Shown: positions 1 through 39,003 of the stretch, one piece after another
Layout: every line of letters begins with the position of its first letter
Position numbering within the stretch: position 1 is the stretch's first letter
Assembly (NCBI RefSeq): GCF_000787835.1
Contig: NZ_BBPP01000023.1
Coordinates: forward strand, 88,185 to 127,187
DNA from: Streptacidiphilus melanogenes
Lineage (GTDB): Bacteria > Actinomycetota > Actinomycetes > Streptomycetales > Streptomycetaceae
DNA length: 39,003 nucleotides
Direction of reading: 5' to 3'
Program-made: the position numbers and the translations under genes
The notes under the pieces: model-generated
The model's database searches: none
What the model was told of the DNA's origin: nothing
The model's input: only the letters and a program-made list of their open reading frames with translations

Positions 1-219
1 ACCACCGGCACGGTGAAGCTCGTCGACGGATCGACCATCTACGTGACCGACGCCACCGGCAACATCGTCAAGGTCACCACTGGCGGCTCCACCAAGGTGA
101 GCATCGCCCAGGCCGGCAAGGTCAGCCAGCTCAAGCCCGGTTCGACGGTCACCGTGCGCGGCACCGCCGACGCAAGCGGCGACGTGGCGGCGACCACCGT
201 GACGCAGGTGGGCGGCTGA
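1..219 (+). CDS. C-terminal fragment of a secreted or membrane-anchored protein (DUF5666-like beta domain)
   Basis: The reading frame is open from the first base and stops at 217-219, so only the last 72 residues are in the window. The fragment is rich in Val, Thr and Gly and alternates short beta-type segments: a V-L-DGSTIYVTDATGN stretch, then V-V-T, then a LKPGSTVTVRGTAD turn. This is the pattern of small OB-like beta-barrel domains such as DUF5666, which usually sit outside the membrane behind a Ser/Thr-rich linker. There are no Cys residues and no catalytic motif. It lies about 110 bp upstream of a response regulator on the same strand, so it may share its operon or be a target of it; that is inference. 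The family assignment is from general pattern, not a search. Confidence 0.6.
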   Translation, partial: TTGTVKLVDGSTIYVTDATGNIVKVTTGGSTKVSIAQAGKVSQLKPGSTVTVRGTADASGDVAATTVTQVGG

Positions 220-327
220 CTCGCACAGCGAACACTCATGAACTCCTCATCAACGGCCGTTAGCCTGCCGCTGCCGGTACCTCCGGCACGACCGGCCCAG
301 CCAGACCAGCAACCACCGGGGGCGCCC

Positions 328-1035
328 ATGGACACCGCCGAGGCCAGCCTGCTCGTCGTGGACGACGAGCCGAACATCCGCGAGCTGCTCTCCGCCTCGC
401 TCCGCTTCGCCGGTTTCCGGGTCGCCTCGGCCGCGACCGGGGCCGAGGCCGTCGCCGCCGTGCAGCGGTCCCGCCCCGACCTGGTGGTGCTGGACGTGAT
501 GCTGCCCGACGCCGACGGCTTCACCCTGGTGAAGCGGCTGCGGGACGACAGCGACCGGGACAAGATCCCGGTGATCTTCCTGACCGCCAAGGACGGCGTC
601 GAGGACAAGATCAGCGGCCTGACCGCCGGCGGCGACGACTACGTGACCAAGCCGTTCAGCCTGGAGGAGCTGATCGCCCGCATCCGGGCGATCCTCCGCC
701 GCACCGGCGGCCCGGCCGACGACGGCCGACTGGTCGTCGCCGACCTCGAGCTGGACCTCGTGGGCCACCAGGTGCACCGGTCCGGGCGGCCGGTCTCGCT
801 CTCGCCGACCGAGTTCAAGCTGCTCGAGTACCTGATGACGAACACCGGCCGGGTGGTCTCCAAGATGCAGATCCTCGACCACGTGTGGGCCTACGACTTC
901 GGCGGAGACCTCAGCATCGTCGAGTCCTACATCTCCTACCTGCGCCGGAAGATGGACTCTGGCGCGGAGGGCTCGCCGAAGCTGATCCACACGGTGCGTG
1001 GCGTCGGTTACGTCCTTCGCCGACCGGCTGTGTGA
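328..1035 (+). CDS. OmpR/PhoB-family response regulator
   Basis: DNA-binding response regulator partnered with the kinase that follows. Counting from an upstream ATG at 238, the receiver domain has acidic residues D42/D43, phospho-acceptor Asp86 (LVVLDVMLP), Thr116 and Lys138; a winged-helix effector follows (SLSPTEFKLLEYL, then VVESYISYLRRKMD and HTVRGVGYVLR). It closely resembles mycobacterial PhoP/TrcR-type regulators by eye (GGDDYVTKPFSLEE, DHVWAYDFGGD). I prefer ATG 328: the receiver begins 10 residues later, a GGGGG stretch lies just upstream, and codons between 238 and 328 have weaker third-position GC. The ATG at 238 would add a 30-residue Pro-rich tail. The stop at 1033-1035 is a few bases before the kinase start, indicating co-transcription. 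The signal sensed is unknown; proximity to cydA does not prove control of it. Confidence 0.93.
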   Translation: MDTAEASLLVVDDEPNIRELLSASLRFAGFRVASAATGAEAVAAVQRSRPDLVVLDVMLPDADGFTLVKRLRDDSDRDKIPVIFLTAKDGVEDKISGLTAGGDDYVTKPFSLEELIARIRAILRRTGGPADDGRLVVADLELDLVGHQVHRSGRPVSLSPTEFKLLEYLMTNTGRVVSKMQILDHVWAYDFGGDLSIVESYISYLRRKMDSGAEGSPKLIHTVRGVGYVLRRPAV

Positions 1036-1039
1036 TCAG

Positions 1040-2548
1040 GTGCGCCTCCGCTGGTCCCCGCGCTCCTGGCGGGTGAAGCCCAAGGTCCGTGGCCGGTTCT
1101 CGCTGCGCGTGCGGCTGCTCGCTCTCGCGATCGCGCTGGTCGCGCTCGGGCTGGTGGTGAGCGACACGCTGGTGCTCGGGAGCGTCCGGAAGGAGCTCGT
1201 GCAGCGGGTGGACACGCAGCTGCAGCGCTTCGGCGACACTGCCGTCTTCCGTGTCACGGACCCGGTCAAGCGCCCACCGTTGCCGCCCGCGGGCGTCGGC
1301 CGCCCCCGCAACTGGCTGCCCAGCCAGTACGTGGTCACGGACATCGACGCGAACGGGCACTACAGCGCCCTGCTCACCCAGCCCGTCGAGCAGGGCGATC
1401 CGCTGCCGAAGTTCCCCGTGCTGGACGCGAACCAGCTGGCGGTGCGGATGGGCCACGCCTTCACGGTGCCGGCCGACCACGGCGGCGGGAGCTGGCGGGT
1501 GCTGATCCTGCCCCGCTCCGGGGCGTCGGGCGCGGGCGTGGTCGTGGCGGCGTCGCTGGACGACACCGACGCGATGTTGGCCAAGCTCAACAACGGGTTC
1601 CTCGCGATCGGCGGCGGCGTGCTGCTGGTGCTGACCGTCGCCGGGTTCTTCGCGGTGCGCGCCGGGCTCGGTCCGCTGCGGCGGATCGAGCAGGCCGCGC
1701 ACCAGATCGCGGAGCAGACCGCGGCCGGGCAACCGCCCACGCACCGCGTGCCGGACGCCGAGACGGACCCGCGCACGGAGGTGGGCAGCCTTGCGCGTTC
1801 GCTCAACTCGATGCTGGAGCAGATCGAGGCGGGCTTCGCCGCGCGCACCCGCTCCGAGGAGCGGATGCGCGCGTTCATCGCCGACGCCAGCCACGAGCTG
1901 CGCACGCCGCTCTCCGGCATCCGCGGCTTCGCCGAGCTCTACCGGATGGGCGCGCTGCCGGACGAGGCCGACGTCAAGCGCACGATGAGCCGCATCGAGA
2001 GCGAGGCGGTGCGCATGAGCGGGCTGGTCGAGGACCTGCTGACGCTCGCGCGGCTCGACGAGCAACGGCCGCTGCTGCTCGCGCCGATGGACCTGCGCAC
2101 GCTGGCCGCGGACGCGCTGCACGACACCACCGCGCTGGACCCCACCCGTGCGGTCAGCCTGACCGGTGCGGCCGGGGCGACGACGCCCGGCGCGGCGCTG
2201 GTCCTGGGCGACGAGGCGCGGCTGCGCCAGGTGGTGACCAACCTGGTCGGCAACGCGGTCAAGCACACCCCTGTCGGCACCTCGGTGCGGATCGGCGTGG
2301 GGACCGTGAACGGCGAGGGCGTCATCGAGGTCGCCGACGAGGGCCCGGGGTTGAGCCCGGAGCAGGCGGCCCGGGTGTTCGAGCGCTTTTACCGGGTCGA
2401 CGCCTCACGCAGCCGACGCGACGGCGGGGGAGCGGGGTTGGGCCTCGCCATCGTCTCCGCGCTGACCCAGGCCCACGGCGGCCGGGTCGAGTTGGAGACC
2501 GCGCCGGGCGCCGGCGCCGTCTTCCGGATCTTCCTTCCGAGCGCCTGA
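1040..2548 (+). CDS. Membrane sensor histidine kinase (HAMP-HisKA-HATPase)
   Basis: Cognate kinase of the preceding regulator. From GTG 1040 it is 502 aa: a basic N-terminus, TM1 at about residues 24-45, an extracytoplasmic sensor region of about 140 residues, TM2 at about 188-210, then HAMP. The HisKA H-box is ADASHELRTPLSG, with the phospho-acceptor His at about residue 285. The ATPase domain has an N-box (NLVGNAVKHTP, about 401), G1 (DEGPGLSP), an F-box (FERFYR) and G2 (GAGLGLAIV). The longest frame would start at GTG 998 inside the regulator gene; GTG 1040 is 4 nt after the regulator stop and GTG 1073 is a third possibility. Architecture matches the TrcS/PhoR class of actinobacterial kinases. 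The sensor region has no recognisable small-molecule fold, so the stimulus is not predictable. Confidence 0.93.
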   Translation: MRLRWSPRSWRVKPKVRGRFSLRVRLLALAIALVALGLVVSDTLVLGSVRKELVQRVDTQLQRFGDTAVFRVTDPVKRPPLPPAGVGRPRNWLPSQYVVTDIDANGHYSALLTQPVEQGDPLPKFPVLDANQLAVRMGHAFTVPADHGGGSWRVLILPRSGASGAGVVVAASLDDTDAMLAKLNNGFLAIGGGVLLVLTVAGFFAVRAGLGPLRRIEQAAHQIAEQTAAGQPPTHRVPDAETDPRTEVGSLARSLNSMLEQIEAGFAARTRSEERMRAFIADASHELRTPLSGIRGFAELYRMGALPDEADVKRTMSRIESEAVRMSGLVEDLLTLARLDEQRPLLLAPMDLRTLAADALHDTTALDPTRAVSLTGAAGATTPGAALVLGDEARLRQVVTNLVGNAVKHTPVGTSVRIGVGTVNGEGVIEVADEGPGLSPEQAARVFERFYRVDASRSRRDGGGAGLGLAIVSALTQAHGGRVELETAPGAGAVFRIFLPSA

Positions 2549-2653
2549 ACGCGGTGCTCGCCCGATCCCTGCGTGATCGGTGCGTACGCGTTCAGGTGTG
2601 CTCGTGATCACTCGGTCGGCCTACGTGACGCGCGCCACGCCGGACACCTGACA

Positions 2654-2668
2654 CCCGTCTGAGACGGG
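2654..2668 (+). terminator. Probable terminator hairpin after the two-component pair
   Basis: CCCGTC at 2654-2659 pairs perfectly with GACGGG at 2663-2668 around a TGA loop, about 105 bp after the kinase stop. There is no U-tract, which is common for streptomycete terminators. It could instead be a 7+1+7 palindromic operator. Confidence 0.4.
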
Positions 2669-2773
2669 CCCCACGGCAATCGACGAAGTGTCGATCTGCG
2701 CTGGTCAGAGTGTGCCTGATGGGCGCTGTCGACCCACCCCACCCCCCTGTCAGTCTCTCCGGAACGACATGGT

Positions 2774-2779
2774 GATAAT
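2774..2779 (+). promoter_or_regulatory. Candidate -10 box of the cydA promoter
   Basis: GATAAT, preceded by a T (TGATAAT), is the best -10-like hexamer in the gap. It would place the transcription start near 2786, inside the Rex-type operator, as expected for a repressed promoter. No good -35 was seen at 16-18 bp. Confidence 0.4.
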
Positions 2780-2784
2780 TAGCT

Positions 2785-2800
2785 TGTGATCGTGTTCACG
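2785..2800 (+). promoter_or_regulatory. Rex-type redox operator (ROP) for cydABCD
   Basis: TGTGATCGTGTTCACG matches the streptomycete Rex consensus TGTGAAC-NNN-TTCACA at 11 of 13 defined positions. Rex senses NADH/NAD+ and represses cydABCD in S. coelicolor, so both position and downstream genes fit. A second half-site, TTCACAAG (2801-2808), follows directly. It forms a wider inverted repeat with CTTGTGA at 2783-2789, so two overlapping operators are possible. Confidence 0.75.
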
Positions 2801-2903
2801 TTCACAAGCGCACGATCATTTCGTGTTCAACTCGCATGTCCCACACAAGTAGGACGAAAAGTGCGTTGATGAACCGAATGGCCGCCCTATGAGGAGGGAA
2901 CCC

Positions 2904-4445
2904 GTGGAGCTCGCGCTCGCTCACGAGACGATGGCGCGATGGCAGTTCGGCATCACCACCGTCTACCACTTCCTCTTCGTGCCCCTGACGATCTCCCTGT
3001 CCGCGCTCGTCGCCGGCCTGCAGACGGCCTGGGTGCGCACGGGCCGGGAGAAGTACTTCAAGGCCACGAAGTTCTGGGGCAAGCTCTTCCTGATCAACAT
3101 CGCGATGGGCGTGGTCACCGGCATCGTGCAGGAGTTCCAGTTCGGCATGAGCTGGTCGAACTACTCCCGCTTCGTCGGTGACATCTTCGGCGCCCCGCTC
3201 GCCTTCGAGGCGCTGATCGCCTTCTTCTTCGAGTCCACCTTCATCGGACTGTGGATCTTCGGTTGGGACCGGCTGCCCAAGAAGCTGCACCTGCTGTCCA
3301 TATGGATGGTGTCCATCGGCACCGTCCTGTCCGCCTACTTCATCCTGGCGGCCAACTCCTGGATGCAGCACCCGGTCGGCTACGAGCTCAAGAACGGGCG
3401 CGCCCAGCTGACCGACTTCCCCAAGGTGCTGTTCCAGAACACCACCCTGGTCGTCGTCTTCCACACCATCACCGCGGCGTTCCTGGTCGGCGGCGCGTTC
3501 ATGATCGGCATCGCGGCCTACCAGCTGCGGAAGGCGTCCCGCCTCGCCGCCGAGGACCGGGAGCCGGTCAAGGTCGCCTCGATGAAGACCTCGCTGCGGC
3601 TCGGTCTGGTGGTCTGCCTGCTGGCCGGCCTCGGCACCGCGATCAGCGGCGACGCGCTCGGCAAGGTCATGTTCGAGCAGCAGCCGATGAAGATGGCCGC
3701 CGCCGAGGCCCTGTGGGACACCGAATCCCCGGCGCCCTTCTCGGTGTTCGCCTACGGCGACGTCGCCAGGGGACACAACACCGTCGAGGTCACCGTCCCC
3801 GGCCTGCTCTCCTTCCTGGCCAAGGGCGACTTCACCTCCCCGGTGCCCGGCATCAACAACACCAACGCCGCGGAGAAGGCCAAGTTCGGTGACAAGGCCC
3901 CGAACTACGAGCCGAACATCCCCACCACCTTCTGGGCCTTCCGCTGGATGATCGGCTTCGGCATGACGTCCTTTGTGATCGCCGCCGTCGGCCTCTGGCT
4001 GACCCGCCGACGCTTCTGGCTCGCCCCCGAGTTCCGGCGGGCCGGCGACGAGGTGCCGCTCTTCATGCTCACCAGGACCCGCGAGCTCGGCCCGACCCTG
4101 ACCAAGTGGGCCTGGCGTGGCGCCATCTGGACCCTGGCCTTCCCGCTGATCGCCTGCTCCTGGGGCTGGATCTTCACCGAGATGGGCCGCCAGCCGTGGG
4201 TCGTCTACGGGCTGATGACCACCGCCGACGCGGTCTCCCCCGGCGTCTCCATCGGTGAGCAGTGGACCTCGCTCATCGTCCTCACCCTGCTCTACGGGAT
4301 CCTCGCGGTCGTCGAGGTCAAGCTGATGGTCAAGTACGCCAAGGCCGGACCGACCGACGAACAGCCGCCGACGAAGGACCCGACGCTCGGCGGTCCCCCG
4401 GCGGGGTCCGAGGACGCCGACAAGCCCTTCGCCTTCGCGTACTGA
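2904..4445 (+). CDS. cydA: Cytochrome bd oxidase subunit I
   Basis: Haem-bearing subunit of the bd-type quinol oxidase, a high-affinity membrane terminal oxidase reducing O2 to water at low oxygen. From GTG 2904 it is 513 aa; the strong ribosome site GAGGAGGGA (2891-2899) fits this start rather than the ATG at 2889, which overlaps the site. Expected haem ligands are visible: His22 (TTVYHFLF), His187 (VVFHTITAAF) and Met349 (FRWMIGFGM). The family signature GRQPW is at 428-432. The loop between the quinol-side helices is short, as in Gram-positive CydA. The C-terminal tail after the last helix is Pro/Asp-rich. cydB follows 13 bp later with its own GAGGAG site. Control by the upstream Rex-type operator is strongly suggested. 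Confidence 0.97.
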   Translation: MELALAHETMARWQFGITTVYHFLFVPLTISLSALVAGLQTAWVRTGREKYFKATKFWGKLFLINIAMGVVTGIVQEFQFGMSWSNYSRFVGDIFGAPLAFEALIAFFFESTFIGLWIFGWDRLPKKLHLLSIWMVSIGTVLSAYFILAANSWMQHPVGYELKNGRAQLTDFPKVLFQNTTLVVVFHTITAAFLVGGAFMIGIAAYQLRKASRLAAEDREPVKVASMKTSLRLGLVVCLLAGLGTAISGDALGKVMFEQQPMKMAAAEALWDTESPAPFSVFAYGDVARGHNTVEVTVPGLLSFLAKGDFTSPVPGINNTNAAEKAKFGDKAPNYEPNIPTTFWAFRWMIGFGMTSFVIAAVGLWLTRRRFWLAPEFRRAGDEVPLFMLTRTRELGPTLTKWAWRGAIWTLAFPLIACSWGWIFTEMGRQPWVVYGLMTTADAVSPGVSIGEQWTSLIVLTLLYGILAVVEVKLMVKYAKAGPTDEQPPTKDPTLGGPPAGSEDADKPFAFAY

Positions 4446-4458
4446 GGAGACGGACGCC

Positions 4459-5454
4459 ATGCACCTTCACGACGTCTGGTTCGTGCTGATCGCGGTCCTC
4501 TGGATCGGCTACTTCTTCCTGGAGGGCTTCGACTTCGGCGTCGGGATCCTCACCAGGATCCTGGCCAGGGACGAGCGCGAGCGCCGCGTCCTGATCAACA
4601 CCATCGGCCCGGTCTGGGACGGCAACGAGGTCTGGTTGCTCACGGCCGCCGGCGCGACCTTCGCCGCCTTCCCCGACTGGTACGCCACCCTGTTCAGCGG
4701 CTTCTACCTGCCGCTGCTGCTCATCCTGGTCTGCCTGATCATCCGCGGGGTCGCCTTCGAGTACCGGGCCAAGCGGGACGACGCGCCGTGGAAGCGCAAC
4801 TGGGACCACGCCATCTTCTGGTGCTCCCTGCTGCCGGCCTTCCTGTGGGGCGTCGCCTTCGGCAACATCGTTCACGGCACCAAGATCGACGCCCACATGG
4901 AGTACGTGGGCAACTTCTTCGATCTGCTGAACGTCTACTCGATCCTGGGCGGCGTGGTGACGCTGACCCTGTTCACCTTCCACGGGTCCGTCTTCACCGC
5001 GCTGAAGACCAACGGGGAGATCCGCGAGCGGGCCCGAGCCCTGGCCCTGAAGGTGGGTGTGGTCACCGCGCTGGCGGCGCTGGCCTTCCTGATCTGGACC
5101 CAGCTGCACCGCGGCGACAGCTGGTCGTTCGCGGCCATGGTCGTCGCCGTGCTCGCGCTGGTCGGCGCCATCGGCATGAACCAGATCGGCCGCGAGGGCT
5201 GGGCGTTCCTCCTCTCCGGAGTGACCGTCGTCGCGGCCGTGGCGATGCTCTTCCTGACCCTCTTCCCCGACGTGATGCCGTCCTCGCTGAACCCGGCCTG
5301 GTCGCTGACCGTCAGCAACGCCTCGGCGTCGTCGTACACGCTGGGGATCATGACCTGGGTGGCGGGCTTCATGACGCCCGTGGTGCTCGCCTACCAGGGC
5401 TGGACCTACTGGGTGTTCCGCCGCCGCATCGGCGTGCAGAACATGCCCGCCTGA
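4459..5454 (+). CDS. cydB: Cytochrome bd oxidase subunit II
   Basis: Structural partner of CydA, 331 aa, with multiple membrane helices. The N-terminus (HDVWFVLIAVLWIGYFFLEG, then FDFGVG) is the typical CydB first helix, followed by the conserved GPVWDGNEVWLLTAAGATFAAFP segment. The protein ends in a short basic cytoplasmic tail. It starts 13 bp after the cydA stop, with GAGGAGAC as ribosome site, and is followed 18 bp later by cydCD, so cydA-cydB-cydCD form one operon. Length is normal for the family and no key segment is missing. Confidence 0.96.
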   Translation: MHLHDVWFVLIAVLWIGYFFLEGFDFGVGILTRILARDERERRVLINTIGPVWDGNEVWLLTAAGATFAAFPDWYATLFSGFYLPLLLILVCLIIRGVAFEYRAKRDDAPWKRNWDHAIFWCSLLPAFLWGVAFGNIVHGTKIDAHMEYVGNFFDLLNVYSILGGVVTLTLFTFHGSVFTALKTNGEIRERARALALKVGVVTALAALAFLIWTQLHRGDSWSFAAMVVAVLALVGAIGMNQIGREGWAFLLSGVTVVAAVAMLFLTLFPDVMPSSLNPAWSLTVSNASASSYTLGIMTWVAGFMTPVVLAYQGWTYWVFRRRIGVQNMPA

Positions 5455-5472
5455 TCCGCCGAGGAGAAGAAA

Positions 5473-8400
5473 GTGAAGCCCGTCGACCCGCGTCTGCTGC
5501 GGTACGCCCGTGCGACCCGGATGTTCCTGCTGGCCTCGGTGGCGCTCGGCACGCTCGGCGCCGGGCTGGTCATCGCACAGGCGATGCTGGTGGCGCAGAT
5601 CGTCGTCGGCTGCTTCCAGCACGGAGAGGGGCTCGGCCGGCTGGCCGGGCCCCTGGCCGCGCTCGCGGCGGTCTCGCTCGGCCGCGGCGCCGTCGCCTGG
5701 GCGACGGAGGCCGTCGCCCACCGGGCCTCGGCGCAGGTCAAGTCGCAGCTGCGCGAGCAGTTGCTCGCCCGGGCCGCCGCGCTCGGCCCCGGCTGGCTGG
5801 CCCGGCAGCGCAGCGGCGAGCTGGTCACCCTGGCCACCCGCGGCGTCGACGCGCTGGACGAGTACTTCGCCCGCTACGTGCCGCAGTTGGCGCTCTCGGT
5901 GATCGTGCCGGTGGCCGTGCTGGCCCGGATCGTCTTCGCCGACTGGGTCTCCGCCGCCATCATCGTGGCGACCCTGCCGCTGATCCCGGTCTTCATGGTT
6001 CTGATCGGGATGGCCACCCAGAGCCGGATGGACCGCCAGTGGCGCACCCTCGGCCGGCTCTCGCACCACTTCCTCGACGTGGTCGCGGGCCTGCCGACGC
6101 TGCAGGTCTTTGGCCGGGCCAAGGCCCAGGCCGAGTCGATCCGCAGGATCACCGCCCAGTACCGCCGGGCCACCCTGCGCACGCTGCGCATCGCCTTCGT
6201 GTCGTCCTTCGCCCTGGAGCTGCTGTCGACGCTGTCGGTGGCGCTGGTCGCGGTCAGCATCGGCATGCGGCTGGTGGACGGCGGCCTCGACCTCTACACG
6301 GGGCTGGTCGTGCTGGTCCTGGCCCCGGAGGCGTACCTGCCGATCCGTCAGGTCGGCACCCACTACCACGCCAGCGTCGAGGGCCTGGCGGCGGCGGAGC
6401 AGATCTTCGCGGTGCTGGAGACGCCGGTGGCCGACTCCCCCGTCACACCGTCGGCGTCTTCGTCCTCGTCGGTGGACGGCGGTGTGCGGGTCGACGGGTT
6501 GACCGTCCGCTACGAGGGTCGCGAGCACCCGGCGCTGGAGGACTTCTCGCTCCAGGTCGCCCCGGGGGAGACCGTCGCCGTCACCGGCCCCTCGGGCGCG
6601 GGCAAGTCGACGCTGCTGGCGGCACTGCTGGGGTTTGCGCCCGTCGCCGGGGGCTCCATCGCGGCACCCGCCCACGAGCGGATCGCCTGGGTGCCGCAGC
6701 ACCCCTACCTCTTCGCCGGGACCGTCGCCGACAACGTCCGTCTGGCGCGTCCGGACGCCTCCGACGAGCAGGTGCGGCAGGCCCTGGTCGCCGCGCAGGC
6801 CTGGGAGTTCGTCGCCGGGCTGCCGCAGTGTGCGTCGACCCGCATCGGCGAGGCGGGCGCAGGACTGTCGGCCGGACAGCGCCGCCGCGTCGCGCTGGCC
6901 CGCGCCTTTCTCGCCGACCGCGAGCTGGTGCTGCTGGACGAGCCGACGGCCGGGCTGGACAACGAGAACGAGGCGGCGGTCATCGCGGCCATCCGCGAGC
7001 TGGCGGACGGCCGGACGGTGATCCTCACGTCGCACCGGCCCGCGCTGCTGGCCCTCGCCGACCGGCGTGTGGCGCTGCCGGGCGCGGTCCCCTCCGCCGG
7101 GGAATCCGCCGGGGGTGCCGTCCTCCCCGGCCTCGCCGTCCATGCGGCGCTCGCCGAGGAACCGTCGTCCGTGCCCGAGCAGTCCGGCACGTCCGACGCC
7201 GAGACCCCCCGGGCTCCTTCGGACGGCGCGACCGGTGCAGGCTGGTCGACCTGGCCGAGGCCTCGGCTCGGCCCGGCGATCGTCCTCGGCGGGCTCGCCC
7301 TGGTCTGCGCCACCGCACTGATGGGGACCTCGGGTTGGCTGATCTCCCGGGCCTCGCAGCAGCCGCCCGTGCTCTACCTGATGGTGGCCGTGACGGCCAC
7401 CCGCGCCTTCGGCATCGGTCGCTCGGTGCTCCGCTACGCGGAGCGGCTGGTCAGCCACGACGCCGTGCTGCGCAGCCTCGGCGCGCTGCGCACTGCCGTC
7501 TACGCCCGGCTCGAACGCCTCGCCCCCGCGGGCCTGGGGGCGACCTTCCGGCGCGGGGACTTGCTCGCCCGCATGGTCGCCGACGTGGACGCGATGCAGG
7601 ACCACTACCTGCGCTACCGCCTCCCGCTGGCCGCGACGGGGCTGGCCGGCGCCGTCACCGTTGGCCTCGTCTCCTGGTTGCTGCCGTCGGCCGGGCTGCT
7701 GCTGGCGATCGGCCTGCTCCTGGCCGGTGTGCTGGTTCCGCTGCTGGCCGTACGGCTGTCGGTTCGCGCCGAGCGCGCCCAGGCCGAGACGCGTGGGCGG
7801 CTGACCGGGGAGGTCGTCGGACTGCTCGACGGCGCGGCCGAACTGACCGTCAGCGGCGCGCTGCCCTCGCGGCTGGACGCGCTGCGCGCGATCGACACCG
7901 AGCTGACCGGGCAGCAGCGCCGCTCGGCGGCGGGCCTCGGCCTCGGCACCGGTCTGACCACCGCGCTCACCGGCCTGACCGCCGTGGCCTGCGCGGCTGT
8001 GGGCATCACGGCGGTGACGGGCGGTCGCCTGCACGGCGTCTGGCTTGCGGTGCTGCTGCTCACGCCGCTGGCGGCGTTCGAGGGCGTGACCGGTTTGACG
8101 GCCGCCGCACAGACCCGCCAGCGCGGGCTGCGCTCGGCGGCACGGCTCGCCGAGCTCGCGGAAGCGCCGGAGCCGGTCGCCGAGCCCGTCTCGCCCGTCG
8201 ACCTGCCCGCCGAGCCGCTGCCGCTGCGCGTCCGCGACCTCACCGTCGTCTGGCCGGGCCGGACCGAGCCGGCGCTGCGCGGCGTCTCCCTCGACCTCGC
8301 CCCCGGCCGCCGCGTCGCGGTCGTCGGTCCGAGCGGCTCCGGCAAGACGACGCTGGCGCACGCGTTGCTCCGCTTCGTCGAGCCGGCTTCCGGCAGCGTC

Positions 8401-8976
8401 GCCCTCGGCGGCGTCGACACCCGCACCCTCGCGGGCGACGACGTCCGACGCGCCGTGGGCCTGTGCGCCCAGGACGCCCACGTCTTCGACAGCAACCTGC
8501 GCGAGAACCTCCGTCTCGCCCGCCCCTCGGCCACGGACGCGGAGCTCCTGGCGGCCCTGGATGCCGCCCGTCTCGCGGACTTCGTCCGCGCCCTGCCCGA
8601 CGGGCTGGACACGATGGTCGGCGAGCACGGCGCGGCGCTCTCCGGGGGGCAGCGCCAGCGCCTGGCCCTCGCACGGGCGTTGCTCGCCGACTTCCCCGCC
8701 CTGGTCCTCGACGAACCGGCGGAGCACCTCGACCTCCCCACCGCCGACGCCCTGACCGCGGACCTGCTGGCGGCCACGGAGGGCCGGGCGACCGTCCTGA
8801 TCACCCACCGGCTGGCCGGCCTGGACGCGGTCGACGAGATCGTCGTGCTCGACGGCGGCCGGGTCGTGCAGCGCGGCACGTGGCAGGAGCTGGTGGCCGT
8901 GGACGGCCTGCTGCGCGAGCTGTGGACCCGCGAGCAGGAGGGCGAACGGGAGGCCGGGATGGTCACCGCCCGCTGA
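5473..8976 (+). CDS. cydCD: CydD-CydC fused ABC exporter for cytochrome bd assembly
   Basis: A single 1167-aa protein combining two half-transporters, the usual actinobacterial form. It is required to assemble cytochrome bd; in E. coli CydDC exports thiols/haem-related substrates to the periplasm. First half (about 1-560, CydD-like): membrane helices, then an ATPase with Walker A GPSGAGKST at 372-380, the variant signature LSAGQRRR, Walker B LVLLDEPTAGLD and SHRPA switch. A Ser/Pro-rich linker follows. Second half (about 600-1167, CydC-like): membrane domain, Walker A GPSGSGKTT at 952-960, consensus LSGGQRQR, Walker B ALVLDEPAEHLD and THRLAG. GTG 5473 is chosen from the GAGGAGAAG site just upstream. 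The last 14 bp overlap the convergent BRO-N gene. Confidence 0.96.
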   Translation: MKPVDPRLLRYARATRMFLLASVALGTLGAGLVIAQAMLVAQIVVGCFQHGEGLGRLAGPLAALAAVSLGRGAVAWATEAVAHRASAQVKSQLREQLLARAAALGPGWLARQRSGELVTLATRGVDALDEYFARYVPQLALSVIVPVAVLARIVFADWVSAAIIVATLPLIPVFMVLIGMATQSRMDRQWRTLGRLSHHFLDVVAGLPTLQVFGRAKAQAESIRRITAQYRRATLRTLRIAFVSSFALELLSTLSVALVAVSIGMRLVDGGLDLYTGLVVLVLAPEAYLPIRQVGTHYHASVEGLAAAEQIFAVLETPVADSPVTPSASSSSSVDGGVRVDGLTVRYEGREHPALEDFSLQVAPGETVAVTGPSGAGKSTLLAALLGFAPVAGGSIAAPAHERIAWVPQHPYLFAGTVADNVRLARPDASDEQVRQALVAAQAWEFVAGLPQCASTRIGEAGAGLSAGQRRRVALARAFLADRELVLLDEPTAGLDNENEAAVIAAIRELADGRTVILTSHRPALLALADRRVALPGAVPSAGESAGGAVLPGLAVHAALAEEPSSVPEQSGTSDAETPRAPSDGATGAGWSTWPRPRLGPAIVLGGLALVCATALMGTSGWLISRASQQPPVLYLMVAVTATRAFGIGRSVLRYAERLVSHDAVLRSLGALRTAVYARLERLAPAGLGATFRRGDLLARMVADVDAMQDHYLRYRLPLAATGLAGAVTVGLVSWLLPSAGLLLAIGLLLAGVLVPLLAVRLSVRAERAQAETRGRLTGEVVGLLDGAAELTVSGALPSRLDALRAIDTELTGQQRRSAAGLGLGTGLTTALTGLTAVACAAVGITAVTGGRLHGVWLAVLLLTPLAAFEGVTGLTAAAQTRQRGLRSAARLAELAEAPEPVAEPVSPVDLPAEPLPLRVRDLTVVWPGRTEPALRGVSLDLAPGRRVAVVGPSGSGKTTLAHALLRFVEPASGSVALGGVDTRTLAGDDVRRAVGLCAQDAHVFDSNLRENLRLARPSATDAELLAALDAARLADFVRALPDGLDTMVGEHGAALSGGQRQRLALARALLADFPALVLDEPAEHLDLPTADALTADLLAATEGRATVLITHRLAGLDAVDEIVVLDGGRVVQRGTWQELVAVDGLLRELWTREQEGEREAGMVTAR

Positions 8977-9808
8977 GCCGGTACCTCGGCGTCCCGTCGG
9001 GTTCCGTCCCCACCTGCCGGATGCACGCGCGTTTCTGGAGGAACCGCAGGCAGTCCCGGACCCGCTCCTGGGTGAGCCCGGTGAGCGTGGCGACGGACTC
9101 GATGCTGCGTGCCGCGGTGCCGTGCGCCAGCATGATCGGAACGAGATGCGCGGCCACCGACCACACGTCCTCGGTGACGGTCAGCCGACCGCGCCACTCG
9201 GCGAGGACCTCCTCGGTGGTCCGCCGTGAGCGCTGCGCCGGGATGGCGGGGGCGGTCGGCCGCTGCTCCATGACGTCGGCGATCCGGTTCACTCCGGCGA
9301 CCAGCTCGCGGAGCAACCGCTGTTGCTCACGCTGCGTGGTGGCGAACGCGGCGTCGAGCTGGAGGTTGTGCTCCTCCAGCCGGACCACGACCTCCATCAC
9401 GGACTGGGGAAGGACCACTGCGGCCTCGCGTTGGTCGATCCGGTACGAGCCTTCCCGCTGGACCGCGCAGACGACCTCGGTGACCCAGTTCTTGAAGGGC
9501 TCGACGTCGTCCTTGGTGCAGCCGTTCACCAGGCGGATCAGCCCCTGAAGGCTAAGCATGACGCTAGACTTCTTAAGGCCCTGACCTGCAATGATTAGCC
9601 AACCCTCGCGTGGAACGAGAGTATGTGCCATGCGTCGCATGCCCTCTGGCACGTGCCGTTTCACGGCGTCGGTCGTGTTGGCGTAGCCGAGCTCGCGGCA
9701 TACGTCCATCGCCGGGAACCAGTGGTTCCCATCCGCCAGGGTCACTCGTCGAACCCGCGCTCCCGTCGCCGCGTGAACGAAGTCGTTGATGTCGATCGCG
9801 TCCGTCAT
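8963..9808 (-). CDS. BRO-N domain protein (phage antirepressor-like) with C-terminal winged helix
   Basis: 281 aa from ATG 9808, chosen because GGAGGGGG lies 6-8 nt upstream; the frame extends to 9859 without a ribosome site. Residues 1-110 form a BRO-N domain (VRRVTLADGNHWFPAMDVCRELGYANTTD split around W-F-A-DV, then VKRHVPEGMRR, WLIIAGQGLKKSSVMLSLQG and LIRLVNGC). This DNA-binding fold occurs in phage and baculovirus antirepressors. A central coiled-coil-like stretch (VVVRLEEHNLQLDAAFATTQ) follows, then a C-terminal helix-turn-helix/winged-helix region (SVATLTGLTQERVRDCLRFL). Codons around 9540-9640 are less GC-rich than neighbours, fitting phage ancestry. No other phage gene is nearby, so it is probably a domesticated regulator or a decayed-prophage relic. 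Its target is unknown. Confidence 0.85.
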   Translation of the reverse strand: MTDAIDINDFVHAATGARVRRVTLADGNHWFPAMDVCRELGYANTTDAVKRHVPEGMRRMAHTLVPREGWLIIAGQGLKKSSVMLSLQGLIRLVNGCTKDDVEPFKNWVTEVVCAVQREGSYRIDQREAAVVLPQSVMEVVVRLEEHNLQLDAAFATTQREQQRLLRELVAGVNRIADVMEQRPTAPAIPAQRSRRTTEEVLAEWRGRLTVTEDVWSVAAHLVPIMLAHGTAARSIESVATLTGLTQERVRDCLRFLQKRACIRQVGTEPDGTPRYRLSGR

Positions 9809-9829
9809 CGGGCACCCCCTCCGTTGCGC

Positions 9830-9835
9830 ACCGTA
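9830..9835 (-). promoter_or_regulatory. Candidate -10 box of the BRO-N gene
   Basis: TACGGT on the minus strand fits TANNNT and would start a leader of about 15 nt carrying the GGAGGGGG ribosome site. It sits in the 138 bp divergent gap shared with the DevS-like kinase. Confidence 0.3.
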
Positions 9836-9933
9836 AGCATGCGAACCTCCGCCGGTCACCGGATCGCGGCGGGTTCACCCTCACGGGACGGAGGGCGAAC
9901 GCGCGTCCACTGTCGCGCCAAATGCGGACAAAC

Positions 9934-9939
9934 TACGCT
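9934..9939 (+). promoter_or_regulatory. -10 box for leaderless transcription of the DevS-like kinase
   Basis: TACGCT (TANNNT) ends 7 nt before ATG 9947, and there is no Shine-Dalgarno sequence between them. Transcription would start at or beside the start codon. Confidence 0.45.
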
Positions 9940-9946
9940 CGCTTGC

Positions 9947-11689
9947 ATGGCCACCGGCGACGCGCAGTTCATCCCCGACCTCGGTTCCCTCGAGGTCGAC
10001 GACCTGGTCAGCGAGGTCGCCGAGCGGCTGCACGCGGTCGCCGCCGTGAACGACCGGATGCGGGAGCTGCTCGAGGCCGTCGTCGCCGTCAGCTCCGGGC
10101 TGGATCTGCACGCGACGCTGCAGCGGATCGCCGGGGCCGCCGCCGATCTCGTCGACGCCGACTACGCCGCCGTCGGGGTGCTCGCCCCGCACACGCACGG
10201 ACTGTCCGACTTCATCCAGGTCGGCATCACCTCCGAGCAGGAGCTGGAGATCGGCGGACTGCCCTGCGGGCTGGGGCTGCTCGGCTACGTCACCGAGCAC
10301 CACGAGCCGCTGCGGCTGGAGGACCTCACCCGGCATCCGAGCGCCATCGGGTTTCCGCCCGGGCACCCGCCGATGCGCACCTTCCTCAGCGTCCCGGTCC
10401 GGGTCCGCAACGCCTTCTTCGGCACCCTCTACCTCGCCGAGAAGCACCACGGACGCCAGTTCTCCACGGCCGACCAGCAGGTCGTCGAAGCCCTGGCGGC
10501 GGCCGCCGGGGTCGCGATCGAGAACGCCCGCCTGTACGAGGAGGGCCGTCGGCGCGAGCGGTGGATCGCCGCATCCCGTGAGGTGACCAACGTGATGCTG
10601 ACGGCCGACGACGCCGCCGTCGCGCTCACCACCACCGCCGAGCTGCTGCGCGACCTGGCCGGGGCCGCTCTCGGGATGATCCTGCTGCCGACCGAGGACG
10701 GCGGGTTGCGCGTCTCCCACGCCTCCGGCGAGGCCGCGGACCTGCTGATCGGGGAGCCGGTCCCGCCCACCGAGCGGGTGCGGAGGCTGTTCGCGGGTGA
10801 CACCGTCACCATCGCCGACATGAACACCGACTCCGACCTGCGCGCGGACATCCGCGCGTCCTTCGGGCCCAGCATGGCGCTGCCGCTCAAGAGCTCCGGA
10901 CGGGTCCTCGGGGCCGTCGTCGTGTGGCGGGGCCGGGACACCCCGCCGTTCACCGAGGACGAGCGGGCGCTCGCCGAGGGCTTCGCCGCGCAGGCCGCGC
11001 TCGCGCTGCGGCTGGTGGAGGGCCAGCGGGACCAGCAGCGCCTGGCCGTCTACCAGGACCGTGACCGGATCGCCCGGGACCTGCACGACCTGGTCATCCA
11101 ACGCATCTTCGCCACCGGGATGATGATGGAGAGCGCCGCCCGGCTGGCCGAGGCGCCGGAGGTGCGGACCCGGATCTCCAAGGCGGTCGACGAGCTCGAC
11201 GCCACCATCGCGGAGGTGCGCACCACCATCTACGCCCTCCAGCACGAGGACACCCCCGAGGGCGGCGCGGACCTGCGCAGTCAGGTGCTGCGCGAGTGCG
11301 CCCAGGCGGCCGGTCCGCTCGGCTTCAAGCCGGCGCTCACCTTCGTCGGCCCCGTCGAGGCGATGACCGGCGAGGCCATGGGCCGCCAACTCGTGGCGGC
11401 GCTGCGGGAGATCCTTTCCAATGCGGCCCGGCACGCCGACGCCTCGCGGGTGGACGTGGTGGTGGACAGCAGTGCCCGCATCGACGCCGAGGGCCGCCTC
11501 ACCACGGGCGAGGGGCATTCCGCCGTCGTGCTGTCGGTGACCGACGACGGGGTCGGCATCCCCGAGGACGGACGTCGCAGCGGCCTGCGCAACCTCGCCG
11601 ACCGGGCCCGCAACCTCGGCGGCGACGCCTGGTTCGGGCCGGGCGTGAGCGGCGGCGGGACCCGGGTCTTCTGGACGGCCAGGCTGTAG
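9947..11689 (+). CDS. DevS/DosT-like GAF-GAF histidine kinase (putative haem gas sensor)
   Basis: Soluble kinase of 580 aa, almost the length of M. tuberculosis DevS (578 aa). Two tandem GAF domains (about 50-195 and 215-365) precede a HisKA_3 dimerisation domain (DRDRIARDLHD, phospho-acceptor His380) and an ATPase domain (SNAARHADA, DDGVGIPEDG, SGLRNLADRA). By recalled alignment, His140 in GFPPGHPPMRTF corresponds to the DevS haem ligand His149, and Tyr162 in FGTLYLAEK to distal Tyr171. GAF-A therefore probably binds haem and senses O2, NO, CO or redox; this is inference. No NarL/DevR-type regulator is in the window, so its partner is encoded elsewhere. ATG 9947 is the leaderless start; the longer frame from 9623 runs antisense through the BRO-N gene and is not credible. 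Position beside cydABCD fits an oxygen-related role. Confidence 0.92.
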   Translation: MATGDAQFIPDLGSLEVDDLVSEVAERLHAVAAVNDRMRELLEAVVAVSSGLDLHATLQRIAGAAADLVDADYAAVGVLAPHTHGLSDFIQVGITSEQELEIGGLPCGLGLLGYVTEHHEPLRLEDLTRHPSAIGFPPGHPPMRTFLSVPVRVRNAFFGTLYLAEKHHGRQFSTADQQVVEALAAAAGVAIENARLYEEGRRRERWIAASREVTNVMLTADDAAVALTTTAELLRDLAGAALGMILLPTEDGGLRVSHASGEAADLLIGEPVPPTERVRRLFAGDTVTIADMNTDSDLRADIRASFGPSMALPLKSSGRVLGAVVVWRGRDTPPFTEDERALAEGFAAQAALALRLVEGQRDQQRLAVYQDRDRIARDLHDLVIQRIFATGMMMESAARLAEAPEVRTRISKAVDELDATIAEVRTTIYALQHEDTPEGGADLRSQVLRECAQAAGPLGFKPALTFVGPVEAMTGEAMGRQLVAALREILSNAARHADASRVDVVVDSSARIDAEGRLTTGEGHSAVVLSVTDDGVGIPEDGRRSGLRNLADRARNLGGDAWFGPGVSGGGTRVFWTARL

Positions 11690-11705
11690 GTACGTCCGGC
11701 ACGCT

Positions 11706-11726
11706 GTTGCGAGGCTGTAGCGCAAC
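11706..11726 (+). terminator. Possible terminator hairpin after the DevS-like kinase
   Basis: GTTGCG (11706-11711) pairs with CGCAAC (11721-11726) around a 9 nt loop, 16 bp after the kinase stop. A further GTTGCG copy occurs at 11739-11744, so regulatory repeats are an alternative. Confidence 0.35.
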
Positions 11727-11801
11727 GGCGGGCGGAGCGTTGCGGGGGCCTGACTACAGTGCGAAGCGTTCTGACGGACCTGTACTTCTGGGGGAATCTC
11801 C

Positions 11802-12410
11802 ATGCGCTCCACCACGCGCCGCGCCGCCGCCTCGGCCGCGCTCGTCCTGTCCGGCGCGTTGGCGCTCAGCGCGTGCAGCTCTTCCGGCGGCGGTTCGACG
11901 ACAGGTTCTGCGCCCGCCCCCGCCCCGGCCACTGCGTCCGCCACCGCCACCGCGGCCGTCTCCGCATCGCCCACCGCGGCGCCCTCGGACGGCTCGACCG
12001 CGTCCCCGACAGGAGCGGGCACGTCGCCCTCGGGCACGCCGACGGCGATCGACGCCGGGTGCCGCAACATGGTCGCCACCGACGCGGTGAAGGCGGCCGT
12101 CACCCGCGACTACGGGACCGAGGTGCACCGCGGCCACATCACGCCCCGCCCGCACCAGTTCCTCTACGGGCAGTGCGGCGGCACCACCTACGCGGCCACC
12201 GCGTTCGACCTCACGCCCGGCGCGACCTACTCCGACCAGGTCTCGGGCCAGGACGAGGGCAGCACGCGGAAGTACTTCTCCCTCGCCGCGAACGGCACCT
12301 GGACGCTGATCGGCAGCGCCGGCTTCCCCGACGTCGGCGGCTGCGTCGCGCAGATCCCACAGGCGCTGGCCAAGCTCTGGGGCGGCTGCCCGTCGAGCCA
12401 GCTGTCGTAG
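11802..12410 (+). CDS. Small secreted lipoprotein of unknown function
   Basis: 202 aa with a classical lipoprotein signal: basic RSTTRRAAA start, hydrophobic core and lipobox LSAC with the lipidated Cys at about residue 25. A long Ser/Thr/Ala/Pro/Gly linker (about 26-88) follows. A compact C-terminal domain (about 90-202) has four Cys (AGCRNM, YGQCGG, VGGCVA, GGCPSS) that could form two disulfides. The domain is beta-rich with no catalytic motif that I recognise. It resembles the many streptomycete surface lipoproteins annotated only as hypothetical. A GGGGGAA site precedes ATG 11802, and TACAGT at 11755-11760 is a possible -10 box. It converges on the HAD gene with a 19 bp gap. Confidence 0.85.
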   Translation: MRSTTRRAAASAALVLSGALALSACSSSGGGSTTGSAPAPAPATASATATAAVSASPTAAPSDGSTASPTGAGTSPSGTPTAIDAGCRNMVATDAVKAAVTRDYGTEVHRGHITPRPHQFLYGQCGGTTYAATAFDLTPGATYSDQVSGQDEGSTRKYFSLAANGTWTLIGSAGFPDVGGCVAQIPQALAKLWGGCPSSQLS

Positions 12411-12411
12411 C

Positions 12412-12431
12412 GAGGTCGGCCCTCGGGCCTC
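12412..12431. terminator. Weak bidirectional hairpin between convergent genes
   Basis: GAGGTC and GGCCTC-type arms flank an 8 nt loop (one G-T pair). They lie in the 19 bp gap between the lipoprotein and HAD stops, slightly overlapping the HAD stop. Too short to be confident. Confidence 0.25.
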
Positions 12432-13233
12432 AGCCCAGCAGGGCCTCGATGACCTGCGCCACGCCGTCGTCCTCGTGACTGGCGGTGTGGCGGACGGTCG
12501 CCGCCAGCACCTCAGGGTGGGCGTTGGCCACGGCGTAGGCGGTGCCCGCCCACTTCAGCATGGGCAGGTCGTTGGGCATGTCGCCGATGGCGACGACGCG
12601 TTCGGCCGGGATGCCGCGCTCGGCGCACCAGCGGGCCAGGGCGCTGGCCTTGCTGACGCCCGGCGCGCTGATCTCCAGCATCGCGACCGACGCCGAGCGG
12701 GTCACCTCGCCGAATCCTCCGACCAGCTCGCGCCCCAGGCGCAGGAACGCGTCCGGGTCCATGGTCGGGTGCTTGGCCAGCAGCTTGAAGATCTGGTGGC
12801 CGGTCGCGCCCGCGAGGATCTCCTCGGCCGGGGCGACCTGGTCGGCCGCGTCCATGTCCCACAGCGTGCGCGGGTAGTCGGGCTCGTGGGAGAAGCCGCC
12901 CGGGTACTCGAAGGCGAAGGTCACCTCGGGCAGCCCGCTGCGCAGCGCCGTCACCGTGGCGAGGGCGTCCTCGGCGCGCATCGGGTGGGTTTCCAGCAGC
13001 TCCTCGTGCCGCACGTCGTAGAGCGCGCCCCCGTTGGAGCAGATCGCGATCCCGTGCGGGCCGATCGCCTCGGTGACCGCGCCCATCCAGCGCGGCGGGC
13101 GGCCGGTGACGAAGACGATGCAGACACCCGCGTCCTCCGCCCGGCGCAGCGCGTCCTCGGTGCGGGCGGAGACGGTGCCGTCGCCGCGCAGCAGTGTGCC
13201 GTCGAGGTCGGTGGCGATGAGGGAGGGGATCAC
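12430..13233 (-). CDS. Cof-type HAD-superfamily phosphatase
   Basis: 267 aa. Mg-dependent phosphohydrolase of the Cof/YidA class (C2B cap), acting on sugar phosphates or other small phospho-metabolites in the cytoplasm. Motif I is DLDGTLLRGD at the N-terminus, motif II is FVTGR, the motif III Lys lies in GVSKASALARW, and motif IV is AIGDMPNDLPML. The cap lies between motifs II and III. GTG 13233 is chosen, with GAGGATG upstream; the open frame extends to 13272 without a better site. The substrate cannot be predicted. A second protein of the same class, with a near-identical opening, is encoded at 34523-35344. Confidence 0.92.
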   Translation of the reverse strand: MIPSLIATDLDGTLLRGDGTVSARTEDALRRAEDAGVCIVFVTGRPPRWMGAVTEAIGPHGIAICSNGGALYDVRHEELLETHPMRAEDALATVTALRSGLPEVTFAFEYPGGFSHEPDYPRTLWDMDAADQVAPAEEILAGATGHQIFKLLAKHPTMDPDAFLRLGRELVGGFGEVTRSASVAMLEISAPGVSKASALARWCAERGIPAERVVAIGDMPNDLPMLKWAGTAYAVANAHPEVLAATVRHTASHEDDGVAQVIEALLG

Positions 13234-13306
13234 GGGTACATCCTCACATCCCCGGTCGGCGATCCGCGGCACCGCGGTCCTTGATCGCCCGCACGGAAGA
13301 CCGACG

Positions 13307-16300
13307 ATGAGTCAGAATCACCGGGTGAGATTCGGCATCCTCGGCACCACCCAGGCCTGGAACGACGACGGCGGTGAGCTCGCGCTCGGCGGCCCCGGCC
13401 GTCGTGCCCTGCTGGCGCTGCTGCTGCTGGACGCCGGCCGGACGGTCACCACTGAGCGGCTGATCGACGGACTGTACGGGGAGGAGCCGCCGGGCAACGT
13501 CGGCAACGCGCTGCAGTCGCAGGTCTCCCGTCTGCGCGGCACGCTGCGTCCGGTGGGCGTCGGCATCGAGGGCGGTCCCGGCGGCTACCGGGTGCTGACC
13601 GCTCCCGACGAGGTGGACGCGCACGCCTTCGCGCGACTGGTCGCGGACGGGGAGGGCGGTCTGGCCCGGGGCGACGCGGCCAAGGCCTTCACCGCGCTGA
13701 CCGCGGCGCTGGGCCTGTGGCGTGGCGAGCCGCTCTCGGACGTCGGCGGCGCGCCGTTCGCGGCGGGCCAGGTGGTCCGGCTGGCGGAGCTGCGTCTCGC
13801 CGCGGTCGAGGCGCGCGCCGAGGCCGGTCTGGCGCTCGGGCGCGCCCGCGAGCTGATCGCGGAACTGCGCGCGGCGGTCGCCGAGGAACCCCTGCGCGAA
13901 CCGCTGACCGCGCTGCTCATGCGCGCCTTCTACGCCGCCGACCGCCAGTCCGACGCGCTTGCGGCCTACGGCGCGCTGCGTGAGACCCTGGCGGACTCCC
14001 TCGGCACCGACCCGAGCCCGGAGCTCGCCGACCTCCATCTCGCCGTCCTGCGCGCCGACCCCGCGCTCCGCGCCCGCCGCGCGCAGGACGCGATCGGGGG
14101 CGCTGCTCCGTCGAGTGGTGTGGGCGTCCGCGCGGTCGGGCCCGGTGAGTCGGCCGGCGGCGGCTCCTGGCCGGGTTCGGCTGCCGTGCGCAGCGCGCAG
14201 GCCAAGGCTGCGTCGCCGCGCGGGCCGATGCAGCCCGACCAGGTCGGAGCCTTCGACGCCGAGCCCGGCTTCCGAGCTCCGTCCAGGGCGGGTGCCACAG
14301 GCTTCCCCTCGTCTTCCGGGGCGGGCAGCGAGCAGCCCACCGAGCCAAGATCACTAAATGCGCCACGTGGAGCATCTGACGATCTTGGTCGACCCGTCCC
14401 GCCCCCCGCTGTCGTCCTCCCCAGGCCGCTGACCAGCTTCGTCGGGCGGGAAGCCGACCTCGACGGGCTAGCCGACGCGCTTCGCCGGGCCCGGCTGGTG
14501 ACCTTGACGGGGCCAGGGGGGACGGGGAAGACGCGGCTCGCCCTGGAGGCCGCCGCTCGCTACCCAGGCGCCGGAGGCGCCTGCTTCGTCGACCTCTCGC
14601 GCGTCGTCGACGCCGCGACGCTCGGGACGACGCTGCTCGGCGCGCTCGGCGTGCGCGAGTCCGGCGTGCTGGGCGCCACCGCGCCCGGCGGCGGGGACGC
14701 CGCGGACCGGCTCGCGCCGGCCCTCGCGCGCCGCGGCGACCTGCTGCTCGTGCTGGACAACTGCGAGCAGATCATCGACGAGTCGGCTGCGCTGGCCGAG
14801 CGCCTGTTGCTCGCCTGCCCCGAGCTGCGCGTCCTCGCCACCAGCCGCGAGCCGCTCGCCGTCCCCGGCGAGAACGTCCGTCCGCTGGAGCCGCTGCCCG
14901 GCCCCGAGGCCCTGCGCCTGTTCGCCGAGCGCGCCGCCGCCGTCCGCCCCGGCTTCGCGCCGGAGAGCCCCAAGGACGCGGCCGCCGTCGCCGAGATCTG
15001 CCGCCGCCTGGACGGCCTCCCGCTCGCCATCGAGCTGGCCGCGGCCCGCCTGCGCCTGCTGACGCCACGCCAGATCGCCGACCGGCTGGACGACCGGTTC
15101 CGCCTGCTCACCGGCGGCAGCCGGACCGCGCAGCCGCGCCAGCAGACGCTGCGCGCCGTCGTCGACTGGAGCTGGGACCTCCTGCCGGAGGCCGAGCGCA
15201 CACTGCTGCGCCGTGTCTCCGTCTTCGCGGGTGGCTGGACCCTCGGCGCCGCCGAGGCCGTCTGCGACACCGGCCCGGACACCCTGGACCTGCTCGGCGC
15301 CCTGGTCGACAAGTCCCTCGTCGTCGCCCACCAGCCGGACGGCACTGGTGAGATGCGCTACCGGATGCTGGAGACCGTCCGCGCCTACGCTGCCGACCAG
15401 CTCGTCGCCGCCGACGAGCGGCGCGAGCGCGCGGACGCCCACCTCTGCTACTTCCTGCGGCTGGCGGAGACCGCGGAGCCGGTGCTGCGCACCGCCGACC
15501 AGCTCGACTGGCTCGCACGTCTCGCCGCCGACCACGACAACCTCGACGCGGCGCTGCGGCATGCGGTCGGGACCGACACCGACCGCGCGCTCGAACTGCT
15601 GGCCTGCCTCTCCGGCTACTGGATGCTGCGTGGCCTGCGCACCGAGGGTCGGCTCCCCGCGCAGCGGCTGCTCGCCGCGATCGACGGCGCGGTCCCGCCG
15701 GGACGCGAGCAGCAGTTCGCGTTGGCGGTCGTCGCCGCGATCTCCGGCGGCATGGACACCCCGGAGCTCGCCGGCTACATCGAGACCTGCCGTCCGGTGA
15801 TGGACCGGCTGATGTACCAGCATCCGCTGCGCTTCCCGCATCTGGTGGTGCTGTGGGCGCCCTTCGTCGGCGTGCCCGACGAGGTGTCGATGGTCGAGCA
15901 GAACCGCATGGCCGAGTCGCTGGTCGACGACCCCTGGTACGGGGCGCTGCTCCACTTCGGCCTCGCCTTCCAGCACTGGTTCCTGCATGCGGATGCGAAG
16001 GCGCAGGAACGGGAGCTGGTCCAGGGCCTGCGCGGCTTCGAGGCGCAGGGCGACCGCTGGGGCATGGTGATGGCCCTGATGGAGCTGGCCCGCGCGCGCG
16101 GGCGCCAGGGCGACCGCGACGGCGCCTCCGCATGCACCGACCGTGCGCTGGAGCTGGCCGGTGAGCTGGACTCCCCGGAGGACATGGCGGAACTGCTGTG
16201 GAGCCGCTCCGAGCTGAGCCTGCGCGCGGACGACCTCGTCTCGGCGGAGGCGGACCTCAAGCGCGCGGTCGCGTTGGTCGAGCCCTTCGGCGTCAGCGAC

Positions 16301-16762
16301 AACCTCTCCTCCGCGCGGCTGGGCCTGGCCCAGATCGCGCGCCGTCGTGGCGAGTTCACCGAGGCCAGGGAGTTCTGCGCGCAGGCGCTGGCCAGTCGGC
16401 TGATCGGCTGGTCCAGCGGCGAGGGTGTCCAGGCGTCGGTCCTGCTGGAGCTCGCCCGCATCGACCTCGCGCAGTCCGAGGTCGGCGCGGCGGGTGCGCG
16501 CCTGCGCGAGGCGGAGTCCATCCTGCGCGGCGGCCGGAACCTTCCCACCTACGGCGAACTCGCCTCCGTCCTCGCCGAAGCGGCCCGCCTCCAGGGTGAC
16601 CCCGCCACGGCCGCCGAACTCCTCGGAACGGCGGCGGTCCTGGACCCCCGCACGGACGCCGCCCCCGCCGAGACGCCCCACGCCGAAGCCTTCGCCCGCG
16701 GTGCCGCGCGTTCCCCCCAGCAGGCGATGGCCTTCGTGACCTCGGCCCTCCCGCCTGCCTAG
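13307..16762 (+). CDS. AfsR-like SARP regulator with NB-ARC ATPase and TPR domains
   Basis: 1151-aa transcriptional regulator. Order: winged-helix OmpR-like DNA-binding domain (about 1-95; LGGPGRRALLALLLL, RLIDGLYGEEPP), bacterial transcriptional activation domain (about 100-250; EPLREPLTALLMRAFY, QSDALAAYGALRETL), a low-complexity linker (about 255-370), NB-ARC/STAND ATPase (Walker A GPGGTGKT at 402-409; Walker B LLLVLDNCEQ; GLPLAIELAA), and a long C-terminal TPR-like helical region. Large SARPs of this kind respond to phosphorylation or ligands and switch on secondary metabolism or development. No biosynthetic cluster adjoins it. ATG 13307 has GGAAG upstream; GTG 13325 is a second option. 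The linker holds a 44 bp palindromic segment with rare codons, described separately. It is divergent from the HAD gene, with 73 bp between the starts. Confidence 0.92.
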   Translation: MSQNHRVRFGILGTTQAWNDDGGELALGGPGRRALLALLLLDAGRTVTTERLIDGLYGEEPPGNVGNALQSQVSRLRGTLRPVGVGIEGGPGGYRVLTAPDEVDAHAFARLVADGEGGLARGDAAKAFTALTAALGLWRGEPLSDVGGAPFAAGQVVRLAELRLAAVEARAEAGLALGRARELIAELRAAVAEEPLREPLTALLMRAFYAADRQSDALAAYGALRETLADSLGTDPSPELADLHLAVLRADPALRARRAQDAIGGAAPSSGVGVRAVGPGESAGGGSWPGSAAVRSAQAKAASPRGPMQPDQVGAFDAEPGFRAPSRAGATGFPSSSGAGSEQPTEPRSLNAPRGASDDLGRPVPPPAVVLPRPLTSFVGREADLDGLADALRRARLVTLTGPGGTGKTRLALEAAARYPGAGGACFVDLSRVVDAATLGTTLLGALGVRESGVLGATAPGGGDAADRLAPALARRGDLLLVLDNCEQIIDESAALAERLLLACPELRVLATSREPLAVPGENVRPLEPLPGPEALRLFAERAAAVRPGFAPESPKDAAAVAEICRRLDGLPLAIELAAARLRLLTPRQIADRLDDRFRLLTGGSRTAQPRQQTLRAVVDWSWDLLPEAERTLLRRVSVFAGGWTLGAAEAVCDTGPDTLDLLGALVDKSLVVAHQPDGTGEMRYRMLETVRAYAADQLVAADERRERADAHLCYFLRLAETAEPVLRTADQLDWLARLAADHDNLDAALRHAVGTDTDRALELLACLSGYWMLRGLRTEGRLPAQRLLAAIDGAVPPGREQQFALAVVAAISGGMDTPELAGYIETCRPVMDRLMYQHPLRFPHLVVLWAPFVGVPDEVSMVEQNRMAESLVDDPWYGALLHFGLAFQHWFLHADAKAQERELVQGLRGFEAQGDRWGMVMALMELARARGRQGDRDGASACTDRALELAGELDSPEDMAELLWSRSELSLRADDLVSAEADLKRAVALVEPFGVSDNLSSARLGLAQIARRRGEFTEAREFCAQALASRLIGWSSGEGVQASVLLELARIDLAQSEVGAAGARLREAESILRGGRNLPTYGELASVLAEAARLQGDPATAAELLGTAAVLDPRTDAAPAETPHAEAFARGAARSPQQAMAFVTSALPPA
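14345..14388. repeat. 44-bp nested palindrome inside the AfsR-like gene
   Basis: CCAAGATC (14345-14352) mirrors GATCTTGG (14381-14388), and ATGCGCCACGTGGAGCAT (14358-14375) is an inner palindrome with one mismatched pair. Both share the centre 14366.5. The segment is near 50% GC in a >70% GC gene and reads in frame with rare codons (AGA, TCA, CTA, TCT, CTT). It falls in the interdomain linker, where an in-frame insertion would be tolerated, and looks like a palindromic repetitive element. Confidence 0.7.
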
Positions 16763-16832
16763 CCGCCTCGCCGCACTGCGTGCTCCCGCACCGTCGGCCG
16801 TGGTCGCCTCGGGGCGCTCCGGCCACCGAGGT

Positions 16833-16860
16833 GACGCCCCCGGCCGCCCCGGGCGGCGTC
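16833..16860 (+). terminator. Probable terminator after the AfsR-like gene
   Basis: GCCGCCC (16843-16849) and GGGCGGC (16851-16857) form a perfect 7+1+7 palindrome. Flanking GACGCC (16833-16838) and GGCGTC (16855-16860) offer an alternative stem. It lies about 80 bp past the stop and has no U-tract. Confidence 0.45.
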
Positions 16861-16961
16861 CCAGCGCGGCTCGGCCCCAGCCGTCCGGCCCGCCTGGCTG
16901 ATCCGGCCCGACCGGGCCCAGTCCGGTCTGTTCCGGCACGGCCCAGCGCGGTCCTGCCCAC

Positions 16962-17281
16962 CTGACCTGACCCCCGCGTGCCCTCCGGGCGCTGATCTGA
17001 CCCCCGCTGCCCTCCTAGGCGCTGACCTGACCGTCTGCCTTCCGGGCCCGACTTGACCCCCGTGTGCCTTCCGGGCCCGACTTGACCCCCGTGTGCCTTC
17101 CGGGCCGGACCTGACCCCCGCGTGCCCCCGGGCCCGACTTGACCCCCGCGTGCCCCCGGGCCCGACTTGACCCCCGCGTGCCCCCGAGCCCGACCTGACC
17201 CCCGTGTGCCCATCCGGGGCGCCGACTTGACCCCCGTGTGCCTTCCGGGCCCGGCCCTGACCCCCGCGAGCCCTCCGGGCA
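16962..17281. repeat. Degenerate tandem repeat, about 11 units of 28-30 bp
   Basis: The unit is roughly CGACTTGACCCCCG followed by TGTGCCTTCCGGGC. Eleven successive copies vary by substitutions and 1-4 bp indels; the two units at about 17048-17105 are near identical. Copies differ along their whole length, and there is no constant-repeat/variable-spacer pattern, so it is a minisatellite rather than a CRISPR. Confidence 0.85.
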
Positions 17282-17292
17282 CCGCCTCGCCC

Positions 17293-17333
17293 GGTCAGGG
17301 TGCGGTGCGCGGGCGGTCAGGGTGCGGTGCGCG
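17293..17333 (+). repeat. Two 19-bp direct repeats (22-bp period) before the exporter start
   Basis: GGTCAGGGTGCGGTGCGCG occurs at 17293-17311 and again, identically, at 17315-17333. The 22 bp period is about two helical turns, and the second copy ends 20 bp before ATG 17354. It could be a regulator-binding array or simply the end of the adjacent repeat tract. Confidence 0.6.
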
Positions 17334-17353
17334 CTGCGCGGGACGGTCGGAGC

Positions 17354-18988
17354 ATGACTTCGTCAGGGAACCTCTCCGCGGCCCGCAAGTGGGCCACGCT
17401 CGCCATCTGCTGTGTCGCCTCCCTCGTCCTCGGGATCGACAACACCGTCGTCAACCTCGCCTTCCCGCACCTGGTGCGGGACATGGACCCGAGCAGCACC
17501 CAACTGCTCTGGATCGCCGACGCCTACGGCTTCGCCCTCGGCGGCCTGGTGATCGTGATGGGCAGCCTGGGCGACCGGTTCGGGCGCAAGCGGCTGCTGC
17601 TGCTCGGCGGAGCCGGCTTCGCCCTCGCGTCGGCGGTGACCGCCGAGGCGCCGAGCGCCAGCTGGCTGATCGCCGCGCGGGCGCTGCAGGGCGTCGCGGG
17701 GGCGACGCTGATGCCGTCGACGCTGTCGCTGGTGCGCAACGCCTTCACCGATCCGAAGGAGCGCTCGCTGGCGATGGGCATCTCCGGGGGCGTCGCCGCA
17801 GGCGGCTTCGCGCTGGGGCCGGTGGTCGGCGGGCCGCTGCTGGACCACTTCTGGTGGGGCTCGGTGTTCCTGATCAACGTGCCGGTCATGGCGCTGGTGC
17901 TGGTCGCGGGCTCGGTCCTGCTCGTCGAGTCGCGCAACCCGAACCCCGGTCCGATCGACTGGCGCAGCGTCCCGCTCTCCTGCCTCGGCGTCGTCGCCAC
18001 CGTCTACGCGCTGAAGACCGCCGCCCGTGACGGCGTGGACCGGCCCGACGTGTGGGTCTGCGCCGGGCTCGGCGTCGCGCTGCTGGTCGGCTTCGTGCTG
18101 CGGCAGCGCCGGGCCGCGCACCCGCTCGTCGACATCGCGCTGCTGCGCAGCCGCGGCTTCTCCGGGGCGATCGCCGCGAACACACTGAGCATCTTCGCGC
18201 TTGCCGCGCAGTCGCTCGCGGCCTCGCTGTACTTCCAGGACGTGCGCGGCTACTCCCCGATGGGCACCGGCTTCGCGCTGTTGCTCGGTCCGCTGGGCGC
18301 GATGGTGACCGGGCCGCTCTGCCCGGTCGCGGTGAAGGCGCTCGGGCGGGCCAGGGCCGTCGGCCTGGGGCTGGTGTTGATGGCGCTGTCCTGCTTCGGC
18401 TACCTGCTGGTGGGTGTGGCCTCCGACTACTGGGTGATGGGCGCGGTCATGTTCGTGTCCGGCCTCGGTATCGGACTGGTCTTCGGCATCGCGGGCGACA
18501 CCATGCTGGCCAGCGCGCCGAAGGAGCGGGTCGGCGCGGCCAGCGCGGTCGAGTCGACCGCGACGGAACTGGGCGGAGCGCTCGGCATCGCCTTGCTGGG
18601 CAGCCTGCTCACCGCCGTCTACCGGCACCAGTTGACGCCGCCTGCGGGCACCCCGGCGCAGGCCGTCGCGGCCGCGCACGAGTCCATCGGCGGCGCCGTC
18701 GCCGTGGCGCCGACGCTGCCGGCCCGGCTCGGCCACGCGCTCGACGCCGCCGCGCAGCAGGCCTTCGTGGACGGCTTCCACGGTGTCGTCGCCGCGGGCG
18801 GGGTGGCCCTGCTGCTCGGCGCCGGCCTGGTGGTCCGCCGCCTGCGCGGTGTCCCGGCCGTCATGGCGGACCAGGATGCGGAGCGTCAGGAGACCGGGAC
18901 GCGGCAGGCCGTGGGACGGCACGCGGCCCGCCGGGACGTGGGTCCGGACGCGGCGCAGCAGCCCGCCGCGCCCGCGCCGCTCGGGTGA
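17354..18988 (+). CDS. DHA2-family (14-helix) MFS drug/proton antiporter
   Basis: 544-aa membrane exporter of the EmrB/QacA type, using proton motive force to expel toxic or self-made compounds. Motif A is GSLGDRFGRKRLLL between helices 2 and 3. The family features LGIDNTVVNLAFPHLVRDM in helix 1 and ARALQGVAGATLMPSTLSLV in helix 4 are both clear. The hydrophobic profile suggests about 14 helices. The C-terminal 60 residues are a polar, Arg/Ala/Pro-rich tail. ATG 17354 is the natural start; the frame extends upstream into the direct repeats without a ribosome site. A 15 bp terminator stem follows. No TetR or MarR gene is adjacent, so any repressor acts in trans. Confidence 0.93.
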   Translation: MTSSGNLSAARKWATLAICCVASLVLGIDNTVVNLAFPHLVRDMDPSSTQLLWIADAYGFALGGLVIVMGSLGDRFGRKRLLLLGGAGFALASAVTAEAPSASWLIAARALQGVAGATLMPSTLSLVRNAFTDPKERSLAMGISGGVAAGGFALGPVVGGPLLDHFWWGSVFLINVPVMALVLVAGSVLLVESRNPNPGPIDWRSVPLSCLGVVATVYALKTAARDGVDRPDVWVCAGLGVALLVGFVLRQRRAAHPLVDIALLRSRGFSGAIAANTLSIFALAAQSLAASLYFQDVRGYSPMGTGFALLLGPLGAMVTGPLCPVAVKALGRARAVGLGLVLMALSCFGYLLVGVASDYWVMGAVMFVSGLGIGLVFGIAGDTMLASAPKERVGAASAVESTATELGGALGIALLGSLLTAVYRHQLTPPAGTPAQAVAAAHESIGGAVAVAPTLPARLGHALDAAAQQAFVDGFHGVVAAGGVALLLGAGLVVRRLRGVPAVMADQDAERQETGTRQAVGRHAARRDVGPDAAQQPAAPAPLG

Positions 18989-19018
18989 GGCGTCCGCGGC
19001 GGACCCCGCCGTTCGGTC

Positions 19019-19054
19019 GGGCCGGGTTCCCCCCGATCAGGGGGAGCCCGGCCC
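19019..19054 (+). terminator. Strong terminator hairpin after the DHA2 exporter
   Basis: GGGCCGGGTTCCCCC (19019-19033) pairs with GGGGGAGCCCGGCCC (19040-19054): a 15 bp stem with one G-T pair and a 6 nt loop, 30 bp past the stop. No U-tract. Confidence 0.75.
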
Positions 19055-19121
19055 GGACCCGTCCGGGCTCCCGCCGACTGTGCGCGAGCGGACAGGCGTG
19101 GCCAAACAGCCCGTGGAACGC

Positions 19122-19127
19122 TAGGGT
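19122..19127 (+). promoter_or_regulatory. -10 box for the polysaccharide operon (leaderless start)
   Basis: TAGGGT fits TANNNT and ends 8 nt before GTG 19136, with no ribosome site between. GTGGCC at 19098-19103 is a weak -35 with an 18 bp spacer. Confidence 0.45.
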
Positions 19128-19135
19128 CCAGGCTC

Positions 19136-19651
19136 GTGCAGACGGGTACGACCCCGGCCGGCGATACGGCCGAAACGGTGCCGACACCCCCCGAACGGCG
19201 GGTCCCGGAGCGTCCGGTCTTCGTCGACGCGAGCGGGCGCCGCCAGCGCCGGGTTCGCCGCGTCGGACGGATCCTCGTGGTTCCGGCGGTGGCCTACATC
19301 GGGCTGATGGTGAGCACCTTGCTCGGTGGACCGACCGTCGACAGCCCGTACCTGCCGCTGCCTGCGGGGCCGCACACCGCGCCGGGCCCGAGCGGTGGCC
19401 CGCACCCGGTCACCCGCGGCGGCGTCCACGGCCAGGGCGGAACGGGCGGTCAGAGCACCGGCACGGGCGGGACGGACGTGACCGGGGTGGTCCCCGCGCC
19501 CGGAGCCTCGGTCGGCGCGACGCCGACGGCGGGCGCGACCCACTCCGCCACGCAGCCTGCCGCAGGGGTTACGCACGGCCGCAGCACCCACACCGCGGTC
19601 CCGCCCGGGGCCTCGCACCACCCGACCAAGAAGGCCAGAGCGCAAGCCTGA
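19136..19651 (+). CDS. Small single-pass membrane protein coupled to the NodB-GT2 gene
   Basis: 171 aa. A basic cytoplasmic N-terminus (RRQRRVRRVGR, about 35-45) precedes one membrane helix (ILVVPAVAYIGLMVSTLLGG, about 46-65). An extracellular tail of about 105 residues follows, built of Pro, Gly, Ser, Thr and His with no predicted fold. Its stop overlaps the next start (ATGA at 19651), so it is translated together with the NodB-GT2 synthase and is probably its accessory subunit. Streptomycete mat-type exopolysaccharide loci also pair a small gene with a deacetylase-synthase fusion, but I cannot confirm orthology. No homology to PgaD is obvious. Confidence 0.8.
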   Translation: MQTGTTPAGDTAETVPTPPERRVPERPVFVDASGRRQRRVRRVGRILVVPAVAYIGLMVSTLLGGPTVDSPYLPLPAGPHTAPGPSGGPHPVTRGGVHGQGGTGGQSTGTGGTDVTGVVPAPGASVGATPTAGATHSATQPAAGVTHGRSTHTAVPPGASHHPTKKARAQA

Positions 19652-22155
19652 TGAGCCATCACTCCTCCTCGTCCCGCCCCGCGGCGCGTCACGGCAGCAA
19701 AGGCCGTGGTGGCAGGAGCCGTGGTGGCAGGAGCCGTGGCGACAACGTCCGTGGCGACAAGGGCCGTGGCGACAGGGGCCGTCACGGCGGCCGTCGCGGG
19801 ACGGTCCGCCAGGTTCCGCTGCGCACGCACTGGCTGCTGCTCGGGACCATGGTGGTGACGCTGACCCTGGCGCTGCTGATCGAGGGTTACACCCAGCACA
19901 TGTTCGGCAGCACCCCGGACGGCGCGGGCCTGGCCCAGGGCCCGTCGGGGCAGGTGCCGGCCTCGGTCGCCGACGGTGGTCCGGTGGTCTCCCCGCAGGG
20001 CGGCGCGGGCGGAGCGCCGCGCACCGCGCGGCCGCGCCCCGGCACGATCGCGCTGACCTTCGACGACGGCCCGGACCCGAAGTGGACCCCGCAGATCCTG
20101 GCGGTGCTGCGCAGGCACCACGTGCACGCGACCTTCTTCGAGATCGGCGAGAACGTCGCCGAGAACCCGGACCTCGCCCGCCAGGTCCTCGCCGACGGCG
20201 ACGAGATCGGGGTGCACACCTTCACTCACCCCAACCTCGGCCTGATCCCGGCCTGGCAGCGCACGCTGCAACTGCGCGAGGCGCAGCTGGCCCTCGCGGG
20301 CGCCACCGGCGAGACGACGACGCTGCTGCGTCCGCCGTACTCGGCCGGCAACGACTCCGTCGACGACGCCGACTGGGCGGCAATCCAGCAGGCGGGCCGC
20401 GAAGGCTACCTGACGGTGCTGACCACGAAGGACACCGAGGACTGGCAGCGTCCTGGGGTCGCGAGGATCGTCCACGACGGCACGATCGCGGGGACGACGC
20501 CCGGCGTGCCCGTCGACCCGAGGAAGCCCCCGGCCGGGCAGGTGGTGCTGATGCACGACGCCGGCGGCGACCGCTCGCAGTCCGTGGCCGCGCTGGACCG
20601 GTTGCTGACGCAGTACCAGGCGGAGGGCCTGACCGTGGGCACCGTCAGTGCGACGACGGGCCTGGCCGCGCCGATGGCCAAGGCGTCGGCGGTCGACCAC
20701 TGGCTGGGCCTGTCGCTGATCTGGGCGCTGCTGCTGAGCCACTGGCTGCTGACGGCTCTCGGCTGGTTCATGGTCGCGGCGGGGGTCCTCAGCGTCCTGC
20801 GCGCGATCGTCTCCGTCGTGGCGGCGCGGCGTCACAAGAGGTGGACTCAGTACGCCTGGGGCGATCCGGTCACCGAGCCGGCCACCGTCGTGGTGCCCGC
20901 CTACAACGAGAGCGCGGGCATCGAGGCGGCCGTCCGCTCGCTGGTCGCGCAGGACCACCCGGTGGAGATCCTGGTCGTGGACGACGGCTCCACCGACGGC
21001 ACCGCCGACATCGCCGAGTCGCTGGGCCTGCCGGGTGTGCGGGTGATCCGCAAGGAGAACGGCGGCAAGCCGTCCGCGCTGAACACCGGCATCTCCCAGG
21101 CCTCCTTCGACCTGCTGGTGATGGTCGACGGCGACACCGTCTTCGAGCCGGACACCGTGCGGCACCTGGTCCAGCCCTTCGCCGACACCCGTGTGGGCGC
21201 GGTGTCCGGCAACGCCAAGGTGGTCAACCGGGGCGGGCTGCTGGGCTGCTGGCAGCACATCGAGTACGTGGTCGGGTTCAACCTGGACCGCCGCCTGTTC
21301 GATCTGGCCGAGTGCATGCCGACCGTCCCCGGCGCGGTCGGCGCGTTCCGCCGCGGGGCGTTGGAGCGCGTCGGCGGCCTCTCGGAGCAGACGCTGGCGG
21401 AGGACACCGACCTCACCATGGCGCTCTGCCGGGACGGCTGGCGCGTGGTCTACGAGCAGGACGCGGTGGCCTGGACGGAGGCCCCGGCCTCCCTGGGCGC
21501 CCTGTGGCGGCAGCGCTACCGCTGGTGCTACGGGACCATGCAGGCGATGTGGAAGCACCGCGGCGCGGTCTTCCAGCGCGGAGCCGCGGGCAAGCTGGGC
21601 CGTCGCGGCCTCGGCTACCTGCTGCTCTTCCAGGTGCTGCTGCCGCTGCTGGCGCCGGTGGTGGACATCTTCGCCCTGTACGGGCTGGTCTTCCTCGACC
21701 CGTGGCACGTGCTCGGGCTCTGGTCCGCCTTCCTGCTGCTGCAACTGCTGCTGGGCCTGTACGCGTTCCGGTTGGACGGGGAGCGGCTGGGGCCGCTGTG
21801 GAGCCTGCCGCTCCAGCAGTTCGTCTACCGGCAGTTGATGTACCTGGTGGTGATCCAGTCCGTGGTCACGGCGGTGGCCGGGGCACGGCTGCGCTGGCAG
21901 CGCATGGAACGCTACGGCTCACTGCGGGCTCCGACGGGCCTCGGAGCGCCTGTCGCGGGCGTCGCCCACCCGGTGCCGGGCGGGCAGCTGACCAACATCC
22001 CGATCGCGGTTCCGGCTCCTGCCGAGCCGCCGCTGGCCGACGCCTGGCTGGCCGAGGCGGCGGGCGCGGACCGCTCGGAGTTCGCCTACGAGCGCCCCAA
22101 CTACCCCTACACGGAGTACGACTACCGCGACCAGGTGGGGCATTCCGACTCCTGA
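19651..22155 (+). CDS. Bifunctional polysaccharide deacetylase (NodB)-family 2 glycosyltransferase
   Basis: 834-aa membrane protein. Residues 15-50 are a basic repeat of xRGxx pentapeptides. A helix (about 60-80) then leads to an extracellular NodB/CE4 domain with metal motif TFDDGPDP (Asp138/Asp139), HTFTHPN, RPPYSAGN and LMHDAGG. A second helix pair (about 350-390) returns to the cytoplasm for a processive GT2 domain: VPAYNES at about 415, VVDDGSTDG, MVDGDT, AEDTDLT and QRYRW at 621-625. Several C-terminal helices and a Tyr/Pro-rich tail complete it. This combines PgaB-like de-N-acetylation and PgaC-like synthesis in one chain, as in MatB, which makes a poly-N-acetylglucosamine-like polymer causing mycelial aggregation. 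The product here is inferred. The start overlaps the previous stop. Confidence 0.92.
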   Translation: MSHHSSSSRPAARHGSKGRGGRSRGGRSRGDNVRGDKGRGDRGRHGGRRGTVRQVPLRTHWLLLGTMVVTLTLALLIEGYTQHMFGSTPDGAGLAQGPSGQVPASVADGGPVVSPQGGAGGAPRTARPRPGTIALTFDDGPDPKWTPQILAVLRRHHVHATFFEIGENVAENPDLARQVLADGDEIGVHTFTHPNLGLIPAWQRTLQLREAQLALAGATGETTTLLRPPYSAGNDSVDDADWAAIQQAGREGYLTVLTTKDTEDWQRPGVARIVHDGTIAGTTPGVPVDPRKPPAGQVVLMHDAGGDRSQSVAALDRLLTQYQAEGLTVGTVSATTGLAAPMAKASAVDHWLGLSLIWALLLSHWLLTALGWFMVAAGVLSVLRAIVSVVAARRHKRWTQYAWGDPVTEPATVVVPAYNESAGIEAAVRSLVAQDHPVEILVVDDGSTDGTADIAESLGLPGVRVIRKENGGKPSALNTGISQASFDLLVMVDGDTVFEPDTVRHLVQPFADTRVGAVSGNAKVVNRGGLLGCWQHIEYVVGFNLDRRLFDLAECMPTVPGAVGAFRRGALERVGGLSEQTLAEDTDLTMALCRDGWRVVYEQDAVAWTEAPASLGALWRQRYRWCYGTMQAMWKHRGAVFQRGAAGKLGRRGLGYLLLFQVLLPLLAPVVDIFALYGLVFLDPWHVLGLWSAFLLLQLLLGLYAFRLDGERLGPLWSLPLQQFVYRQLMYLVVIQSVVTAVAGARLRWQRMERYGSLRAPTGLGAPVAGVAHPVPGGQLTNIPIAVPAPAEPPLADAWLAEAAGADRSEFAYERPNYPYTEYDYRDQVGHSDS
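19702..19791 (+). repeat. Six tandem 15-bp repeats encoding xRGxx pentapeptides
   Basis: Six in-frame 15 bp units related to AGCCGTGGTGGCAGG encode a basic segment of GRGGR, SRGGR, SRGDN, VRGDK, GRGDR and GRHGG. It lies in the cytoplasmic N-terminal tail before the first helix of the NodB-GT2 protein. Copy number is likely to vary between strains. Confidence 0.8.
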
Positions 22156-22173
22156 AACGCATGAGCATTCGCT

Positions 22174-22190
22174 TGCATGCATAGCTATGC
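22174..22190 (+). promoter_or_regulatory. Overlapping palindromes, candidate ArgR (ARG) box
   Basis: TGCATGCA (22174-22181) overlaps the perfect 12 bp palindrome GCATAGCTATGC (22179-22190) in an AT-rich pocket directly upstream of the argJ-like gene and across its -10 box. Streptomycete ARG boxes are TGCAT/ATGCA-type palindromes, and the downstream gene is an arginine-pathway enzyme. The assignment is inference. Confidence 0.45.
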
Positions 22191-22191
22191 T
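22186..22191 (+). promoter_or_regulatory. -10 box for leaderless argJ-like transcript
   Basis: TATGCT fits TANNNT, ends 7 nt before ATG 22199 and overlaps the palindrome at 22179-22190. This argues against the alternative ATG at 22187, which lies inside the box. Confidence 0.45.
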
Positions 22192-22198
22192 TCACGCC

Positions 22199-23362
22199 AT
22201 GACGAATCCGCCTGCCCTGCTGCCCCTGGGTTTCCGCTCCTACACCGCCAACATGGGCCTCAAGGACACCGCGCACGACTTCGCGCTGGTGGTCTCCGAG
22301 GTTCCTGCGGTCTCCGCGGCCGTCTTCACCCGGTCCCGCTTCGCCGGGCCGAGCGTCGTACTGAGCCGCGCCGACTCGGCCGCACAGGCGAGCCGCGGCA
22401 TGGTCGTGGTCTCCCGCAACGCCAACGTGGCCACGGGCAGGGTCGGCGCCGCCAACGCGGAGGAGGTGCGCCGCCTGGCCGCGGCTGCTGCGGGGGTGAA
22501 GCCGGAGGAGCTGGTCATCGGCTCGACCGGCGTCATCGGCCGCCCGTACCCCATGGACTCCCTCCGCGCCGGCATCGCGGCCATCCCCTCCCCGCTCCCA
22601 CCCGCCGACTTCGAGGCCGCGGCCGCGGCCATCATGACCACCGACACCCGCAGCAAGTGCGTCCGGCTGCGCTGCGGCGACGCCGTCGTGGTCGGCATCG
22701 CCAAGGGCGTCGGCATGATCGAGCCGAACATGGCGACGCTGTTGACCTTCTTCTTCACCGATGCCGAGCTCGACGCCGCGACCCTGGACGCGATCTTCCG
22801 TCGCGTCGTGGACCGGACCTTCAACGCCCTCAGCATCGACACCGACACCTCCACCAGCGACTCCGCCGCCGTCTTCGCCAACGGCCTCGCCGGGCCCGTC
22901 GACGAGTCCGAGTTCGAGCGGGTCCTGCACCAGGCCGCGCTCACCCTCGTCCGCGACATCGCCTCCGACGGCGAGGGTGCCGCCAAGCTCGTCGAGGTCC
23001 AGGTCACCGGCGCCCGCGACGACGCCCAGGCCAAGCGCGTCGGCAAGGCCGTCGTCAACTCCCCGCTGGTCAAGACGTCCGTCCACGGCGCCGACCCCAA
23101 CTGGGGCCGCGTCGCCATGGCCGTCGGCAAGCTCCACGACGAACACGACATCCACCCCGGCCGAGTGACCATCCAATACGGAGACCTGCCGATGTTCCCC
23201 GACGAGCCGGACGACGCCCGGCTGGCCCGCGCGGCGGCGTACCTCGGCGGCGACGAGATCCTCATCCGCGTCGACCTCGGCATCGCCGCGGGCGCCTTCA
23301 CCGTCTACGGATGCGATCTGACGGAGGCGTACGTGGAACTCAACTCCGGTTACACGACCTGA
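22199..23362 (+). CDS. argJ: Ornithine/glutamate N-acetyltransferase (ArgJ/OAT family)
   Basis: 387 aa, normal for the family. ArgJ moves the acetyl group from N-acetylornithine to glutamate (EC 2.3.1.35), recycling acetyl in arginine synthesis. The self-cleavage motif is intact: KGVGMIEPNMATLL, with nucleophile Thr180 expected to become the N-terminus of the beta chain. Other family segments are GSTGVIGRPYPMD, DTSTSDSAAVFANG, SPLVKTSVHGADPNWGR and the C-terminal AYVELNSGYTT. No argC, argB, argD or argR lies nearby, so this is a stand-alone copy. It may be a second OAT like Oat2 of S. clavuligerus, which acts outside the arginine operon. ATG 22199 has no ribosome site but a good -10 box 7 nt upstream. 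Confidence 0.9.
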   Translation: MTNPPALLPLGFRSYTANMGLKDTAHDFALVVSEVPAVSAAVFTRSRFAGPSVVLSRADSAAQASRGMVVVSRNANVATGRVGAANAEEVRRLAAAAAGVKPEELVIGSTGVIGRPYPMDSLRAGIAAIPSPLPPADFEAAAAAIMTTDTRSKCVRLRCGDAVVVGIAKGVGMIEPNMATLLTFFFTDAELDAATLDAIFRRVVDRTFNALSIDTDTSTSDSAAVFANGLAGPVDESEFERVLHQAALTLVRDIASDGEGAAKLVEVQVTGARDDAQAKRVGKAVVNSPLVKTSVHGADPNWGRVAMAVGKLHDEHDIHPGRVTIQYGDLPMFPDEPDDARLARAAAYLGGDEILIRVDLGIAAGAFTVYGCDLTEAYVELNSGYTT

Positions 23363-23581
23363 GAGCGACCGTGCTGACCTGCGGAATCGGCTCGACAGCC
23401 TGGCCCGGACGTGAGGTGGGTGGCCACCTGCGGGGGTGGGGTCGTGGGCGGCCAGAACGCGCACGCCATGGAGGACGGCCTCTTCCTCCGCGCCGCCGGG
23501 GAGGGCCTGGGTCCGGACCGGAAGGGGGCCAGGACGCCGTGGTCGGGCGGCTCTCGGCCCTACCTGACCGCCTTGTCGGCA

Positions 23582-23587
23582 TAAGGT
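23582..23587 (+). promoter_or_regulatory. -10 box for leaderless LLM oxidoreductase transcript
   Basis: TAAGGT fits TANNNT and ends 7 nt before ATG 23595. The 232 bp gap since the argJ stop shows no other gene or convincing terminator. Confidence 0.45.
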
Positions 23588-23594
23588 CGGGGGT

Positions 23595-24482
23595 ATGCGT
23601 CTGAGCACGGTGATCCTCCCCATCCACCGGTGGAGCGAGGGACAGAAGATCTGGCAGCGAGCCGAGGAACTCGGTTTCCACGCCGCGTACACCTACGACC
23701 ACCTCACCTGGCGGTCCTTCCAGAACGACCCCTGGTTCGGCGCCGTGCCGACCCTGACCGCCGCGGCCTGCGCGACCGAGCGGCTGCGGCTCGGCACGCT
23801 CGTCACCTCGCCGAACTTCCGGCACCCGGTGACGCTCGCCAAGGAGCTGATGACGCTCGACGACGTCTCCGGTGGCCGGATCACCGTCGGCATCGGGGTC
23901 GGCGGCACCGGCTTCGACGCCACCGCGTTCGGCCAGGAGCCGTGGACGCCCAGGGAGCGGGCGGACCGGTTCGACGAGTTCCTGCCGCTGCTCGACCGGC
24001 TGCTCACGCAGCAGGAGACCACCGTCGAGGGCCGCTTCTACTCGGCGATCGAGGCCCGGAACATCCCCGGCTGCGTGCAGCAGCCGCGGGTGCCGTTCTA
24101 CGTCGCGGCCACCGGCCCGCGCGGCCTGAAGCTGGCCGCGAAGTACGGGCAGGGCTGGGTCACCTACGGCGACCCGCGTGGTCCCGGCGACGTGCCCGTC
24201 GAACAGGCGCCGGCCGTCATCGAGGCGCAGCTCGGCAAGCTCCGTGCGGCCTGCGAGGCCGAGGGGCGCGACTTCGGCGGCATCCAGAAGATGCTGCTCC
24301 AGGGCTCCACCGCGGAGAAGCCCCTCTCCTCGCTGGACGCCTTCGTCGACTGGGCCGGCACCTACCGTGACCTCGGCATCGACGAGCTGGTCATCCACTG
24401 GCCCGTCCCGGACTCGATCTTCGAGAACGACCTCGCCGTCTTCGAGCAGATCGCGACCGAGGGCCTGGCCCAGCTCGGCTAG
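23595..24482 (+). CDS. LLM-class F420-dependent oxidoreductase
   Basis: 295 aa of the luciferase-like monooxygenase TIM-barrel superfamily, actinobacterial F420-dependent branch. Visible features are AEELGFHAAYTYDHL near the N-terminus, ATERLRLGTLVTSPNFRHPV and a complete cofactor/active-site strand (SGGRITVGIGVGGTGFDATAFG). These are followed by REREDRFDEFLPLLDRLL-type helices and VPFYVAATGPRGLKLAAKYGQGWVTYG. Such enzymes use reduced F420 (or FMN) to reduce or oxidise small organic substrates; the substrate is not evident. No F420 biosynthesis gene is near. It is followed after 24 bp by the kinase gene, but both appear to have their own leaderless promoters. Confidence 0.9.
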   Translation: MRLSTVILPIHRWSEGQKIWQRAEELGFHAAYTYDHLTWRSFQNDPWFGAVPTLTAAACATERLRLGTLVTSPNFRHPVTLAKELMTLDDVSGGRITVGIGVGGTGFDATAFGQEPWTPRERADRFDEFLPLLDRLLTQQETTVEGRFYSAIEARNIPGCVQQPRVPFYVAATGPRGLKLAAKYGQGWVTYGDPRGPGDVPVEQAPAVIEAQLGKLRAACEAEGRDFGGIQKMLLQGSTAEKPLSSLDAFVDWAGTYRDLGIDELVIHWPVPDSIFENDLAVFEQIATEGLAQLG

Positions 24483-24494
24483 CCCGCCCCTCGT

Positions 24495-24500
24495 TACCGT
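24495..24500 (+). promoter_or_regulatory. -10 box for leaderless kinase transcript
   Basis: TACCGT fits TANNNT and ends 6 nt before GTG 24507. No ribosome site is present in the 24 bp gap. Confidence 0.4.
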
Positions 24501-24506
24501 GTCCCC

Positions 24507-25085
24507 GTGCTGATCACCCTCACCGGCGGTCCCGGCGCCGGCAAGACCACCCTGGCCCGGGCCCTCGCCGCGACCGCCCCCGAGGGCCGGGACGTGGTGC
24601 TGCTGCACGGGGACGACTACTTCGTCACCGACCCGGCCACCGGTGTGTGGCGGCCCGACCCGCGGGGCGTGCCGCGGCTCGACGTCGGCGAGCCCGCGTC
24701 GCTCGACTGGGGCCACTGGGAACGGGACGTCGCGGCCGCGCTGCGCGCCGGGCGGACGGTGGTCGCCGACGGCCTTTTCGCGGCCACGACCACCACCGGG
24801 CGCGCGACGCCCGGACGCCTGGACGTGTTCGTGGACCTCGACGCGGACCTCCGGCTCGTCCGGAAGATCCAGCGCAAGTGCGTCCAGGGCGGCTTCCCCC
24901 TGGACGTGCTGTTGCGCAACTACACCGAGGCGCGCCGCGACGCGTTCCTGCGTCACGTCGAACCGCTGCGTGATCACTGCGCGCTGGTCGTCGACGGCGC
25001 GCGACCGGCCGAGGAGAACGCGGGGCTGGTATGGGCCGCGAGTGACGTGGCAACCGGACGTTCCGGAATTTCCCGTAGCGAATGA
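24507..25085 (+). CDS. Uridine kinase-like P-loop phosphotransferase
   Basis: 192 aa. Walker A is GGPGAGKTT at residues 7-15, and a HGDDYF segment (about 34-39) matches the substrate-site acidic pair of the uridine kinase/phosphoribulokinase group. A lid-like basic stretch (RKIQRKCVQGG, RNYTEARRDAF) lies at about 115-155, and VVDGLFA supplies a Walker-B-like strand. The last residues, from about 175, have poorer codon bias. It probably phosphorylates a nucleoside or small sugar in the cytoplasm, but it is shorter and more divergent than true Udk, so the substrate is open. GTG 24507 begins immediately at the first beta strand, supporting the start. Confidence 0.85.
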   Translation: MLITLTGGPGAGKTTLARALAATAPEGRDVVLLHGDDYFVTDPATGVWRPDPRGVPRLDVGEPASLDWGHWERDVAAALRAGRTVVADGLFAATTTTGRATPGRLDVFVDLDADLRLVRKIQRKCVQGGFPLDVLLRNYTEARRDAFLRHVEPLRDHCALVVDGARPAEENAGLVWAASDVATGRSGISRSE

Positions 25086-25136
25086 CGCAATTCCCGGCAG
25101 TGTGACCGCGAACCAGGTATCGATCATATAAACAAC

Positions 25137-25166
25137 TTGGGCGGCTGCTGTGGATCCCGGCATACT
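25137..25166 (+). promoter_or_regulatory. Candidate promoter of the four-paralogue operon
   Basis: TTGGGC (25137-25142) and CATACT (25161-25166) are separated by 18 bp in an AT-rich pocket after the kinase gene. This would give an untranslated leader of about 115 nt before ATG 25290, long enough for the hairpin described separately. Confidence 0.35.
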
Positions 25167-25261
25167 CGCAGGTCGCAGGCCAGTTGAGAGCCCATCACTC
25201 GCTGCCGTTGCGCCATGAATCGTGTGCTGTGGGGGAATTTGTCATGCTCGAAAAATTTCGT

Positions 25262-25286
25262 TCCTCGGGGACTGTTCCCTGGAGGA
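25262..25286 (+). promoter_or_regulatory. Hairpin masking the ribosome-binding site
   Basis: TCCTC (25262-25266) pairs with GAGGA (25282-25286), and GGGA (25268-25271) with TCCC (25276-25279). The right arm contains the GGAGGA ribosome site of ATG 25290, so folding would hide it. Confidence 0.4.
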
Positions 25287-25289
25287 ACC

Positions 25290-26135
25290 ATGGAATCTGA
25301 AGACATGTCCGGAGAGCCCGAGCCCCAAGCCGAGTCCCAGCCCGACTCCCAGGTCGAGCCCCAGGCCGCACCGGAGTCCGCACCGGAGTACGCGCCGGAA
25401 TCCACGTCGGCCCGGGCGCGTCGAAAGAGCGTCACCATCACCGTGGCGGCCGCGGTCTGGCTGGCCGTCGCCGGTACCTCGGCGGCGATCGCCGCCAACA
25501 CGGGCGGCGGTGGCACCGCCGTGGCCGAGGCACGGACCAGTGCGTCCCCGTCGGCCTCCCCGTCCGCACCCGCGGTGCTGCCGAGCATCGCCGCGACGCC
25601 GACGCCGAGCCCGAGCTCGACCGTCAAGGGTTACGTCAACGGCTCGACCCACAGCGGCGACCTGCGCTTCTTCCTGCTGCCGGTCCCGGACGACGCCGAG
25701 GCCTACGGCGACCCGGACGGCACCACGGAGAGCGTCTCGGACATCGCGAAGACGATGAGCAACTCGTCCACGAGCAAGCAGATCCTGAAGCAGTACGGCT
25801 GCACCGGCGGCGCCTCGCGCAGCTACCGGACCAATGACGGGCTCTACACCGTCGACGTCAACCTGATCCACTTCGACAGTGCCGGGCACGCCGCCGACTG
25901 GGTCAGCGGCCTGTCCTACGCCCATGGCGACAGCTTCGACATCTCCGGTGTCTCGAACGCCAAGGGGCAGGCGATCAACCCGTCCGACAGCGGCGGGACG
26001 GGAACGCTGATCGGCGTCTCCCACGTCGGCGACGTGGAGTACGAGATCGTCGTCTCCGGCACCGGCACCCTGGACCACTCCCTGCTCACACCGCTGATGA
26101 AGCGGCAGGAGCAGCGCCTCGGATCCGGCCACTGA
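25290..26135 (+). CDS. Exported single-pass membrane protein, paralogue 1 of 4
   Basis: 281 aa; not a family I can name. An acidic Pro/Glu/Gln/Ser-rich cytoplasmic tail (1-40) ends in RARRK. One helix spans about 48-70, a Ser/Pro/Thr/Ala linker runs to about 115, and an extracytoplasmic domain follows. The domain opens with GDLRFFLLPVPDDAEAYG, continues through a beta-rich middle (TVDVNLIHFDSAGHAADWV) and ends GDVEYEIVVSGTG, then DHSLLTPLMKRQEQRL. The same three blocks, in the same order, occur in the next three proteins. It contains one Cys (QYGCTGG). ATG 25290 is favoured over an ATG at 25215 because GGAGGA lies 4-9 nt upstream. Function unknown; it probably acts with its paralogues at the cell surface. 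Confidence 0.88.
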   Translation: MESEDMSGEPEPQAESQPDSQVEPQAAPESAPEYAPESTSARARRKSVTITVAAAVWLAVAGTSAAIAANTGGGGTAVAEARTSASPSASPSAPAVLPSIAATPTPSPSSTVKGYVNGSTHSGDLRFFLLPVPDDAEAYGDPDGTTESVSDIAKTMSNSSTSKQILKQYGCTGGASRSYRTNDGLYTVDVNLIHFDSAGHAADWVSGLSYAHGDSFDISGVSNAKGQAINPSDSGGTGTLIGVSHVGDVEYEIVVSGTGTLDHSLLTPLMKRQEQRLGSGH

Positions 26136-26155
26136 CAAGGGACTTGGAGGAAATG

Positions 26156-26980
26156 ATGAGTACCCCTGCAGACTCCGGGTCCCAGTCGGCGGCCGAACTG
26201 ACGGCCGAACCGACGGCTGAGCCCGCACCCGAGCTTGCGCCTGCGCCCGAGGCGGCTTCGGTGCCGCGGCCGCGCGGACGGACCGCGCGGATCATGGCTG
26301 CCGCGGTCGCGGTGGGCGTGCTGGGCGGAGCCGGCACCGGCTACGCGGTGCAGGCCTCTCGCAAGCCCACCCCGCTGCCGCCGCTCGCCGTCGCACAGCC
26401 GCAGTACCCCTCGGCGCACCGCAGCGCTCCAGCGCTGACCGCCGCCGAGGACGACATGGCGAAGACCGACGGCGACCTCACCAAGCTCCTGGTGCCGGTC
26501 CCCTCCGGCAGCAAGCCGTGGCCCGCACCGCTGGGCGAGAACGGCTGGCTCCCGTTCAAGGACTTCATCGAGGGCTTCGAGAAGCCGGACTCGGCGATGC
26601 GCTACCAGCTTCCTCTGGGGATCCGCCGCATCGCGGTGGCCACGTGGTTGCAGGGCTCCGACAGCTACGAGATCCAGCTGGTCCAGTACCGGCACGACCA
26701 GGGTGAGTCGGCCACGTCGTTCATCAACGGCCAGGCCGAGTACGCCTCGGACGACGTCGGCGGCCTGAACAACTACACCCAGATCCCCGACAGCTCGATC
26801 ACCGGCGGTGTCTACGTCGGGCCGAAGCAGCATCAGGACCCGGACGGTGGCAGCTACTACGAGGGCGTCGGCCTGGCCGTCCACGGAGACATCGCGGTGC
26901 TGATCTACGTCGACTCGTCGCACCGGGTCGACGGGAAGCCGCTGATGAACCTGTTGCAGAGTCAGTTGGAGCGACTGTGA
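26156..26980 (+). CDS. Exported single-pass membrane protein, paralogue 2 of 4
   Basis: 274 aa. Cytoplasmic Ala/Glu/Pro tail (1-40) ends in PRPRGRTAR; one helix at about 46-65; then an exported domain. Block 1 is GDLTKLLVPVPSGSKPW with GENGWLPFKDFIEGF, which aligns well with paralogue 4 (GRKGWVAMSDYAGLF). Block 2 is a beta segment, SYEIQLVQYRHDQGESATSF. Block 3 is GDIAVLIYVDSSHRVDGK, ending LLQSQLERL. No Cys and no catalytic motif. The gene starts 20 bp after paralogue 1; ATG 26156 is 5 nt from GGAGG, a better spacing than ATG 26153. Its stop overlaps the start of paralogue 3 (GTGA). Confidence 0.87.
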   Translation: MSTPADSGSQSAAELTAEPTAEPAPELAPAPEAASVPRPRGRTARIMAAAVAVGVLGGAGTGYAVQASRKPTPLPPLAVAQPQYPSAHRSAPALTAAEDDMAKTDGDLTKLLVPVPSGSKPWPAPLGENGWLPFKDFIEGFEKPDSAMRYQLPLGIRRIAVATWLQGSDSYEIQLVQYRHDQGESATSFINGQAEYASDDVGGLNNYTQIPDSSITGGVYVGPKQHQDPDGGSYYEGVGLAVHGDIAVLIYVDSSHRVDGKPLMNLLQSQLERL

Positions 26981-27813
26981 CCGACCAGCTTCCCCCGCCC
27001 GAGCAGCCGGTGCAGGCCGTGCAGCCGCTGCAGCCCGAGCAGCCCGAGCAGCCGGTGCAGGCCCAGCAACCGCTGCCGCCGGTCGAGACTCCCCGGGCGC
27101 CCGTGCGCCGGCGGATGGCCCTCGGGGCGCTCGGAGTCGCCTTCGTCCTTTCCGCCGTCGGCGTCGGAACCGGCGTCGGGCTGGCGCTGCGCTCGCCCGC
27201 CCCCGCGAAGCCGGTGGCGACCGCCCAGACGGCGAAGCCGACCTTCGGCGCGCACTCGGACGGCGACCACTACGGCTCGCTCAGCGACCTGCTGCTGCCG
27301 ATGCCGGCCGGCTACGCCTACGGCCCCGACGACATGGGCCTCGGGGACAACAGTGTGCTCACCCGTGACCAGTACGAGGCGATGTTCGCCAAGCAGTTCT
27401 CGTTCCTGAGCGCCGCCGAGCGGACCCAGCTGAAGAGCCGGCTCGACCTCGACCACGTTCTCGGGTACGGGCTGCGCGTCTACACCGACAACAGCTCGCA
27501 GGTCGTGGAGATGTCGCTGCTCCAGGAGAACCAGCACTCCGCCAAGGGCTGGGCGGAGGTCGGCAAGTACCTCGCCGACTCGACCGACGTCTTCCGTGCC
27601 GGACCGAGCATCCCGGGCCACCCGGAGGCCCACTGCTACCTCCTTCCCGCGCCGCCGGGCGACCGCCTCGACTCGATGCACTGCGACGCGGCCGTGGGCG
27701 ACCTGCTCGTCGCCGTCGACGCCTACGGCGCCGCCCCGCTCGACCAGCAGGGCGCCGCCGCGCTTCTGGAAGCCCAACTCAACCGACTCGCGATCCCGGG
27801 GGCCCAGATATGA
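26977..27813 (+). CDS. Exported single-pass membrane protein, paralogue 3 of 4
   Basis: 278 aa. The cytoplasmic tail is a Pro/Gln/Val repeat (PEQPVQAVQPLQPEQPEQP) ending in RAPVRRR; one helix spans about 47-70. The exported domain begins GSLSDLLLPMPAGYAYG (block 1), has VVEMSLLQENQHSAKGW as block 2 and ends GDLLVAVDAYGAAPLDQQ, then LLEAQLNRL (block 3). Two Cys (AHCYLL and MHCDAA) lie 18 residues apart and could form a disulfide outside the cell. GTG 26977 overlaps the previous stop and its own stop overlaps the next start, so translation is coupled on both sides. Function unknown. Confidence 0.87.
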   Translation: MTDQLPPPEQPVQAVQPLQPEQPEQPVQAQQPLPPVETPRAPVRRRMALGALGVAFVLSAVGVGTGVGLALRSPAPAKPVATAQTAKPTFGAHSDGDHYGSLSDLLLPMPAGYAYGPDDMGLGDNSVLTRDQYEAMFAKQFSFLSAAERTQLKSRLDLDHVLGYGLRVYTDNSSQVVEMSLLQENQHSAKGWAEVGKYLADSTDVFRAGPSIPGHPEAHCYLLPAPPGDRLDSMHCDAAVGDLLVAVDAYGAAPLDQQGAAALLEAQLNRLAIPGAQI

Positions 27814-29057
27814 CGACTTCCGACGAGCCCAAGCCGGCCCCCGCCGCGGCCGCACCGGCCGAACCCGCCGCGGCCGCACCGGCCAAGCCCGCATCGGCTG
27901 CCGAGCCGGCCGAGTCGTCTGCATCGCCCGCGCCCGGCGAAGCCGCGACCGAGGCGGAACCCGCCAAGCTCGCTTCGTCCGTGTCGTCCCGGGCGGCTGA
28001 GGCCGAGACGGTGGCGGAGGCCGCCGGGCCGGATGCCCCCGAGCCTGATGCCGGCGAGCCCGCCGATTCGCCCGCGCCTGCAGAGGCTGGGGCGGAGCCT
28101 GCCGAGACCACCGCGTCGGCCGAGCCGGCATCGTCCGCGCCTGCGCCCTCCTCCGCGCCTGCGCCCGATCCTGCCGAGCTCGCATCGCCCACCGGGCCTG
28201 ACGCGCTCGCATCGTCCGCGCCGCCGGAGGAAGCTGAGGCCGGGACTGTGGCGGGGCCCGCCGAGCCCGCCGCATCGCCCGAACCCGCCGGGTCGGCGCG
28301 CACGCGCCGACCCGCGTTGCGGACCGTGCTGCGATGGACCACCGCCACGGTCCTCTGCCTCGGGCTCGGGACCGGCACCGCCTTCGCGGTGATGGCCCCG
28401 AAGCGGACCGACGTCCCCGGACTGGCGACGCCGGCGGACGGCCGGTTCACGTACCCCGCGCTGCGGTTGCCGGAGCTGCCGCCGGGGGCCTCGGGTCCGG
28501 GTGAGAGCGGGCTCTCGCAGGGCGCGCCGGGCGGGACGGTGCCGCACGCGATCGGCGACGTCCGGCTGCTGCTGCTCCCGTCCGCGGTCGGCGCCAAGCC
28601 CGACCCGGCGCTGCCGGGGCGGAAGGGCTGGGTCGCGATGTCCGACTACGCGGGTCTGTTCACCTCGTCGGGCTCGGTGGCGCAACTGCTGCGGGAGAAC
28701 GGCGCGCGCCAGGTCGCGGCCACCGGCTGGACCATGCCGGACGGGACGCACGTCGCCGTCTACCTGGTGCCGTTCCGGAGCGGGACGGCGGCCACGGCCC
28801 TGACCCAGGCGGAGGCCATCGACATGCACCTGGCGCAGGCGCCCGACCAGGGCTTCAGCACGCCCGACGACTCCCCGGGGGCGGGGAACGGGCAGAACCT
28901 GACGGCGGCTGCGAAGGGCGGCAAGCCCGCCGTGCGGGCGTCCGTGTTCTCCGCCGACGAGATCGCGGGGCTGCTGGTGGTGACCAACCCGAAGGCGGTC
29001 AACCGGGTCGACTTCGAGCAGGCCCTGACGTTGCAGACCGAGCTGCTCGGCGGCTGA
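27810..29057 (+). CDS. Exported single-pass membrane protein, paralogue 4 of 4, with a very long disordered tail
   Basis: 415 aa. The first 165 residues are almost only Ala, Pro, Glu, Ser and Asp, acidic and surely disordered; a 24 bp direct repeat (27840-27863 and 27864-27887) suggests growth by slippage. TRRPALR then leads into one helix (about 172-194). The exported part carries block 1 (GDVRLLLLPSAVGAKPDPALPGRKGW), block 2 (HVAVYLVPFRSGTAATALTQ) and block 3 (DEIAGLLVVTNPKAVNRV with LTLQTELLGG). It aligns best with paralogue 2. No Cys outside the helix. ATGA overlap with paralogue 3; a strong nested hairpin lies right after the stop. The tail could tether cytoplasmic partners or span a crowded surface. 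Confidence 0.87.
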   Translation: MTTSDEPKPAPAAAAPAEPAAAAPAKPASAAEPAESSASPAPGEAATEAEPAKLASSVSSRAAEAETVAEAAGPDAPEPDAGEPADSPAPAEAGAEPAETTASAEPASSAPAPSSAPAPDPAELASPTGPDALASSAPPEEAEAGTVAGPAEPAASPEPAGSARTRRPALRTVLRWTTATVLCLGLGTGTAFAVMAPKRTDVPGLATPADGRFTYPALRLPELPPGASGPGESGLSQGAPGGTVPHAIGDVRLLLLPSAVGAKPDPALPGRKGWVAMSDYAGLFTSSGSVAQLLRENGARQVAATGWTMPDGTHVAVYLVPFRSGTAATALTQAEAIDMHLAQAPDQGFSTPDDSPGAGNGQNLTAAAKGGKPAVRASVFSADEIAGLLVVTNPKAVNRVDFEQALTLQTELLGG

Positions 29058-29066
29058 ACCCTGATA

Positions 29067-29104
29067 CCGCGGGGGTGCGTCCCCTAGGGGAAACACCCCC
29101 GCGG
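29067..29104 (+). terminator. Nested-palindrome terminator closing the four-paralogue operon
   Basis: CCGCGGGGGTG (29067-29077) pairs perfectly with CACCCCCGCGG (29094-29104). The loop itself contains the perfect palindrome TCCCCTAGGGGA (29080-29091) with the same centre. Ten bases separate it from the stop codon. Confidence 0.75.
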
Positions 29105-29145
29105 ATACATCCCTGGGCTAGGGAAAAGTCAGCCGCGAACCTGAT

Positions 29146-29173
29146 GTGACCCGGGCCACGGTGTGGCTAGGGT
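29146..29173 (+). promoter_or_regulatory. Promoter and possible operator of the ABC exporter operon
   Basis: GTGACC (29146-29151) and TAGGGT (29168-29173) are 16 bp apart, and the -10 ends 6 nt before GTG 29180, giving a leaderless transcript. GTGACCCGGGCCAC (29146-29159) is an inverted repeat with one mismatch over the -35, so it may be an operator. Confidence 0.45.
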
Positions 29174-29179
29174 CGTCCT

Positions 29180-30151
29180 GTGGCTGTCATCACTACGGAT
29201 CACCTCACCAAGAGGTTCCCCCGGGTCACCGCTCTGGACCACCTCAGTGTCGAGGTGCAGCCCGGAGTGGTCGGTCTGGTCGGGGCGAACGGCGCGGGTA
29301 AGTCCACTCTCATCAAGATCCTGCTGGGGCTGGCCCCAGCCACCGAGGGCACCGCCCGCGTGCTCGGGCTCGACGTCGCCACCGAGGGCGGCGCGATCCG
29401 CGAGCGGGTGGGCTACATGCCCGAACACGACTGTCTGCCGCCGGACGTGTCCGCGACGGAGTTCGTGGTGCACATGGCCCGGATGTCGGGCCTGCCCGCC
29501 ACGGCCGCGCGCGAGCGGACCGCCGACATCCTGCGGCACGTCGGCCTGTACGAGGAGCGCTACCGCCCGATCGGCACGTACTCGACGGGCATGAAGCAGC
29601 GCGTCAAGCTCGCCCAGGCGCTCGTGCACGATCCGCAGCTGGTGCTGCTGGACGAGCCGACCAACGGGCTCGACCCGGTCGGCCGGGACGACATGCTGGA
29701 GCTGATCCGGCGCGTCCACCGCGAGTTCGGCATCTCCGTGCTGGTCACCTCGCACCTGCTCGGGGAGCTGGAGCGCACCTGCGACCACGTCGTCGTGATC
29801 GACGGCGGCAAGCTGCTGCGCAGCTCCTCCACCGCCGACCTGACCGCCGCCACCTCACTGCTGGCGGTCGAGGTGACGGAGCGCCAGGACGATCCGGCCT
29901 TCGACGTGAACGCCGCACTGCGGGCGCGGCTGACCGAGGCCGGGCTGACGGTCGGCGCCGACTCCGGGCACGTGCTGCTGGTGGAGCTGGACGGGGACGA
30001 GGTCTACGACGTGATCCGGGACGCGGTCGCCGAGCTGGGCGTCGGTCTGGTCCGGCTGGAGCAGCGTCGTCACCACATCTCCGAGGTGTTCGCCGCGGGC
30101 GCCCACGGCGTGGACGGCGCCGACAAGGCCGAGGAGGTCGCTCATGTCTGA
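29180..30151 (+). CDS. ABC transporter ATP-binding protein (module 1)
   Basis: 323 aa cytoplasmic ATPase of the ABC-2/drug-export type. Walker A is GANGAGKST at about 38-46, Q-loop region GYMPEHDCLPPDV, signature YSTGMKQRVKLAQALVHDP, Walker B LVLLDEPTNGLD and switch His in VTSHLLGELE. A C-terminal extension of about 110 residues after the ATPase core ends in LRTTSEVF-like HHISEVFAAG, typical of export ATPases. GTG 29180 is leaderless. Its last 8 bp overlap the permease start at 30144. Together with the following three genes it makes a two-ATPase, two-permease exporter. Substrate unknown. Confidence 0.94.
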   Translation: MAVITTDHLTKRFPRVTALDHLSVEVQPGVVGLVGANGAGKSTLIKILLGLAPATEGTARVLGLDVATEGGAIRERVGYMPEHDCLPPDVSATEFVVHMARMSGLPATAARERTADILRHVGLYEERYRPIGTYSTGMKQRVKLAQALVHDPQLVLLDEPTNGLDPVGRDDMLELIRRVHREFGISVLVTSHLLGELERTCDHVVVIDGGKLLRSSSTADLTAATSLLAVEVTERQDDPAFDVNAALRARLTEAGLTVGADSGHVLLVELDGDEVYDVIRDAVAELGVGLVRLEQRRHHISEVFAAGAHGVDGADKAEEVAHV

Positions 30152-31037
30152 GACGCACGCGCCCGAGGGGCGCCTCGACGTCATCCACGACATCGGCTAC
30201 CGCCACTACGAGGGCCCCCGGCTGGGCGTCGGCTACGCCACCCGCTCGCTCTACACCTCGAGCCTGCGCGGCGCCTTCGGCCTGGGCCGGTCCGGCAAGT
30301 CCAAGATCCTGCCGATGGCCATGACCGCGATCATGGCGGTGCCCGCGCTGATCATCGTAGCCGTCTCGATCTACGTGAAGATGGGCAAGCTGCCCGTCGA
30401 CTACCCGCAGTACCTGACCAACCTGCAGTTCGTCACCGCGGTCTTCACCGCCGCCCAGGCGCCGGTGCTGCTCTCGCGCGACCTGCGGTTCATGACGGTC
30501 CCGCTCTACTTCTCCCGCCCGCTGCGCTCCAGCGACTACGTGCGGGCCAAGTACGCGGCGATGGTCTCCGCCGTCTTCATCCTCACCGTGCTGCCGATGC
30601 TGATCATGTGGATTGGCTCGATGCTGGGGTCGATGGACTTCGGCTACAACACCAAGCACTTCGCCTTCGGCGTCGTCGCCGCCGCCTTCTACTCGCTCGT
30701 CTACGCCGGCCTCGGCCTGCTGATCGCCTCGCTGACGCCCCGCCGCGGCTTCGGCGTGGCGGCGATCATCGCGCTGTTCATGGTCTCGGCGGGCGTCTCC
30801 GGCGCGCTGCGCGAGGTCATGCACGTGACCGGCCACCAGGCCGCGTCGTTCTGGGTGGCCATGCTGAACCCGGGCTTCCTGATCGACTCCACCGTCTCGT
30901 GGATGTTCGACCTGCCGCTGCGGGGCAACGTCGCACAGATGCCCACCACGCTCGGCGGCGTCGTCTTCCTCGCCGAGATCGCGGTGCTGGCCGCCGGCAC
31001 CTTCGCCCTGCTCGTCCGTCGCTACCGGAAGATCTGA
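30144..31037 (+). CDS. ABC-2 type permease (module 1)
   Basis: 297 aa membrane subunit. After a cytoplasmic N-terminus (HDIGYRHYEGPRLGVGYATR), about six helices follow, including AMTAIMAVPALIIVAVSIYV, VSAVFILTVLPMLIMWIG and GVVAAAFYSLVYAGLGLLIA. The loop DLRFMTVPLYFSRPLRSSDYVRAKY is characteristic of this permease group. It ends in a short basic tail (RRYRKI). ATG 30144 overlaps the ATPase gene by 8 bp. The next ATPase starts 11 bp after its stop, with GAGGAGG as ribosome site. Confidence 0.93.
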   Translation: MSETHAPEGRLDVIHDIGYRHYEGPRLGVGYATRSLYTSSLRGAFGLGRSGKSKILPMAMTAIMAVPALIIVAVSIYVKMGKLPVDYPQYLTNLQFVTAVFTAAQAPVLLSRDLRFMTVPLYFSRPLRSSDYVRAKYAAMVSAVFILTVLPMLIMWIGSMLGSMDFGYNTKHFAFGVVAAAFYSLVYAGLGLLIASLTPRRGFGVAAIIALFMVSAGVSGALREVMHVTGHQAASFWVAMLNPGFLIDSTVSWMFDLPLRGNVAQMPTTLGGVVFLAEIAVLAAGTFALLVRRYRKI

Positions 31038-31048
31038 GGAGGCAGCAC

Positions 31049-31969
31049 ATGACCACCATCAGCATCGACCGGGTCTCCCGCTGGTTCGGCAACGTCGTCG
31101 CGGTCAACGACGTCTCGATGACGATCGAGCCCGGCGTCACCGGCCTGCTGGGGCCGAACGGTGCCGGCAAGTCCACGCTGATCCACATGATGAGCGGCTT
31201 CCTGCCGCCCTCCTCCGGTGCGGTGACCCTGGACGGCACGCCGATCTGGAAGAACCAGCAGGCCTACAAGCAGATCGGGCTCGTGCCCGAGCGCGAGGCC
31301 ATGTACGACTTCCTCACCGGCTGGGACTTCGTCCTCGCCAACGCCGAGCTGCACGGCCTGCCCGATCCGGGCGCCGCGGCCAAGCGGGCGCTCGCCACGG
31401 TGGAGATGGAGTACGCGCAGGAGCGCCAGGTCTCCACGTACAGCAAGGGCATGAAGCAGCGCGTGAAGATGGCCTCGGCCCTCGTCCACGACCCGGCCGT
31501 GCTGCTGCTGGACGAGCCGTTCAACGGCATGGACCCGCGCCAGCGGATGCAGCTGATGGAGCTGCTGCGCCGGTTCGGCGCCGAGGGGCGCACGGTCCTG
31601 TTCTCCTCCCACATCCTGGAGGAGGTCGAGCAGCTCGCCCGCCACATCGAGGTGATCGTGGCGGGCCGCCACGCCGCCTCCGGCGACTACCGCAAGATCC
31701 GCCGCCTGATGACGGACCGCCCGCACCGCTACACGGTCCGCTCCAGCGACGACCGCGCGCTCGCCGCGGCGCTGATCGCCGACGCGTCCACGGCCGGCAT
31801 CGAGCTGGATCTGAAGGAGCAGCAGCTGCAGATCCAGGCGGTCGACTTCTACCGGTTCACCGAGCTGGTGCCGCGCGTCGCCAAGGAGGCAGGCATCCGC
31901 CTGCTGACCGTCTCCCCGGCCGACGAGTCGTTGGAGAGCGTCTTCTCCTACCTCGTCGCCGCCAAGTAG
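31049..31969 (+). CDS. ABC transporter ATP-binding protein (module 2)
   Basis: 306 aa. Walker A is GPNGAGKST, Q-loop region GLVPEREAMYDFLTG, signature YSKGMKQRVKMASALVHDP, Walker B VLLLDEPFNGMDP and switch SSHILEEVEQLA. The signature shares MKQRVK and ALVHDP with module 1, suggesting duplication of an ATPase gene. The C-terminal extension ends VSPADESLESVFSYLV. ATG 31049 follows GAGGAGG (31035-31041); the open frame begins upstream at 30608 but overlaps the permease. It pairs with the last permease of the operon. Confidence 0.94.
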   Translation: MTTISIDRVSRWFGNVVAVNDVSMTIEPGVTGLLGPNGAGKSTLIHMMSGFLPPSSGAVTLDGTPIWKNQQAYKQIGLVPEREAMYDFLTGWDFVLANAELHGLPDPGAAAKRALATVEMEYAQERQVSTYSKGMKQRVKMASALVHDPAVLLLDEPFNGMDPRQRMQLMELLRRFGAEGRTVLFSSHILEEVEQLARHIEVIVAGRHAASGDYRKIRRLMTDRPHRYTVRSSDDRALAAALIADASTAGIELDLKEQQLQIQAVDFYRFTELVPRVAKEAGIRLLTVSPADESLESVFSYLVAAK

Positions 31970-31997
31970 CCACGCTAGGGAAGGCCAAGACCCCATC

Positions 31998-32714
31998 ATG
32001 AACGTCACTGTCGCCCGGCTGACGGCGCGCGGCCTGCTCGGCCGCCGCCGAGGCCTGCTGCTGCTGGCGCTGCCGGTCCTCCTGCTGGCGCTCTCCGCGC
32101 TGATCCGCGGCATCGCGGGCCAGGACGAGAGCACGGCCGCCAACATCCTCGGCGGCCTCGCCCTCGGCACCATGGTCCCGCTGGTCGGGCTCGTCGCCGG
32201 TACCGGGGCCATCGGCCCCGAGATCGACGACGGCTCGATCATCTACCTGCTGTCCAAGCCCCAGCCGCGGTGGAAGATCATCACCTCGAAGCTCGTCGTC
32301 GCGATCGGCTGCTCGATCGTGTTCGCCGCGCTGCCGACGTACTTCGCCGGGCTGATCCTCTTCGGCACCTTCGAGAACCTCACGCTCGGCTTCACCATCG
32401 CCGCGCTGATCGCCGGCATCGCCTACAGCGCGCTCTTCCTGCTGCTGGGCGTGGTCTCCCGCCATGCCGTGGTGTGGGGCCTGATGTACGCCCTGCTGTG
32501 GGAGACGGTCGTCGGCCAGTACGTGCCGGGCGCGCAGACACTGAGCGTGCACCAGTGGGCGCTGTCGATCGGGGAGAAGATCGCCTCCCCGGGTGTGATC
32601 AGTTCCTCGGTCCACCTGCCGACGGCCGTGCCGCTGCTGATCGTCGCCACCCTGGGTGGCGCGTGGCTCGCGTCGTCACGGCTGACGCGGCTCACCCTCG
32701 CGGGAGAGGAGTGA
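31998..32714 (+). CDS. ABC-2 type permease (module 2)
   Basis: 238 aa with about six helices. A basic N-terminus (TARGLLGRRRG) precedes the first (LLLLALPVLLLALSALI). The segment TGAIGPEIDDGSIIYLLSKPQPRWKIITSKL is the conserved cytoplasmic loop of the NosY/ABC-2 permease group. Other helices include LVVAIGCSIVFAALPTYFAG and IAYSALFLLLGVVSRHAVV. It begins 28 bp after module 2 ATPase and ends the operon; a terminator-like repeat lies 18 bp past the stop. Confidence 0.93.
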   Translation: MNVTVARLTARGLLGRRRGLLLLALPVLLLALSALIRGIAGQDESTAANILGGLALGTMVPLVGLVAGTGAIGPEIDDGSIIYLLSKPQPRWKIITSKLVVAIGCSIVFAALPTYFAGLILFGTFENLTLGFTIAALIAGIAYSALFLLLGVVSRHAVVWGLMYALLWETVVGQYVPGAQTLSVHQWALSIGEKIASPGVISSSVHLPTAVPLLIVATLGGAWLASSRLTRLTLAGEE

Positions 32715-32993
32715 GGTAGCCGCACGACGCAGGGGCGCGGGGAACCGCGCCCCCAGCAGGTGCACCGCGAGGGCGGCCAGCAGCAGCACCCCGAGCAGCG
32801 GGCAGAGGTTTCCGGTGAGGTGCTGGAGGCCGTGCCAGTGGTACTCCGCGTTGCGGGCTCCGTAGGGGACGAGCCAGATCAGGCCGCCCGGAAGGGTGGG
32901 CCCGGCGGGGCCGGTCCGAGCAGGCGACCGACGGCGCTCATGCGGGGGCTGCTCCGGACTCGACCGGTGGCGGATCCGCGCGACGATACCCAT
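32676..32993 (-). CDS. Possible small membrane protein, start uncertain
   Basis: 105 aa if started at 32993. Codons between about 32735 and 32890 have nearly all G/C in the third position on the minus strand, supporting real coding. The encoded stretch has IWLVPYGARNAEYHWHGLQ, then one helix (LCPLLGVLLLAALAVHLLGA). The first 30 residues have poorer bias. In the neighbouring frame, an ATG near 32941 opens a well-biased MSAVGRLLGPAPP peptide that stops just where the good segment begins, so a frameshift (real or sequencing) may have split one gene. Its 3' end overlaps the terminator element and the last 39 bp of the ABC permease gene, which argues for caution. Confidence 0.35.
   Translation of the reverse strand: MGIVARIRHRSSPEQPPHERRRSPARTGPAGPTLPGGLIWLVPYGARNAEYHWHGLQHLTGNLCPLLGVLLLAALAVHLLGARFPAPLRRAATSLLSREGEPRQP
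32732..32753. terminator. GGGGCGCGG-GGAA-CCGCGCCCC hairpin, common streptomycete intergenic element
   Basis: GGGGCGCGG (32732-32740) pairs perfectly with CCGCGCCCC (32745-32753) around GGAA. From memory, sequences of the form CAGGGGCGCGGGGAAC are found many times between genes in streptomycete genomes, so this is both a terminator for the ABC operon and a dispersed repeat. The symmetrical stem would also work on the minus strand. Confidence 0.7.
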
Positions 32994-33071
32994 GCCCCGT
33001 GACGCGTTCCTGTACGGCGGGCGGATCCTCGGCGCCGCCTCGTACCGGTTCGGTCGGCGGAGGGTCCGGGC

Positions 33072-34313
33072 TCAGGAGGAGAGGACCAGCTTGCGGCCCG
33101 CGCCGAGCCCCGCGGTCAGGCCGATCGCGCAGCAGCCGAGGAGCATCCCCAGCGGGAGCACCCAGCCGCCCGTCGTCTGGTGCAGCGCACCGAAGCCCAC
33201 CGGGCCGACGGCCGCGATGAAGTAGCCCACGAGCTGCGACATCCCGCTCAGCTGCGCGGCGACCTGGGCGGACCCGCTGCGCAGCACGATCATCGCCATG
33301 GCCAGGCCGAAGCCGCCGCCCTGCGCGATGCCGATGAGAATCGCCCACAGCCAGGGGGCGGCTGTCGGCGCGACCAGCAGGCCCGCCACGCCGGTGGCCA
33401 TCGAACCCACCATCAGGGCCACCAGCGCCCGCTGGTTGTTCGTCCGGCCGGCGGTCAGCGGGACGAAGAACGCGGCCGGGATCTGGACCAGCGAGCTGAC
33501 CGCGAAGACGGCCCCGGCAGTGCCGCGGTCCATGCCCTGCGTGGTGAGGATCGTCGGCAGCCAGGCGATCAGCGTGTAGGAGAGCAGCGACTGGATGCCC
33601 ATGAAGACGGCGAGCTGCCAGGCCAGCGGGTGCCGCCACAGTCCGGGGATCCTGGCGGCGGTCCCGGACGGGGCCGTCCGCGGGCGCTTGGTGGCGGTGA
33701 GCTGCGGCAGCCAGGCGAGGAAGGCGAAGGCGGCCGGCACCGACCACGAGGCCATCGAGCCCGCCCAGCCGCCGAAGGCGTGCTCCAGCGGGACGCTCAG
33801 CGCGGCCGCCAGCGTCGCGCCGACGATCATGGAGGTGGTGTAGACGCCGGTCATCGCCGCCGCGCGCTCCGGGAAGTCGCGCTTGACCAGGCCGGGCATG
33901 GTGACGTTGAGCAGGGCGATCGCCGCGCCCAGCACCAGGCTGCCGGCGAACAGGGCCGAGGTCCCGGGCAGGACGCGCAGCACGATCCCGGCCGCCAGCG
34001 TCAGCAGCGCCAGCGCGACCACGCGCTCGGGGCCGATCCTGCGGTTCAGCCGAGCCGCGAGCGGCGCGACCGAACCCATCATCAGCACCGGGATCGTGGT
34101 CAGCAGGCCGCCCGCCGTGGCGGAGAGGCCGTAGTGGTCGCTGACGTCGCCGAGCAGCGGGGAGACCGCGGAGACGGCGGCACGCATGTTGAGCGAGACG
34201 AGCAGAATGCCGACCAGCGCGGTCGCCGGGTGGGCGAGGACGCGGGTCAGCCGTGAGGCCGCAGAAGGTGCGGAGGCATACGAAACGGGCGTGTCGAGCA
34301 CGGAGCGGGACAT
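33072..34313 (-). CDS. CynX/NimT-family MFS transporter
   Basis: 413 aa, about 12 helices. Helix 1 carries VGILLVSLNMRAAVSAVSPLL with the conserved N-x-R-A of the CynX/NimT (cyanate/nitroimidazole) family, followed by LSATAGGLLTTIPVLMMGSVAPLAARLNRRIG, the family's motif A equivalent. The second half starts at LAWQLAVFMGIQSLLSYTLIAWLPTIL. Members export or import small organic anions or drugs; substrate unknown. ATG 34313 is preceded by GAGG about 9 nt upstream. A candidate 29-codon ORF and the HAD gene lie upstream on the same strand. Confidence 0.92.
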   Translation of the reverse strand: MSRSVLDTPVSYASAPSAASRLTRVLAHPATALVGILLVSLNMRAAVSAVSPLLGDVSDHYGLSATAGGLLTTIPVLMMGSVAPLAARLNRRIGPERVVALALLTLAAGIVLRVLPGTSALFAGSLVLGAAIALLNVTMPGLVKRDFPERAAAMTGVYTTSMIVGATLAAALSVPLEHAFGGWAGSMASWSVPAAFAFLAWLPQLTATKRPRTAPSGTAARIPGLWRHPLAWQLAVFMGIQSLLSYTLIAWLPTILTTQGMDRGTAGAVFAVSSLVQIPAAFFVPLTAGRTNNQRALVALMVGSMATGVAGLLVAPTAAPWLWAILIGIAQGGGFGLAMAMIVLRSGSAQVAAQLSGMSQLVGYFIAAVGPVGFGALHQTTGGWVLPLGMLLGCCAIGLTAGLGAGRKLVLSS

Positions 34314-34380
34314 GGGTGAGCCTCAGACGAACGAGAAGAAGGAGCGGGAGAGGGCCGGCATGCGCACGAGGCGCGCGGCG

Positions 34381-34470
34381 TCAGCTCTCCGGACGCTTGA
34401 TGTTCGCGTCGATCAGCTCGGCCAGGTCGATCAGCACGGCGTCGACGAGCACCGCAACGCCCATCGCCAT
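34381..34470 (-). CDS. Candidate 29-codon small ORF
   Basis: ATG 34470 to TGA 34381 encodes a 29-residue peptide beginning MAMGVAVLVDAVLIDLAELI, then DANIKRPES. 26 of the 28 codons after the start end in G or C, well above chance even here. GGCGGAG lies a few bases upstream as a possible ribosome site. The peptide is an amphipathic/hydrophobic helix with an acidic face and a basic end. It lies alone in the 209 bp between the HAD gene and the MFS gene. It could be a translated small protein, or the remnant of a larger gene. No family recognised. Confidence 0.35.
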   Translation of the reverse strand: MAMGVAVLVDAVLIDLAELIDANIKRPES

Positions 34471-34522
34471 TGCTCCGCCTTGCCTTCCTGGTGAGGTATC
34501 TTCGCCACCATGTTAACAAGAC

Positions 34523-35344
34523 TCAGAGCTGGAAGATTCGCTCCAGAGCGACGGCGACCCCGTCCTCCTCGTTGCTCAGCGTGATCTCGTCCGCGACGGC
34601 CTTGAGCTCGGTGTGCGCGTTGGCCATCGCCACCGCGTGGCCGACCCAGCGGAACATCGGTATGTCGTTCGGCATGTCGCCGAAGGCGACGGTCCGGTCC
34701 TTCGTCGTGCCCAGGCGCGAAGAGGCCAGCGCCAGCCCGGTCGCCTTGGACAGGCCCAGCGGCAGCAGCTCCACGAAGCCCTGCCCGGCCAGCACCACCG
34801 TCACCAGGCCGCCCGCTGCGGCGCTGACGGCCGCCGCCAGCTCGTCGTCGGACAGTCGCCTGTGCTGCACCAGCACCCGGCTCAGCGGCTTGGCCCACAG
34901 CTCGGCGATGTCGGCGACCGGCTCCTCCGCGGCCAGCCTCTCGCCGGCGGAGGGCATGTCGTAGGTCCGGTCGAAGAGGACGTCGCCCTCCAGGCCGTCC
35001 TGCACGACGGCGACGGCCATCGGGCCGACCTCGGCCTCCGCCTTGGCGAGGGCGAGGGCGGCCACCTGACGGTCCAACGTGACCGACGTCACCAACCGGT
35101 GCGCGCCCGCGTCGTAGAGCTGGCCGCCCTGGCCGCAGACCGCGAGGCCGGTGTAGCCGATCGCGTCCAGCGTCGGCCGGGTCCACCGGGCCGAACGCCC
35201 GGTCACCACGATGTGCTGCGCCCCGGCGGCCTGCGCGGCCGCCAGGGCCAGCTGGGTGCGCGACGACACGGTGTGGTCGTCGCGCAGCAGCGTCCCGTCC
35301 AGGTCGGTCGCGATCAGGTCGAACGGCCGCGGGGCGGAGCTCAC
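34523..35344 (-). CDS. Cof-type HAD-superfamily phosphatase next to serS
   Basis: 273 aa. Motif I is DLDGTLLRDDHTVSSRT, motif II is HIVVTGR, the motif III Lys lies in LGLSKATGLALA, and motif IV is AFGDMPNDIPMF. The C2 cap lies between motifs II and III. GTG 35344 begins just before the first strand; the frame runs further into serS without support. It lies 32 bp after serS on the same strand, so it is probably in that operon. A HAD phosphatase beside serS is, from memory, conserved in streptomycetes, but no substrate is established. Its opening is nearly the same as that of the HAD protein at 12430-13233, suggesting paralogy. Confidence 0.93.
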   Translation of the reverse strand: MSSAPRPFDLIATDLDGTLLRDDHTVSSRTQLALAAAQAAGAQHIVVTGRSARWTRPTLDAIGYTGLAVCGQGGQLYDAGAHRLVTSVTLDRQVAALALAKAEAEVGPMAVAVVQDGLEGDVLFDRTYDMPSAGERLAAEEPVADIAELWAKPLSRVLVQHRRLSDDELAAAVSAAAGGLVTVVLAGQGFVELLPLGLSKATGLALASSRLGTTKDRTVAFGDMPNDIPMFRWVGHAVAMANAHTELKAVADEITLSNEEDGVAVALERIFQL

Positions 35345-35376
35345 GTGGTCTGACTCTCTTTCGGGTCCCGCAGGGG

Positions 35377-36654
35377 CTACTTGCCGACCGGGGTGAGCAC
35401 CTCGCGCCCGCCCAGGTACGGCCGCAGCGCCTCCGGCACGACGACCGAGCCGTCGGCCAGCTGGTGCGTCTCCAGCAGCGCCACGATGGTGCGCGGCACC
35501 GCGCACAGCGTGCCGTTCAGCGTGGCCAGCGGGCGGTTGCCCTCCTCGCCGCGCATCCGGATGCCCAGGCGACGCGCCTGGAACTCACCGCAGTTGGAGG
35601 TCGAGGTCAGCTCGCGGTACTTGCCCTGGGTCGGGATCCACGCCTCGATGTCGAACTTGCGCATCGCGGACGCACCCAGGTCGCCCGAGGCCACGTCGAT
35701 GACGCGGTAGGCGAGGCCGAGCTTGTTCAGGAAGTCCTTCTCCCACTGGAGCAGGCGCTTGTGCTCCGCCTCCGCGTCCTCCGGCGCGACGTAGGAGAAC
35801 ATCTCCACCTTGTCGAACTGGTGGACGCGGATGATGCCGCGGGTGTCCTTGCCGTAGGTGCCGGCCTCGCGGCGGAAGCAGGGCGAGAACCCGGCGTAGC
35901 GCAGCGGCAGCTGGTCGCCGTCGAGGATCTCGTCCATGTGGTAGGCGGCCAGCGGCACCTCGGAGGTGCCGACCAGGTAGAAGTCGTCCTCCGGGAGGTG
36001 GAAGACGTTCTCCGCGGCCTGGCCGAGGAAGCCGGTGCCCTCCATCGCGCGCGGCTTCACCAGCGCCGGCGTGATCATCGGGATGAAGTCGGCCTCGGTG
36101 GCCTGAGCGATCGCCATGTTGACCAGGGCGAGCTCCAGCAGCGCGCCGACGCCGGTCAGGTAGTAGAAGCGCGAGCCGGAGACCTTGGCGGCGCGCTCGG
36201 TGTCGATCGCACCGAGGAGCTTGCCCAACTCGACGTGGTCGCGCGGCTCGAAGCCCTCCGCGGCGAAGTCGCGCGGGGTGCCGACCTCCTCGAGAGTGAC
36301 GAAGTCCTCCTCGCCGCCGATCGGGGCGGCGGGGTCGAGCAGGTTGGCCAGCCCGCCCAGCAGACGCTGCACCTCGGCCTCGGCCTCGCTCTGCTCGGCA
36401 TTGGCGGCCTTCACCTCGCCGGCCAGCTCCTTGGTGCGCTCCAGCAGGGCGGCCTTCTCGTCGCCCTTGGCCTGCGCCACCTGCTTGCCCAGCTGCCGCT
36501 GCTCGTTGCGCAGTTCGTCGTAGCGGGAACTGGACGATCGCTGCCGCTCGTCGGCGGCGAGCAGGGCGTCGACGAGCTCGACGTCCTCACCTCGGGCGCG
36601 CTGGGAGGCACGCACACGGTCCGGGTCCACGCGAAGCAGGCGAAGGTCAATCAC
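35377..36654 (-). CDS. serS: Seryl-tRNA synthetase
   Basis: 425 aa, class II synthetase charging tRNA-Ser (and tRNA-Sec where present). The N-terminal coiled-coil arm (about 30-105; [20 protein letters not shown]) binds the tRNA long arm. The catalytic core has the motif 2 region [20 protein letters not shown] with [10 protein letters not shown], and motif 3 [24 protein letters not shown]. The GTG start at 36654 has no ribosome site but a -10 box (TACTCT) 7 nt upstream, so the mRNA appears leaderless. No T-box leader is possible with such a short 5' end. Divergent from the NodB lipoprotein gene. Confidence 0.98.
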
Positions 36655-36661
36655 GGTAACG

Positions 36662-36667
36662 AGAGTA
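36662..36667 (-). promoter_or_regulatory. -10 box for leaderless serS transcript
   Basis: TACTCT on the minus strand fits TANNNT and ends 7 nt before GTG 36654. GTGAG-CCGA-CTCAC (36684-36697), a small inverted repeat, lies near the expected -35. Confidence 0.45.
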
Positions 36668-36837
36668 CCGGGCCCGGGGAGGGGTGAGCCGACTCACAGT
36701 CGCAGGGTCTGCTTTGTCACATCTTCGTCCCGGGGCCACGTCAAAGCTGTGAGATCGCTCTGAGCACGCTTTCAGTGCTGCGACAGTTGTTCGGCAGACG
36801 ACAACCTGCGGACGGCGAACGGAAGGTGGGACCAGGC

Positions 36838-37638
36838 ATGAGGACGCGTACGGTGGCGGCGGCGGGAGCGGTGCTGGCGGCGGTGCTGGCTCTCTCCGCC
36901 TGCGGTGGGGGCGCCGGTGCGCAGGGGGCGAGCAACGACGGGGCCAGGAACGGCGGCACGGCGAGTGCCTCGCCGGACCCGAAGAGCACCTCCGGTGACA
37001 CCGTTCCGTCCAGCGGGACAGAGACGGTCAGCAAGGAGCTCGAGTACTACGTCGCCCACCCGGGCGGCGAGAAGACCGTCGCGCTCACCTTCGACGACGG
37101 CCCGAGCCCGCAGTGGACGCCGCAGATCCTGGCGCTGCTCGCCAAGTACCACGCGCACGCGACCTTCTGCGAGATAGGCCCCGAGGCGCAGGCGGCGCCG
37201 GCCGTGGTGAAGCAGGTCCTCGCGGGCGGCAACCGTCTCTGCGACCACTCGGTCCACCACAACGAGGCGATGTCGACGCGTGGTCTCGCCTACGAGACCA
37301 ACGAGATCGTCGGCGCGAAGCAGATGATCGAGCAGGCCGGCGGCCCGGGAACCGAGGTCAGCTGGTTCCGTGCGCCGGGCGGGGATTTCACTCCCGAGAT
37401 CCGCGGGATATCCGCGAAGAACGGACTGCGTCCGCTCGCGTGGAGCATCGACACCAATGACTGGAAGCGGCCCGGGGTCGCCTCCATCGTGGCCGACGTC
37501 AAGAAGAACGTGCGGCCCGGCTCGATCATTCTGATGCACGACGCGGGCGGCAATCGCAGCCAGACCGTCGCGGCCCTGGGCCAGCTGCTGCCGTGGCTGA
37601 TGCAGCAGGGCTACTCCATCAACTTCCCCGACGCCTGA
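36838..37638 (+). CDS. NodB-family polysaccharide deacetylase, lipoprotein
   Basis: 266 aa. Signal peptide MRTRTVAAAGAVLAAVLALS ends in the lipobox LSAC, with Cys22 lipidated. A Gly/Ser/Asn/Thr linker (23-75) leads to a CE4/NodB domain: TFDDGPSP (motif 1, catalytic base and metal Asp), DHSVHHN (motif 2, metal His pair), FRAPGGDF (motif 3) and LMHDAGG (late motif). It removes acetyl groups from surface or wall amino-sugar polymers such as peptidoglycan or PNAG-like glycans; which one is not predictable. ATG 36838 has GGAAGG upstream; the frame extends to 36775 without support. It is the second NodB domain in the window; the first is fused to a synthase at 19651. A U-tract terminator follows. 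Confidence 0.93.
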   Translation: MRTRTVAAAGAVLAAVLALSACGGGAGAQGASNDGARNGGTASASPDPKSTSGDTVPSSGTETVSKELEYYVAHPGGEKTVALTFDDGPSPQWTPQILALLAKYHAHATFCEIGPEAQAAPAVVKQVLAGGNRLCDHSVHHNEAMSTRGLAYETNEIVGAKQMIEQAGGPGTEVSWFRAPGGDFTPEIRGISAKNGLRPLAWSIDTNDWKRPGVASIVADVKKNVRPGSIILMHDAGGNRSQTVAALGQLLPWLMQQGYSINFPDA

Positions 37639-37952
37639 CCGGGAAGACTTGTGGATATCCCCGCTTTATCCACAGGGCGCCCGGAAGCCCTGTGGATTGT
37701 GGGTAATCACGCCTCTGAGCTCGCTAAACCTGGAGTTTGCAGCCAGGGGCGTGATTTTTTGGGTCCACGAAGGGGACTTTGGGGAAACTGACGCTCTGAA
37801 TCCCTATATGTCCGACTTGCCTGATCTGCAAGCTTTGGTGGGCAAGGGGGAGATTCGTCGGATCTCGCGGCGCATCCCCAGGCTGTGGATAACCAGGCCG
37901 CCTGTGGATAAGTCGGTCGGCGGTGTGGAAACTCCGCCTCGACCGGTGGAGA
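37639..37952. promoter_or_regulatory. DnaA-box cluster in the convergent nodB-pheA gap
   Basis: 314 bp without a gene, unusually AT-rich. Three perfect DnaA boxes (TTATCCACA or its complement) lie at 37666-37674, 37884-37892 and 37903-37911. Near matches to TGTGGATAA are at 37650-37658 (TGTGGATAT), 37691-37699 (TGTGGATTG), 37698-37706 (TGTGGGTAA) and 37924-37932 (TGTGGAAAC). Six of the seven point the same way. Because dnaA and dnaN are absent and the genes are far from the oriC neighbourhood, this is more likely a DnaA-titrating site than an origin. S. coelicolor has non-origin clusters of this kind (H69, H24, D78) around oriC, and this may be the D78 counterpart. Confidence 0.75.
37705..37760 (+). 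terminator. Rho-independent terminator with U-tract after the NodB lipoprotein
   Basis: AATCACGCCTCTG (37705-37717) pairs with CAGGGGCGTGATT (37744-37756), a 13 bp stem with one G-T pair. An inner AAAC/GTTT stem and a run of six T (37755-37760) complete it. The left arm overlaps one DnaA-like box. Confidence 0.75.
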
Positions 37953-38885
37953 CTACAGCTCGCCGCGACCGTCCAGAGCGCGGGACAGCCAGTCCGAGGC
38001 GCGGGCGAACTCCTCGTCCGACGTGCCCGGACGCACGGTCGCCGGCACCGCGTCCGCGCGCGGGTAGGAGCCCAGCAGCCGCACCTGCGGACAGATCCGG
38101 TGCAGGCCCATCAGCGCCTCGCTCACCCGACGGTCCGTGATGTGGCCCTCCGCGTCGGCGGCGAAGCAGTACTTGCCCAGCCCCTCGCCCGTCGGCCGGG
38201 ACTCGATGCGCATCAGGTTCACGCCGCGCACGGCGAACTCCTGCAGCAGCTCCAGCAGCGCGCCCGGGTGGTCGTCCGCCAGCCAGAACACGGCCGAGGT
38301 CTTGTCCCGCCCCGTCGGCGCCGGCGGCCGTCCCGGGCGGCCGACCAGCACGAAACGGGTCGTCGCGTTCGCGGCGTCGTGGATCTCCTTCGCCAGCGGT
38401 TCCAGGTGGTACAGGGGCGCCGCGAACGCGCCCGCGAACGCACCGTCGTACCGCCCCTCCTGCACCAGCCGCGCCCCGTCGGCGTTGGACGCCGCCGACT
38501 CCCAGTGCGCGTCCGGCAGGTTCTCCGCCATCCAGTGGCGCACCTGCGGCTGGGCGGCCGGATGCCCGGTGACGGTCTTCACGTCCTCGAGCTTCGTCCC
38601 GGGCCGGACCAGCAGCGCGAAGGAGATCGGCAGCAGCACCTCGCGGTAGATCATCAGCGGCTCGCCCTGGGCCAGCTCGTCCATGGTCTGCCGGATGCCG
38701 CCCTCGACCGAGTTCTCGATCGGCACGAGCGCGGCCGCGGCCTCGCCGCCGCGCACGGCGTCCAACGCGGCGGGCACGGACACGGCCGGCACCAGCTCCC
38801 GGGTGGCCGCCTCGGGCAGCGTCCGCAGCGCGGCCTCGGTAAAGGTGCCCTCCGGACCGAGGTAGGTGAATCGGTTCGCGGACAC
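37953..38885 (-). CDS. pheA: Prephenate dehydratase
   Basis: 310 aa. Converts prephenate to phenylpyruvate in phenylalanine synthesis (EC 4.2.1.51). The catalytic PDT domain (about 1-180) opens with YLGPEGTFTEAAL and holds ALVPIENSVEGGIRQTMD and ATTRFVLVG, with the key Thr-Arg-Phe. A C-terminal ACT domain (about 200-280) binds phenylalanine for feedback and shows IESRPTGEGLGKYCFAADAEGH. There is no chorismate mutase domain, as usual in actinobacteria. GTG 38885 is chosen because GGGAGG lies 6-7 nt upstream; an ATG at 38912 extends the frame without a ribosome site. The 3' end faces the DnaA-box cluster. Confidence 0.97.
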   Translation of the reverse strand: MSANRFTYLGPEGTFTEAALRTLPEAATRELVPAVSVPAALDAVRGGEAAAALVPIENSVEGGIRQTMDELAQGEPLMIYREVLLPISFALLVRPGTKLEDVKTVTGHPAAQPQVRHWMAENLPDAHWESAASNADGARLVQEGRYDGAFAGAFAAPLYHLEPLAKEIHDAANATTRFVLVGRPGRPPAPTGRDKTSAVFWLADDHPGALLELLQEFAVRGVNLMRIESRPTGEGLGKYCFAADAEGHITDRRVSEALMGLHRICPQVRLLGSYPRADAVPATVRPGTSDEEFARASDWLSRALDGRGEL

Positions 38886-39003
38886 GGCGACCTCCCAGGC
38901 TGCATACGGCACGGACGTAACGTTAACGACTGACCGCCCAGCAGGACTCCTGGTCTTGCAAGCTGGGACGGGAAACCACCGGCTCTCCGTCGTCTCCCCG
39001 GCG

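Follow-up and report, generated by a model that had tools for sequence, protein, structure and literature searches.

The extracytoplasmic domains closest to those described here belong to a fold whose best-known members are sensor or accessory parts. One is the extracellular sensor domain of the kinase PknH (PknH_C; Pfam ID PF14032), which also occurs in some proteins without a kinase. Another is TiME (soluble domain PDB 7cu8/7cu9), which we take to be the protein TtfA (Rv0383c). According to two papers, TtfA is found among mycolate producers (PMC6593404), it forms a complex with MmpL3 for which its own N terminus is required, and trehalose monomycolate transport depends on it (PMC6593404, PMC10171966). 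The DUF7373 lipoproteins (PF24088/PF24092) appear to be the nearest family in sequence and are also found in arrays. The likeness to the LpqN/Apa/MTC28/PsbP/Mog1 group is weaker and may be a generic fold resemblance.

The locus analyzed here lies in a 39,003-nucleotide stretch of the Streptacidiphilus melanogenes genome (8.77 Mb, 107 contigs), referred to below as the window. It carries a real, old module of up to four genes, g1 to g4, with a known fold and with no name for the operon or the family in the searches made. The features are listed in Table 1.

Table 1. Features of the g1-g4 module and its downstream neighbors, in window coordinates
Feature	Coordinates	Strand	Description
g1	25290..26135	+	type II single-pass membrane protein; exported domain 25650-26132; falls in clade g1 of the gene tree
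g2	26156..26980 (ATG at 26153 is an alternative start)	+	type II single-pass membrane protein; exported domain 26462-26977
g2 transmembrane helix	26276..26356	+	helix in the AlphaFold2 model; G-x3-G-x3-G by column counts
g3	26977..27813	+	single-pass membrane protein; exported domain 27265-27810; two conserved cysteines
g4	27810..29057	+	single-pass membrane protein; exported domain 28545-29051
Hairpin	29067..29104	+	19-nt arms, 89% complementary, without a T-run; between g4 and the ABC genes; probable terminator
Double ABC exporter	29180..32714	+	ATPase 29180-30151, permease 30144-31037, ATPase ~31046-31969, permease 31998-32714; judged to be context, outside the g1-g4 unit

The four genes proposed in the first-pass annotation are real, as are the overlaps of the g2 stop with the g3 start (GTGA) and of the g3 stop with the g4 start (ATGA); g1 and g2 do not overlap in the window and are separated by 20 bases. 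The shared plan proposed for the four proteins is also present. In each, a low-complexity N-terminal tail (about 42, 36, 43, and 163 residues in g1 to g4, respectively) ends in a basic stretch and is followed by a single hydrophobic helix and then by an exported domain of about 160 to 185 residues.

Comparison of the family alignments with hhalign matches all six pairs of g1-g4 at probabilities of 96 to 99%. With the exported domains alone, the E values are 2e-14 (g1-g2), 6e-14 (g1-g3), 1.6e-10 (g1-g4), 4.5e-13 (g2-g3), 3.3e-19 (g2-g4), and 1.3e-5 (g3-g4, the weakest pair, at a probability of 80%), against 0.04 to 0.92 for 30 column-shuffled controls. The alignments comprise 49 of 80 window-or-locus rows plus 16 database proteins for g2, 53 of 81 rows for g3, and 49 of 75 for g4; one g2 (L079, with an in-frame stop in the frame chosen) was left out of the profile. 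In the window's own genome, the g4 profile retrieves g2 (5e-12) and g1 (3e-6) and does not reach g3 at an E value of 0.001. These comparisons indicate that g1-g4 are paralogues derived from one ancestral gene, so that the likeness in three ordered blocks, noticed at first by eye, is borne out as homology. The literal motifs are looser than claimed: g3 has GSL and not GDL/GDV, the window g4 has LLLPSA and not LLxPxP and, in the final block, ADEI instead of GD, and only g2 and g3 show the LL-x-QL-x-RL helix clearly.

In a tree built from 163 columns of 117 exported domains, labeled by best profile match and with four g2 fragments of less than 100 residues dropped (L133, L136), g1, g2, g3, and g4 (n = 21, 29, 30, and 30) form four error-free groups with support values of 0.92, 0.75, 0.98, and 0.99, respectively. 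Each group holds members of families f1 and f3, both of the same order, and the four copies therefore predate the split of these families. Seven domains from other secreted proteins (L139 to L142) fall outside all four groups. Secreted proteins with the exported domain twice in tandem are encoded in three genomes of the same genus (L139 4012-5109 in G013, L140 4207-5313 in G009, and L141 4380-5282 in G003); they have a cysteine after a signal-like stretch, and their genes lie far from the operon.

A pattern scan of 84,980 species, one genome per species, gave 186 confirmed g2 relatives, of which the best 80 were kept. Profile searches find the complete, ordered g2-g3-g4 trio in 74 of these best 80 of 186 loci; the remaining six (L011, L014, L015, L045, L068, and L080) contain g2-g3 and reach a contig end before g4. 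A four-base start/stop overlap is available for g2-g3 in 76 of the 80 loci and for g3-g4 in 68 of 74, with start codons picked towards overlap, a choice that favors it; in L134 and L137, g1 and g2 overlap by 4 bases as well. The g1 gene is present in 8 of the same best 80 of 186 loci (6 from Streptacidiphilus, 1 from Actinacidiphila, and 1 from Streptomyces) and in 14 of 20 relative loci of greater length. In a second survey of 61 genomes, including the window's own, 37 show g2 and 36 of the 37 also show g4. The sole exception, G036, retains g1 and g2, with g3-g4 reduced to a remnant. This short segment between g2 and the ABC genes (L132 9892-10588) resembles the beginning of g3 and the last part of g4, as an internal deletion could leave. 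The expectation that the genes travel together thus holds up, with one counter-example among 37 genomes, and the set stays together and keeps its order across soil bacteria that produce antibiotics.

The other 24 of the 61 genomes, among them one from the same genus and 12 others from the same family, show no g2, and the unit is therefore dispensable. None of the 24 carries g4; the weak matches to the g4 profile there, in G006, G020, and G034, are to a two-domain secreted protein or to a lone g1 type. Lone g1-type genes are found at L143 966-1439 (G020) and L144 3896-4363 (G034), in genomes where no g2 or g4 was found. Additional copies occur as well: L012 (5394-12368) contains all four genes twice in tandem, L070 (7110-11424) has a full trio and then g2-g3 as far as the contig end, and L037 carries an additional g2-g4 pair without g3 ahead of a full trio.

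The module is found in three neighborhoods and therefore behaves as a unit. In the first, seen in the window's genus and three further genera, it lies upstream of a double ABC exporter. In the second, it adjoins genes that, from their sequences, we take to be DsrE-like and FABP-like, with a presumably YgfZ-like gene beyond; these are present in 70, 69, and 68 of the best 80 of 186 loci, respectively, and only six Streptacidiphilus loci of this set (L009 to L014) lack both the DsrE-like and the FABP-like gene. In the third, the module is convergent with a presumably gatB-like gene, in six f3 loci with all four genes and in one f1 genome (G014) with g2-g4. A sigma-E-like promoter pattern was found in none of 71 upstream regions.

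A link to the double ABC exporter, suggested in the first-pass annotation, is weak and does not generalize. A related permease adjoins the module in 17 of the 37 g2 genomes (the window's own included), from four genera, with the module directly upstream of the ABC genes, as would suit accessory subunits of that exporter. In the other 20, it is on another contig, where the actual distance is not proven, lies far away (263 kb in G021, for instance), or was not found (G014 and G022). The co-occurrence expected of an ABC accessory subunit is not seen: 14 genomes of the 61-genome survey have the permease without g2, and the exporter is present in only 4 of the best 80 of 186 loci, with 2 further loci of the same genus cut by contig ends. 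In addition, a hairpin separates the module from the ABC genes. This hairpin is the proposed terminator. A similar one (18-nt arms) occupies the corresponding position in three of four relatives tried (L009, L010, and L012), and the fourth (L013) has different inverted repeats; the window hairpin lacks a T-run and was not called by the terminator scan. That g1-g4 are accessory subunits of the adjacent exporter is very improbable; an ABC accessory role in general is unlikely, less firmly so for the window's lineage.

AlphaFold2 models of two of the four subunits, g2 and g3 (mean pLDDT 85.9 and 83.4, respectively), have the PknH extracellular domain as their best structural match, over 154 to 155 residues, and show the same fold as PknH_C and TtfA/TiME; a Foldseek search with the g2 model gave nothing under an E value of 0.001. 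The two models match the same folds and not unrelated ones, and the exported domains of g2 and g3 are accordingly predicted to adopt the PknH-sensor/TiME/LpqN/PsbP-like fold; those of g1 and g4 probably share it, by homology. The statement that no named system has this arrangement applies, within the searches made, to the operon and the family; the fold itself was already known. Searches of Pfam, NCBIfam, and Rfam give nothing at the cut-off for g1-g4, and searches of PDB by sequence give nothing for g2 and one chance-level match for g4 (E value of 0.2). Far below the cut-off, g1 matches Trypan_PARP (in the tail) and the SCO2400 and CU044_5270 families, and g3 matches an NCBIfam anti-sigma model (E value of 0.25; 11.3 bits versus a cut-off of 100); none of these was accepted. 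Judged by sequence, g1-g4 lie outside the named families. The literature searched contains no description of this operon that could be found, which does not prove that none exists. No Streptomyces coelicolor locus tag could be assigned to it: for numbers from SCO4165 to SCO4181, guessed on grounds of synteny, the literature found deals with other proteins (SCO4174 of 83 amino acids, the XRE/DUF397 pair SCO4176/77, and the FabG-like SCO4168) or just lists the tags.

No Pfam match to PknH_C is found for g1-g4, the best of 65 g2 relatives reaching an E value of 0.21; the window's own genome gives none, but neither do the control genomes. When compared by hhalign with 28 PknH_C domains, g1 (0.17), g3 (0.25), and g4 (0.12) have chance-level E values and g2 a weak one (0.0076). 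Against 16 DUF7373 domains, the values are 1.6e-4 for g2 and 1.7e-4 for g3 (probability of about 50%; best shuffled controls, 0.076 and 0.08) and about 0.007 for g1 and g4. On these values DUF7373 comes nearest by sequence, although this is not proven. Pfam gives no DUF7373 match for g1-g4; below the curated cut-off, one of 53 g3 relatives matches at 2.8e-4 and one of 65 g2 relatives at 0.0075, and matches above it come from only 5 of 197 genomes, each a member of family f6. PknH_C and DUF7373 match each other poorly (E value of 0.029). One genome has six DUF7373 matches within about 9 kb (G156:C26:58971-67650), and another has four PknH_C matches in a row (G228:C162:63224-66795); the fold group tends towards tandem paralogue arrays.

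What is shared with PknH is an exported domain, with the same predicted fold in g2 and g3; Pfam finds no kinase domain in g1-g4. A kinase sensor domain as the best structural match, together with the weak anti-sigma match of g3, would fit a signaling module in which exported sensor domains relay a signal by way of the helix to the tails inside the cell, like PknH minus the kinase. However, the tails are low in complexity and not conserved, no kinase or HTH domain is matched in Pfam or NCBIfam, and an unsystematic look noticed no regulator common to the three neighborhoods, all of which makes such signaling improbable. Compared with TtfA/TiME of mycolate producers, the module has four paralogues in other lineages, which to our knowledge are without mycolates.

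The g2 helix has glycine at three positions four apart in 100%, 100%, and 98% of 80 aligned sequences, with alanine (96%) four positions ahead of the first of them, and this G-x3-G-x3-G pattern is a helix-packing motif. The g3 and g4 helices contain conserved small residues, and the two cysteines of the g3 exported domain are invariant in 53 aligned sequences. In g2 and g4, few parts are as conserved as the juxtamembrane linker; in g4, RW at the membrane entry and PGL after the helix are both invariant. Residues are thus conserved on both sides of the membrane boundary, and signal-peptide cleavage is therefore unlikely. The g2 linker is modeled with low confidence (block means of 48 to 69), as expected if it docks on a partner. 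The glycine motif, the conserved linkers, and the fixed gene set favor a heteromer.

From the computed homology, g2/g3 fold, gene coupling, co-inheritance, and topology pattern, we give about an even chance that g1-g4 are subunits of one membrane-anchored extracytoplasmic complex with an accessory or sensing role in the envelope; the complex and its stoichiometry are inferred, and the role is suggested by analogy to mycobacterial proteins with this fold. In each subunit, a low-complexity tail in the cytoplasm would lead through a single helix and a juxtamembrane linker to an exported domain with this fold. The helices, above all the g2 glycine zipper, and the linkers would pack the subunits together, and the exported domains would make up a platform without catalytic activity to which a ligand or partner in the envelope binds, the whole acting in cell-envelope maintenance of mycelial actinobacteria. 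The shared fold says nothing on the ligand. Counting against a single complex are the g1-g2 genome with a g3-g4 remnant, the two lone g1 types, the extra g2-g4 pair, the rarity of g1 in the best loci, the g2-less genomes, the failure of the g4 profile to reach g3, and the Foldseek result.

Adjacency may also stem from old tandem duplication only. The four proteins could be independent monomeric ligand receptors or envelope sensors, kept together for co-expression with no shared complex, as the tandem arrays of the fold group elsewhere, the genomes with g1 alone or g1-g2 only, and the extra g2-g4 pair would suggest. Against this, the order is fixed and stops and starts overlap across two families and three neighborhoods, the whole set is duplicated in L012 and L070, and the helix-packing motif is near-invariant; we regard independent receptors as rather doubtful. 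A bolder form of the single-complex reading, which we consider unlikely, is a hetero-oligomeric envelope machine of mycolate-free mycelial actinobacteria, with four diverged TtfA/PknH-type subunits around a glycine-zipper core, as a counterpart of the mycobacterial MmpL3-TtfA accessory system that would handle another cargo or act with another partner.

The structural and linkage ideas of the first-pass annotation hold up, and its ABC link does not generalize. For an old operon of Streptomyces and related bacteria that lacked annotation, the analysis supplies a fold, a family history, and an assembly open to testing. In bacteria that, as far as we know, do not make mycolic acids, the mycobacterial PknH-sensor/TiME fold has been multiplied into a fixed set of up to four genes, so that a general role of this fold in envelope biology can be tested in laboratory strains that are harmless.
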